From Desulfobulbaceae bacterium (lineage in GTDB: Bacteria > Desulfobacterota > Desulfobulbia > Desulfobulbales > Desulfocapsaceae), in the NCBI GenBank assembly GCA_026988015.1, contig JALSMA010000045.1:1-46653 (forward strand): a stretch of 46,653 bases of DNA. The letters are read 5' to 3'. Position 1 is the stretch's first letter. Each line of letters starts with the position of its first letter. Shown here piece after piece: positions 1 to 46,653 of the stretch. The position numbers and the translations under genes were made by a program. Under the pieces are notes generated by a model, which saw nothing but the letters and a program-made list of their open reading frames with translations, ran no database searches and had not been told where the DNA came from.

Positions 1-2
1 TC

Positions 3-104
3 AAAAAGACTCTTGGATTTGTACAATTGGCCCTTTTGGTAAAAATATTGGCTAAATTTACGGACTGGCTCATGCCAGTAAAATCCATTCAGCTTGTAGC
101 TGGA
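3..104 (+). CDS. possible 3' end of a truncated upstream gene (hydrophobic C-terminus)
   Basis: The frame starting at base 3 is open from the window edge to a TGA at 102-104. It would encode about 33 mostly hydrophobic residues ending near LMPVKSIQLVAG, which reads like the tail of a membrane protein. Two other plus frames are also open at the edge but stop sooner (near 42 and 55). I do not recognise the family and the start lies outside the window, so this is only a candidate. A hairpin at 131-150 and the near-palindromic terminator at 209-246 lie downstream, which would suit a gene converging on the acidic-protein operon. Confidence 0.22.
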
Positions 105-175
105 TGACTTATTGAGGAAGCTCTATTTAACTTGTGCTAAAAAGCACAAGCACGAAAAAGGACGGGCTTCCTTCA
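60..175. other. hairpin-rich intergenic segment
   Basis: Several inverted repeats follow one another: CTGGC/GCCAG (65-69 with 74-78), ATCCA/TGGAT (83-87 with 101-105), a perfect 8-bp stem CTTGTGCT/AGCACAAG with an A4 loop (131-150), and GGAAGC/GCTTCC (about 117-122 with 166-171) enclosing that stem. None has a U-tract on either strand, so they are not simple terminators. No gene was recognised here. Confidence 0.4.
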
Positions 176-208
176 TGCAACAACTCAGCGTCTACGTGAC
201 ACTGAAAC

Positions 209-246
209 AAAAAAAGGCCTGCTCTTTATAACAGAACAGGCCTTTT
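209..246 (-). terminator. intrinsic terminator of the mglB-mglA-acidic protein operon
   Basis: A near-perfect stem, AAAAGGCCTG paired with CAGGCCTTTT, encloses a short loop. On the minus strand it is followed by a run of seven U, right after the stop of the acidic-protein gene at 265. On the plus strand there is a shorter U4 run, so it may work in both directions. Confidence 0.85.
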
Positions 247-264
247 CAATTAACAGAGTTTGAG

Positions 265-3200
265 CTACTTTTCGGCAATCTCCTTGCGTAAACTCTTAAT
301 TTCGTCAAGAAAAAGATTCTTGATATCTGCTAGTTCTTCCTGAACGAATGCTTTGAGTTTTTCATCGTCTCCTGAGATACTATCAGAATCCTCAGATACA
401 GGTGAGGACACATGACTCTGGGCAGTCTCAGGAGCAACGTTCTCTTTCGGGGCCTTTCTGCTCATTGCCTGCTGCATCAAAAGTACCTGACTGGTGCAGC
501 TTAACAGATGTTCCTGTACCTGATCCGAAGAGACATCCGGTGAACTGTTTATCTTAAATCCGCTGAAAACATCATCCATAAGGGCAAGAACACTCTCATC
601 AGGGGGGTCCATGGATTCAGAGAGTTGCTGGCAAATCGTTGATAGTAATTGCAGAAAAATCTTACCAGTGTTATCTGAACTGCTGCTCCCACGCATGCTA
701 TTAATTTCAGCAAGTAAAGCCTGGATACTTTCTTCGTTTATGTCATTACGGACATCATCAATACATTTGCTCAGCTCACTATCCCCTGCATCAACTGATT
801 GAACTCCATCAGGGCTAACATCTGCCACATCGGGTTCAAACTCTTCAAACAGTCCAGTCTCATCAGCATACTCTTCGCCAGGAAGGGGATCAATTTCAAC
901 ATCATCAGCTACAACCTCGAAGACAATCCTATCGAGTTCATCCTCAGTGGTATCTGATCCTGTCCCCTGAACTTCATCTTTTTCACCTGGTATCATGAAA
1001 TTAATTTCATCATCCTGAGAGGAATCAGGTTCGTCAACAAATTCTGAAACTATCTCCTGGGTGATTTCTCCTGGTACAGTAAACTCAATTTCCTCTTCTT
1101 CAAAAATGTCTTCAGTGTTATCAAGATCTTCGTCAGAATCAGTCTCCTGTGACCCGGCATCTTCCTCTGAATGAAGATCTTCATCTTCATCTAGAAAGGA
1201 CAAAGCATCCGCGTCAGACTCTTCTGCTTCATCACCTGACTCATCAATTACAGCTTCAAAGGTTACAGCATCAAGGACACCTTCTTGCACTTCTTCAGAC
1301 ACCATGTCCTCAGATTTGTCGTCAAAGATATTCTCTTCGGATTCCTCAACTGTTTCTTCATCTATTTCGAATGTCTCTTCAAGGACAGCTACTTGCCCCT
1401 GGTCCTCAGCAGGTTCTTCAGCTACAACAGAATCTATCTCATCAACAGAAGAAGGTTGAGGTTCCTCATCCGAATCAGTTTCACCCTCCAACGCGGAGGC
1501 ATGTTCTTCTGAATCCTCCTCCAACACTTGGTCAGTACTTTCAACAATGGGCGATTCAGAAACAACTAGCTGTTCAGGGGGAGCAATATCTTCATCAAGG
1601 AACGCGAGGTACCCTTCTGTTGGATCTTCATCCTCATTGTCGATATCAGTAGAATCATCGTCATCTTGAAGAATAGTTTCAAGTACCTCCTCATCAGCTT
1701 CTTCAAGCTCTGGAGGAGCAACATCATCATCAAAAAAAGACAGTTTGTCTTCAATGGCATCTTCAAGAACTTCATCATCTTCTGCAGAAGGCAACTCCTC
1801 ATCAAGAAGAGATGGTTCATCTACTTCCCCATCTTCATCCTCTGTGACCCCGCGTGTTGCCAACTCTTCGATGACATCTTCAAGAGCTTCACCGTCCTCT
1901 GGAAGAGCAGCAACGACATCTTCACTTAAAAAATCATTTTCGCTGTCACTTAATGCAACCACAAGCTCACTGTCATCAATATTTTCAAATTCATCCAGAG
2001 AACCAGATGGCTCATGACCTTCCCACTCTTGGGCTGAAGACTCTACTTCGTCATCAAAAAAGGAATCCAGCCTGTCATCGAGATCATCGGTATCATCTAT
2101 GCCGGCCTCAATGGTGAGGCTCTCGTCATCAAAACCCTGCTCATCGACGCTTGCACTTAATGCAGGGGCTATCTCACCATCCTCAAAGGGCAATGCCTCT
2201 TCATCAGAGTCGTCATCAGCCTCTGTTTCAACATCAACACCCGGTGGCAATGGTTCCTCATCTGAAATAAGGTCTTCATCAACTTCAACAGGTTCTGCCA
2301 ACTCCTCAGCGAGTCTTTCGACACTGAAGCTGCTTTCCTGGTCAGCTTCTGCCAGGGCTGGAGCAACAGCACCATCCTGATAAGGCAGTGCCTCTTCATC
2401 CGAGTCATCATCAGCGTCCGTCTCTACGTTGACTCCTGCAAGGGCTGCTTCTTTGTCAGCCTGTTCTTCTACACTCGATTCTTCATCGCCAAAAACAGAG
2501 GCCAGGCGTGAATCAACATCAGAGGCGACTTGAAGTTCCTCCTCACCTTCGTCAACAGGCAATATTTCTTTTTCAGCAACTGCTTTTTTGGAAACCGATT
2601 CTGGTACTGCTGAAGTTACCATAGTTGAATCTGCAGGTGCAGCAGGTTTAGACTTGGCTAAAGTAATTTCTCCTTTAAATGCATTAAATTTTTCAACTTC
2701 AGAAAGGAGTAACTGTTTTTCTTCAGCGGCGGAGAGATCTGTGGAGGAGATTTTTTCAAGAACATCGTAAAAAGAGTGCAGCAATGGAAAGACTTTTCCG
2801 TTAGACTGACTTCTCATTTTGTTAATATAGGAACTGAGTGCCCCGATACCCTGTAATAGAATAAGCTTAGCCTTATTCTGACTGAATACGCCCTCAAGAC
2901 GCTTTACTTCATCACCGAGCTTTTGCAATCCTTCCTGGCTTATTTCCCAGTCAATGCCAAGAACAAGAGCTTTCAGAGATTTCAGTTCATCTTCCTGACC
3001 TTCACTCTCATAAATTCCAGCAACTGGTCCAGAAGCCGGGTAACCTGGCGGCCTACTCTCAGATTTCCCAATATGAGATTTCAACTGATCAAACTTTTTA
3101 ACATCTTGAAGAAGAATCTCCTTTTTCTCTTCCTCACTCATCGAATCCCCGGAAGCGACAATCTTTTCAAGATTATGATAAAAAGTGATTAGAAGGTTAA

Positions 3201-3516
3201 TTGCATTGGGATGGGCATTGGCCTTTTCCTTGTAGATATATTTTCCTATCTTATTCAGGCCTTGAATATAAATCTGTTTGATTTTATCGCCTGCCCAGAT
3301 ATCCCCAAGATCAACAAGCTCGTCATCAAGCTGCTGCAGAATATCGTCATTGATTTCCCAGTCAATTGAAAGGATTATCGTCTTTAACCGGGCGATTGGG
3401 GATTCTTCATCACCAGTAAATTCAAACAGGTCTATAGAATCCGTAGAAAAAGATCCATCGCCATCCATACCAACGGTCAGATCATCATCAAATTGATTTC
3501 CGCTCTGCTGTGTCAC
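265..3516 (-). CDS. giant acidic protein with repeated helical modules, downstream of mglA
   Basis: Not a family I can name. The product is about 1083 residues. Near the N-terminus two tandem copies (roughly residues 45-150 and 175-285) of an all-helical module share a pattern like ILxIDWEI, LQxLxDE, LQGIxxL and FYxxLEKI. A long low-complexity Asp/Glu/Ser region follows, with internal duplications (two copies of a DADDDSDEEALP-type block, IPGE-type blocks). Near residues 910-1000 a third, diverged helical copy appears, and the C-terminus is a charged helix likely to coil. The GTG at 3516 is preferred because AGGGAAGA sits just upstream; a TTG at 3555 would overlap mglA by 29 bp. It is the last gene of the mglB-mglA operon, so an effector or scaffold for that GTPase is the natural guess, but this is inference. 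Confidence 0.8.
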   Translation of the reverse strand: MTQQSGNQFDDDLTVGMDGDGSFSTDSIDLFEFTGDEESPIARLKTIILSIDWEINDDILQQLDDELVDLGDIWAGDKIKQIYIQGLNKIGKYIYKEKANAHPNAINLLITFYHNLEKIVASGDSMSEEEKKEILLQDVKKFDQLKSHIGKSESRPPGYPASGPVAGIYESEGQEDELKSLKALVLGIDWEISQEGLQKLGDEVKRLEGVFSQNKAKLILLQGIGALSSYINKMRSQSNGKVFPLLHSFYDVLEKISSTDLSAAEEKQLLLSEVEKFNAFKGEITLAKSKPAAPADSTMVTSAVPESVSKKAVAEKEILPVDEGEEELQVASDVDSRLASVFGDEESSVEEQADKEAALAGVNVETDADDDSDEEALPYQDGAVAPALAEADQESSFSVERLAEELAEPVEVDEDLISDEEPLPPGVDVETEADDDSDEEALPFEDGEIAPALSASVDEQGFDDESLTIEAGIDDTDDLDDRLDSFFDDEVESSAQEWEGHEPSGSLDEFENIDDSELVVALSDSENDFLSEDVVAALPEDGEALEDVIEELATRGVTEDEDGEVDEPSLLDEELPSAEDDEVLEDAIEDKLSFFDDDVAPPELEEADEEVLETILQDDDDSTDIDNEDEDPTEGYLAFLDEDIAPPEQLVVSESPIVESTDQVLEEDSEEHASALEGETDSDEEPQPSSVDEIDSVVAEEPAEDQGQVAVLEETFEIDEETVEESEENIFDDKSEDMVSEEVQEGVLDAVTFEAVIDESGDEAEESDADALSFLDEDEDLHSEEDAGSQETDSDEDLDNTEDIFEEEEIEFTVPGEITQEIVSEFVDEPDSSQDDEINFMIPGEKDEVQGTGSDTTEDELDRIVFEVVADDVEIDPLPGEEYADETGLFEEFEPDVADVSPDGVQSVDAGDSELSKCIDDVRNDINEESIQALLAEINSMRGSSSSDNTGKIFLQLLSTICQQLSESMDPPDESVLALMDDVFSGFKINSSPDVSSDQVQEHLLSCTSQVLLMQQAMSRKAPKENVAPETAQSHVSSPVSEDSDSISGDDEKLKAFVQEELADIKNLFLDEIKSLRKEIAEK

Positions 3517-3526
3517 CGTTTCTTCC

Positions 3527-4132
3527 CTAGAGTAATTTTTTCTGTATAGAGACAACCGTTGAGGAGATTATCTTTTTCAAGGTTGCGGCTACATTATATC
3601 CTGTAATGGCACTTGCTTCAAAGTCTGGCACTTTCAATCGACTATTAAGATCCTTTCGTAAAACAGCGGTAGGTAATATGGGAACACCATGATCTTTCAA
3701 ATCAACCTTATTGTACTGAATCACAAGGGGCAGTTTAAAAATTGATTCCTTATAAGCCTGAAGATTTTCATGGAGCTGGTTAAGTGAACGAATATTTTTC
3801 TCTCGCTGTTTCTCCATGGCATCTGCTACAAACACGACGCCATCCACTCCTTTCAAAACCAGTTTTCTGGTAGCATTGTATTTTACCTGACCCGGTACCG
3901 TGTAGAGCTGAATTTTAATATCATAGCCCTTGATCTGTCCCATATCGAAAGGGAGAAAATCAAAGAACAGAGTTCGATCACCATGGGTTTTCAAACTAAC
4001 CATCTCGGACTGGATCTGATCACGGAACTTTCTGTTTACATATTCCAGGTTGGTGGTTTTCCCACACCTACCTGGTCCATAATACACAATCTTGACCTGA
4101 ACCACCTTTTCTTTCAAGTTGATAAAACTCAA
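3527..4132 (-). CDS. mglA: MglA-type small Ras-like GTPase
   Basis: A 201-residue bacterial small GTPase. The opening MSFIN, the P-loop GPGRCGKTT (G19-T27), the switch/G3 element TVPGQ (78-82) and the G4 motif NKVD (141-144) match Myxococcus MglA closely, including the MglA-typical Thr-Val-Pro in place of the usual DxxG. In that family the GTP form marks a cell pole and recruits motility or pilus machinery; the target here is unknown. The start is TTG at 4132, supported by the conserved MSFIN and a GGGGGT Shine-Dalgarno at 4141-4146. It sits 60 bp downstream of the roadblock gene mglB, its probable GAP, and 10 bp upstream of the giant acidic protein. Confidence 0.93.
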   Translation of the reverse strand: MSFINLKEKVVQVKIVYYGPGRCGKTTNLEYVNRKFRDQIQSEMVSLKTHGDRTLFFDFLPFDMGQIKGYDIKIQLYTVPGQVKYNATRKLVLKGVDGVVFVADAMEKQREKNIRSLNQLHENLQAYKESIFKLPLVIQYNKVDLKDHGVPILPTAVLRKDLNSRLKVPDFEASAITGYNVAATLKKIISSTVVSIQKKLL

Positions 4133-4192
4133 GTATTTACCCCCAAATATCTAACGAATATACTGTGTGAAAAAGAGGACAAAGAATATGAT

Positions 4193-4597
4193 TTAACCAT
4201 TACTGGCTTCCCAGACCTTACGTATCTGCTCAATGGCTTCAACCACATTCAGCCGAAGAAACCCAAGGGATATATCCTTTCCAAACATCGAAATAAGGAG
4301 CAATTCGTCATCTATCTTGCTGAAATGAATATTTGATTCCTGACCTTTATGAAAAAGCAGTGAAAACTCTGCTTCACCAACCAGCTTGGCCATGGCATCA
4401 ACTGTGGCAAAGTTTCCGGCGGCAAGCGCTGCAAACGAATAGACATCATACTTACTTTCACCATTATCTTTGGCAGTAATAATATTTCCTGCCATATCAA
4501 TGATGATGACACAGTCAACACCAAGTTTGATGAGCTTACTGGATAAAATCGTATCAATCTGTTCCAGTTGCTCTTGACTGACTATTCCATAATTCAT
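4193..4597 (-). CDS. mglB: MglB-like roadblock/LC7 domain protein
   Basis: A 134-residue single-domain protein with the alternating strand-helix pattern of Roadblock/LC7 proteins (hydrophobic VDCVIIIDMAGNII, an AALAAGNFATVDAMAKL helix, FSLLFHKG and ELLLISMFG strands). In the MglA system such a dimer acts as GTPase-activating protein and defines the opposite pole. ATG at 4597 follows a GGAAAGAGG ribosome-binding sequence. First gene of the three-gene operon. The assignment rests on fold pattern and on adjacency to mglA; other roadblock proteins such as Ragulator-like regulators look similar alone. Confidence 0.85.
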   Translation of the reverse strand: MNYGIVSQEQLEQIDTILSSKLIKLGVDCVIIIDMAGNIITAKDNGESKYDVYSFAALAAGNFATVDAMAKLVGEAEFSLLFHKGQESNIHFSKIDDELLLISMFGKDISLGFLRLNVVEAIEQIRKVWEASNG

Positions 4598-4966
4598 GCC
4601 AAGTACCTCTTTCCTTAATTACGAGCCATTACCATCGACTCTTCTCGACTATTTGACGGATATCGGCCCAGGGGGACAAATTACAATTGAGCTGATCATC
4701 CCGACCGACAGGCCATATACAATTAATATTCCAATTTTTCTTTTTCCAGACCAAGCCTCTGAAAAAGATTTTATTCGTTAAATAAAACAGATGACAGACA
4801 TACCATATCGGTTGTTAGTATACGACAGATTCATTTTGATATGAAGATGTTTTTTTGATTTTTCCTAAAAAAATCATACTGATATAGCAAAGCCCCATGC
4901 AAAACCTCCACAAAACAACCATATAGTACTGTTTTCACATGCTTATTTTACATGCTTAACATTTAT
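4598..4966. other. intergenic region, no gene recognised
   Basis: This 369-bp AT-rich gap separates the ade stop from the mglB start, both on the minus strand. It should hold the mglB promoter, but no convincing -35/-10 pair was seen. An AT-only hairpin GATTTTT/AAAAATC lies at 4857-4875 and a direct repeat ACATGCTTA near 4937-4958. No good terminator for ade was found. A 61-codon plus-strand frame at 4596-4781 has no family resemblance and is not called. Confidence 0.5.
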
Positions 4967-6697
4967 TTACAACCACAGGTCAGTAAGACGGAAGTCGTCA
5001 ACATCGACCAAACCGAGATCGGTCATTTTCAAATGAGGGATCACCGGAAGAGCCATAAAACTCATCAGCATAAAAGGGTCCCCAACAGTAACACCTTGCT
5101 CCAGCGCAGCCTCAAGCATTTCGTGAAATTTTGCAGCTAGAACCTCAGGGGGTGCTGTAGACATCAACCCCGCGACATCAAGTACCAACCTGGCCTTAAC
5201 TTCACCATCACAGGCAGCAGCAAGCCCACCACCCTGATCGATAATTGTCTTCACCACAAGATGCATATCTGAATCATTGACACCAACCACAGTAATATTA
5301 TGTGAGTCATGGCCAACAGTGGAAGCCAGGGCACCTCTTTTCAACCCCATTCCCTGAAGAAAACCAAGTCCTCTATTGCCAGTGGCATGGTGACGTTCAA
5401 CAACAGCTAATTTTACTATGTCACGATCTTTGTCAGCAACTGCATTTCCATCAATTATTTTAGCGTCAAGCTCCACAGAGTCCGTAATTAACTCGTCTTT
5501 TTTTACCCGGATAACCCGCACCTTTTTTCCATTTACAGGTATTTTAAAGGAAAGGCCTTCTGCCTTTACATTTACAGAATCAAACACCTCCGGATACCTT
5601 TCCAGCAAGCCGGCAGAGACCAGTTCGGCTTCACCATGTTGAGCAATGATCTCCTCTCCACCTGAAAAAACTGTTCTCACCCGTATATCCTGCAAATCGT
5701 CAAATACGATAAGGTCTGCACGACAACCAGGCGCAACAGCACCACGGTCACGCAAACCAAAGAAAGAGGCGACATTTATGGTAACCATCTGTATCGCTGT
5801 AATTGGGTCGAGTCCAAGTTTTACAGCTTTTCTCAAAATACGATCAAGATGTCCTTCCTTCAGCAATTCATCGCAATGACAATCATCTGTTACAAGAAGG
5901 CATCTATGACTATTTTTTACACTCACCGCTGGAAGCAATGCTTTGAGATTCTTTGCAGTTGATCCTTCACGAATAAAAATATGCATCCCGGAAGAAAGTT
6001 TTTCAAGAGCTTCTGCGGCAGTACTGCACTCATGGTCAGACATCACACCATTTCCAATGTAAGCCTGGAGATCTTTTCCACGGAGACCTGGGGCATGTCC
6101 ATCAACTGGCACACCAAGTTTCCCTGCAACTATAAGTTTTTCCACAACTTCATTATCCTGAAACAGTACCCCGGGGAAGTTCATCATCTCAGCAAGCCCC
6201 AAGACCTGCGGGAGCTGCATAATCTCAACAAGATCGTCTGACACCAATCTGGCGCCGGAGTTTTCAAGATGCGTAGCAGGCACACAGGAGGGAGCCATTA
6301 CAAAAATTGAACAGGGGAGCCCATCACTCTCCTCGAGCAAATACCGGATACCATTGATTCCTGCAACATTGGCAATCTCATGGGGATCACAAATAACCGT
6401 GGTGGTTCCATGAGGCAGGACAGTATCTACAAACTGCCGGGGACTAAGCATTGAACTTTCTATATGAATATGTCCCTCCATAAAGCCTGGGCTAACAATT
6501 CCTCCCCTGCAGTCAAACTCCTCAACTCCGCTATAGTCCCCAATACCGACAATGGTATCGCCACAAATTGCAACATCTCCCTCTTTCAGTGTTCCACAGA
6601 AAACATCAACCAAGTGACAGTTTTTCAAAACCAGCTCAGCCGGATCGAGTCCTCTGGCCTGGGAATTTCTTTTTGCTCTCAGTGATTTCGCACTCAT
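4967..6697 (-). CDS. ade: adenine deaminase
   Basis: A 576-residue amidohydrolase of the bacterial adenine deaminase type, converting adenine to hypoxanthine plus ammonia in purine salvage. Metal-binding signature EGHIHIESSML (H76, H78, E80), then DPHEIANV, the LVTDDCHC segment and the C-terminal GHDSHNITVVG motif are all visible and in the usual order. Length fits the family (about 570-590). ATG at 6697 follows a strong GGGGG ribosome-binding run. Transcribed alone, divergently from tatD over a 70-bp gap containing a 9-bp direct repeat. Confidence 0.95.
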   Translation of the reverse strand: MSAKSLRAKRNSQARGLDPAELVLKNCHLVDVFCGTLKEGDVAICGDTIVGIGDYSGVEEFDCRGGIVSPGFMEGHIHIESSMLSPRQFVDTVLPHGTTTVICDPHEIANVAGINGIRYLLEESDGLPCSIFVMAPSCVPATHLENSGARLVSDDLVEIMQLPQVLGLAEMMNFPGVLFQDNEVVEKLIVAGKLGVPVDGHAPGLRGKDLQAYIGNGVMSDHECSTAAEALEKLSSGMHIFIREGSTAKNLKALLPAVSVKNSHRCLLVTDDCHCDELLKEGHLDRILRKAVKLGLDPITAIQMVTINVASFFGLRDRGAVAPGCRADLIVFDDLQDIRVRTVFSGGEEIIAQHGEAELVSAGLLERYPEVFDSVNVKAEGLSFKIPVNGKKVRVIRVKKDELITDSVELDAKIIDGNAVADKDRDIVKLAVVERHHATGNRGLGFLQGMGLKRGALASTVGHDSHNITVVGVNDSDMHLVVKTIIDQGGGLAAACDGEVKARLVLDVAGLMSTAPPEVLAAKFHEMLEAALEQGVTVGDPFMLMSFMALPVIPHLKMTDLGLVDVDDFRLTDLWL

Positions 6698-6731
6698 GTA
6701 ACCCCCTTATGCGATGGTATAATTTTGACAC

Positions 6732-6755
6732 AACGACTCATAATATAACGACTCA
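6732..6755. promoter_or_regulatory. direct repeat in the ade/tatD divergent promoter region
   Basis: The 9-mer AACGACTCA occurs at 6732-6740 and again at 6747-6755, start-to-start distance 15 bp, within the 70-bp gap between ade and tatD. A TTGACA hexamer lies at 6725-6730. The arrangement suits a tandem operator for a regulator, but no regulator is known and the promoters themselves are not clear. Confidence 0.35.
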
Positions 6756-6767
6756 CTTGTAAACGGA

Positions 6768-7655
6768 ATGTTTTTTTCAAAAATTAGGGTATTGCAGGAG
6801 CAGATCGAATCTGCTACAAAACAAACCATGAAAAAGAACAAAGCGCTTATACAACCCATTAAAGGTGAGCATTATTTCATAGACAGCCACTGCCACCTAG
6901 ACATGCAAAGCTATGAAGATGATTTCAACGATATACTGGAAAGAGCAACCGCTCATGGTGTAAAACATATAATAACGATTGGAATTAACGAACCAAGCTC
7001 AAACAAGGCGATTGAAATTGCAAAGCGTTACCCGATGGTTAAGGCAACGGTCGGAATACATCCCCATGACGTCGACAATATTCATTCTTCCACCTGGGAG
7101 AACCTGACAACCCTCATCAAAGATAACAGAAAACACGTTGTTGCCTATGGCGAAATAGGTCTGGACTACGCGAAACAATACTCCGCCCCAGACAACCAGA
7201 GAAACGCTTTCAGGACACAGCTGCAAATGGCCAGAGAGCTCAACCTGCCGGTGGTCATTCATGACAGAGATGCCCATGCAGACACAATATCCTTACTCCA
7301 CGAATGCGGCCCATTCCCAAAGGGTGGCGTAATGCACTGCTTTTCAGGAGATCTGAAGTTTGCCAGGGAAGTTCTTGATCTAGGTTTCTTAATTTCAATT
7401 CCAGGGGTTGTCACCTTTAAAAACGGGGTCCTTCTCCAGGAAGTGGTGAAAAGCATCCCCCTGGAAAGCCTTATCCTTGAAACCGATGGTCCTTTTCTGG
7501 CACCTGTTCCCTGGAGAGGCAAACGCAATGAACCAGCATACCTGCTGTACACTGCTAAAAAAGTGGCTGCCATCAAGGACATCAGCATGGATGAGTTGGC
7601 ACGACAGACCAGCAGGAACGTAAAAAACCTGTTCAACTTTTCCACCTCCGCTTGA
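6768..7655 (+). CDS. tatD: TatD family metal-dependent deoxyribonuclease
   Basis: A TatD/YcfH-type hydrolase. The metal ligands are visible in order: DSHCHLD (H41, H43), GEIGLDY (Glu), VVIHDRDAH (His), MHCFSG (His) and ETDGPFLAP (Asp). The family has 3'-5' DNA exonuclease activity linked to DNA repair and turnover. The first ATG gives 295 residues, about 30 more than usual before the first motif; an internal ATG at 6828 would give 275 and is an equal candidate because neither has a good ribosome-binding site. Ends 7 bp before yggS, so the two are probably co-transcribed. Confidence 0.9.
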   Translation: MFFSKIRVLQEQIESATKQTMKKNKALIQPIKGEHYFIDSHCHLDMQSYEDDFNDILERATAHGVKHIITIGINEPSSNKAIEIAKRYPMVKATVGIHPHDVDNIHSSTWENLTTLIKDNRKHVVAYGEIGLDYAKQYSAPDNQRNAFRTQLQMARELNLPVVIHDRDAHADTISLLHECGPFPKGGVMHCFSGDLKFAREVLDLGFLISIPGVVTFKNGVLLQEVVKSIPLESLILETDGPFLAPVPWRGKRNEPAYLLYTAKKVAAIKDISMDELARQTSRNVKNLFNFSTSA

Positions 7656-7662
7656 GACCACG

Positions 7663-8361
7663 ATGTCTATCTCAAACAATCTCCTGGAAATTAAAAAGAA
7701 GATACACAAAGCTGCAGAAAGCTGTGGAAGAGATCCACAGACCATTAAGCTGGTTGCCGTTTCCAAAAGACACTCAACGGCAAGTATAAAAGAGGCCATG
7801 ACAGCTGGCCATTTCCTTTTTGGAGAGAACTATATCCAGGAAGCTGCCAAGAAAAGAGAAGTAATCAATGATAAGGCACAGTTCCATTTTATTGGTCATG
7901 TCCAGAGCAACAAAGCCAAACAGGCAGCTGAGCTTTTTTCAATGGTTGAAACCGTTGACCGTTACAAACTTGCCAGGGCGCTGAATAATCACCTAAACCA
8001 ACTTAACAAAAAACTGGATATCCTGGTACAGGTGAACATTGGAAAAGACCCCCACAAATCAGGGATAATGCCAGAAGAAACTACTGAGCTACTGGAAAGA
8101 ATCACATCCTTGCCCAATATCAGACCACTGGGACTTATGACGATACCACCACTCTCCAAGGAGAAAGAAGACATCAGACTTCATTTCAAAAACCTGTATT
8201 GTCTTGCTGAAGATCTCGCACATAAGAAACTTTTTTTCGACAACAGCTCCGTTGAGCTCTCCATGGGCATGACACAGGACTTTACTATCGCCATTGAAGA
8301 GGGAGCAACTATTATACGGGTAGGCACAGCCATCTTCGGTGAACGCCCAACGCTCGCCTAA
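7663..8361 (+). CDS. yggS: YggS/PROSC family PLP-binding homeostasis protein
   Basis: A 232-residue single-domain PLP-binding protein. The PLP lysine lies in KLVAVSKRHS (K35), followed by FGENYIQEA, the HFIGHVQSNK motif and the C-terminal LSMGMTQDF and GTAIFGER phosphate-binding segments. Members have no known catalysis and buffer pyridoxal phosphate, affecting amino acid pools. Start ATG at 7663, eight bases after the tatD stop. No convincing plus-strand terminator follows; the hairpin at 8399-8428 has its U-tract on the other strand. Confidence 0.94.
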   Translation: MSISNNLLEIKKKIHKAAESCGRDPQTIKLVAVSKRHSTASIKEAMTAGHFLFGENYIQEAAKKREVINDKAQFHFIGHVQSNKAKQAAELFSMVETVDRYKLARALNNHLNQLNKKLDILVQVNIGKDPHKSGIMPEETTELLERITSLPNIRPLGLMTIPPLSKEKEDIRLHFKNLYCLAEDLAHKKLFFDNSSVELSMGMTQDFTIAIEEGATIIRVGTAIFGERPTLA

Positions 8362-8382
8362 AACGTCTTTGAAAACAGCTCC

Positions 8383-8428
8383 ACAAAAAACAAAAAAAAG
8401 GCACCATTCCATTAGGAAATGATGCCTT
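8383..8428 (-). terminator. terminator of the PxxKW gene
   Basis: Stem AAGGCACCATT (8399-8409) with AATGATGCCTT (8418-8428); on the minus strand the single mismatch becomes a G-U pair and the hairpin is followed by U8 and another U-rich stretch. It lies 23 bp beyond the stop of the PxxKW gene. Confidence 0.8.
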
Positions 8429-8450
8429 GAATCTTCCTAGCAGACAGCTA

Positions 8451-8699
8451 TCAAACTTTTTGGGCTGATGCTCGTTTGGCAGCTTTCAAAGGATTAATCC
8501 GTACTGTGGTGACAGTGATCTCTGGCTTTGCATGAGTTGCAAAATTGCAGATTCCAAGACGCCATTTCGATTCTGGTTTAAGATACGACTGACAGAACTG
8601 AGACTCAGCTTCCTCAACAATTCTATCGCACCCGGTGCATTGTTCGACAACGGGTTGAAAGTTCCTTTCACTATAACTTGTAGCAGCCTGATTCTGCAT
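8451..8699 (-). CDS. PxxKW family cysteine-rich protein
   Basis: An 82-residue protein with a CTGCDRIV motif, further cysteines at FCQSYL and GICNFATH, and the sequence PESKW, matching the pattern that gives the PxxKW family its name. Four cysteines spaced this way suggest a bound metal or iron-sulfur site. The biochemical role is not established; members are known mainly from sulfate reducers and relatives. The C-terminus is Lys/Ala-rich (NPLKAAKRA). ATG at 8699 follows GAGGAG. It is a monocistronic unit: a near-consensus promoter (8792-8820) and a terminator (8383-8428) bracket it. Confidence 0.8.
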   Translation of the reverse strand: MQNQAATSYSERNFQPVVEQCTGCDRIVEEAESQFCQSYLKPESKWRLGICNFATHAKPEITVTTVRINPLKAAKRASAQKV

Positions 8700-8957
8700 G
8701 CTGTTCTCCTCAAAGTCTTTGTTTCAAATCTTTATAAAATCAAAAATGCAGGAAACCTGATCTCCCACTATAGTTATTAACCAAATCATGTATTATACCA
8801 AGAGTAACGCATTTAGACAAGGATAAAAACAGAATCTTCTCCAAAACGACACTTTCCCAATACATCTTCCCGATACAGCATACCACTACTGGTAAATCCC
8901 TGGTGTTGTTGAGATTGCTTTATTTGACAGGACTCGTAAAAACTTACCGCCTCCTTC
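8700..8957. other. intergenic region between the PxxKW gene and the IS66 remnant
   Basis: Holds the PxxKW leader and promoter up to 8820. From 8821 to 8957 no gene or clear structure was recognised; this strip is probably host DNA abutting the insertion element end at 8958. Confidence 0.45.
8792..8820 (-). promoter_or_regulatory. sigma70-type promoter for the PxxKW gene
   Basis: On the minus strand TTGTCT (8815-8820) and TATAAT (8792-8797) are 17 bp apart. Predicted transcript start near 8785, giving a leader of about 85 nt before the ATG at 8699. Confidence 0.75.
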
Positions 8958-8994
8958 GTAATGCGCCCCTCAGGAATTGCCCAGGGGGTAAGAT

Positions 8995-9138
8995 TTATGC
9001 CCCTCTCCTTGAAGGAGTATGCTCCAGACTGAGTCCGTCCAGCAGCCAGGCGAGTTCATACCCGTGCACAGCAAGTACATCCTCTGCAGTTTCAAGCCAG
9101 CGGAAGCGATCCTTTTCCAGTCGTTTATGCCAGAGGCA
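8995..9138 (-). pseudogene. tnpB: 3' fragment of IS66 tnpB
   Basis: Minus-strand translation from 9138 reads CLWHKRLEKDRFRW followed by AEDVLAVHGYELAWLLDGL and a TAA at 8995. This is the typical C-terminal half of IS66 TnpB (usual form: FCLWHKRLEKxRFRWP then ELxWLLDG). Its N-terminal partner is at 10750-10882, more than 1.6 kb away, with about 20 codons of the middle lost. Too short and offset to appear as an ordinary ORF. Confidence 0.85.
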
Positions 9139-9224
9139 GTTATGCCGATGTTCTAATTATGCCGAGGATGAACCAAAGGTTGTAGTGTGCCTGAATATTC
9201 ACACTTCCATGCCTCGGCATAATT
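9124..9224. repeat. TTATGCC repeats and 13-bp inverted repeat at the recombinase-element end
   Basis: TTATGCC appears at about 9125, 9140 and 9157 (the last two as TTATGCCGA). AATTATGCCGAGG at 9155-9167 is matched by its perfect inverse CCTCGGCATAATT at 9212-9224. The cluster begins where tnpB homology stops (9139) and ends just after the recombinase stop (9250), so these are probably binding or cleavage sites at the left end of the inserted element. The copy at 9125 lies in tnpB and may be chance. Confidence 0.6.
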
Positions 9225-9249
9225 TATTACCATTACTTCCGCAACAGGT

Positions 9250-10254
9250 TCAGAGTGCCTTCAAGAATTCTATCAAGTTGTCATCAGGTTTAAAGGTCAC
9301 CGGCTTGGCACTGATAGGGAGTGTCTTTTCGAAAATCTTAATCTTCTGTGTTAAATCCGAATTCATATAGGCTTGAGTGCTCTCAAGGGATTCATGGCCA
9401 AGCCAAAGTGCAATTACGGATAAATCCACTCCGGATTGAAGTAGATATACAGCAGCGGTATGTCGAAGCACATGTGGACTTACACGCTTTTTCAAAAGTG
9501 ATGAACAACGCTGTCCTGCCACGAATACATATTTGCCGAGGATGTATCCGACTGTGTCCCGGTTGAGCTTGTTTTCTTTCCTGGTGGGAAATAGTTGCAC
9601 TGAGGGCGGCTTAGGGCTCCACTCGCCGAGCCAGTGCTCAATGATTACCGAAACCGTTCTACCCAAAGGCATCGAGCAATCTTTCCGCCCTTTTCCAGTG
9701 CAGTGAACATAAGCACCTTCTCCTAAAGTGACGTTACTGCAGCACGGGTTGATGAGTTCCGAGACTCTCAACCCCGTATGGACTGCTAAAGAAATGAGTG
9801 CGTGATCCCCACGCCCGATCCAGGAGGACCTGCCAATGGCATCCAAGATTGCATCGACTTCATCGACGGTAAGAAAGTCGATTTCACGCTTTCGGTAGCG
9901 CTTGGTTGGAATCGCTAAAACACGCTGAATATGTGCGGATAGCTGTGGTTCCTGAAAGGACGTATAGTGGAAGAATGAACGGATAGCCGCAAGACGATGG
10001 TTACGAGTACGAGGCGTGTTGTGCCGTTTCTCTTCCAAGTGGTTGAGGAATTTGCAGATGAGTGAAACGTCCAAGTCCTCGAGCTGCAACTTTGACGGCG
10101 TTTTACCGAGTTCACATTGAGCATATTTGAGCAGCAGGCGAAATGTATCACGACATGCTAAAATAGTTTCCTTGCTGACCCGTTTTTGATTCATTAGCCT
10201 CTCGATGAAGAATCCTTCCATAATGGGTGCCAGAGTCGAGGATGAGTTTTTCAT
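9250..10254 (-). CDS. tyrosine-type site-specific recombinase, last gene of the element
   Basis: A 334-residue, apparently intact phage-integrase-type recombinase. An N-terminal SAM-like core-binding domain (about 10-110) precedes the catalytic domain. Active-site residues are all visible: R163 (TGLRVSEL), K188 (CTGKGRK), H261 and R264 (PHVLRHTA), H287 (LWLGHES) and the nucleophile Y296 (STQAYMNSD). ATG at 10254 overlaps the stop of the upstream recombinase fragment by 4 bp, implying translational coupling. Related proteins usually occur as the last member of a pair or trio. Whether it still acts on the nearby TTATGCC repeats is open; its partner is broken. Confidence 0.9.
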   Translation of the reverse strand: MKNSSSTLAPIMEGFFIERLMNQKRVSKETILACRDTFRLLLKYAQCELGKTPSKLQLEDLDVSLICKFLNHLEEKRHNTPRTRNHRLAAIRSFFHYTSFQEPQLSAHIQRVLAIPTKRYRKREIDFLTVDEVDAILDAIGRSSWIGRGDHALISLAVHTGLRVSELINPCCSNVTLGEGAYVHCTGKGRKDCSMPLGRTVSVIIEHWLGEWSPKPPSVQLFPTRKENKLNRDTVGYILGKYVFVAGQRCSSLLKKRVSPHVLRHTAAVYLLQSGVDLSVIALWLGHESLESTQAYMNSDLTQKIKIFEKTLPISAKPVTFKPDDNLIEFLKAL

Positions 10255-10749
10255 AGAATACCTCGCTTTCTCTCGAGACGATTTCGAGCCAGTTCCAGGA
10301 ACTCGGGAACGGCCGAGAAATACCAGTAGGTGGAGGAAGGTCCGACGTGACCCATGTAGAACGAGAGCGCGTCCACCGCCTGCTCAACATCGCGATCCCT
10401 TTTATAGATGTCGATTAGGCTGTTCACTGCGAAGCTGTGGCGCATATCATGTATGCGTGATCCTTTCCCGTGACTTGTATCCCGAATGCCTATCTTGAAG
10501 CATAGTTGTCTGAAAGTTTGTTGGGCGATTGCGGTCGTTGGCCGGGTGCCAATAGAGCTTAGGAAGAATGATGGCGATTGAGCATTGGGAAAGATTTGAT
10601 CGCGCCAACGAGCATAATGTGCCAGGGCACTTGCGGTGGACGCATGCACCGGGACCAGGCGAGACTTGCCGAACTTGGCATTACGAATTGTGAGCAATTG
10701 GTTGACGAAATCCACATTTTCTCTGTCGAGGGCCAAGGCTTCAGAGATG
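10251..10749 (-). pseudogene. N-terminally truncated tyrosine recombinase
   Basis: Minus-strand frame beginning ISEALALDRENVD continues with TIRNAKFGKSRLVP, RIHDMRHSFAV (His/Arg), FYMGHVG (His) and STYWYFSA (Tyr). The first catalytic arginine normally comes immediately before ISEAL, so the break removes it together with the whole N-terminal domain. About 165 residues remain of a protein usually near 320. The fusion point with tnpB lies at about 10750. It ends in an ATGA overlap with the next recombinase. Confidence 0.85.
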
Positions 10750-10882
10750 TGAAGAGGTAGCCGGATAATGGATTGAGTTCTAGCTGATCAGCCACCAGCA
10801 GAGATAGGCCGTTGATGGACTTGCGAATATCGGTGACACCGGGCGCTATGTACACCCGTGCAGGAGCAGCTGGATAAAACAT
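10750..10882 (-). pseudogene. tnpB: 5' fragment of IS66 tnpB
   Basis: ATG at 10882 starts a sequence typical of IS66 TnpB: YIAPGVTDIRKSINGLSLLV followed by LNPLSGYLF, 44 residues in all, after which homology ends and recombinase sequence begins in another frame. Its ATG overlaps the ancestral tnpA stop (TAATG at 10880-10884). The frame runs on to 10559 as a chimera without meaning. Confidence 0.85.
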
Positions 10883-11223
10883 TACCGGTTCTCCAGTACG
10901 GTAAGCACTTGGCTGAGTACCCTTGGTTAAAACTGTTCGCTGACCTCTCTGGCAATAAGATCACTCAGGAGAATTTTTACTCCCGAGGTTGCAGCAGGCT
11001 GGCCGGATCGTCGAATCTTCTCCATGGGCACCGGGGCCAGCTGAGATGTTTTGCGGGAAAATTCTGACATCTTTCTCTGCCAGTAGGTCATGGCATGGTA
11101 GGAGAGGCCATGCAGACGACAATATTCTGCTCGGCTCAAGCCGCTTTTCTGCTGGGCCCTGATGTGTGCCTGCCAATGGTGCCTGGATCTTGACCTCTTC
11201 CCGCCATCTTTGTAATCTGCCAT
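10882..11223 (-). pseudogene. tnpA: IS66 tnpA with an in-frame nonsense codon
   Basis: ATG at 11223 begins MADYKDGG and leads into the helix-turn-helix region typical of IS66 TnpA (SGLSRAEYCRLHGLSYHAM, then YWQRKM). The frame stops at TAA 10927-10929 after REVSEQF, 98 residues. Reading past that codon the same frame continues PRVLSQVLTVLENR and stops at 10882-10884 overlapping the tnpB ATG, which matches the normal TnpA ending and the usual coupling. So the internal TAA is a point nonsense mutation. In-frame sequence upstream of 11223 includes the element end and is not coding. Confidence 0.78.
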
Positions 11224-11303
11224 CTGAATCCGCCCTGGTTGTGGTTTCCGATGGGATTCATTATGACACATCGCGACCTGAGAAAAAAATAGGGTTATTT
11301 TGT

Positions 11304-11312
11304 GGCGCTTAC
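11304..11312 (-). repeat. left terminal inverted repeat of the IS66 element
   Basis: GTAAGCGCC reading leftward from 11312. The facing end at 8958-8967 reads GTAATGCGCC, the same motif with one inserted base. Confidence 0.6.
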
Positions 11313-11411
11313 GAATATTTCGGCCTCCAATTGAGGTTAATCCTCCACCAGACGATGAAAATATGGTGAAAATCCATAGTGGCTTTATGTCAAAGAACAA
11401 TTTAACGGAAA

Positions 11412-11452
11412 TTCAAGCACCAATCCATCATGATGATGGATTGGTGCTTGAA
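11412..11452. repeat. perfect 20-bp inverted repeat with 1-nt centre
   Basis: TTCAAGCACCAATCCATCAT at 11412-11431 is followed after one base by its exact reverse complement to 11452. No U-tract follows on either strand and no gene ends next to it, so it is not an obvious terminator. It lies 100 bp outside the IS66 end. Confidence 0.85.
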
Positions 11453-11849
11453 ACTCTAAACTTCAGATTGTAAAAAAAACCACCAAAAAGTACCACATTC
11501 GCATACCTCAAAGTGAAAATAAAAAAAACACTCATAGCAATACTCTAGCTTGTAATCTCTAACATCATGATATAGAATAAATTTGTTTAATAATTTCATT
11601 ATCCTGAATCCGTGGACGTTGGATGGTGATGTTGTCTGTTTTTTTTATGAACACTTTAATTGTAGTAAGTATATCAATGGGTTCAAAGAAAACAGGTGTG
11701 CCGAAAACGAACGTTCTATAGGGATGCAAGTATCTTTTTACAAAGCTGATTATTAATTTTAAATTTGCATTTCAGTATATTACTAAAAGAATGATGACGA
11801 AGCCGTCACAATTACAGGATTATCTCATTGTATTTATTAGGCTTGCATT

Positions 11850-11919
11850 CCGCCCCAAGGCAACTTGCACAGCAGAGTCAGGCGGTACTTGGCAAACCAT
11901 TGATGAATATCATCAATCA
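11850..11919 (+). promoter_or_regulatory. structured leader upstream of pilC
   Basis: CCGCC (11850-11854) can pair with GGCGG (11881-11885), enclosing CAAG-GCAA-CTTG (11856-11867 region), a stem capped by a GNRA-type tetraloop. It is followed by GGCAAACC and then a perfect 8-bp hairpin ATTGATGA/TCATCAAT (11899-11917). The elements end about 45 bp before the pilC ATG. It does not fit the c-di-GMP-I consensus despite the GGCAAACC string. Function unknown. Confidence 0.4.
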
Positions 11920-11963
11920 GTGAATTTACATTTAGAAAACAGTACCATGCAGGAGAGCATATA

Positions 11964-13169
11964 ATGCCTATCTATATCTGGAAAGGTATCAATTCATACG
12001 GCGACAAACGTAAGGGCGAAGTTGAAGCGCCAGACCAGGCTGCGGCACTCGCCCATGTCAAACGTCTACGCATTAAAGATCCTGTTATCAAGGAAAAGCC
12101 AAAGGATCTGTTTGAGAACATAGCTTTTTTTCAACCTAAAGTTACCGGTAAAGACATAGTTGTCTTCACCAGACAGCTTTCAACCATGATTGATGCTGGC
12201 TTGCCACTCGTACAGAGCCTTGAAATTCTCGCGAAACAGCAGGACAACTCCACCTTCAAAAAAGTCCTCACTGAGATTAGGATGGATGTTGAGACGGGTA
12301 CCACCTTTGCTGACTCAATGCGGAAGCACCCTAAGGTATTTGACAACCTTTTCGCCAACATGATTGAGGCCGGTGAAACAGGCGGTATCCTGGACACCAT
12401 CCTCAGTCGTCTCGCTGTTTTCATGGAAAAATCCATGGAACTGAAGAAAAAAATAAAAGGTGCCATGACTTATCCTGTTATCTGTTTAGGTATCGCTCTT
12501 CTTATCCTGGTTGTTATTCTTGTCTTTGTAATCCCAGTTTTCGAGGATATGTTTGCGAGCATGGATTCGGCACTTCCCATTCCGACGCAGATAGTTGTAT
12601 CCATGTCCAACTTCTGTAAAGCCAATTTTATATGGCTGGTCATGGGAGGATTTGCCATTATCTACGGCATTAAAAAGATCTATAACACTGAAATTGGTCG
12701 CATTAAGATGGATGCAATGTTTCTCCGTGCGCCCATTGCCGGGCCACTGGTAAGAAAGGTTGCCGTGGCCAAATTCACCAGAACTCTTGGAACCATGCTC
12801 CAGAGTGGTGTTCCAATTCTAGATGCCCTGCAGGTTGTTGCGAGGACAGCCGGTAACAAGATTATAGAAGCTGCAGTTTTTCGTGTTGCTGACAGTATTG
12901 CAGAAGGTCGTCCCATCGCAGAACCACTTGAGGAAAGCGGAGTCTTTCCAAACATGGTTGTCCAGATGATCAATGTAGGAGAATCTGTCGGTGCACTGGA
13001 CAGCATGCTTGCTAAAATTGCGGACTTTTATGATGGTGAGGTTGACCAGGCCGTTGAAAACCTCACCGCAATGATTGAGCCATTAATGATGGTGGTGCTT
13101 GGTGGTATGATTGGTGGACTGGTTGTCGCCATGTACCTTCCCATTTTCTCAATGGCAGGAAATATTTAA
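11964..13169 (+). CDS. pilC: type IV pilus inner-membrane platform protein PilC (type II secretion F family)
   Basis: A 401-residue GspF/PilC family protein with two T2SSF domains (about 65-190 and 265-390). Each has the family pattern FTRQLSTMIDAGLPLVQSLE / FTRTLGTMLQSGVPILDAL and a GETGG or GESVG turn. Membrane segments are near 168-192, 215-235 and 370-395. In the pilus machine it couples the assembly ATPase to pilin polymerisation. ATG at 11964 has AGGAG 8 bp upstream. No pilB, pilT or pilin gene lies nearby, so it is either the end of a split pil cluster or a separately regulated gene; a structured leader precedes it. Confidence 0.92.
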   Translation: MPIYIWKGINSYGDKRKGEVEAPDQAAALAHVKRLRIKDPVIKEKPKDLFENIAFFQPKVTGKDIVVFTRQLSTMIDAGLPLVQSLEILAKQQDNSTFKKVLTEIRMDVETGTTFADSMRKHPKVFDNLFANMIEAGETGGILDTILSRLAVFMEKSMELKKKIKGAMTYPVICLGIALLILVVILVFVIPVFEDMFASMDSALPIPTQIVVSMSNFCKANFIWLVMGGFAIIYGIKKIYNTEIGRIKMDAMFLRAPIAGPLVRKVAVAKFTRTLGTMLQSGVPILDALQVVARTAGNKIIEAAVFRVADSIAEGRPIAEPLEESGVFPNMVVQMINVGESVGALDSMLAKIADFYDGEVDQAVENLTAMIEPLMMVVLGGMIGGLVVAMYLPIFSMAGNI

Positions 13170-13188
13170 AAAAAATAACGTTCTACTG

Positions 13189-13216
13189 TTGACATTATCC
13201 GTCTGAAGCATATCAT
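13189..13216 (+). promoter_or_regulatory. sigma70-type promoter for ihfA
   Basis: TTGACA (13189-13194) and TATCAT (13211-13216) with a 16-bp spacer, 54 bp upstream of the ihfA ATG. Confidence 0.6.
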
Positions 13217-13269
13217 TAGTAAAAAAAGAACATTTCTAAATGTCGATTATTTTTGAGGAGGATTCAACT

Positions 13270-13557
13270 ATGACTCTCACAAAAGCTGACCTTGTTCAGC
13301 AGGTATACAAATCTCACGGCTCTCTCACAAAAGCTCAGGCAACTGACTCTGTTGAGGCCTTTTTACGTATTTCTAAAACATCATTAATCGGAGGAACGGA
13401 TCTTCTTCTCAGCGGTTTTGGTAAATTCAATGTAAAAGACAAAAAATCCAGGAGAGGGCGCAACCCACAGACTGGAGATGAGTTAACCCTCGACGCGCGA
13501 AGAGTAGTCACCTTTAAACCATCAGGTATACTTCGTGATAAAATCAATCAGACATGA
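13270..13557 (+). CDS. ihfA: integration host factor alpha / HU family DNA-bending protein
   Basis: A 95-residue HU/IHF fold protein. GFGKFNVKDKKSRRGRNPQTG contains the arm-tip proline (P66) that intercalates into DNA, and ARRVVTFKPSGILRDKIN is the typical IHF-alpha end. IHF bends DNA at specific sites for recombination, replication and sigma54 promoters. The ATG at 13270 is chosen because GAGGAGG lies directly upstream; an ATG at 13240 in frame would add ten unrelated residues. In this family alpha, beta and HU are hard to separate by eye, so the alpha subtype is less sure than the family. Confidence 0.88.
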   Translation: MTLTKADLVQQVYKSHGSLTKAQATDSVEAFLRISKTSLIGGTDLLLSGFGKFNVKDKKSRRGRNPQTGDELTLDARRVVTFKPSGILRDKINQT

Positions 13558-13860
13558 TCCCTGTTTAATAATGTCCATTCATTAATGAGTTTTTTTCTAA
13601 ATCGGACAGCTAAGTAAAATTTAATCATCGATGCCCCTCAGGGAATATCCTAGGATATGTATTATATTATCTCGAAGATAAAATTTCAAACAGCACACAG
13701 AATTAGAGGAAAAATGTCATTTATGGACAAGCACTAGATATTTTTTGCCCCTTTTGATCAAACAGGGAACTATGAACCTGTATCTATAGCCTTTAACCAG
13801 GACTATTGATGCAGGTTTTTTTTGTTGCCTGGCTTTCCAGCTAAAATAGAGATTATCTAA
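13558..13860. other. intergenic region between ihfA and the ParB-like gene
   Basis: This 303-bp gap contains the perfect 14-bp palindrome ATATCCTAGGATAT (13645-13658), a very short frame MSFMDKH with an AGAGGA ribosome-binding site (13714-13737), and a strong terminator (13775-13823) only 37 bp before the next gene. A TATTATATTAT stretch at about 13660-13670 could supply a -10 element. Confidence 0.5.
13775..13823 (+). terminator. strong intrinsic terminator just upstream of the ParB-like gene
   Basis: AACCTGTATC pairs with GATGCAGGTT (one U-G pair), a further ATAG/CTAT pair lies inside, and eight U follow (13816-13823). It is 218 bp past the ihfA stop and 37 bp before the ParB-like ATG, so it may end a small transcript or act as an attenuator. 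Confidence 0.75.
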
Positions 13861-14820
13861 ATGTACGCAACATCATCCTTTCAAAATGTTCCCCTGCAAA
13901 AAATAGAACATTCTCAATCGCTGTGCCTTCATCCTTTTATGACTCCGGAGCATGCACAAGATGACAACTTGGTAGAATCCATAAAAAATGTCGGTATTCT
14001 GCATCCCCCTCTACTGAAATTTAATACAAAAAATGACACCTACCAAATACTTGCTGGACGTACCAGATTACAGATATTAAGAGAGCTTCAGCCTAATAGG
14101 AAAAGTATTCCATGCTTTATTGTAAACGAGACCATAACACCACTTGCTCTTCTCTATCATATCCTTGAGGATCAAAAGATATCTGGTGGTCTCAGCCCTA
14201 TGGAAAAAGCCTACTTTTTTTCTTATAGCCTGGAACGTATGTCCATTAATAAGGCTGCCGAACACTTCCTGCCCCTCCTCGGTGAAAAAATCCAGGAAAA
14301 TACCATAAAAAAATATATCCGGCTGTTACAACTCGAACCAGAACTTCAAAAAAGTGTTCATTGTCTTGAGATAGCCGAAAAGACTGCCTACGAATTGCTG
14401 CTATTATCCACCAAGGAACGCTATGCAATCCATTCCACTTTCAAGAAGTTACGACTTGGCGGTGGAAAACAAAAAAGGCTTCTATCTTTATGCAAAGACC
14501 TGGCCTATCGTTACAATAAAACAGTAGCAGAGCTTTTGTCCGAAGAAGAGATAAAGAGAATCCTCACACACAGAGAGACGAACACACCTCAGAAAGCAGC
14601 CATACTGTTAGCTTTTCTTCAGAAACAGCTTTTCCCGCAAAGCGAAGAGGCCGAAAAGTTATTTAGAAAGAAGGTAGCTCAGCTGGCACTTCCCATTTGC
14701 TGTAGCATGGAACACAGTCAAGCCTTTGAAACAGACCATATTACCCTCCGGGTAATATTTCATTCCTGGTCAGAACTTGAAAGGAAAAGGGACGTAATCA
14801 AAGGGTTGGTAGAGTCGTGA
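13861..14820 (+). CDS. ParB N-terminal (ParB/Srx) domain protein
   Basis: A 319-residue protein. Residues 8-100 form a ParB-like N-terminal domain: VPLQKIEHS, LVESIKNVGILHPPLL and YQILAGRTRLQIL, the last being the nucleotide-binding GxRR-type motif. Residues 110-200 look helical with a likely helix-turn-helix (SINKAAEHF ... TIKKYIRLLQL). The rest (200-319) is basic and helical with no recognised domain. No parA is near and the gene is far from any visible origin, so a chromosome-partition role is unlikely; ParB-fold proteins also serve as regulators or CTP-switch adaptors. A terminator lies just upstream. Its stop overlaps a GTG of a short frame (14817-14930). Confidence 0.75.
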   Translation: MYATSSFQNVPLQKIEHSQSLCLHPFMTPEHAQDDNLVESIKNVGILHPPLLKFNTKNDTYQILAGRTRLQILRELQPNRKSIPCFIVNETITPLALLYHILEDQKISGGLSPMEKAYFFSYSLERMSINKAAEHFLPLLGEKIQENTIKKYIRLLQLEPELQKSVHCLEIAEKTAYELLLLSTKERYAIHSTFKKLRLGGGKQKRLLSLCKDLAYRYNKTVAELLSEEEIKRILTHRETNTPQKAAILLAFLQKQLFPQSEEAEKLFRKKVAQLALPICCSMEHSQAFETDHITLRVIFHSWSELERKRDVIKGLVES

Positions 14821-14930
14821 AAACCGTTAATCTTTTTCGTTGTGCGCCCTTTAGGAAGTACCCTTGGAGGAACAAATTTCCTGTCTCTTATTACGCAGAA
14901 AAGCAGAGAAATTTCCGTGCTCGGATATGA
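14817..14930 (+). other. short overlapping frame or dispersed-repeat remnant
   Basis: GTGA at 14817 couples a 37-codon frame (MKTVNLFRCAPFRKYPWRNK...) to the end of the ParB-like gene; TGA at 14928. The same frame resumes after the TGA and is open to 15014, and a second frame runs to 14961. I do not recognise any of these; the stretch may be a dispersed intergenic repeat rather than coding. Confidence 0.25.
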
Positions 14931-14960
14931 TTTTTTTTCGGAATCTACGCTTACCGACTA

Positions 14961-14984
14961 GTCCAACCTGTTTGGGACCTTTTT
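14961..14984 (+). terminator. weak candidate terminator after the ParB-like gene
   Basis: GTCC/GGAC stem with a small bulge (14961-14978) followed by CTTTTT. Weak stem; low confidence. Confidence 0.3.
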
Positions 14985-15010
14985 ACGAACATATCAAGGC
15001 GTAAGCTGCG

Positions 15011-16132
15011 TTAAAAGAGGTCTCCCTCAATTATAAGATCAACGCCACACTGCTCATAACTAACATTGCTCAGTTTTGGAGCAGTAGAACGGTCAGTAAC
15101 TCTGAAGTCTTTCAGGAGTGGAGTACCATCGGAGCCAGCAAACAGGGGTGCCACGAAAAGCATGACCCTGTCAACCAACGCCTGCCTCATAAAACTACCA
15201 TGAACGGCAGCCCCTCCTTCAACGAGCAGTGAACACACATCAACAGACCCCAGATACTCGAGCACCTCCCCTAAATCAAGTCCTTGCTCAGGTACTGAAG
15301 AAACGCTCCGTACAGTCACTCCTTCTATGGAGTTCAGGTGCGCAACCTTCTCTCCGTTGCAATCAGAGGAACAAAAAAGCAGTGTCTCGGCATTAGACTC
15401 AAGGTGAAGAATTCTGGAATCAAGTGGAATAGAAAGAGAAGTGTCGAGAACCACCCTCAGGGGGTCTCTACTGTTTGCCCCCAAACGAGTGGTGAGTGAG
15501 GGATCATCAGCTGCCAAAGTGCCACTTCCAATCAGTATGGCATCAAAGCTGTCACGCAGATTATGTACCCTTGTCCTCGAATCATTCCCTGTCATCTGAC
15601 CGGCAACACCATCCTGATAACTCAACCTGCCATCGAGACTCATACCAGCTTTCATCACAACAAAGGGCTTACCTGTTGTGATATGCTTAATAAAAGGCCT
15701 GTTAAGCTCAAGGCACTCCTTTTCAAGCACACCACTGACAACCTCTATACCACACTCCCTGAGATAAGAATTACCAGAACCACTGACAATTGGATTAGGA
15801 TCAACCATACCAACCACTACCCGCTTTATTCCAGCATCAACAATTGCACGGCTGCATGGCGGCGTGCGCCCGGTGTGATTACATGGTTCCAGTGTTACAT
15901 ATATGGTTGCTCCCTCTGCCCTGCTTCCCGCTTTACGCAAAGCATGAACCTCAGCATGCAGAGTCCCAGCCTTCTTGTGATACCCTGAACTGACTACATC
16001 ATTATCAATTACAACGACAGCGCCCACACAAGGATTTGGTGAGGTCCGCCCAAGGCCCTTTCTAGCCTCCTGCAACGCAAGTGCCATAAAATGTACATCA
16101 TTGTTTGAGAATTCTTTCTCAGGAATGATCAT
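15011..16132 (-). CDS. ribD: bifunctional riboflavin biosynthesis deaminase/reductase RibD
   Basis: A 373-residue two-domain enzyme for the second and third steps of riboflavin synthesis. The N-terminal cytidine-deaminase-type domain carries HAE (H59, E61) and [11 protein letters not shown] (C84, C93) zinc ligands. The C-terminal NADPH-dependent reductase domain (about 150-373) shows [28 protein letters not shown] and [13 protein letters not shown]. Length is normal. ATG at 16132 lies within the end of nrdR (14-bp overlap), so translation is coupled. In many bacteria ribD follows nrdR; no other rib gene is seen before the ParB-like region, so the rest of the pathway is elsewhere. Confidence 0.95.
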
Positions 16133-16601
16133 CTACCTCTATATCCCCTCTGGAGTCAAGAAGGCCTTTTAGTTCATCCATAAATTCATTGACATCCTTG
16201 AACTGCCGATACACAGATGCAAATCTCACATAGGCCACTTCATCAAGCTTTGGAAGTTCCTCCATTACCCACTCCCCTATCACCTCGGATGGTACCTCTT
16301 TGGAAGGGAAATCCTGCAGTTTGCTTTCAATATCATCAACAAAGCCATCAATATCATCACAGCTGACAGGCCTTTTTTCACAGGCTTTCTCAAGACCAAC
16401 AACCATCTTTTGCCTATCCCACACCTCGCGCCGCCCATCTTTTTTTACAAGCATTGGCAACATTACTTCCAGTCTTTCGTATGTTGTGAACCGTTGTTCA
16501 CAGGAGAGACAGGAGCGCCTTCTTCTGGTAATAGTACTCTCTTTATTGAGACGTGAATCTATAACCTTGTTATCAAGATGACCGCAATAGGGACATTTCA
16601 T
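16119..16601 (-). CDS. nrdR: transcriptional repressor NrdR
   Basis: A 160-residue zinc-ribbon plus ATP-cone repressor of ribonucleotide reductase genes. The N-terminal zinc ribbon has C3, C6, C31 and C34, with the basic stretch TRRRRSC before the second pair. The ATP-cone (about 49-139) starts [19 protein letters not shown]. It senses dATP/ATP. It lies 23 bp downstream of glyA and overlaps ribD, a neighbourhood conserved in many proteobacteria. Confidence 0.96.
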
Positions 16602-16624
16602 AGATACTCCAGTGCAGAGATAAT

Positions 16625-17863
16625 TTAAAAAATATTTGAAAGTGGATATTTTTCACAAAGAGTGCGAACTTCGCTTCGTACTGTCTGCATGGATTCCTCA
16701 CTGCGTTCAATAAGGACCTTTTCTATCCATCCGGCAATCAACCCCATCTCTTCAGTCTTGAGTCCCCGGGTGGTGACCGCCGGGGTACCAATACGGATAC
16801 CTGATGTCACAAAACGAGGTTGTTTGTCAAATGGGATAGCATTTTTATTGGTTGTCAACCCGGCATTTTCGAGTAATTCTTCAGCATCCTTACCCGTTAT
16901 ATCCTTAGAGGTGAGATCAAGGAGAACCAAGTGATTGTCAGTACCACCAGAGACCAGCCTGAACCCTTTACCTACAAGATTTCCCCCGAGAGCAGCGGTA
17001 TTAGCAACCACCTGATGCTGATACTGTTTGAATGATTTACCCATGGCTTCTTTAAAGGCAACAGCCTTGGCAGCAATCACATGAACAAGGGGCCCCCCCT
17101 GGATACCTGGGAAAATTTTAGAATCAAGGCTTTTCCCCCACTTCTTCTTGGCAAGGATAAGACCACCACGGGGACCACGCATAGTTTTATGGGTGGTTGT
17201 GGTCACAAAATCAGCATGAGGTACTGGAGAAGGATGAACGCCAGCCGCAACAAGACCTGCTATATGGGCCATATCCACCATGAACAAGGCCCCAATCTGA
17301 TCTGCAATCTTCCGAAAACCCTCAAAATCGATAAACCTGGAATAAGCGGAGGCCCCTGCCACGATCATTTTGGGACGATTCTCGAATGCGATGCGCTCAA
17401 CCTCCTCCATATTGATTTGCTCGGTCTTTTTATCGACACCATAGGAAAGGAAATTAAAGAGTTGTCCGGAAAAATTAACACCACTGCCATGAGTCAAATG
17501 CCCACCATGGGCGAGATCCATACCAAGAACCTTGTCGCCAGGCTTGAGGGTGGCAAAATAAACAGCCATATTTGCCTGAGATCCTGAGTGAGGCTGAACA
17601 TTCGCATATTCTGCTCCAAATATTTCACAAGCTCTTTCAATGGCAAGACTCTCTGCGATATCTGCATAGTCACAGCCACCATAATATCTCTTCCTGGGAT
17701 AGCCTTCGGCATATTTATTGGTAAAAATTGACCCTTGAGCCTCTAAAACTGCACGGGACACAATATTTTCCGATGCTATCAATTCCAGCTGACTATCCTG
17801 GCGCTCATATTCGTGGTTGATACAATTAAATATATCCGGATCACTGTTTTCTAAAGAAGCCAT
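16625..17863 (-). CDS. glyA: serine hydroxymethyltransferase
   Basis: A 412-residue PLP enzyme interconverting serine plus tetrahydrofolate with glycine plus methylene-tetrahydrofolate. Key stretches: [20 protein letters not shown], the substrate-aligning [12 protein letters not shown] and [14 protein letters not shown] with PLP lysine K226. Full length for the family. ATG at 17863 with a modest GAGTGAG ribosome-binding sequence. First gene after the terminator that ends the fab-rpiB transcript, so it likely starts its own glyA-nrdR-ribD operon; a TATAAT hexamer lies near 17886-17891 on the minus strand but lacks a good -35. Confidence 0.97.
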
Positions 17864-17923
17864 ATCTCACTCTCTTATTGGTCTAATTATATTTGTACTG
17901 TCCAAGGTAAAACTAAACAGACG

Positions 17924-17957
17924 AAAAAACCGGCAGGCCCAAAATGGCATGCCGGCT
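17924..17957 (-). terminator. intrinsic terminator between rpiB and glyA
   Basis: GCCGGCA...TGCCGGT stem with an inner GCC/GGC pairing and one bulged base, followed on the minus strand by U6 (17924-17929). It lies 42 bp after the rpiB stop. Confidence 0.82.
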
Positions 17958-17998
17958 TTAGCGGAAGTATTTATTAAGAAGTCACGAAAAAAAACATG

Positions 17999-18424
17999 TT
18001 AACTGAACAGGGCGATACGGCGCTGGTGCCGCCCTCCACCAAAAGGGGTGCTCAGCCATGTTCGTACGATCTCCATAGCAACTCCAGGCCCGGTAACACG
18101 TTCTCCGAGACAGAGCACATTGGCGTCATTATGCTCACGACTCATCTGAGCAGTAAAATGCTCACTGCAGAGTGCAGCCCTGATACCCTTATGTTTATTA
18201 GCCGCCATGGACATGCCGATACCAGTGCCACAAATGAGTATCCCCATATCTGATTCACCTTTGTCAATCTTTTCACAGACAAGATCAGCAAACCCAGGGT
18301 AATCTACAGATTCTTCATTGTAGCAACCGACGTCAAGAACTTCATGGCCAAGTTCCTTTAACAAAGGAAGTATAACTTCCTTTAAAGAATAGCCACCATG
18401 ATCTGATCCAATTGCAACTTTCAC
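17999..18424 (-). CDS. rpiB: ribose 5-phosphate isomerase B
   Basis: A 141-residue RpiB/LacAB family sugar-phosphate isomerase linking ribulose 5-phosphate and ribose 5-phosphate. SDHGGYSLKE at the N-terminus, the catalytic-cysteine loop ICGTGIGMSMAANKHKGIRAA and the SREHNDANVLCLGER segment are typical. It begins 13 bp after fabF and closes the fatty-acid operon before the terminator at 17924-17957, supplying pentose phosphate next to glyA, nrdR and ribD. Confidence 0.95.
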   Translation of the reverse strand: MKVAIGSDHGGYSLKEVILPLLKELGHEVLDVGCYNEESVDYPGFADLVCEKIDKGESDMGILICGTGIGMSMAANKHKGIRAALCSEHFTAQMSREHNDANVLCLGERVTGPGVAMEIVRTWLSTPFGGGRHQRRIALFS

Positions 18425-18437
18425 CTTATCCCCTCTG

Positions 18438-19682
18438 TTATTCGCTAAAGCGTTTCATCACCACAACACCATTTGTGCCACCGAAACCGAAGGAATTGGA
18501 AATCGCAGCACGAATTTCCATTTTCCGGGCAGTATGCGGCACATAATCAAGATCACACTCAACACTTGGAGTGTCCAAATTAATGGTGGGTGGGACAATC
18601 TGATTTTTGATACTGAGGGCAGTAAAAGCAGATTCAAGTCCCCCTGCAGCACCTAGGGCGTGACCTGTCATTGACTTGGTGGAGCTGATTGCAAGATTTT
18701 TTGCATGATCCCCAAAAACAGTTTTAATCGCCACGGTTTCACAACGATCATTTAATGGGGTAGAAGTTCCATGAGCATTGATATAATCAACATCAACCGG
18801 GGATAACCCGGCATCCAGCAGTGCCATTTCCATACAGCGCACAGCCCCATTACCGTCCTCCGGAGGGGCCGCAATATGATACGCATCACCGGAGGCACCT
18901 GAACCAATTACCTCAGCGTATATATCAGCCCCTCTCTGAAGCGCATGTGATAACTCTTCAAGCACCAGCATCCCTGCACCTTCAGCTATCAGGAAACCAT
19001 CTCTGTCCTGATCAAAAGGACGTGAAGCCCTTTTTGGATCATCATTTCTAGTGGAAAGGGCCTTCATAGAACTGAAGCCGCCCACACCAAGTGGACAGAT
19101 AACAGATTCTGTTCCACCTGTAATAACCACATCACAGCTGCCATAAACAATTGACTTAAACGCCTCGCCGACTGCATGGGTACTGGCTGCACATGCAGTA
19201 GAAAGGGACAGATTCGGTCCCCTGGCACCCACTTGCATGGAAATGTGTCCCGATGGCATATTAGGTATGGCCATGGGAATAAAAAACGGTGAAATCCTCT
19301 TGGCACCACGGTCAAGGTAGATATTGTGGTTTTTTTCAATGGTCGGCAAGCCACCCATCCCACAACCGGTGATCACCCCAACACGATTACTATTGCCGCT
19401 GTCAATTACAAGTCCACTATCTTCAACAGCTTCCCTGGCAGCTACAATTCCATACTGGACAAAGAGATCCAAGTGCTTGGCACTTTTCTTGTCAAAATGA
19501 TCCAGGACGTCAAAATCGGTCACCTCTGCAGCTATCTGCGAAGCCATCCCGGAAGCATCGAACCGGGTGATAGGGCCTACACCACTTCTTCCTTCAAGAA
19601 TTCCGGACCAGGTTTTATCCTTTCCTGTCCCCAAAGGAGTTACCAGTCCAATTCCGGTAACCACAACTCTACGCTTGGCCAT
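18438..19682 (-). CDS. fabF: beta-ketoacyl-ACP synthase II
   Basis: A 414-residue condensing enzyme of fatty acid elongation. The Cys-His-His triad is visible: C164 (STACAAS), H304 (NAHGTST) and H341 (MTGHALGAAGG), plus the C-terminal NSFGFGGTNG loop. It elongates acyl-ACP with malonyl-ACP. Placed directly after acpP, as in most fab operons. Confidence 0.97.
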   Translation of the reverse strand: MAKRRVVVTGIGLVTPLGTGKDKTWSGILEGRSGVGPITRFDASGMASQIAAEVTDFDVLDHFDKKSAKHLDLFVQYGIVAAREAVEDSGLVIDSGNSNRVGVITGCGMGGLPTIEKNHNIYLDRGAKRISPFFIPMAIPNMPSGHISMQVGARGPNLSLSTACAASTHAVGEAFKSIVYGSCDVVITGGTESVICPLGVGGFSSMKALSTRNDDPKRASRPFDQDRDGFLIAEGAGMLVLEELSHALQRGADIYAEVIGSGASGDAYHIAAPPEDGNGAVRCMEMALLDAGLSPVDVDYINAHGTSTPLNDRCETVAIKTVFGDHAKNLAISSTKSMTGHALGAAGGLESAFTALSIKNQIVPPTINLDTPSVECDLDYVPHTARKMEIRAAISNSFGFGGTNGVVVMKRFSE

Positions 19683-19723
19683 CGTATCCTCTTGATTTAT
19701 CGGGTATTACTTTTCCCAAAAGC

Positions 19724-19954
19724 TTATTTCAAGTTATTTACAAAATCAATGGCGTTCTGAACAGTAGCAATCTTTTCTGCTTCTTCATCAGGAATTTCAA
19801 CATCAAACTCCTCTTCCATTGCCATGATAAGCTCGACCAAGTCAAGGGAATCAGCACCAAGATCATCCACAAAAGATGCACCTGGAACAACTTTCTCTTT
19901 ATCAACACTCAACTGCTCAACAATAATATCAACCATCTGTTGTTCAATTGCCAT
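19724..19954 (-). CDS. acpP: acyl carrier protein
   Basis: A 76-residue acidic four-helix carrier. The phosphopantetheine attachment serine is S36 in [20 protein letters not shown]. Length and motif are canonical for fatty acid synthesis ACP. It lies between fabG and fabF with the ATG at 19954. Confidence 0.97.
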
Positions 19955-20067
19955 TTTAAACTCCTATTTATTTTTACTATTTTTTATGAATCCCGGATTT
20001 CCCGAATATTCAATCACCAATACTGTCACAAAAGACTACTAATACCAAAATCGAACAAAACTGTAAA

Positions 20068-20811
20068 TCACATATACATACCACCATTCACATGAATAGT
20101 ACTTCCTGTCACATAACTGCCATCATTACTGACGAGGAAAGCTACTGCTCCAGCAACATCATCAGGCTCTCCAAGGGATGCCAGCGGAATCTCAGCCTTA
20201 ATTTTTTCCTGGATTTCTTCAGATAGATCACGGGTCATATCAGTAACAATATACCCAGGTGCTACAGCATTAACAGTGATATTGCGAGTGGCAAATTCAC
20301 GAGCCATGGATTTTGTCAATCCCTGCATTCCCGCCTTTGCTGATGCGTAATTTACCTGCCCGGCGTTCCCAGAAAACCCAATGACCGACGAGATATTCAC
20401 AATACGCCCCCATCTCTTTTTCATCATTGATCGTGCTACAGCCTTTGAACAGAAAAATGAACCTTTGAGGTTGGTATCTAGTACCATATCCCAATCAGCT
20501 TCTTTCATTCTGGCCATCAGCCCGTCCCTGGTTATCCCGGCATTGTTAACAAGAATGTCAATGGAACCGGCCTCTTTAATCAGGGTCTTGATTACGTTTT
20601 GAGCCATATCCGCATCTGCGACATTAAACTGTGTAATATCAGCACTACCACCTGCAGAAATGATTATTTTTCTGGTTTCCTCAGCTGCATCTGAATCGGA
20701 AACATAGTTGATGAAGACATGGGCTCCCATTTGGGCCAACCGTACAGAGATGGCACGTCCAATCCCTCTACTTCCGCCTGTTACCAAGGCATTTTTTCCT
20801 TTCAGACTCAT
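20068..20811 (-). CDS. fabG: 3-oxoacyl-ACP reductase
   Basis: A 247-residue short-chain dehydrogenase. NADPH-binding [10 protein letters not shown], the NNAG motif, and the Ser-Tyr-Lys catalytic set in [23 protein letters not shown] are all present; the C-terminal GGMYM is the typical FabG end. It reduces 3-ketoacyl-ACP in each elongation round. ATG overlaps the etfA stop by ATGA, so translation follows the ETF genes. Confidence 0.96.
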
Positions 20812-22001
20812 ATTTTTCGATGTCCTTCAATTTTACTGATCAGTTTGGGAAGGACCTCATACAGGTCACCCACTATACCGAAATCAGCCACATTAAAAAT
20901 AGGTGCGTTTTCATCGCGGTTAATGGCAACTATGGTCTCAGATGACTGCATTCCTGCAACATGCTGGATGGCACCAGAAATACCACACGCTATATATAAT
21001 TTAGGTGCCACTGTTTTTCCTGTCTGACCAACCTGATGGGGGTACCCGATCCAACCGGCGTCAACCACAGCCCTGCTTGCTGAAACAGCACCATCAAGGG
21101 ACTGAGCAAGTTCACGGATAAGATCAAAACCTTTTTCACTGTCAAGGCCACGTCCGCCACCAATCAGAATATCAGAATCTTGAATATTCACATCATAATT
21201 TTCAGCGACAACGGATTCCAAAACCCTTACCTTTGAGGACAACATTGTTTCATCAAGCACTACATCAACGACGCTACCCTGCCTTGCTGCGTCAAATTCA
21301 AACTCTTGCATCACCTTGGGCCGCACGGTAGCCATCTGCGGCCTGGAACCTGGACAAACAATGGTTGCCATAATATTTCCACCAAAAGCCGGTCGCGTCT
21401 GCAATAGCGCACCATCATCATGGCGGATCTCAAGCTGAGTACAATCAGCAGTGAGCCCTGCCCCAAGGGTATTTGCAACTCCGGGTATAAATGAGCGTCC
21501 TATTGCAGTGGCTCCTGCAAGAACGACTTCGGGCTGATGCTCACGGATCAGGGTGGTAAGTATGGAACCGTAACATTCATCCGTAAAATGTTCCAAGGCC
21601 GGATTATCTGCACGATAAACCTTATCTGCACCATGACTGATTAATTCTTGTGCGGTGTCTTCAGTACCAGTACCAATCAGGACCGCGGAGAGTTCAACCC
21701 CACGAGTATCAGCAAGTTTACGTCCGACACCAAGAAGTTCCAAGGATACAGGAGCCAGTTTTCCAGCTCGGTACTCACAGTAAACCCAGATTCCGCTCCA
21801 ACTCTCAAGATCGACTTGAACGTTCTTCTCAACACCCTCAAGGCTGAGTGCTTCTACTTCACAACTGTCGACACAGGAGCCGCAAAGAGTACAGGATTCA
21901 CCAACCACGGCAATTCCATCAACAACTTCGATTGCTCCAAAAGCACAGTTTTCCTCACACAGTCCGCATCCTACACACAAATCACTGTCAACTATCAGCA
22001 T
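20808..22001 (-). CDS. etfA: electron transfer flavoprotein alpha subunit with N-terminal 2[4Fe-4S] ferredoxin domain
   Basis: A 397-residue fusion. Residues 1-55 are a bacterial-type ferredoxin with two clusters (C9, C12, C15, C19 and C37, C40, C43, C47). The rest is EtfA, ending in the FAD-binding part with [28 protein letters not shown] and [20 protein letters not shown]. Ferredoxin-extended EtfA is known from the caffeoyl-CoA reductase-Etf complex and related electron-bifurcating systems; plain mitochondrial-type ETF lacks it. Overlaps fabG by 4 bp and follows etfB by 22 bp. Confidence 0.94.
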
Positions 22002-22023
22002 GGCTCTCTTCTCTCCACTAATC

Positions 22024-22803
22024 TTATAGATAAACAGCTATTTTATGGACCAGCTGCTCAACCTGTTCGTCAATGGAGCCGGTTAAGAGAGCACGTTCTC
22101 CACGGGGTGGTGGGGGAAAGACATCAACAACCTGGGTGGGCGATCCGGCAAGCCCTATTTTGGCAGGATCAGCACCAACATCTTCGGCATTGAATACCAT
22201 AATTTCGGTTTTTTTCGCTTTCAGCTTCCCTTTAAGAGATGGTACCCGCGGCTCATTAATATCCTTTACAACAGTTAGCAGCAGAGGACATTCAGCGGCA
22301 ATGACATCATAGCCGTCATCCATCATCCTCTCCATGATAATCTCAGTTTCGCCAGCCTCACGGATCTTTTGGACACAGGTGACAAATGGTATCCCAAGCT
22401 GAACAGCAAGACCTGGCCCAACTTGAGCAGTGTCCCCGTCTATGGCCTGTTTTCCACAAATAATGAGGTCAAACGAACCAAGCTTTTTTACGGCCTTTGC
22501 AAGGGTATATGAGGTGGCCCAGGTGTCAGCTCCGGCAAAGGCACGATCCGAGACAAGCACCCCACGATCCGCACCACAGGAAATTGCCTGTTTAAGAACA
22601 TCCTGAGCCTGAGGAGGTCCCATACTCAATACCGTGACTTCACCACCTAACTGCTCTTTCAGTCGAACCGCCTCCTCCACCGCGTGCTGATCATAAGGGT
22701 TCATAATGGACAGCACCCCTTCCCTGGCAAGGGTATTGGTCTCAGGATCCAGGCGTACATCCTTGGCATCAGGAACCTGCTTAACACAGACAACAATATT
22801 CAT
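22024..22803 (-). CDS. etfB: electron transfer flavoprotein beta subunit
   Basis: A 259-residue EtfB. It begins NIVVCVKQVPDAKDVRLDPETN and has the adenine-nucleotide loop ICGKQAIDGDTAQVGPGLA; the GDTAQVGP string resembles bifurcating-type EtfB rather than the AMP-binding form of simple ETF. It forms a heterodimer with EtfA and passes electrons to or from the adjacent acyl-CoA dehydrogenase. 18 bp after acd. Confidence 0.94.
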   Translation of the reverse strand: MNIVVCVKQVPDAKDVRLDPETNTLAREGVLSIMNPYDQHAVEEAVRLKEQLGGEVTVLSMGPPQAQDVLKQAISCGADRGVLVSDRAFAGADTWATSYTLAKAVKKLGSFDLIICGKQAIDGDTAQVGPGLAVQLGIPFVTCVQKIREAGETEIIMERMMDDGYDVIAAECPLLLTVVKDINEPRVPSLKGKLKAKKTEIMVFNAEDVGADPAKIGLAGSPTQVVDVFPPPPRGERALLTGSIDEQVEQLVHKIAVYL

Positions 22804-22821
22804 TTCGATTTATCCCAGAGT

Positions 22822-23976
22822 CTATTTTCTTGAATATTCCTTATTGAGTTCCTGGCCAATCACATTACGCTGAACCTGATTGGTTCCTTCGTAAATCTGA
22901 AGTATTTTGGCGTCACGCATCATTTTTTCAACTGGATACTCCCTCATATACCCATAACCACCCATGACCTGTACTGCATCTATGGAGACCTTCATGGCCA
23001 TATCTGTTGCCATAACCTTACACATGGAAGACACCTTTGACATATCCTTTGGATGAGCATCAATATGCTTTGCTGCTGAGTAAACCAGCGCCCGGGAAGC
23101 CTCGAGCTGAATGGCCATATCGGCAAGTATGTGCTGTATAGCCTGGAAGGAGATAATGGGTTTATCAAACTGAATACGCTGCTTGGCGTAGGTCGTTGCT
23201 TCATCTACACAGGCCTGACCAATACCTAGTCCCAGAGCTGCGATTCCTGGTCGTGATGAATCCAAAGTCTTCATAACTGTTATAAATCCAGTCCCCTTAC
23301 GGCCAATGAGACGATCTGCTGGGATTCTGCAATCTTTAAAGATCAGTTCTGTTGTCGATGAAGCTCGAATCCCCATTTTCCTCTCTTTGGGACCACAGGT
23401 AAACCCGGGGTCACCTTCCTCAACAACAAACATGGAAGCACCACGTGCTCCCCTGGAGCGGTCTGTGATGGCAACAATTGTATAAATCTGCGCCTCACCA
23501 CCATTGGTTATCCATTGCTTGGTTCCGTTTAGAACCCACTCATTACCATCGAGCTCTGCGGTAGTTTGAATTCCAGATGCATCAGAACCAGCATTCGCTT
23601 CAGTGAGCCCAAAAGCTGCAAATTTTTGTCCAGCAGCAACAGCTGGGAGATGCTTCTGTTTCATCTCCTCAGAGCCTGATATCAGTATAGGATAAATTCC
23701 AAGAGCACTTGCGGCAAATGCTGTGGCAACTCCAATACAGCCACGACCTAACTGTTCAAGAGCAAGTACGATATCAAGACAACCACCACCAAACCCTCCG
23801 TATTCCTCAGGAATAGGTACACCAAAGAGGTCTGCCTGACCCATGTTTTCAAGGATTTTACGTGGAAACTCGTCTTTTTCGTCTAATTCTGCACGATTGG
23901 GAATGATCTGCTCATCGGTGATCTGCCTGGCGATCTCCACAATCATGTTCTGCTCTTCTGTAAGAAAATAATCCAT
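22822..23976 (-). CDS. acyl-CoA dehydrogenase family flavoprotein
   Basis: A 384-residue acyl-CoA dehydrogenase with the standard fold. FGLTEANAGSDASG and WITNGGEA are the FAD/substrate motifs, RMQ-type residues near YAKQRIQFDKPI, and the catalytic base E363 lies in IYEGTNQVQRN as in short-chain dehydrogenases. Normally it desaturates acyl-CoA and hands electrons to ETF; with a ferredoxin-type ETF next door it could run in the enoyl-reducing direction. It sits between fabH and etfB inside a fatty acid synthesis operon, so a role in making rather than burning fatty acids is possible but unproven. Exact chain-length class cannot be read from sequence. Confidence 0.93.
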   Translation of the reverse strand: MDYFLTEEQNMIVEIARQITDEQIIPNRAELDEKDEFPRKILENMGQADLFGVPIPEEYGGFGGGCLDIVLALEQLGRGCIGVATAFAASALGIYPILISGSEEMKQKHLPAVAAGQKFAAFGLTEANAGSDASGIQTTAELDGNEWVLNGTKQWITNGGEAQIYTIVAITDRSRGARGASMFVVEEGDPGFTCGPKERKMGIRASSTTELIFKDCRIPADRLIGRKGTGFITVMKTLDSSRPGIAALGLGIGQACVDEATTYAKQRIQFDKPIISFQAIQHILADMAIQLEASRALVYSAAKHIDAHPKDMSKVSSMCKVMATDMAMKVSIDAVQVMGGYGYMREYPVEKMMRDAKILQIYEGTNQVQRNVIGQELNKEYSRK

Positions 23977-23988
23977 CGTCTCTCCTGT

Positions 23989-24963
23989 TTACCACCTTAG
24001 CAAAGATGCTCCCCAGGTAAAACCACCACCAAAGGAACAAACTAAAAGTAAATCCCCACGTTTTAATCGGCCTTCACGATTTGCCTCATCCAATGCGATT
24101 GGAACGGAAGCCGCTGACGTATTACCATATTTCTGGACGTTTATGAACACTTTTTCTTCTTCGACACCAAGGCGAGATATGAGTTTCTTCAGAATACGAA
24201 TATTGGCCTGATGAGGAATCATCAGGTCGATGGAACCCAGATCAACATTTTCACGACTGAGCAGATCCCTGATAGCACTTTCCATAGCCCTAACCGCATA
24301 CTTAAATACCTCACTCCCCTCCATTAAAATATAAGACCCCGGGTTCTCTGCCAATTCCAGTTCTGGATTACAAGATGGTGCTGTATGCATATAGAGGAGG
24401 TTCCAGAGTGTTCCATCTGAAAGGAGGTTGGTAGCAATGACGCCACGCTCGTTATCCTGATACTCGGCAAGCACGGCACCTGCTCCATCACCAAAAAGGA
24501 TACAGGTATTCCTGTCTTCCCAGTCCGTACGACTGGACAGGGTTTCTGTCCCTATTACCAGGATTTTCTTCCCCTTTTCAACTCGAAGATATTTGTCACC
24601 ACTATCGAGTGCAAAAAGAAATCCTGAGCAGGCAGCATTCACATCATAAGCAAAGGCATTTACAGCACCAAGTTCCTTTTGTATAAAGCAGGCACAGGAT
24701 GGCATGAGCATGTGGGAACTCATGGTTGCGACAACAATGAGATCTATCTCTTCAGCGGTTACTTCAGCCATCTCCATGGCTTTTCTCGCAGCAGCGGTAC
24801 CGAGTTGATAGGTGGCTTCGCCTAGTCCACTGATCCTGCGATTGGCGATACCGGTACGGCTGAGAATCCATTCATCATTCGTATCAACCAATTTTTCCAG
24901 ATCATTATTAGAGAGGATTTTTTTGGGGAGGCTGGAGCCAGTTCCAAGAATTACCGCACCCAT
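23989..24963 (-). CDS. fabH: beta-ketoacyl-ACP synthase III
   Basis: A 324-residue initiating condensing enzyme (acyl-CoA plus malonyl-ACP). Catalytic C112 (NAACSGFLFAL), H251 (IPHQANIRI) and N281 (KYGNTSAAS) are in place. Its ATG shares one base with the plsX stop (TAATG), so translation is coupled. Confidence 0.96.
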   Translation of the reverse strand: MGAVILGTGSSLPKKILSNNDLEKLVDTNDEWILSRTGIANRRISGLGEATYQLGTAAARKAMEMAEVTAEEIDLIVVATMSSHMLMPSCACFIQKELGAVNAFAYDVNAACSGFLFALDSGDKYLRVEKGKKILVIGTETLSSRTDWEDRNTCILFGDGAGAVLAEYQDNERGVIATNLLSDGTLWNLLYMHTAPSCNPELELAENPGSYILMEGSEVFKYAVRAMESAIRDLLSRENVDLGSIDLMIPHQANIRILKKLISRLGVEEEKVFINVQKYGNTSAASVPIALDEANREGRLKRGDLLLVCSFGGGFTWGASLLRW

Positions 24964-25982
24964 TATCGTTTCTCCATCAAGGGTTCAAGGTTGTCGGCAA
25001 GACTCTCAACAATCTTATCATTTACTTTCATTTCTATAATTTTAGCAGCTTCCAGAATGGCATTTTTAATGGCAACAGCGTTTGATTTGCCGTGGCAGAT
25101 GATCCCTGTACCATTAATCCCCAACAGGGGAGCACCACCATATTCTGCATAATCAACACGTTTTTTAAATTTTCTAAAAACCGGTCGTGCAAGAAAATAT
25201 CCAATCTTAGCCTTTAAAGAACCCATAATTCCAGTACGAATCATTTCAGTCGCGGCCTCAACCAGCCCTTCACTTACTTTGAGGCAGATATTTCCGACAA
25301 AACCATCACAGACGATCACATCGATATCACCTTGAAAGATATCTCTTCCTTCAACATTCCCTACAAAATTAAGGGAACTGTTTTTGAGAAGAGCATGGGT
25401 TTCTTTCACAAGCTGATTTCCTTTTCCTGTCTCTTCACCGATACTCAGGATTCCAACCCTTGGAGATTCTATATCAAAGACACGGGAAAACGCCGAAGCC
25501 ATCAGGGCAAACTGGAATAAGTGCTGAGGACGACAGTCAACATTAGCACCGACATCCATCATCACAACCGGTTTTTTAAGAGTGGGAAAGGCATTGGCAA
25601 TGCCGGGACGGGAAACATTTTTAAGACGACCGAGTTTCCGAACTGCTGCTGCCATGGTGGCACCGGAGTTGCCGGCACTAACGGCGGCATCGGCTTCGCC
25701 TGTTTTTACAAGATCAAAGGCGAGCATGACGGAGGATCTTTTTTTCTTTCTGATGGCCTCAACAGGAGATTCCCCCATCTCAACCATTTCAGAAGTATGA
25801 ACTATCCTCAGTCTGGACAGGATAGACTCATCGGGAGCCATTTTTTCAAGACATTGCTGAATCGCAGCCTCATCTCCGACAAGGATAATCTGCAATTCAG
25901 CTTCTTCTAGAGCCTGTATTGCCCCGGCTATCTGTTCATCAGGACCATGGTCTCCCCCCATGGCATCCAAGGCAATACGCAT
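24963..25982 (-). CDS. plsX: phosphate acyltransferase PlsX
   Basis: A 339-residue PlsX, making acyl-phosphate from acyl-ACP for phospholipid synthesis. Starts RIALDAMGGDHGP; further typical stretches are AVSAGNSGATMAAA, DVGANVDCRP and CDGFVGNICLK. It begins 10 bp after rpmF, the conserved rpmF-plsX-fabH order. Confidence 0.96.
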   Translation of the reverse strand: MRIALDAMGGDHGPDEQIAGAIQALEEAELQIILVGDEAAIQQCLEKMAPDESILSRLRIVHTSEMVEMGESPVEAIRKKKRSSVMLAFDLVKTGEADAAVSAGNSGATMAAAVRKLGRLKNVSRPGIANAFPTLKKPVVMMDVGANVDCRPQHLFQFALMASAFSRVFDIESPRVGILSIGEETGKGNQLVKETHALLKNSSLNFVGNVEGRDIFQGDIDVIVCDGFVGNICLKVSEGLVEAATEMIRTGIMGSLKAKIGYFLARPVFRKFKKRVDYAEYGGAPLLGINGTGIICHGKSNAVAIKNAILEAAKIIEMKVNDKIVESLADNLEPLMEKR

Positions 25983-25992
25983 GTGTATAGCC

Positions 25993-26181
25993 CTACTCTA
26001 TTTCAGCATCCAGACTATAAACAGAGCGTCCCTTATACATACCACAACTCGGACAGATACGATGGGGCTGTTTAGGCTCTCCGCATTCTGAACATGTGGA
26101 TAGCCCTGGTGCACTCAAGGCGTCATGCGATCTTCTTTTACGGGTACGGGAATGTGAATGTCTTCTTTTAGGCAGAGCCAT
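25993..26181 (-). CDS. rpmF: 50S ribosomal protein L32
   Basis: A 62-residue basic protein starting [20 protein letters not shown] with a zinc-ribbon CSECGEP ... CPSCGMYKG, the cysteine-containing form of L32. Short Arg/His-rich N-terminus fits the rRNA-binding tail. Located between yceD and plsX as in most bacteria. Confidence 0.97.
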
Positions 26182-26228
26182 GATAAATCCTCCAATAAAT
26201 GCATTGCCGCACAGGCGGCATAAAGTGT

Positions 26229-26741
26229 CTAATTATTTTGTAGCTTTTTTAAAATAGCAAAGGGAGAATTTTCGTTATTCTCACTGCATTTGCACTGGTT
26301 TTCATTCAAGTTCATCCCACAGCGATTGCATAAGCCTTTGCACTGTTCACCGCAAAGTGATTGCTGTGGCATGGCCAGAAGTAACTGTTCTTTTAAAACA
26401 TCAACAGTTTCAACGACTGGTTCCACAAGATAAACATCTTCGCAATTCTCATCAGTGCCATCATAATCTGACTCTCTTACCGGTTCACTCTCCAAGTGGT
26501 AGTGGTAAAAGAAGTCATGTTGAACGCCGTACTCAATTCTACAACCACATCGATCACAAGTGGAGACAACAGCAGCAGTGAGTTCACCCTCAAGATGAAA
26601 AAGATCTTCTTTCTTCCGGCTGACCAGAAAGCTTCCTGTAATCTCAGCTTCAAACATTGGGACAGTATCTGAGAATTGAACAAATTCCCTGACGCTATAT
26701 TTTTTCCTGTTCGTGCTATTCTCAGCAAGTAAAATTTTCAT
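26229..26741 (-). CDS. yceD: DUF177/YceD family protein
   Basis: A 170-residue member of the YceD (DUF177) family, which almost always precedes rpmF and is linked to 23S rRNA or L32 biogenesis by context. Visible cysteine pairs TCDRCGC and, near the C-terminus, [12 protein letters not shown] with further cysteines suggest a zinc site. The ATG at 26741 (MKILLAENS) is preferred; a TTG at 26798 would add 19 residues without a ribosome-binding site. Probably the first gene of the ribosome/fatty acid operon. Confidence 0.85.
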
Positions 26742-26880
26742 GGGATCACCGCGACTCACAAGCTCAGGTGTACGAACGAAACTGACAAAAATACCCAATT
26801 TTCATCAGAATGGCCAGAAAAAAATTTAATTATTTTAAAACCCTGGAAATTCATGAATATTTTTCAATTCTTCAGAAAGT

Positions 26881-27318
26881 TTACAGGATACGTGCCAAGC
26901 GCCCGGAGGTTTTTTCAAGACGTAGGATCACACGAGCAAGGATATATTCTAAAAACAGGCCTGCACTCACAGGATACTGAAGTTGAAACGCCGTAAAGTC
27001 CGTTCTGGTCAAGCACCATAACCTGCTCTCTTTTATGGCTGTCACCCGGGTTTCACGCTGGTGTCTTTCAAGTAGACCACCCTCACCCACGATGGTACCG
27101 GGGTCAAGCAGTGCAATCACTTGCATCTTTTCCTGAAACCCGGTTTTTTTATAAACTGCAAGCTGCCCTTGAGAAAGAAAATACATCTTATCGGCCATAG
27201 AATCCGAATAATCAAAAAGGACATCTCCAGTGGCGAGATTCGTTTCATCAAGAACAAGGAACAATGCCTCAATCGCCGCCTGATCAACCAGGCCGGTGGC
27301 TGTCAAAAACTCTTTCAC
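26881..27318 (-). CDS. small cyclic nucleotide-binding-domain protein
   Basis: A 145-residue stand-alone cNMP-binding (CAP-like) beta-roll. The phosphate-binding cassette reads GEGGLLERHQRETRVTA, close to the CRP form GE..L....R..V.A, and a C-helix follows; there is no DNA-binding domain. GTG start at 27318 overlaps the mlaC stop (GTGA), so it is made with the Mla lipid-transport proteins. It may regulate the transporter in response to a nucleotide, possibly in place of the missing MlaB, but that is inference. Confidence 0.82.
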   Translation of the reverse strand: MKEFLTATGLVDQAAIEALFLVLDETNLATGDVLFDYSDSMADKMYFLSQGQLAVYKKTGFQEKMQVIALLDPGTIVGEGGLLERHQRETRVTAIKESRLWCLTRTDFTAFQLQYPVSAGLFLEYILARVILRLEKTSGRLARIL

Positions 27319-27944
27319 TGAGCTGCTCCATCACCAGTAAAAGATGCATTTTTCTCTTCAAGGACTTTAACCAGCCCGGCATACTTCTTTTTCCTGAGAA
27401 TTGACTTGAACTGATCCCGATAATTTCGGAGAAAGCTGACACCTTCAATATTAAGATCATAAACCTGCCAGCCTTTACCATTTTTGAGCATAACATAACT
27501 CACTGGAAGTGGAGCAGCACCATTATGCTTTACAAAGGTCAAGACAGCAGCTTTCTTACCTTTAATCCGTTCATCTTTATAAATTATTTCCTGCCCCGAA
27601 TATTCCTCAAGTTTTCCGACATAGGCATTCTCAAGCAGCTTGGTGAAAAGCCTGACGAACTGCTCACGTTCTTCCTGACTGATCTTCTGCCAGGTTCTCC
27701 CAAGTACCCGTTTTGACATTTCGGTAAAATCAAATCCCCGGGAGGCAATCTCCATTATCTTTCTTCGTCGTTCTTCTTTATTTTCAGTCCCCGCAAGACC
27801 AGGATCACGTATCACATCAATCATCCCTTGAAGGGTTGGGCGTAAAACCTCAGTGGGGCCGGCAGCAGTAGCCACAGCACCACCTGCACAGAGAAAGGAA
27901 AAGAGGAAAAGCAGAAGTAAAGAACGCCTGATACTTGTTTTCAT
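27315..27944 (-). CDS. mlaC: periplasmic phospholipid-binding protein MlaC
   Basis: A 209-residue MlaC/Ttg2D family protein with a signal peptide (MKTSIRRSLLLLFLFSFLCAG, cleavage around residue 28). Mature part contains FDFTEMSKRVLGRTWQKIS and FVRLFTKLLENAYVGKLEEY, typical of the family. It shuttles phospholipid between the outer-membrane MlaA lipoprotein and the inner-membrane MlaFED complex. Confidence 0.92.
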   Translation of the reverse strand: MKTSIRRSLLLLFLFSFLCAGGAVATAAGPTEVLRPTLQGMIDVIRDPGLAGTENKEERRRKIMEIASRGFDFTEMSKRVLGRTWQKISQEEREQFVRLFTKLLENAYVGKLEEYSGQEIIYKDERIKGKKAAVLTFVKHNGAAPLPVSYVMLKNGKGWQVYDLNIEGVSFLRNYRDQFKSILRKKKYAGLVKVLEEKNASFTGDGAAQ

Positions 27945-28092
27945 ATCACTATAATTATTGGTTTCTTTTATTCTTGTAGGAGCATCGTGGTTTTTTTAAA
28001 CATACTTGACAATATGTTTTATATTTTTCATTTCAATATGTTATCAAAAAAAACCCGGCACAGATTCAATGTATCATGAACCACTTCATCTG

Positions 28093-28896
28093 TTATTCAT
28101 CATTATCATCAATTTTTTTTCTTCGATAATCAAGATATACCTGACGCATGGAGACATAGGGATCCAGAGAGTACTTTTTGAGATCTTCATATATATCAGG
28201 ATTAAGAGACAACAGATTAACTCTGTCAAGGCTGTAATATCCAGCGCTGACCAGGAAATCATCCACAAAAAAGACCATGGGATGGCTGTAGGCGTCAGTT
28301 ACAAAACCCACAGCATCTCGCAAGTTGGATGGGCCAATAACAGGGAGACAGAGATAGATCCCTTCCCCTACCCCCCAGTAACCCAAGGTTTGTCCAAAAT
28401 CTTCCTCCCTTGGCGCAATCCCGAACTCCCGCCACGCCACGTCTCCGAAACCGTAAACACCAAGAGTGGAGTTTATCGCAAAGCGGGCCATAACCGCACC
28501 GGCATCATTGAACTTTAACTGCAAAAGGGTATTAATAAGGCGAATCGGGGCAGCAAAGTTATTGATAAAGTGACCAACTGAAAAACGTACATCCTGCGGC
28601 AGTACGGCACTGTACACCGTATTCAAAGGGCTCAGCACCCAATAGTAAAGCTTATCGTTAAACTCAAAGAAGACACGGTTTATGGGTTCAAGCGGGTCAT
28701 AGTAGTCAATCTCATCTAACAGTTCATCATCTAAGAAATCATCATCCAACAGCATATCAAGCTCATCGTCTGATTGCTCCATGGTCGACGATGACTCCCC
28801 AATCGCTGCAGTACTGCTTTTTTCGGCACATCCGGAGGCCGTGAGCAAAACTACTAACAGAATAAAACAGCTGAAATATCTCTTCACTGGATCCAT
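28093..28896 (-). CDS. mlaA: outer-membrane lipoprotein MlaA (VacJ)
   Basis: A 267-residue lipoprotein with lipobox LLTASGC (C23) and the VacJ signature DPLEPINRVFFEFND. GFGDVAWREFGI and GYWGVGEGIYLCLPVIGPSNLRD-type segments (shown in part) are family hallmarks. The ATG at 28896 gives a normal lipoprotein signal; an in-frame extension to 29028 would overlap mlaD and bury the signal. A highly acidic linker (DDELDMLLDDDFLDDELLDE) follows the cysteine. 148 bp separate it from mlaC, the widest gap in the operon. Confidence 0.93.
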   Translation of the reverse strand: MDPVKRYFSCFILLVVLLTASGCAEKSSTAAIGESSSTMEQSDDELDMLLDDDFLDDELLDEIDYYDPLEPINRVFFEFNDKLYYWVLSPLNTVYSAVLPQDVRFSVGHFINNFAAPIRLINTLLQLKFNDAGAVMARFAINSTLGVYGFGDVAWREFGIAPREEDFGQTLGYWGVGEGIYLCLPVIGPSNLRDAVGFVTDAYSHPMVFFVDDFLVSAGYYSLDRVNLLSLNPDIYEDLKKYSLDPYVSMRQVYLDYRRKKIDDNDE

Positions 28897-28921
28897 TGCA
28901 ATAAATTCACAATTATTATAT

Positions 28922-29368
28922 TTATTCAACATCCCCAAAAGCAAATTTGCTGATGAGCGATTCAATATCCACTGCAGATTCAGTATCAGTGAGGACAGCA
29001 CCTGCCTCAAAAAGTTCTTCATCTCCACCTAAACTCAAGGCGATAAATTTATCACCAATCAAGCCCTGGGATTTAACAGAAGCCATGGAGTCCACTGGTA
29101 ATGCAACAACGTTATTGATCTGTAGAGATACATTGGCAACTCCGTCCTCATCAAGCCATATTTTTGAGACCTGCCCCACAACAACCCCGGCTATCTGTAC
29201 AGAAGCCCCCTCTTTCACTCCGGTGATATTATCAAACTGGGCAGTTATATTATAGTTTTTACTATCACTGAAAAAGCTTACCTCACCCAACTGCAAGGCA
29301 AGATATCCAAAGGCAGCAAAGCCTGCAATCATAAAAATTCCGACAAGAAATTCAATACTGTTTTTCAT
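28922..29368 (-). CDS. mlaD: MlaD, MCE-domain protein of the lipid transporter
   Basis: A 148-residue protein with one N-terminal membrane anchor (EFLVGIFMIAGFAAFGYLAL) and a single MCE domain (about 38-115, including VQIAGVVVGQVSKIWLD and VKSQGLIGDKFIAL). The hexameric ring couples MlaFE to MlaC. ATGA overlap with mlaF. Confidence 0.94.
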   Translation of the reverse strand: MKNSIEFLVGIFMIAGFAAFGYLALQLGEVSFFSDSKNYNITAQFDNITGVKEGASVQIAGVVVGQVSKIWLDEDGVANVSLQINNVVALPVDSMASVKSQGLIGDKFIALSLGGDEELFEAGAVLTDTESAVDIESLISKFAFGDVE

Positions 29369-30150
29369 TTTTCCACCAAATGACTCTGATAAATTTCACC
29401 CATCGTGGTTTGTACAAATTCTCGTATGTGAGGCTTATTGGACCACTGTATAGCCTCAGGAGAAGAAAACACATCCATGGCCCCATTGTTTAGAACTATG
29501 ACCTGATCCGCAAGATTGAACACCTTGGGGATATCATGACTTACAATAATAGATGTATACCCTATCTGTTCCTGGGTTCTTGCAAAAAGCTGGTAAATCT
29601 CCTGAGTCATCACAGGATCAAGGCCGGTAGTTGGCTCATCAAAGAGCATAATCTCAGGTTTCAGTTGAAGAGCCCTGGCAAGCCCTGCCCGTTTTTTCAT
29701 GCCACCACTTAACTGGGCCGGGAATTTATTTTCATGCCCCAGAAGCTCAAGTTGTTCAAGGCTGGATAAAACCTGTTCTCTGACTTCATCTTCTGACTTT
29801 GAGGTTCTCTCCCTTAAGGGAAGAGCCACATTTTCAAAGACGGTCATGGAATCAAAAAGTGCAGCGCCTTGAAACAAAACTCCAAAACGCGTTCTCAGTT
29901 CTTTTAATTTGTTCCCCCTCGCCCGGGTAATATCATCGTCACCCACAAGTATCTGACCACTGTCAGCATCCATAAGCCGAAGAATCAGTTTCAGAGTAAC
30001 ACTCTTCCCCTGCCCGCTACCACCTGCTATAACAGTAGTTTTACCTGCGGGGATGCTGAAATTCACCTGATCGAGGATAACCTGTTTGCTCCCGTCATCA
30101 CGAATAAAGGCCTTTGTGACCCCCTTGAATTCAATTCCTGTTGTATTCAT
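29365..30150 (-). CDS. mlaF: MlaF, ATPase of the lipid ABC transporter
   Basis: A 261-residue ABC ATPase. Walker A AGGSGQGKSV, signature LSGGMKKRAGLARAL, Walker B EIMLFDEPTTGLDP and the H-loop VSHDI are all present. The MlaF-type signature and its neighbours fix the subfamily. ATGA overlaps on both sides (mlaE upstream, mlaD downstream). Confidence 0.95.
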   Translation of the reverse strand: MNTTGIEFKGVTKAFIRDDGSKQVILDQVNFSIPAGKTTVIAGGSGQGKSVTLKLILRLMDADSGQILVGDDDITRARGNKLKELRTRFGVLFQGAALFDSMTVFENVALPLRERTSKSEDEVREQVLSSLEQLELLGHENKFPAQLSGGMKKRAGLARALQLKPEIMLFDEPTTGLDPVMTQEIYQLFARTQEQIGYTSIIVSHDIPKVFNLADQVIVLNNGAMDVFSSPEAIQWSNKPHIREFVQTTMGEIYQSHLVEK

Positions 30151-30944
30151 ATAAGAATTGCCGTTAACAAATAGTCAAAAATAAGAACGGAGATGGACGA
30201 AAGTACCACTGCCTGAGTCGTCACCTTGGAAACACTGCGGGCACCAAACCCTGCCCCACGAATAAGATGAACAAAATAGCCACGTCCAGTACATATCCAG
30301 GCAATGAGCAGTGCAAAAACAAAGGATTTCACGGTACCAAGCCAGACATCGTGGCTGGTGACGCTGCTCTGCATTCCATCGATATAACTCCCGGGGTTGA
30401 CTCCCATGAGGTGAACCCCAGCGACATACCCACCGGCGATCCCGACCACATCAAAAAGCGCAGTGAGCAGAGGTACTGAGATCAGGGCGGCGAGAAGTTT
30501 CGGAGAGATGAGATAACGGAAAGGATCAATAGCCATACAGTCAAGGGCATCAAGTTGTTCAGAAATCCTCATTATACCAAGTTCGGCACACATGGCTGAC
30601 CCTGCTCTCCCTGCAACCATCAGAGCTGTAAGTACCGGGCCTAACTCCATAATAAGGGTAAGTGAAACTGCAGAACCAAGCATTCCTTCGGCACCAAATT
30701 TATGAAGTGAATAATATCCCTGCAGACCAAGAACCATCCCAGTGGACGCTGCAGTGAAGAAGATAACCACAAGCGATCCGACACCTATGAAATTCATCTG
30801 CCGCATGAATTCAGAAAACCGAAAAGGCGTCCTGAAACACCCCAATATCATCTGCAGCAGATAACAACCCATGCGGCCAAGATCAATCAGAATTGAAAGA
30901 CCACAGTTTCCTAACCGGCTTATGGGATTTTGTTGTTTTGGCAT
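30147..30944 (-). CDS. mlaE: MlaE, permease of the lipid ABC transporter
   Basis: A 265-residue MlaE/YrbE permease with about five membrane helices. GSAMCAELGIMRISEQLDAL and the DPFRYLISPKLLA motif are diagnostic. The ATG at 30944 (MPKQQ) is preferred for length; in-frame starts at 30974 and a TTG at 31010 also exist, none with a good ribosome-binding site. First gene of the mla operon. Confidence 0.93.
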   Translation of the reverse strand: MPKQQNPISRLGNCGLSILIDLGRMGCYLLQMILGCFRTPFRFSEFMRQMNFIGVGSLVVIFFTAASTGMVLGLQGYYSLHKFGAEGMLGSAVSLTLIMELGPVLTALMVAGRAGSAMCAELGIMRISEQLDALDCMAIDPFRYLISPKLLAALISVPLLTALFDVVGIAGGYVAGVHLMGVNPGSYIDGMQSSVTSHDVWLGTVKSFVFALLIAWICTGRGYFVHLIRGAGFGARSVSKVTTQAVVLSSISVLIFDYLLTAILI

Positions 30945-31176
30945 AAAATAGTAATCATCATTATGTGTAAACATAACGATTGAAAAATTTAAAAGAAGAA
31001 GTGGTTTCAATCTTTAGCATTACCAACTGATGTTCTACAGTTTTTTATGATAAAATCTGCAACAGTGAATGTCAATGCCTGAGAACAATAGTGACTAATA
31101 CTTCAATGGTTCTACTACACCTAAAAAGGTGCAGCGTTATAGTCTTGGGCAGAAAAAAAACTGCTAAAGAAAAAAA

Positions 31177-32208
31177 TTAATTTTTCCTTGGATCGAATGT
31201 CTCTCGCAAAGCCTCACCTATGAAAATCAACAACACCAGGGTACCGACAAGTACCAGAAAGGTGGAAAGCGACAGCCACCAAGCATCAATATTAGCCTTC
31301 CCCTGTGCCAGGAGTTCCCCTAGCGAAGGAGTGGAAGGTGGCACCCCAAGACCCAGAAAGTCGAGACTTGTGAGGGCCAGAATTGATGCAGACATCCGAA
31401 AAGGCAAGAATGTGATAACAGGTGTCATGCCGTTGGGGAGTAGATGACGATACATGATGGTTACATCTGAAACCCCCAGTGCTTTTGCCGCCTTGACGTA
31501 CTCCATGTTCCTGCCTTTTAGAAATTCAGCCCTTACATAATCAGAAAGCCCCATCCAGCTAAAAAGAGACAGGAGAACCAGAAGCAGCAATACACTGGGT
31601 TTAAAAATGGAAGCAAAAATAATAAGAAGATACAGTTCCGGCATTGCCCCCCATATCTCAATAAATCGCTGAAAAAACAGATCCACCTTCCCCCCGAAAA
31701 ATCCCTGAATAGCGCCTGTCAAGATGCCAATTAGAGTACCCACTGCTGTGAGGGCAAACCCGAACAGCACACTTAAACGGAATCCGTAGAGCAACCTGGC
31801 AAAGACGTCACGCCCTCTGTCATCAGTACCCAGAATATTCTCATTGGTGGGTGGGGATGGGACCGGACCGTCAATGTTAAAATTGATGGACTGAAAGCTG
31901 TGCCTGTTCAATGGAAAATAAACGCTGTTGCCATTACTGGTTAGTATCTCCTGGATGTACGGATCGAGATAGTCCGCTTCTGTCTCGAAATCGCCACCAA
32001 AAGTTGTCTCTGGATATTCTACAAAGAGAGGAAAATAAGCCTTCCCCTCATAAATCACCAGGAGCGGTGTGTCATTGGAAATAACCTCGGCACAGAGACT
32101 TGAAATAAAAAAGAAACCAAATATCAGAAGACTGTAAAACCCACGGCGGTTACGACAGAACCTGCGCCACCTTCTTCGGGAAATACTTATGGATTCCGTC
32201 TTTTCCAT
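31177..32208 (-). CDS. yejE: peptide ABC transporter permease, YejE type
   Basis: A 343-residue DppC/YejE-type permease. The N-terminus is basic (SRRRWRRFCRNRRGF) before the first helix; a large periplasmic loop (about 50-125) with YFPLFVEYPETTFGGDFETE and a TDDRGRDVFARLLYG stretch is typical of YejE rather than DppC. EAA-type loop AAKALGVSDVTIMYRHLLPN present. ATG at 32208 lies 4 bp after the yejB stop. No ATPase or binding protein gene is adjacent in this window. Confidence 0.88.
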   Translation of the reverse strand: MEKTESISISRRRWRRFCRNRRGFYSLLIFGFFFISSLCAEVISNDTPLLVIYEGKAYFPLFVEYPETTFGGDFETEADYLDPYIQEILTSNGNSVYFPLNRHSFQSINFNIDGPVPSPPTNENILGTDDRGRDVFARLLYGFRLSVLFGFALTAVGTLIGILTGAIQGFFGGKVDLFFQRFIEIWGAMPELYLLIIFASIFKPSVLLLLVLLSLFSWMGLSDYVRAEFLKGRNMEYVKAAKALGVSDVTIMYRHLLPNGMTPVITFLPFRMSASILALTSLDFLGLGVPPSTPSLGELLAQGKANIDAWWLSLSTFLVLVGTLVLLIFIGEALRETFDPRKN

Positions 32209-32212
32209 AATG

Positions 32213-33259
32213 TCACTCAGCGCTGTCAAAACTGATCCTTGGATCCACAATCACATAGCTCAAGTCAGACAACATCCTGGAAAAAAGGCCGATGATGGTA
32301 AAAAAGTAGAGGGTACCAAGCACGACAGGGTAGTCACGATTCAACACTGACTGATAGGCAAGAAGCCCCATGCCATCAAGGGAGAAAATTGTCTCTATTA
32401 GCAGGCTGCCTGTGAAAAATGCTGCTATAAAATAGCCGGGAAAGCCTGTTATGATGGGAATAATTCCATTTCTAAACACATGTTTATAGAGAACCTGAGT
32501 CTCACTAAGCCCCTTGGCACGGGCGGTAACCACATATTGTTTGCGTATTTCCTCGAGAAAGGAGTTTTTGGTGAGCATTGTCATCACGGCAAGACTGCCG
32601 ACAGCACTGGAAGTTATCGGCAACACCATGTGCCAGAGGTAATCGAGAATTTTTTGAATAAAACCCATCTCTGACCAGCCATCTGAGACTATTCCACGTA
32701 AGGGAAATATATTCCAGAACGATCCACCGCCAAAAAGGACAATCAGTGCAATGGCAAGTACAAATCCAGGTATGGCATAGCCTACCAGGATGGCCGTTGA
32801 GCTAATGATATCAAAGCGGGATCCGTCATTGACAGCCTTTTTAATCCCAAGGGGAATACATACCCCGTAAACAATAATAAAGCTCCAGAGTCCCAGTGAC
32901 ATGGAGACAGGCATCCTTGAAACAACAAGCTCAACCACTGACTGGTGATAGTAGTAGGATGAACCAAAATCAAAAACCAGATAATTCTTCATCATGGCTA
33001 TAAACCGTTGCAGCGGCGGTTTGTCGAAGCCGTATAGCTCTTTTAGATGTTCTATACGCTCACTGTCAAGCCCGGAATCTCCACGATAAATGGAAACCCC
33101 TCCAGCGACTTCACCACCCTCTCCAAGTCCTTCCATCTGAGCGAGAAGCTGTTCCACAGGACCACCCGGAACAAACTGGGTCACGACAAAGGTCAGCAAC
33201 ATCACTCCGAACAGAGTCGGAATCATAAGAGCCAACCGTTTTAAGATATAAAAAGCCAC
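32213..33259 (-). CDS. yejB: peptide ABC transporter permease, YejB type
   Basis: A 348-residue DppB-type permease starting with the usual FYILKRLALMIPTLFGVMLLTF helix and VPGGPVEQLL motif; the long insert around GGVSIYRGDSGLDSERIEHLKELYGFDKP is typical of YejB. EAA loop ARAKGLSETQVLYKHVFRNG. GTG start at 33259. With yejE it forms the membrane part of an oligopeptide importer (in enterobacteria it takes up microcin C and modified peptides). The missing YejA and YejF must be elsewhere. Confidence 0.9.
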   Translation of the reverse strand: MAFYILKRLALMIPTLFGVMLLTFVVTQFVPGGPVEQLLAQMEGLGEGGEVAGGVSIYRGDSGLDSERIEHLKELYGFDKPPLQRFIAMMKNYLVFDFGSSYYYHQSVVELVVSRMPVSMSLGLWSFIIVYGVCIPLGIKKAVNDGSRFDIISSTAILVGYAIPGFVLAIALIVLFGGGSFWNIFPLRGIVSDGWSEMGFIQKILDYLWHMVLPITSSAVGSLAVMTMLTKNSFLEEIRKQYVVTARAKGLSETQVLYKHVFRNGIIPIITGFPGYFIAAFFTGSLLIETIFSLDGMGLLAYQSVLNRDYPVVLGTLYFFTIIGLFSRMLSDLSYVIVDPRISFDSAE

Positions 33260-33302
33260 TTTAGACGTTTAATCCTTGTATTTTCTCTATCTATATGTCT
33301 AG

Positions 33303-33331
33303 TTGCAACTATATGTTTCAACTTGTATAAA
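33303..33331 (+). promoter_or_regulatory. sigma70-type promoter for rnd
   Basis: TTGCAA (33303-33308) and TATAAA (33326-33331) with a 17-bp spacer, in the gap divergent from yejB; the rnd ATG follows 25 bp after the -10. Confidence 0.65.
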
Positions 33332-33356
33332 ACTTTTCCTTACGTGATAAAACCAA

Positions 33357-34448
33357 ATGATTACGACAGCAGCAGACCTCAAATCCCTGATGAAACGTGC
33401 ACTGCAGACAGATGCTGTGGCACTGGATACGGAATTCATATGGGAAAGAACGTATTTCCCAAAACTGGGCCTCGTACAACTGGCCCTCTCCAATGAAGAA
33501 TGCTTCCTTATTGACCCCTGTGCCATCGATGATCTTTCTTCACTAGGAGCATTACTCGCTGACAAGGGAGTTGTCAAAATATTTCATGATGCCCCACAAG
33601 ATCTCACCATATTACGTGCCGCGACTGGACGTGACCCGCAAAATATTTTTGACACCAGGCTCGCTGCAGGATTCGGCGGTCTCAGCTCAACCTTATCGTT
33701 GGGCGATCTCATTGAATTTTTACTTGACATAAAGCTTGCAAAAAATGAGACGCGCACAGACTGGCTGAAACGCCCACTGAGCAGCAAACAGATAGAATAC
33801 GCCAAGGATGATGTCCGTTATCTGCGTGCCATCCGTATCCTTCTCCAGGCTCGGGTTCTTCCTACAACCCTTCCCTGGATGGAGGCTGAGCTGGCAAGAC
33901 TTAACAGTCCAGATAACTATACAGGAATTGACGACAGTAAACGATATACCAAAATCAAAGGTGCCGGCAGTCTCAACCCTCAATCTCTCGCCATTCTCGC
34001 AGATCTAGCTTCCTGGCGTGAAAAAGAGGCCAGGGAAAAAAATCGCCCCCGGGGGCATATCATTAAGGACACGGTTCTGCTCACCATTGCAAAAGAACAG
34101 CTTCAAGATGCCGATTCCATATTGCGGTGCGGCGAGATATCAGTAAAGAGTGTCACATCCTATGGTGGTAAACTGATAGAAATTGTAAATCAGGGTGTCG
34201 ACCGTCCGATTGAAGAATGTCCTCCATCACTGCGCAATGTCAAACTTAACAAAAATGAGCAGGCCGCACTCACGAGACTACAGGATTACATTACCCTTAA
34301 AAGTGATGTTAACGGAATTGATCCCATATTAATTGGAAACAAGAGTGAACTGAAGCGGTGTATCAGAAACACATCACCCTCCACATCCAGGCAACGCAAG
34401 GGATGGAGAAAAGAGTTTCTCGCAGAAATGAAGGAAATCTGGCAATAA
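33357..34448 (+). CDS. rnd: ribonuclease D-like 3'-5' exonuclease
   Basis: A 363-residue RNase D. DEDD-type exonuclease residues: D24 and E26 (ALDTEFIWERTY), Asp in FHDAPQDLTIL and the Tyr/Asp pair in YAKDDVRYLRAI. An HRDC-type helical domain follows (about 205-290; ILADLASWREKEAREKNRPRG), then a basic C-terminal tail. It trims tRNA and other stable RNA 3' ends. Starts a three-gene unit with the DNPH1-like gene 3 bp downstream. Confidence 0.92.
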   Translation: MITTAADLKSLMKRALQTDAVALDTEFIWERTYFPKLGLVQLALSNEECFLIDPCAIDDLSSLGALLADKGVVKIFHDAPQDLTILRAATGRDPQNIFDTRLAAGFGGLSSTLSLGDLIEFLLDIKLAKNETRTDWLKRPLSSKQIEYAKDDVRYLRAIRILLQARVLPTTLPWMEAELARLNSPDNYTGIDDSKRYTKIKGAGSLNPQSLAILADLASWREKEAREKNRPRGHIIKDTVLLTIAKEQLQDADSILRCGEISVKSVTSYGGKLIEIVNQGVDRPIEECPPSLRNVKLNKNEQAALTRLQDYITLKSDVNGIDPILIGNKSELKRCIRNTSPSTSRQRKGWRKEFLAEMKEIWQ

Positions 34449-34451
34449 CCG

Positions 34452-34880
34452 GTGTCTCCGATAAATATTTATTTTGCTGGCGCCATTCGTGGCGGTCGGA
34501 ACGATGCGGCAACCTACCAGATAATAGTGAGACTTTTAAGCGGCTACGGTACCGTCCTCACTGAGCATGTTGGTGATGAGATCCTGCTCCTGGAGGAAAA
34601 GGCGCTCGCCGAAAGTGAAATTTTCACAAGAGATATGCAGTGGCTGTCCATGGCAGATCTACTAGTTGCCGAAGTCAGTACTCCATCACTTGGTGTTGGT
34701 TATGAACTGGCCATGGCAGAAAATCTTAACATCCCCGTCCTCTGCCTCTTTCGAAAAAAAAACAAAGCACTCTCCGCCATGATAGCAGGAAATCCGTTTT
34801 TCCAGGCAGTAGTATATAAAAACTCCTCAGAGTTAAAGGATGCTGTAGAAATTTTCTTGTCCGAACACAGACTAATATAA
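34452..34880 (+). CDS. 2'-deoxynucleoside 5'-phosphate N-hydrolase (DNPH1/Rcl-like)
   Basis: A 142-residue member of the nucleoside 2-deoxyribosyltransferase superfamily. IYFAGAIRGG, LTEHVGDE, the Asp in RDMQWLSMADLLVAEV (D61) and E85 in SLGVGYELAMA align well with mammalian Rcl/DNPH1, which hydrolyses deoxynucleoside monophosphates, including damaged or modified bases; the D61-to-E85 spacing of 24 equals that of the human pair. GTG start at 34452. It may clean the nucleotide pool beside RNase D. Confidence 0.85.
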   Translation: MSPINIYFAGAIRGGRNDAATYQIIVRLLSGYGTVLTEHVGDEILLLEEKALAESEIFTRDMQWLSMADLLVAEVSTPSLGVGYELAMAENLNIPVLCLFRKKNKALSAMIAGNPFFQAVVYKNSSELKDAVEIFLSEHRLI

Positions 34881-34893
34881 TACCGTAATCACT

Positions 34894-35442
34894 GTGATAC
34901 CATTCATGAAAGCATATTTCAGAAAGATGAAGGGAGGGGGATCAGCTCCCCCGATGACTTCTATCGTAAATATATTCTGGTCCTTTATTGGGGCATTCAC
35001 CGGAATCGCAACGATTCATCTCAGCCCCATGTCTTCTCTGAGCAGTAGTGATTACAATCTGGTGGTAGGTTCTTTCGGGGCATCTGCAGTACTCATTTAT
35101 GGTGCCGTTGACAGCCCCCTGGCACAGCCGCGAAATCTTATCGGTGGCCACATCATATCTGCTCTGATCGGGGTCTACTGCTACCAGTTACTGGCACCTG
35201 ACATCTGGCTGGCCGCTGCCCTTGCCGTGGCATCTGCTATCGTGGCAATGCACCTTACCAAAACCCTGCATCCTCCCGGTGGTGCTACAGCCCTTATCGC
35301 TGTAATCGGCAGCCCGGCGCTACATAAAACCGGATTTTTTTATGCTCTGGTACCCATTGCCCGCGGTGCCTTTATTCTGCTGGTAATCGCCCTTATAGTA
35401 AACAATATCCCAAAAGGTAGACGCTATCCAAAATACTGGTGA
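34894..35442 (+). CDS. HPP family membrane protein
   Basis: A 182-residue protein with about four membrane helices and the name-giving motif LHPPGGATALIAV, preceded by the SFGASAVLIYG and PLAQPRNLIGGHIISAL stretches. HPP proteins have been linked to nitrite transport in cyanobacteria and plants, but the bacterial substrate is generally unknown. GTG at 34894; an ATG at 34906 is an alternative. Ends 43 bp from the convergent U32 gene; no terminator was clear in that gap. Confidence 0.87.
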   Translation: MIPFMKAYFRKMKGGGSAPPMTSIVNIFWSFIGAFTGIATIHLSPMSSLSSSDYNLVVGSFGASAVLIYGAVDSPLAQPRNLIGGHIISALIGVYCYQLLAPDIWLAAALAVASAIVAMHLTKTLHPPGGATALIAVIGSPALHKTGFFYALVPIARGAFILLVIALIVNNIPKGRRYPKYW

Positions 35443-35485
35443 CCCCCCAGAAACAGTGATGGATTCATGATAAAAACAAATACCA

Positions 35486-37879
35486 TCAGGCAAGCCCCCT
35501 GTTATAATTCATCCTCACTGTCCCGGCTAGAGGCCTGGTGCTGTGAAAAGCATCAACCACTTTCTGTCCTGCTGCAGAAACAAAACCAGTTCCCCTGAGA
35601 TCAAGGATAAAATTACAACACCCTCTCTGCTGCAGTTCAGTCACCTCACCAAGTAGTGAAAATGGCTTTGCAGCTCTTGTGACAGTGACTTCTCCTGTTT
35701 TTTCGAGATGGAATAAGTCTCCATTATTACTTTCAAAATCACTCCTCTTTTTGTGAACAGGAAATGGTATTCGAGAGGTGAACAGATCGACCCTTCCGTA
35801 GACGGTGAGAAGAAGCTCTTCTGCCTCAACACGGTCAAGCAGTGCAAAGATATTTTCCCGGTCATCTTCAAGTACAAACGTAAACAGGGAGCATCCCTGT
35901 TCCCTTAAAGTCAACACAGATTGACTGTTCAAGGTATTAAGCCAAGATCCTGCTATTAACTGAATTTTATCAAAGGAGCGAAACATATCAAAATGAGCAA
36001 TGTTATTGATTCGAAATCTTTCAAATCCCATGGCGACCAGTTCCTCCACCATTGCACGGTGCCCCTGCCACTGTTCATCAAAAATAATGGATGGCACATC
36101 CCACACCAGTCTACTTTTCTCCTCCAATGATGCCAACTCCTGTTTTTTCTCCTCGTTCAGCAATATCCTGCCCAAGGTGAGAATAAAATGATATTGAGGG
36201 TACCCTGCCAGAATTGCAATGTCCGCAGGATCGTCTGTTTCAACATAAAGCTGTACTGTTGTTTCTTCTGAGCTTTTTACAAATACAGGAACCGGAAGCT
36301 TTTCGAGCAGTCGCTTTACCCTTAAACCACCCTCGTTCCACTGCCACTCATCAACCTGTTCAGCAAATTTTGCATAAAACTCTCTCCTCACAGCCTTTAT
36401 TCGACTTGGTTTTACAACCACAGCTGGCAGTTTCCCCACTGTAAAATCCCTAAGACGCAACAGTGGATGTCCAGTATGTGAAAAAACCTTCAACAGAGTC
36501 TCTCTACTCAAAGGAGTACGATCTGCCGGAATCATCTCCACAGGATAATCCTCCACCATCACAAGTTGTGTTCCACAAAGCGTTCCCTGAACAGAAAACT
36601 GCGAATTTTCCTCACAACAGCTAACGGACACATCAAACTCTAACGACACAGCATTTGCGCCATTTAATCTGCGGCGGCAGGCTTCCTCGCTCATCGTGAA
36701 TGCCTTGCCACTCCCAAGTTTAAATACAACATCACCAACCTGAAATCGTGCTTTAGGCGGGATGGGTATCGTGGCCATACTCCCTGACGAGACCCGTTTC
36801 ACACTCCGTTTGCCAAGGATAAGTTTTCGAACCGTGAACCCCTGCCCTCCCCTGTCATTCCCCGGCTGTATTCGCAGCCGATCTCCCACAAAAAAAGATT
36901 CTGAAGTTGTGAAATAAATTTTTCCACCTTGTAACCGTTCCACCCTGCCGATAATTGCACCGATCCCTCCCTTCTGTTCAGGCCGAACAATGGCACCGCC
37001 ACCCTTTCCTGAAAGAAACCCCTGGCAGCCTTTTCTACCCATGGCTCCCCCAAGCTTTTCTCTAGCAACAGCAATGGCATCTTTTTCACTTCCCACTCTG
37101 CTGTCAATTACCGTTCGATACGCAGATACAACCGATGCCACATACTCAGCACTCTTCATACGACCTTCAATCTTAAAACTCATGACTCCTGCCCTGGCAA
37201 GCTCGGGTATTAACTCGAGAGAGGTAAAATCACTTGTTGAGAAATAAAATCCTGCCTTCCCATGATGGTGGTAACGTCTCCTACAGGGCTGACCACAACG
37301 GCCACGATTACCACTCCTGCCATCAAGGTATGAGGAGAACAGGCAATGACCAGACATGGAATAACAGAGTGCTCCATGTATAAAATGTTCAATTTCGATG
37401 TTGCTGTTGCAGGAAATAAACTCAATTTCAGCAAGACTCAGCTCCCTTGCCAAAACCACCCTTTCAAACCCCAAACCTTCCAAAACCTTGACGCCGGCAA
37501 GATTATGAACAACCATCTGAGTGGACGCATGCAACGGGATTTCGGGAAAGTATTCATGGACAAGATGATAAAGGCCACTATCCTGTATGATCAGGCCATC
37601 AACACCAAGTCGCAAAAGTTCACAGAGGATTTCTGCCAACTCCGCCAATTCTTCTTCTTTGATAAGTGTATTTAGAGCCACATAGATCTTTTTATTGTGT
37701 CTGTGACAATATCCAATGAGCAACGCGAGTTCCTCAAGTGAGAAATTTTTGGCCTTGGCTCTGGCAGAAAATCTTTTTAGGCCGCAAAAAACTGCATCTG
37801 CACCATTTTCAATGGCCGCAAAAAAAGATTGCACTGAACCGACGGGTGCCAGGAGTTCAGGGGTCACGGAATTATACAT
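35486..37879 (-). CDS. U32 family (RlhA-like) protein with DUF3656 region
   Basis: A 797-residue protein. The N-terminal U32 domain (1-330) has ELLAPVGSVQSFFAAIENGA, the family signature EHFIHGALCYSMSGHC and the cysteine cluster GRCGQPC thought to hold an iron-sulfur cluster. The remainder includes a DUF3656-like section (about 390-520) and a second barrel-like half. E. coli RlhA, which hydroxylates 23S rRNA C2501, has the same first domains but is shorter (about 650). Despite the name peptidase, RlhA-type proteins are RNA hydroxylation factors. ATG at 37879 overlaps the YkgJ-family stop by 8 bp, which may provide the partner. Confidence 0.85.
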   Translation of the reverse strand: MYNSVTPELLAPVGSVQSFFAAIENGADAVFCGLKRFSARAKAKNFSLEELALLIGYCHRHNKKIYVALNTLIKEEELAELAEILCELLRLGVDGLIIQDSGLYHLVHEYFPEIPLHASTQMVVHNLAGVKVLEGLGFERVVLARELSLAEIEFISCNSNIEIEHFIHGALCYSMSGHCLFSSYLDGRSGNRGRCGQPCRRRYHHHGKAGFYFSTSDFTSLELIPELARAGVMSFKIEGRMKSAEYVASVVSAYRTVIDSRVGSEKDAIAVAREKLGGAMGRKGCQGFLSGKGGGAIVRPEQKGGIGAIIGRVERLQGGKIYFTTSESFFVGDRLRIQPGNDRGGQGFTVRKLILGKRSVKRVSSGSMATIPIPPKARFQVGDVVFKLGSGKAFTMSEEACRRRLNGANAVSLEFDVSVSCCEENSQFSVQGTLCGTQLVMVEDYPVEMIPADRTPLSRETLLKVFSHTGHPLLRLRDFTVGKLPAVVVKPSRIKAVRREFYAKFAEQVDEWQWNEGGLRVKRLLEKLPVPVFVKSSEETTVQLYVETDDPADIAILAGYPQYHFILTLGRILLNEEKKQELASLEEKSRLVWDVPSIIFDEQWQGHRAMVEELVAMGFERFRINNIAHFDMFRSFDKIQLIAGSWLNTLNSQSVLTLREQGCSLFTFVLEDDRENIFALLDRVEAEELLLTVYGRVDLFTSRIPFPVHKKRSDFESNNGDLFHLEKTGEVTVTRAAKPFSLLGEVTELQQRGCCNFILDLRGTGFVSAAGQKVVDAFHSTRPLAGTVRMNYNRGLA

Positions 37880-38591
37880 TATTCAAAATATTTTCTATGC
37901 TCTTCCCTTCTATCTCATAACTGAAAATGGCCTGAAGCAGGGGCCCGATTTTATCCATCTCCTCTTCAAGCAGTAGAAAACCTGGTAATGGCAGGGCCTT
38001 TACCACATTTGCAAGGCCCTGCTCTGACATGGATGCAGGGAGCATCCTGAAGTTCTTCCTGTTTTCCGAGGTGCCGCAGAGGGCAAGCAGAACATCAAGC
38101 ATATTCCCAATAAACTTCCCCTGGCCAAGATGTTCTATTATCTGCATGACCGCAGTTGAGGCTGAAAGATAATATTCGGCGATCAGGGCAGGCGTATCAG
38201 GTTTACAAACGCTGCTAGACACAAAACATCGACAAGAAAAAGGACGCACCTTATAGATTGAGCAACAGTTCTCCTCGAGAAACGGACAAACTCCAGTGTT
38301 TCCGTAGGATTCAGGAGTCACATCTTCACCCTGCAGACAACTTGCCGCAAAGCCGTTGGTGGTTACCTGAGGTCTCCTGGTATCCGCTTTCAACTGGAAT
38401 TTCGAAGCAAACCACTCCTCTTTACCATGATCCCGGATATATCGAAGGATCCAATCCCCCTCCACTGCTGTTACTACAACATTCTGAGTGCAGCAGATGG
38501 CACAACCTTTTTTACAGGCAAGCGACTCTTCTGACCATTTTTCAAATTCCTGGAAAATCCGGACAAGAACCTTTTCATGTAACGATATCAC
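37872..38591 (-). CDS. YkgJ family cysteine-cluster protein
   Basis: A 239-residue protein of the putative zinc- or iron-chelating YkgJ/UPF0153 type. Cysteines: CKKGCAICC (26-34), VCPFLEENCCSIYKVRPFSCRCF (shown as family pattern CPFL...C.IY..RP..CR) and others. GTG at 38591 follows AGGAGAGATAG. It overlaps the U32 gene, so the two are probably translated together. Metal identity and substrate are unknown. Confidence 0.85.
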   Translation of the reverse strand: MISLHEKVLVRIFQEFEKWSEESLACKKGCAICCTQNVVVTAVEGDWILRYIRDHGKEEWFASKFQLKADTRRPQVTTNGFAASCLQGEDVTPESYGNTGVCPFLEENCCSIYKVRPFSCRCFVSSSVCKPDTPALIAEYYLSASTAVMQIIEHLGQGKFIGNMLDVLLALCGTSENRKNFRMLPASMSEQGLANVVKALPLPGFLLLEEEMDKIGPLLQAIFSYEIEGKSIENILNNV

Positions 38592-38644
38592 CTATCTCTC
38601 CTCTATAACAAAATCTAAAACCCCAATCAATCACAGCTAAAAAA

Positions 38645-38674
38645 TTGACTTTAACTGGTATTCTCTACTATACA
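38645..38674 (+). promoter_or_regulatory. sigma70-type promoter for the SYLF-domain gene
   Basis: TTGACT (38645-38650) and TATACA (38669-38674) with an 18-bp spacer, 80 bp before the chosen ATG at 38755. Confidence 0.6.
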
Positions 38675-38754
38675 TAGTATTAATATGACCGGTGAGTTTT
38701 TTTCTCATACCATCACCTGTTACCCCCTCCTTCACTCAATTAGCGGAGAATAAA

Positions 38755-39453
38755 ATGTCAATAAAAACACTTACAACCCTGCTGTTATTCTTCACCATCT
38801 CTTTCCAGTTAAAAAGTGTAATGGCTGATGATTATTCAGACACCATGGCACTGGTTGACCAGAGCACAATCCTTATAAAAAGTTTCGGGGAAGACCCGAA
38901 TATGGTCTGGTTCCGCGACAATGTCCAATATGCCAAAGCAGTTTTTGTTGTGCCTCAGATGCTCAAAGCCGGTTTCATCTTTGGTGGTTCAGGTGGTTCC
39001 GGGGTACTTATTTCAAGAAATATGAAGACCAATGTCTGGAGCTATCCTGTTTTCTATTCCATGGGCTCTGTCTCTTTTGGACTCCAGATCGGAGGAGAAG
39101 TTTCACAGGTTGTCCTTATGGTTATGAGCGACAAAGGAATGGACTCCCTCCTTACAACATCATTTAAGCTGGGCGCTGATGCCACTGTCGCCGCTGGTCC
39201 CGTTGGACAGGGCGCTAAAGCTGCTACCGCTGACATCCTCGCCTTTGCTCGCTCCAAGGGGGCCTTTGCCGGTATGTCGATTGAGGGGGCCATCATTAAG
39301 CCTCGTGACAAGTGGAATGCTGCCTACTACAAACAACCTGTTTCGCCAGCTGATATTGTTATAAGGAATGCAGTAACCAATCCCCAGGCCGACAAGCTAC
39401 GCCAAGCTGTGGCTGAGCAAAGTACACTCAAGACAGACAAGGTTAAATATTAA
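38755..39453 (+). CDS. secreted SYLF (Ysc84) domain lipid-binding protein
   Basis: A 232-residue exported protein; signal peptide MSIKTLTTLLLFFTISFQLK with cleavage near VMA-DD. The mature part is a SYLF domain: AKAVFVVPQMLKAGFIFGGSGG, GVLISRN, WSYPVFYSMGSVSFGLQIGGE, and LGADATVAAGPVGQG. In eukaryotes SYLF binds phosphoinositides; bacterial ones are secreted or periplasmic and of unclear role. The ATG at 38755 is preferred (CGGAGA upstream); an earlier ATG at 38692 would hide the signal peptide. Confidence 0.86.
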   Translation: MSIKTLTTLLLFFTISFQLKSVMADDYSDTMALVDQSTILIKSFGEDPNMVWFRDNVQYAKAVFVVPQMLKAGFIFGGSGGSGVLISRNMKTNVWSYPVFYSMGSVSFGLQIGGEVSQVVLMVMSDKGMDSLLTTSFKLGADATVAAGPVGQGAKAATADILAFARSKGAFAGMSIEGAIIKPRDKWNAAYYKQPVSPADIVIRNAVTNPQADKLRQAVAEQSTLKTDKVKY

Positions 39454-39728
39454 CCTGTTCCCATGAGGATTTGCTGGAGATGCAGCCTAGGTTTTTTGAA
39501 AACATTGATTATGGTGTATTGTATCAGTGTGAATTCAAAACAACTAGGTGTACCAGCAGCAAACACCAAGAAGAGAGACGAATGTTTTTCCTGATCCCAC
39601 CAGACTACGAACGATATGGTTACATTCTCAATATGTTGGCATATGGTACTCACTAAAACGTCACGGATTCAGAACTTCCTTTACTTCGTGTTTTAATAAA
39701 AAATTCCAATTTATGAGTAGTCACTGAC

Positions 39729-42080
39729 ATGAAGCCATTTTTCATCAGAACCTGTAACATCATACTACCCTACCTTCTTTTCTCCATATTTTCCATCACC
39801 CCTTCAGCCTTCTCTGCAGAAACTGTCCTGGCCATCCCTGACGACCTGATCGGGCAGAACATGGGTGTCGGAGAGATAAACGAGACCCTCGCCACGATGA
39901 GTGATGAACGGGTTCGCAACCTGCTGAGCAAGGAACTCTCATCCAAAGGGGAAGCATCAACAAATGTTTCAAAAAAAAATGGAGGGTTAGTTGCAGAAGC
40001 AGCATCATGGCTTCATCTCCTCGACGACGACTACTCCAGTAATCAAGATCTCTCAACCAGTTTAACAGCTCGGATAACCCAGATCCCCCGCGATTACATC
40101 GCTGTCGCCAGAATAATTGGCAATGGAAGTTTTGGGAACTTCCTGATTACAACCTGTCTGATATCGCTGATCTTTCTAGTGGCATGGGCCTGCGAATTTG
40201 CTGCACGCCGACTCACTTCAAAATTCAGAAAACAGTTCCAGGAAAAGGCCATTCCTGATCTTGATGGCCCCATGCGGTTTATTGCAGGTCTGATGCTCGC
40301 AATACCTACCGGCATTAATCTCCTTGTATTTTTCACAATGGCTGTCGTTTTCTTTTTCATTCTGCCTGTGAATGACCACCCACCTGTCCGTCTCTTCTTT
40401 TTATCCATTTTATTTACAATCATTTTCTTTAGAGTTTGTTCCCTGCTCTCGCAGGTCTTCTGCTCCCCGCAGTCTGCTGCCCTTCGCGTCCTTCCCTTTG
40501 ACGACAATGTGGCAAAAGCGGTTCACAACGGTACCATACTCTTTTGCAGCTATACCTTTTTCGCCATTATGTGCCTGGCACTGTTACGTGAGCTGGGTAT
40601 CAATCGATTAAGTTTTCATAGCACTGCCATTTTCCACGCCTCCCTGATTATCATGTTCATTATTGTCATGGTTCTCAAGAGCCGCCATTACGTCAAAAAT
40701 CGCATCCTTGAAAAGAGCGAATTATACAAGACTCGAAACTGGGTGGTGGAACAGTTTGCACAATTCTGGCATGTACCAACTCTGTTCTATTTTTTCGTTA
40801 TCTGGCTCATCATGCTTGGTGACATGCTCGCCGGTGTACAACGCGGTAACTCCGCCTTTCTTATGAGTCTGATGATTTTACCACTGTTTGTCATATTTAA
40901 CAGTCTTGGCCAATGGGTTGTCAGGATTTCTATCAATACTTTACAGATCTACAACCCCGTCCCCGGTGACTCAGACGATGAATCACTTAAGGCACAAACT
41001 GCTGAAGATAAGGAAAAGGAAAGAAAACTCTTTGTTTCCACTTCACGGATCATGAGCCTTGCGATCCTTGCCACTTTGTTGGTCTGGGTGCTCAGCCTCT
41101 GGGATGTCCATATTCCTTATGCAACAAATATCACAAAAGCAGTCTTTGAGTCACTCATCGCGATGGCTCTGGGCCTTACTGTGTGGCGTTTTGCATCAAG
41201 TTATATTGAAAAAAAGATGCAGGAAACAACTTCTGAGTCCCCAGAAGACGAAGAGGAAAATGACGAATGGGGATCCGTTGCCTCACGTGGAAGGAGCTTT
41301 ACCATACTTCCAATGCTGCGAAAGTTTATTGCCACCACCCTGTTGGTGATGGTTTCCCTTGTGGTCCTTTCAGCACTTGGAATAGACATTGGTCCTCTGC
41401 TGGCTGGTGCCGGTGTGGTTGGTCTTGCCATTGGATTTGGTGCCCAAAAACTGGTCAGCGACGTTTTTTCGGGTTTCTTCTATCTCCTTGATGATGCATT
41501 TCGGGTTGGTGAGTACATTCAGGCCGGATCAGTATCGGGTTCTGTTGAATCAATTACCCTCAGGAATGTGATGCTGAGGCATCACCGGGGTATGCTGCAG
41601 ATTGTTCCCCACAGTGAACTCGGTTCAATCACCAACTTCATGAGAGGTGGTATCATCGTTAAATTCAACCTTGAATTCCCCTATGATGCTGATGTTGATA
41701 AGATTCGCAAGGTAATCAAAAAGGTGGGAAAAGCCATGCTCGAGGATGAGGAGTTTGGCAAAGATTTCATTCAGCCGGTTAAATCAGCGGGTGTACGTGA
41801 AATAACCGCATCAGTAATGGTTATTCGGGTTAAATTCAAGGCGCAGCCCGGCACCCATTTTGTAATCCGTCGCGAGGCCTATCGAAGAATAACAGAGGCC
41901 CTTGCTGCCCAGGGAATTCATTATGCTCACCGCAAAGTTATTGTGGAACTTCCTGAGCATGAACAAAAGAATCTCCCTGATGACCAGCAGAAGCGACTCC
42001 TTGAGGCAGGTGCCGCTGCAAGCATAGCCCAACTGGAAGCCGAGGAAAAAGAAAAACAGCAGAGTCCGAGTAAAACCTGA
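39729..42080 (+). CDS. large MscS family mechanosensitive channel
   Basis: A 783-residue MscS-family protein, much longer than E. coli MscS (286). Signal peptide up to about residue 30 (FSITPSAFSA-ET), a periplasmic N-terminal part, then several membrane helices (about 130-560). The pore-lining helix and beta domain are clear: LLAGAGVVGLAIGFGAQKLV, FSGFFYLLDDAFRVGEYI and IVPHSELGSITNF. An acidic cytosolic loop (ESPEDEEENDEWG) precedes the channel core. It should open under hypo-osmotic tension. Followed by a hairpin-rich gap before glgP. Confidence 0.88.
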   Translation: MKPFFIRTCNIILPYLLFSIFSITPSAFSAETVLAIPDDLIGQNMGVGEINETLATMSDERVRNLLSKELSSKGEASTNVSKKNGGLVAEAASWLHLLDDDYSSNQDLSTSLTARITQIPRDYIAVARIIGNGSFGNFLITTCLISLIFLVAWACEFAARRLTSKFRKQFQEKAIPDLDGPMRFIAGLMLAIPTGINLLVFFTMAVVFFFILPVNDHPPVRLFFLSILFTIIFFRVCSLLSQVFCSPQSAALRVLPFDDNVAKAVHNGTILFCSYTFFAIMCLALLRELGINRLSFHSTAIFHASLIIMFIIVMVLKSRHYVKNRILEKSELYKTRNWVVEQFAQFWHVPTLFYFFVIWLIMLGDMLAGVQRGNSAFLMSLMILPLFVIFNSLGQWVVRISINTLQIYNPVPGDSDDESLKAQTAEDKEKERKLFVSTSRIMSLAILATLLVWVLSLWDVHIPYATNITKAVFESLIAMALGLTVWRFASSYIEKKMQETTSESPEDEEENDEWGSVASRGRSFTILPMLRKFIATTLLVMVSLVVLSALGIDIGPLLAGAGVVGLAIGFGAQKLVSDVFSGFFYLLDDAFRVGEYIQAGSVSGSVESITLRNVMLRHHRGMLQIVPHSELGSITNFMRGGIIVKFNLEFPYDADVDKIRKVIKKVGKAMLEDEEFGKDFIQPVKSAGVREITASVMVIRVKFKAQPGTHFVIRREAYRRITEALAAQGIHYAHRKVIVELPEHEQKNLPDDQQKRLLEAGAAASIAQLEAEEKEKQQSPSKT

Positions 42081-42395
42081 TCGACAATAAGCGCTATACA
42101 ATTTTCACAATACACGATAGCATACAAATAAAATCTTGTCGTCAACTGTACTCTGCACAGTTGGATACATTCCTTCCTGTATCCATACTGACCTTGGTAA
42201 TTATGACATTGGGATCTGTTATGAAAACACTTCAAAATCCGGGTGCACAAAGACTCACAGGCCTCCCTGACTGGCACCCATTGACTATGCATCATTCCCA
42301 ATGGATCCAATTATAAAGCCCACACACCCGTGACCCAACAAAACAACAAGCAACCCCTCCAAATTATCTGATTCTTTTTACAAAGGAGACTTTTC
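42081..42395. other. structured intergenic region between mscS-like gene and glgP
   Basis: Without a gene but rich in inverted repeats. CAACTGT/ACAGTTG (42143-42149 with 42157-42163) and GGATAC/GTATCC (42163-42168 with 42179-42184) abut. CATTGGGA at 42207-42214 matches TCCCAATG at 42296-42303 and encloses GGGTGC/GCACCC (42241-42246 with 42274-42279). This may be a structured RNA leader of glgP, which has a good AGGAG ribosome-binding site 8 bp before its ATG. Confidence 0.45.
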
Positions 42396-44927
42396 ATGAG
42401 TCTGGAAAAAGATGCCGCCAGTACCAGGAAGGACCGGATTAACCAACTGAAGCGAGCCTTTGCTTACAACGTTTTTTACAAACAGGGCATGTCCATCCGG
42501 CATGCCAGCCTTAACGACTATTATCTTGCTGTATCCCAGACCTTAAGAGATCGCATGCAACACCTCTTTATCAACTCTGTGGAGGCTCTGCTGGATAAAG
42601 AATCTAAAACAGTCTGTTACCTTTCTGCTGAATTTCTCATGGGACCACATCTTCACAACAATCTGGTCAACCTTGGGCTCTATAAGGACTTCGAACAGGC
42701 CGCCAGAGAAAGTGGTCTTGATTTAAAACAGATCATAGACCATGAAGAAGAACCCGGCCTTGGAAATGGTGGCCTGGGGCGACTTGCTGCCTGTTATCTT
42801 GATTCGCTTGCATCCCTCCAAATTCCCGCAGTTGGCTATGGCATACGGTACGAATATGGTATGTTTGATCAAGAGATAGAAAACGGCTGGCAGAAGGAGC
42901 GGAGCGACCACTGGCTTCACGCCGGTAATCCCTGGGAAATTAAAAAGCCAGACCTTGTCTGTGAAGTTGGTTTTGGTGGACACACAGAAGTTTACCATGG
43001 TGAAAAACATACCAGGAGAATGCGCTGGCGACCGGCAAGAGTTATCACAGGAGTTCCCTATGACACCCCAATTCCAGGATACAAGGTGAATAACGTCAAC
43101 CTGCTTCGACTCTGGAGCGCTGAAGCCCATGCATCTTTTGACTTTGAGGATTTCAATACCGGAGACTATTATGGTGCGGTTGAAGAAAAAATCAGTGCAG
43201 AAACCATCACCAAAGTCCTCTATCCAAACGATGAGCAATTCTCCGGAAAACAACTGAGACTTGAACAGCAATTCTTCTTTGTCTCCTGCTCTCTGCAGGA
43301 TATGGTGCGCAGGCATATGTACACCCATGCCTCCCTTGATAATTTTCAGGACAGCTTCACAATTCAAATGAACGATACCCATCCTGCAGTTGCTGTTCCC
43401 GAACTGATGCGGCTTCTTGTTGATGAACACCTCTATGACTGGGATAGGGCCTGGGAAATAACCAGATCCACTCTCTGTTACACTAACCATACCCTTCTTC
43501 CTGAGGCCATGGAAAAATGGGAACTCAGCCTCTTTGCCACATTGCTGCCGAGGCACCTTGAAATCATCTATGAAATCAACAACCGTTTCCTCGATCAGGT
43601 GCGCATGAAATATCCAGGTGATGACGCCCGTATTAAAAGAATGTCCATAATCGATGAAAACAGTCCCAAATACATTCGTATGGCAAACTTGGCCTGTATC
43701 GGTTCCAAAGCCATCAATGGTGTTGCTGCAATGCATACTGACCTGCTCCGCAAACACACCCTCAAAGACTGGAACGAGATGTACCCAGGAAAAATCCATA
43801 ACATCACCAATGGCGTCACCCCGCGCCGCTGGATTGCCGTTAGTAATCCGAGACTTACCAGTCTTATAACTGAAGCTATCGGTGAAGAATGGCTCACCAA
43901 TCTCAACAAACTAAGAACGTTGGAATCCCTTGCAGACGACCCCTCTTTTCAGAAGGCCTGGAATGACGTCAAACTCCAGAACAAACAGGATTTTGCTGCA
44001 ATCATAAATCAGCAGCAGCAGATACATGTGGATCCCACATCCATGTTTGATGTCCAGGTCAAACGCATCCACGAGTACAAGCGTCAGCATCTGAATGTAC
44101 TCCACATTATCACCCTTTATAATCGCATTAAAGACAATCCCGACACCGAAATAACGCCTCGACTCTTCGTCTTTGGTGGCAAGGCCGCTCCCGGATACTT
44201 CATGGCCAAAAGAATGATCAAATTTATCACCTCTGTTGCCCGCATAGTAAATAATGACCCCGATGTTCGTGATAGACTCAAAGTCTTTTTTATTCCCAAT
44301 TACAATGTCAAAATCGGCCACTGTGTATACCCAATGACCGATCTCTCCGAGCAGATATCACTTGCCGGAAAAGAAGCATCAGGAACCGGCAATATGAAGT
44401 TTTCCATGAATGGTGCGCTCACAATCGGCACCCTGGACGGTGCCAATGTCGAAATCCGTGAAGAAGTTGGGCCAGAAAACTTTTATCTTTTTGGTCTCAC
44501 AGTAGAGGAAGTGATGTCTCAGCAGACCAACGGATACCACCCCATTGATTATTACTACAACAATGAGCCATTAAGAAGAGCTATTGACCTTATTACCCAG
44601 GGTCATTTTTCTCATGGCGACCGAGATATCTTCAAACCAATCGTGGATTCCCTGCTCCATGACGATCAATATATGCTTTTTGCGGACTACCAATCTTATA
44701 TAGACTGTCAGGACAAGGTTGCCCAAACCTTCATGAACAAACGCAAATGGACCAGACTCTCCATCTTGAACGCCTGTAGGATGGGTAAATTTTCTTCCGA
44801 CCGCTCTATTATGGATTACAGCAGAAAAATATGGGATGTACAGCCCTTCCCTGTAAAACTCAAATGGCAGCAGCTTCCAGAAAACGGGGTTCTTTTTTCC
44901 CCGGCCCCACCAGAAAAAAAACCGTAA
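42396..44927 (+). CDS. glgP: glycogen/starch phosphorylase
   Basis: An 843-residue alpha-glucan phosphorylase releasing glucose 1-phosphate. Typical stretches: YLSAEFLMG, LGNGGLGRLAACYLDSLASL, NDTHPAVAVPELMRLL, NGVTPRRW, HEYKRQHLNVL and EASGTGNMKFSMNGALTIG with PLP lysine K668. Length fits the classical family. ATG at 42396 after AAGGAG. Glycogen-synthesis genes are not in the window. It leads an operon with pgl (9 bp gap) and the mutarotase. Confidence 0.97.
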   Translation: MSLEKDAASTRKDRINQLKRAFAYNVFYKQGMSIRHASLNDYYLAVSQTLRDRMQHLFINSVEALLDKESKTVCYLSAEFLMGPHLHNNLVNLGLYKDFEQAARESGLDLKQIIDHEEEPGLGNGGLGRLAACYLDSLASLQIPAVGYGIRYEYGMFDQEIENGWQKERSDHWLHAGNPWEIKKPDLVCEVGFGGHTEVYHGEKHTRRMRWRPARVITGVPYDTPIPGYKVNNVNLLRLWSAEAHASFDFEDFNTGDYYGAVEEKISAETITKVLYPNDEQFSGKQLRLEQQFFFVSCSLQDMVRRHMYTHASLDNFQDSFTIQMNDTHPAVAVPELMRLLVDEHLYDWDRAWEITRSTLCYTNHTLLPEAMEKWELSLFATLLPRHLEIIYEINNRFLDQVRMKYPGDDARIKRMSIIDENSPKYIRMANLACIGSKAINGVAAMHTDLLRKHTLKDWNEMYPGKIHNITNGVTPRRWIAVSNPRLTSLITEAIGEEWLTNLNKLRTLESLADDPSFQKAWNDVKLQNKQDFAAIINQQQQIHVDPTSMFDVQVKRIHEYKRQHLNVLHIITLYNRIKDNPDTEITPRLFVFGGKAAPGYFMAKRMIKFITSVARIVNNDPDVRDRLKVFFIPNYNVKIGHCVYPMTDLSEQISLAGKEASGTGNMKFSMNGALTIGTLDGANVEIREEVGPENFYLFGLTVEEVMSQQTNGYHPIDYYYNNEPLRRAIDLITQGHFSHGDRDIFKPIVDSLLHDDQYMLFADYQSYIDCQDKVAQTFMNKRKWTRLSILNACRMGKFSSDRSIMDYSRKIWDVQPFPVKLKWQQLPENGVLFSPAPPEKKP

Positions 44928-44936
44928 AGAGCTACT

Positions 44937-45653
44937 ATGAACTCAAAAACAACCATCCACAGTTATCCTGACCAGGATCTGCTCGTCATTGAACTAGCTG
45001 ACAAAATAGCCCAACTCCTCAAAGATGGTGTTAAAAAACATGGTCATGCTAGCCTCGCAGTCTCTGGAGGGTCAACCCCTGTCCCACTTTTCAAACGTCT
45101 TTCAAAAGCTGATATCCCCTGGGATAAGGTCTTTATCACCTTGGTAGATGAACGTTGGGTCGACTCCACAGATCCCGACTCCAATGAGCATCTTGTGAAA
45201 AAGCATCTCCTTCAGGACAGAGCCGCTGTTGCATCTTTTACCGGGATGAAGAATACAGCAGTAACAGCACATAAAGGTGAAGCAGAGTGCTGTGCTGCCC
45301 TAGATAAAATACCCAGACCCTTTGATGTACTCATTCTTGGTCTTGGCCACGATGGACATACAGCCTCTCTTTTCCCAGGAGCTGAACAGCTCGGCCAGGC
45401 AACGGATTTATCATCAAAAAAAAGTTGTATTGCCATCACCCCGGTAACTGCACCCCATGAACGCATGACGCTGCGCCTTAACGCTATCCTTGATTCGAAA
45501 CAGATATTCCTGCACATCACTGGTACAGCAAAAAAAGGTGTCCTTGACCTAGCCATGATCCCGGGCCCCCCTGAAGAATTCCCTATTCGCTATATCCTCT
45601 TTCGGAAGACGGAACCTGACTGCGCCCTACTCGGTATCTATTGGGCACAATAA
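44937..45653 (+). CDS. pgl: 6-phosphogluconolactonase
   Basis: A 238-residue DevB/Pgl protein: LAVSGGSTP, the ITLVDERWVDSTDPDSNEHL core and LGLGHDGHTASLFPG motifs are all typical. It hydrolyses 6-phosphogluconolactone in the oxidative pentose phosphate pathway. No glucose-6-phosphate dehydrogenase gene (zwf) is visible, but could lie outside. Co-transcribed with glgP and the mutarotase. Confidence 0.95.
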   Translation: MNSKTTIHSYPDQDLLVIELADKIAQLLKDGVKKHGHASLAVSGGSTPVPLFKRLSKADIPWDKVFITLVDERWVDSTDPDSNEHLVKKHLLQDRAAVASFTGMKNTAVTAHKGEAECCAALDKIPRPFDVLILGLGHDGHTASLFPGAEQLGQATDLSSKKSCIAITPVTAPHERMTLRLNAILDSKQIFLHITGTAKKGVLDLAMIPGPPEEFPIRYILFRKTEPDCALLGIYWAQ

Positions 45654-45733
45654 GGGAGCTCAATCATGTACAACTGGTTACCCAATTCACAAGAATTATC
45701 GCAATTTCCAATGGCACCCCAAACAGCATCAAG

Positions 45734-46597
45734 ATGATCACAGAAAAAGAGTCTCCAGATGGTCTCCAATACCTTGATATAACAAACCGTAATGCCACCG
45801 CAAAGATCGCACTGCAAGGCGCTCATCTGTTTCACTACCAGCAACACCATAACGCCCCCCTCCTGTGGCTTAGCGACAAAAGCCCCCTGGCGTCCGGCAG
45901 AGCAATCCGTGGTGGTGTCCCGATCTGCTGGCCATGGTTTGGAAAACATTTCAATATGCCCTTATTACCACAACATGGATTTGCACGTACCTCCCCATTT
46001 CGTCTCTTGCAGGTAAATGAACCCGATAACGACAATACAGAAGTTGTACTGCAACTCAAAAATTCCCCCGAATCGCTGCATCTATGGCCCCTTCATTTTG
46101 AAATTCAGGTACACATCAATATTGCAGCTTCACTTCGTATCACGCTTACCACGGTTAACCATGACAGCACTCCGATGACTATCAGTGCAGCCCTGCACAG
46201 TTACTTTGCTGTTTCAGATATCGAGAATATTTCAGTTAAGGGACTGGAGAACACTACATACTGGGATGCCCTGACCAATGAGATCAGGACTCAGAATGGC
46301 ATCGTTACTATCAATAAAGCAACAGACCGTGTCTACCAGAATGTCTACGATACCATTGTTATAGGAGATCACAACAGGCAGATCGATATCAACTCTCAAG
46401 GTTCAGGATCTGCTATTGTATGGAACCCCTGGATTGACAAATCCCGTGCAATGAGTGACATGACTGCTAATTCCTACAAAACCATGCTTTGCATTGAAAC
46501 TGCCAACGCCAGGGAGGACAAACGAAAGATTGCTCCTGGTAAATCCCATTCTCTGACAGCTATTCTCTCATCCCGGCAACTGCTACAAGATGGTTAA
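45734..46597 (+). CDS. D-hexose-6-phosphate mutarotase (YeaD-like)
   Basis: A 287-residue aldose-1-epimerase family protein of the YeaD type: IALQGAHLFHYQ, LWLSDKSP, AIRGGVPICWPWFG, HGFART and SAALHSYFAVSD are all characteristic, including the active-site His near HGFAR and HSYF. It speeds alpha/beta interconversion of glucose 6-phosphate, useful after phosphorylase and before Pgl's pathway. The ATG at 45734 is preferred over an in-frame TTG at 45641 that overlaps pgl, though neither has a strong ribosome-binding site. Confidence 0.9.
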   Translation: MITEKESPDGLQYLDITNRNATAKIALQGAHLFHYQQHHNAPLLWLSDKSPLASGRAIRGGVPICWPWFGKHFNMPLLPQHGFARTSPFRLLQVNEPDNDNTEVVLQLKNSPESLHLWPLHFEIQVHINIAASLRITLTTVNHDSTPMTISAALHSYFAVSDIENISVKGLENTTYWDALTNEIRTQNGIVTINKATDRVYQNVYDTIVIGDHNRQIDINSQGSGSAIVWNPWIDKSRAMSDMTANSYKTMLCIETANAREDKRKIAPGKSHSLTAILSSRQLLQDG

Positions 46598-46653
46598 GCA
46601 GATACGTGCCATCATCCTAACTGCCTCATCTTCATCATAATCTGTTTTATTTC
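46583..46653 (-). CDS. possible C-terminus of a convergent gene cut by the window edge
   Basis: A minus-strand frame is open from the window edge to a TAG at 46583-46585, giving about 23 codons ending DEDEAVRMMARICLTIL. The composition looks like a protein tail, and it would overlap the mutarotase 3' end by 15 bp. Family unknown and too short to be sure. Confidence 0.28.
   Translation of the reverse strand, partial: NKTDYDEDEAVRMMARICLTIL

Follow-up and report, generated by a model that had tools for sequence, protein, structure and literature searches.

Probable decayed nest of a RIT element within an IS66 remnant upstream of pilC in a Desulfobulbaceae genome

The foreign block at ~8.84-11.5 kb, which occupies an intergenic position upstream of pilC in a Desulfobulbaceae bacterium, is best explained as a decayed nest of two mobile elements, a reading to which we assign a probability of roughly 0.93. 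An IS66 element would have arrived first, a RIT would have integrated at a core within its tnpB gene, and an inner deletion together with a separate 3' loss would have left an orphan RitC that should be immobile. Coordinates refer to the window, the whole stretch of 46,653 nucleotides that was analysed (contig JALSMA010000045.1). Read on the minus strand, the block consists of the IS66 left inverted repeat, tnpA, tnpB codons 1-44, part of RitB, RitC, a RIT end and tnpB codons ~65-104. The features are listed below, where L183 is a complete IS66 relative and L197 the nearest RIT found.

11224..11312, minus strand: IS66 left end, with the inverted repeat GTAAGCGCCACA... from 11312 and the leader up to tnpA (from the sequence and the starts of relatives)
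10927..11223, minus strand: tnpA, an IS66 accessory gene, apparently intact, with its ATG at 11223 and stop at 10927 (NCBIfam NF047593 IS66_ISAeme5_TnpA, 67.2 bits, cut-off 28)
10751..10882, minus strand: tnpB 5' piece, codons 1-44 (PF05717, TnpB_IS66, positions 2-37; 82% at the amino acid level to L183 TnpB 1-44)
10747..10756, minus strand: deletion junction tnpB::ritB, CTCTTCACAT, resembling TCTTCGCAT of L183 tnpB and L197 ritB
10251..10750, minus strand: C-terminal part of ritB, from ISEA... behind the GLR motif (PF00589 positions 38-165; 76% at the amino acid level to L197 RitB over 165 residues)
9250..10254, minus strand: ritC, intact, 334 amino acids (PF00589, 101.8 bits)
9140..9224, no strand: ritC-side RIT end, with arms TTATGCCGA at 9140-9148 and 9157-9165 and an inner inverted copy at 9212-9224 (same architecture in other RIT ends and in L197)
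9134..9139, no strand: CTGCCT, the 6-bp core where RIT and tnpB meet (L197 carries CTGCAT / CTGTAT at this codon)
9020..9139, minus strand: tnpB 3' piece, ~codons 65-104 (PF05717 positions 58-98; 87.5% DNA identity to the L183 IS66)
8919..8990, no strand: dispersed ~60-bp repeat outside IS66 (6 further copies in the genome, 76-84% identity)

The two tnpB pieces lie on one strand, the 3' piece starting from 9138/9139, and cover complementary parts of PF05717, as the original prediction had proposed. In all six IS66 relatives that were aligned (L183, L184, L185, L186, L192 and L194, all from genomes of the same order and chosen from 12 IS66-matching loci), the pieces follow in the same order within one unbroken ORF, exactly 60 bp (20 codons) apart, and no rit matches accompany tnpB in the relatives examined. 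A non-contiguous tnpB in intact relatives had been named as grounds for abandoning the nest; it was found in none of the six. Both pieces were also matched in order in L193, L159 and L160, while L189 matched the 5' piece only and L190 and L191 neither. L183 is a complete IS66 of 2430 bp with an 8-bp target duplication, AAATTCCT, on both sides. Its DNA aligns with the window at 11175-10742 and 9139-9020 and nowhere else in the block; by these limits, the loss at the inner junction amounts to 20 tnpB codons, and that at the outer one comprises the tail of tnpB, tnpC and the right end.

At the left, the start of the IS66 end is identical in L183, L186, L192 and L194. Four other IS66 left-end fragments are present in the window genome, two of which, C66:8228-8322 (L003, 95%) and C67:353-474 (L002, 88%), share a break-off point about six codons into tnpA (ATGGCAGATTACAAAGAT). 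Of the terminal inverted repeats (GTAAGCGC...), the left is present at 11312 and the right is absent. The right ends of L183, L186, L192 and L194 read ..GCGCTTAC, and the proposed right boundary at 8958 (GTAATGCGCCCC) was rejected, as it lies inside the dispersed repeat. Similarly, the 3' half of tnpB had been drawn to 8995. Its protein alignment extends weakly to 9004 (69% at the amino acid level to L183), and since DNA homology to the L183 IS66 ends at 9020, position 8958 and the stop at 8995 are not natural ends. The absence of tnpC was upheld: neither of two TnpC queries matches anything across the 46.7 kb of the window (E<=1). With the right end gone, a target duplication for the window IS66 cannot be shown. 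The statement that the IS cannot move alone was correct and too weak, because mobilisation of the remnant in trans as an IS66 would presumably fail too for lack of a right inverted repeat. The RIT may instead have landed in an IS66 that had already lost tnpC and its right end. The window sequence bears no sign of which came first, the 3' loss or the RIT insertion, and nothing speaks directly against this order, which we nevertheless consider rather unlikely; the L197 insertion is also in an IS66, one that keeps tnpC.

The 1.6 kb of foreign DNA between the tnpB pieces encodes the whole of RitC and the C-terminal half of RitB, and it includes the ritC-side RIT end. A segment with two recombinases had been predicted here; the segment is real, and RitC alone is complete. 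In RitC, the residues R163, K188, H261, R264, H287 and Y296, which we take to be catalytic, are invariant across an 11-sequence alignment. The ritB remnant encodes ~165 C-terminal amino acids and lacks the start and ~the first 141 residues by S. meliloti numbering, including the GLR motif that presumably holds the first catalytic arginine. The two genes overlap by ATGA at 10251-10254. RitC matches the S. meliloti RitC at 52% versus 27% for RitA, and the RitB part matches RitB at 43% (amino acid level), so that by pairwise matches the window recombinases belong to the RitB and RitC subfamilies. Of the ritA-ritB-ritC trio, only ritC and a 3' portion of ritB survive, and the element is therefore filed as a remnant. 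A search for the element's true ends recovered the ritC-side terminus, with the border at 9139/9140; the other end is deleted. At the border, the arm ...CGGCATAA abuts CTGCCT-CTGG, and the target site in tnpB reads GGCTTCTGCCTCTGG. A duplicated core is not visible in the window because the left RIT end is absent.

The window copy is the one strong RitC match in its own genome (the next has E 5e-22, 26%), and in an evenly drawn sample of 395 genomes of the phylum only the window genome itself matched at E<=1e-105. The IS66 part had no match in a search of plasmids. The sole pattern match to the RIT-tnpB junction in viral_contigs, L210, carries no rit or IS66 matches and was set aside as chance.

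The inner junction can be compared directly across its presumed parents: the window reads CTCTTCACATCTCTGAAG, L183 tnpB CTCTTCGCATTCTGC and L197 ritB GGTCTTCGCATCTCTGAG. The 9-nt TCTTCGCAT match between the latter two could have served as a deletion substrate. Among four tnpB relatives checked, the microhomology is exact in L183 and not in L184, L185 or L186, and the copy left in the window differs by one base. By comparison with complete RITs, which mostly measure 3.3-3.45 kb, ~1.7-1.8 kb of the RIT would have been lost. The predicted deletion of upstream recombinase(s) and about 20 tnpB codons agrees with the 60-bp gap and with the missing ritA and ritB start; the second, 3' loss had been overlooked. 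Alternatively, the fusion of tnpB codon 44 to ritB may reflect recombination with another RIT/IS66 copy or an assembly chimera instead of a simple deletion. Some sampled RIT loci do look rearranged (in L057 and L070, an inverted tnpC 3' end lies at either side), and several contigs consist entirely of a RIT. Against this stand the single strong RitC locus of the genome, its two other PF05717 copies, which are just 41-61% alike to the tnpB pieces, and the resemblance of both window pieces to L183 (82% and 69% at the amino acid level), which together make such an origin improbable.

The chromosomal setting is that of an enlarged spacer. A small gene at 8451-8699, which we take to be PxxKW-like, is separated from pilC by 3264 bp in the window genome versus 302-608 bp in five genus relatives (G194, 528 bp; G193, 608 bp; G033, 446 bp; G197, 302 bp; G093, 419 bp). 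Matches to yggS were obtained in 17 of 20 genus genomes including that of the window, and the intergenic region was inspected in these five and in G140. The same IS66::RIT nest was not found at this chromosomal site in any of the six. The closest yggS relative, G140 (88% at the amino acid level), has other DNA at the same intergenic region up to the contig end (L150, 1683-1924). Directly outside the IS66 left end, 11312-11470 is repeated at C64, C91, C8, C69 and C19 of the window genome with 75-95% identity. Two of these copies are at contig ends, and the sequence is perhaps the end of another multicopy element. The IS66 itself may thus have landed in or beside another repeat. Upstream of pilC, the ~200 bp at 11623-11817 match several places in the window genome and correspond to a gap in the five aligned relatives' spacers.

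The nearest RIT, L197, comes from G233, a genome of the same family. Its RitC and RitB are 80% and 76% alike to those of the window at the amino acid level, and its DNA is 78% identical over window 9137-10755. The locus consists of tnpA and the tnpB 5' part, a RIT in the opposite orientation, and the tnpB 3' part followed by tnpC. Its RIT splits tnpB at the same codon as in the window (NGF|C..W). Since the two IS66 elements differ (55% for the tnpB 5' half and 28% for TnpA at the amino acid level), the window and L197 apparently represent two independent, site-specific insertions at one tnpB site. The left border of L197 reads GGGTT-CTGCAT-[degenerate palindrome TTATG..CATAA]-ATACAG-TTATGCCG... 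and the right border ...CGGCATAA-CTGTAT-TTGG, so that both borders carry a 6-bp core; reading the right core as its reverse complement gives the inner hexamer. The L197 RIT is itself broken, with ritC frameshifted and a gene pair, IS630-like by eye, inside ritA. A more distant RIT, L155 in G084, interrupts tnpB at a different codon, and its palindrome lies towards the 3' part of the gene.

The predicted order of IS66, recombinase element and deletion is well supported by the unbroken tnpB of six relatives, by the many other contexts in which RITs are found and by the same-codon insertion in G233. On the favored reading of a decayed nest, an IS66 of the tnpA-tnpB-tnpC type would first have inserted upstream of pilC. 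A ritA-ritB-ritC RIT would then have integrated by tyrosine-recombinase strand exchange at CTGCCT, across tnpB codons 64-66, and split the gene. A deletion, possibly between the TCTTCGCAT matches, would have taken 20 tnpB codons, one RIT end, ritA and ~141 ritB codons, and a separate loss, which may have come before or after it, would have taken tnpC together with the tail of tnpB and the right end of the IS66. The nested remnant is probably inert.

To locate true RIT ends, 90 loci (L035-L124) were surveyed, consisting of the best 80 RitC relatives among the genome_contigs matches listed and ten plasmid loci. Eighteen failed at ritA or terminal-repeat detection and seven at the arms, leaving 65 with both arms; a script detected exactly one palindrome in 38 of these and none in 27. 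At least 20 bp of flank on both sides was available for 34 of the 38 (28 genome_contigs and 6 plasmid loci), and 32 of the 34, those with a 6-nt inner hexamer, entered the core statistics. The counts are approximate, because both the palindrome finder and the arm pattern had been adjusted by visual inspection. Some loci are non-independent, L041 and L112 being nearly the same. The S. meliloti loci L035 and L040 share a 3409-bp stretch at 99.97%, with 28-bp terminal inverted repeats. Five loci (L078, L087, L088, L098 and L124) have palindromes on both sides by eye. Another five (L045, L048, L051, L053 and L114) are 3.3-3.4 kb contigs that each hold one whole RIT, one of them named with a coverage of 461, and are probably collapsed multicopy elements or circles.

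The single palindrome lies at the left in 20 and at the right in 14 of the 34 elements, and the stretch from palindrome to arm is 6 nt in 32 of them. The outer cores of 32 RITs agree at a mean of 4.38 of 6 bases versus 1.91 when permuted, a value that 0 of 2000 permutations reach; they are identical in 13 of the 32, and only 2-3 of 6 bases match in 11. When the core on the palindrome side is reverse-complemented, it agrees with the inner hexamer at 4.53 versus 1.96 bases (0/2000, n=32). These statistics fit a circular attachment site, arm-X-arm.palindrome.arm-X'-arm in its proposed form, whose two mirror cores enclose a palindrome; exchange at either core would leave the palindrome at the left or at the right.

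Among 41 genome_contigs loci of the best-80 sample with at least 120 bp of flank on each side, 8 have tnpC on both sides, contiguous in the query in 7 and with a gap in L068. Plasmid loci were excluded from such frequencies, as L035-L037 were picked for an IS66 named beside them. Fifteen loci combine a detected palindrome with a clear tnpC flank, and in all 15 the palindrome lies towards the tnpC 5' side regardless of RIT orientation; six of these are plasmid loci, partly chosen for IS66, two are near-identical, and L122, a weak tnpC match (E 0.018) contrary to the pattern, is excluded. Ten joined ORFs, the most readable among 48 loci, were run against Pfam, with the following result.

L052: RVT_1
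L073 and L119: Phage_integrase
L099: Phage_integrase, below the cut-off
L081: RadC
L082: IstB
L090: rve
L104: IS110
L113: MPTase-PolyVal
L079: none

By motif, 9 of the 65 loci are split at an LRH-type tyrosine recombinase motif, some readable on one flank only (L054, L056, L059, L061, L067, L073, L085, L099 and L119; the pattern matches L087, L090, L123 and L124 are left out of this count). In L073 and L099, the RITs sit inside the LRH motif of what appear by eye to be the ritC and ritB of other RITs. For none of the 65 both-arm elements did the surrounding 450 bp match tnpB (E<=0.01), the tnpB cases being the window, L197 and L155, and a target logo of 33 sites has no position above 0.8 bit.

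We lean, by a modest degree, towards the view that RIT integration is site-specific, aimed at conserved codons within genes of other mobile elements, and proceeds through a pair of mirrored 6-bp cores that flank a mobile palindrome, with the core used setting both the orientation and the palindrome side. Judged from sequence comparison, the targets would include T[AC]K of IS66 tnpC, F|C of IS66 tnpB, LRH of tyrosine recombinases including apparent RITs, IstB, IS110, rve and a group II-type RT, and the window would record one such event in tnpB. That the recombinases are instead native passenger genes of an IS66-type element, as the frequent occurrence of RITs in IS66 genes might suggest, can be dismissed with near certainty, since RITs form a separate family that also occupies RVT_1, IstB, rve, IS110, RadC, MPTase-PolyVal and Phage_integrase genes, the IS66 relatives examined lack rit matches, and in G233 this RIT type runs opposite to tnpB; the original prediction had named such nativeness as a reason to give up the nest.

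Nesting of a RIT in an IS66 is already a known kind of arrangement, and a decayed nest is by itself ordinary. PMC2864759 describes RITs in a tnpA gene of the IS66 family and in the radC gene of C. metallidurans, as well as short overlaps of the ATGA type between rit genes, and PMC3414803 a RIT in a Tn6049-like transposase gene. Rit subgroups are described in PMC8138268, and GInts are the subject of PMC5385486. According to Table 1 of PMC10214605 (2023), neither the target specificity of RITs nor their empty site or movement had been tested, and the same article states that RIT movement has not been reproduced in the laboratory. A double-core description for RITs was not found in the literature covered, a set that does not include Ricker 2013 or Van Houdt 2009, and no priority is claimed. 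The interesting part is the double-core, site-specific reading, which rests on loci other than the window. Same-codon insertions in opposite orientation, matching cores and a palindrome that follows the polarity of tnpC offer a testable attachment-site model for a widespread RIT family.

Among known systems, the window is closest to RITs in its RitB and RitC subfamily matches, the ATGA overlap and, at the one end that remains, the TTATGCCG-type terminal repeats; it differs in lacking ritA, half of ritB and one end, and in its target, tnpB. With the IS66 family (ISAeme5-type TnpA) it shares the left inverted repeat, tnpA and the tnpB pieces, but it has no tnpC, right inverted repeat or demonstrable target duplication, and its tnpB is broken. 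SE, GInt and Tn554-type tyrosine-recombinase elements resemble RITs in carrying several recombinases and, for SEs and Tn554, in a 6-bp flank bookkeeping (PMC10214605). Unlike SEs and GInts, RITs lack a fourth gene of the SE/GInt type, and their cores are identical on both sides in 13 of 32 cases. The most similar arrangement is the IS66::RIT of L197 in G233, with a RitC 80% alike at the amino acid level and insertion at the same tnpB codon; it differs in lying within another IS66, in the opposite orientation, with tnpC present, ritA interrupted and ritC frameshifted.
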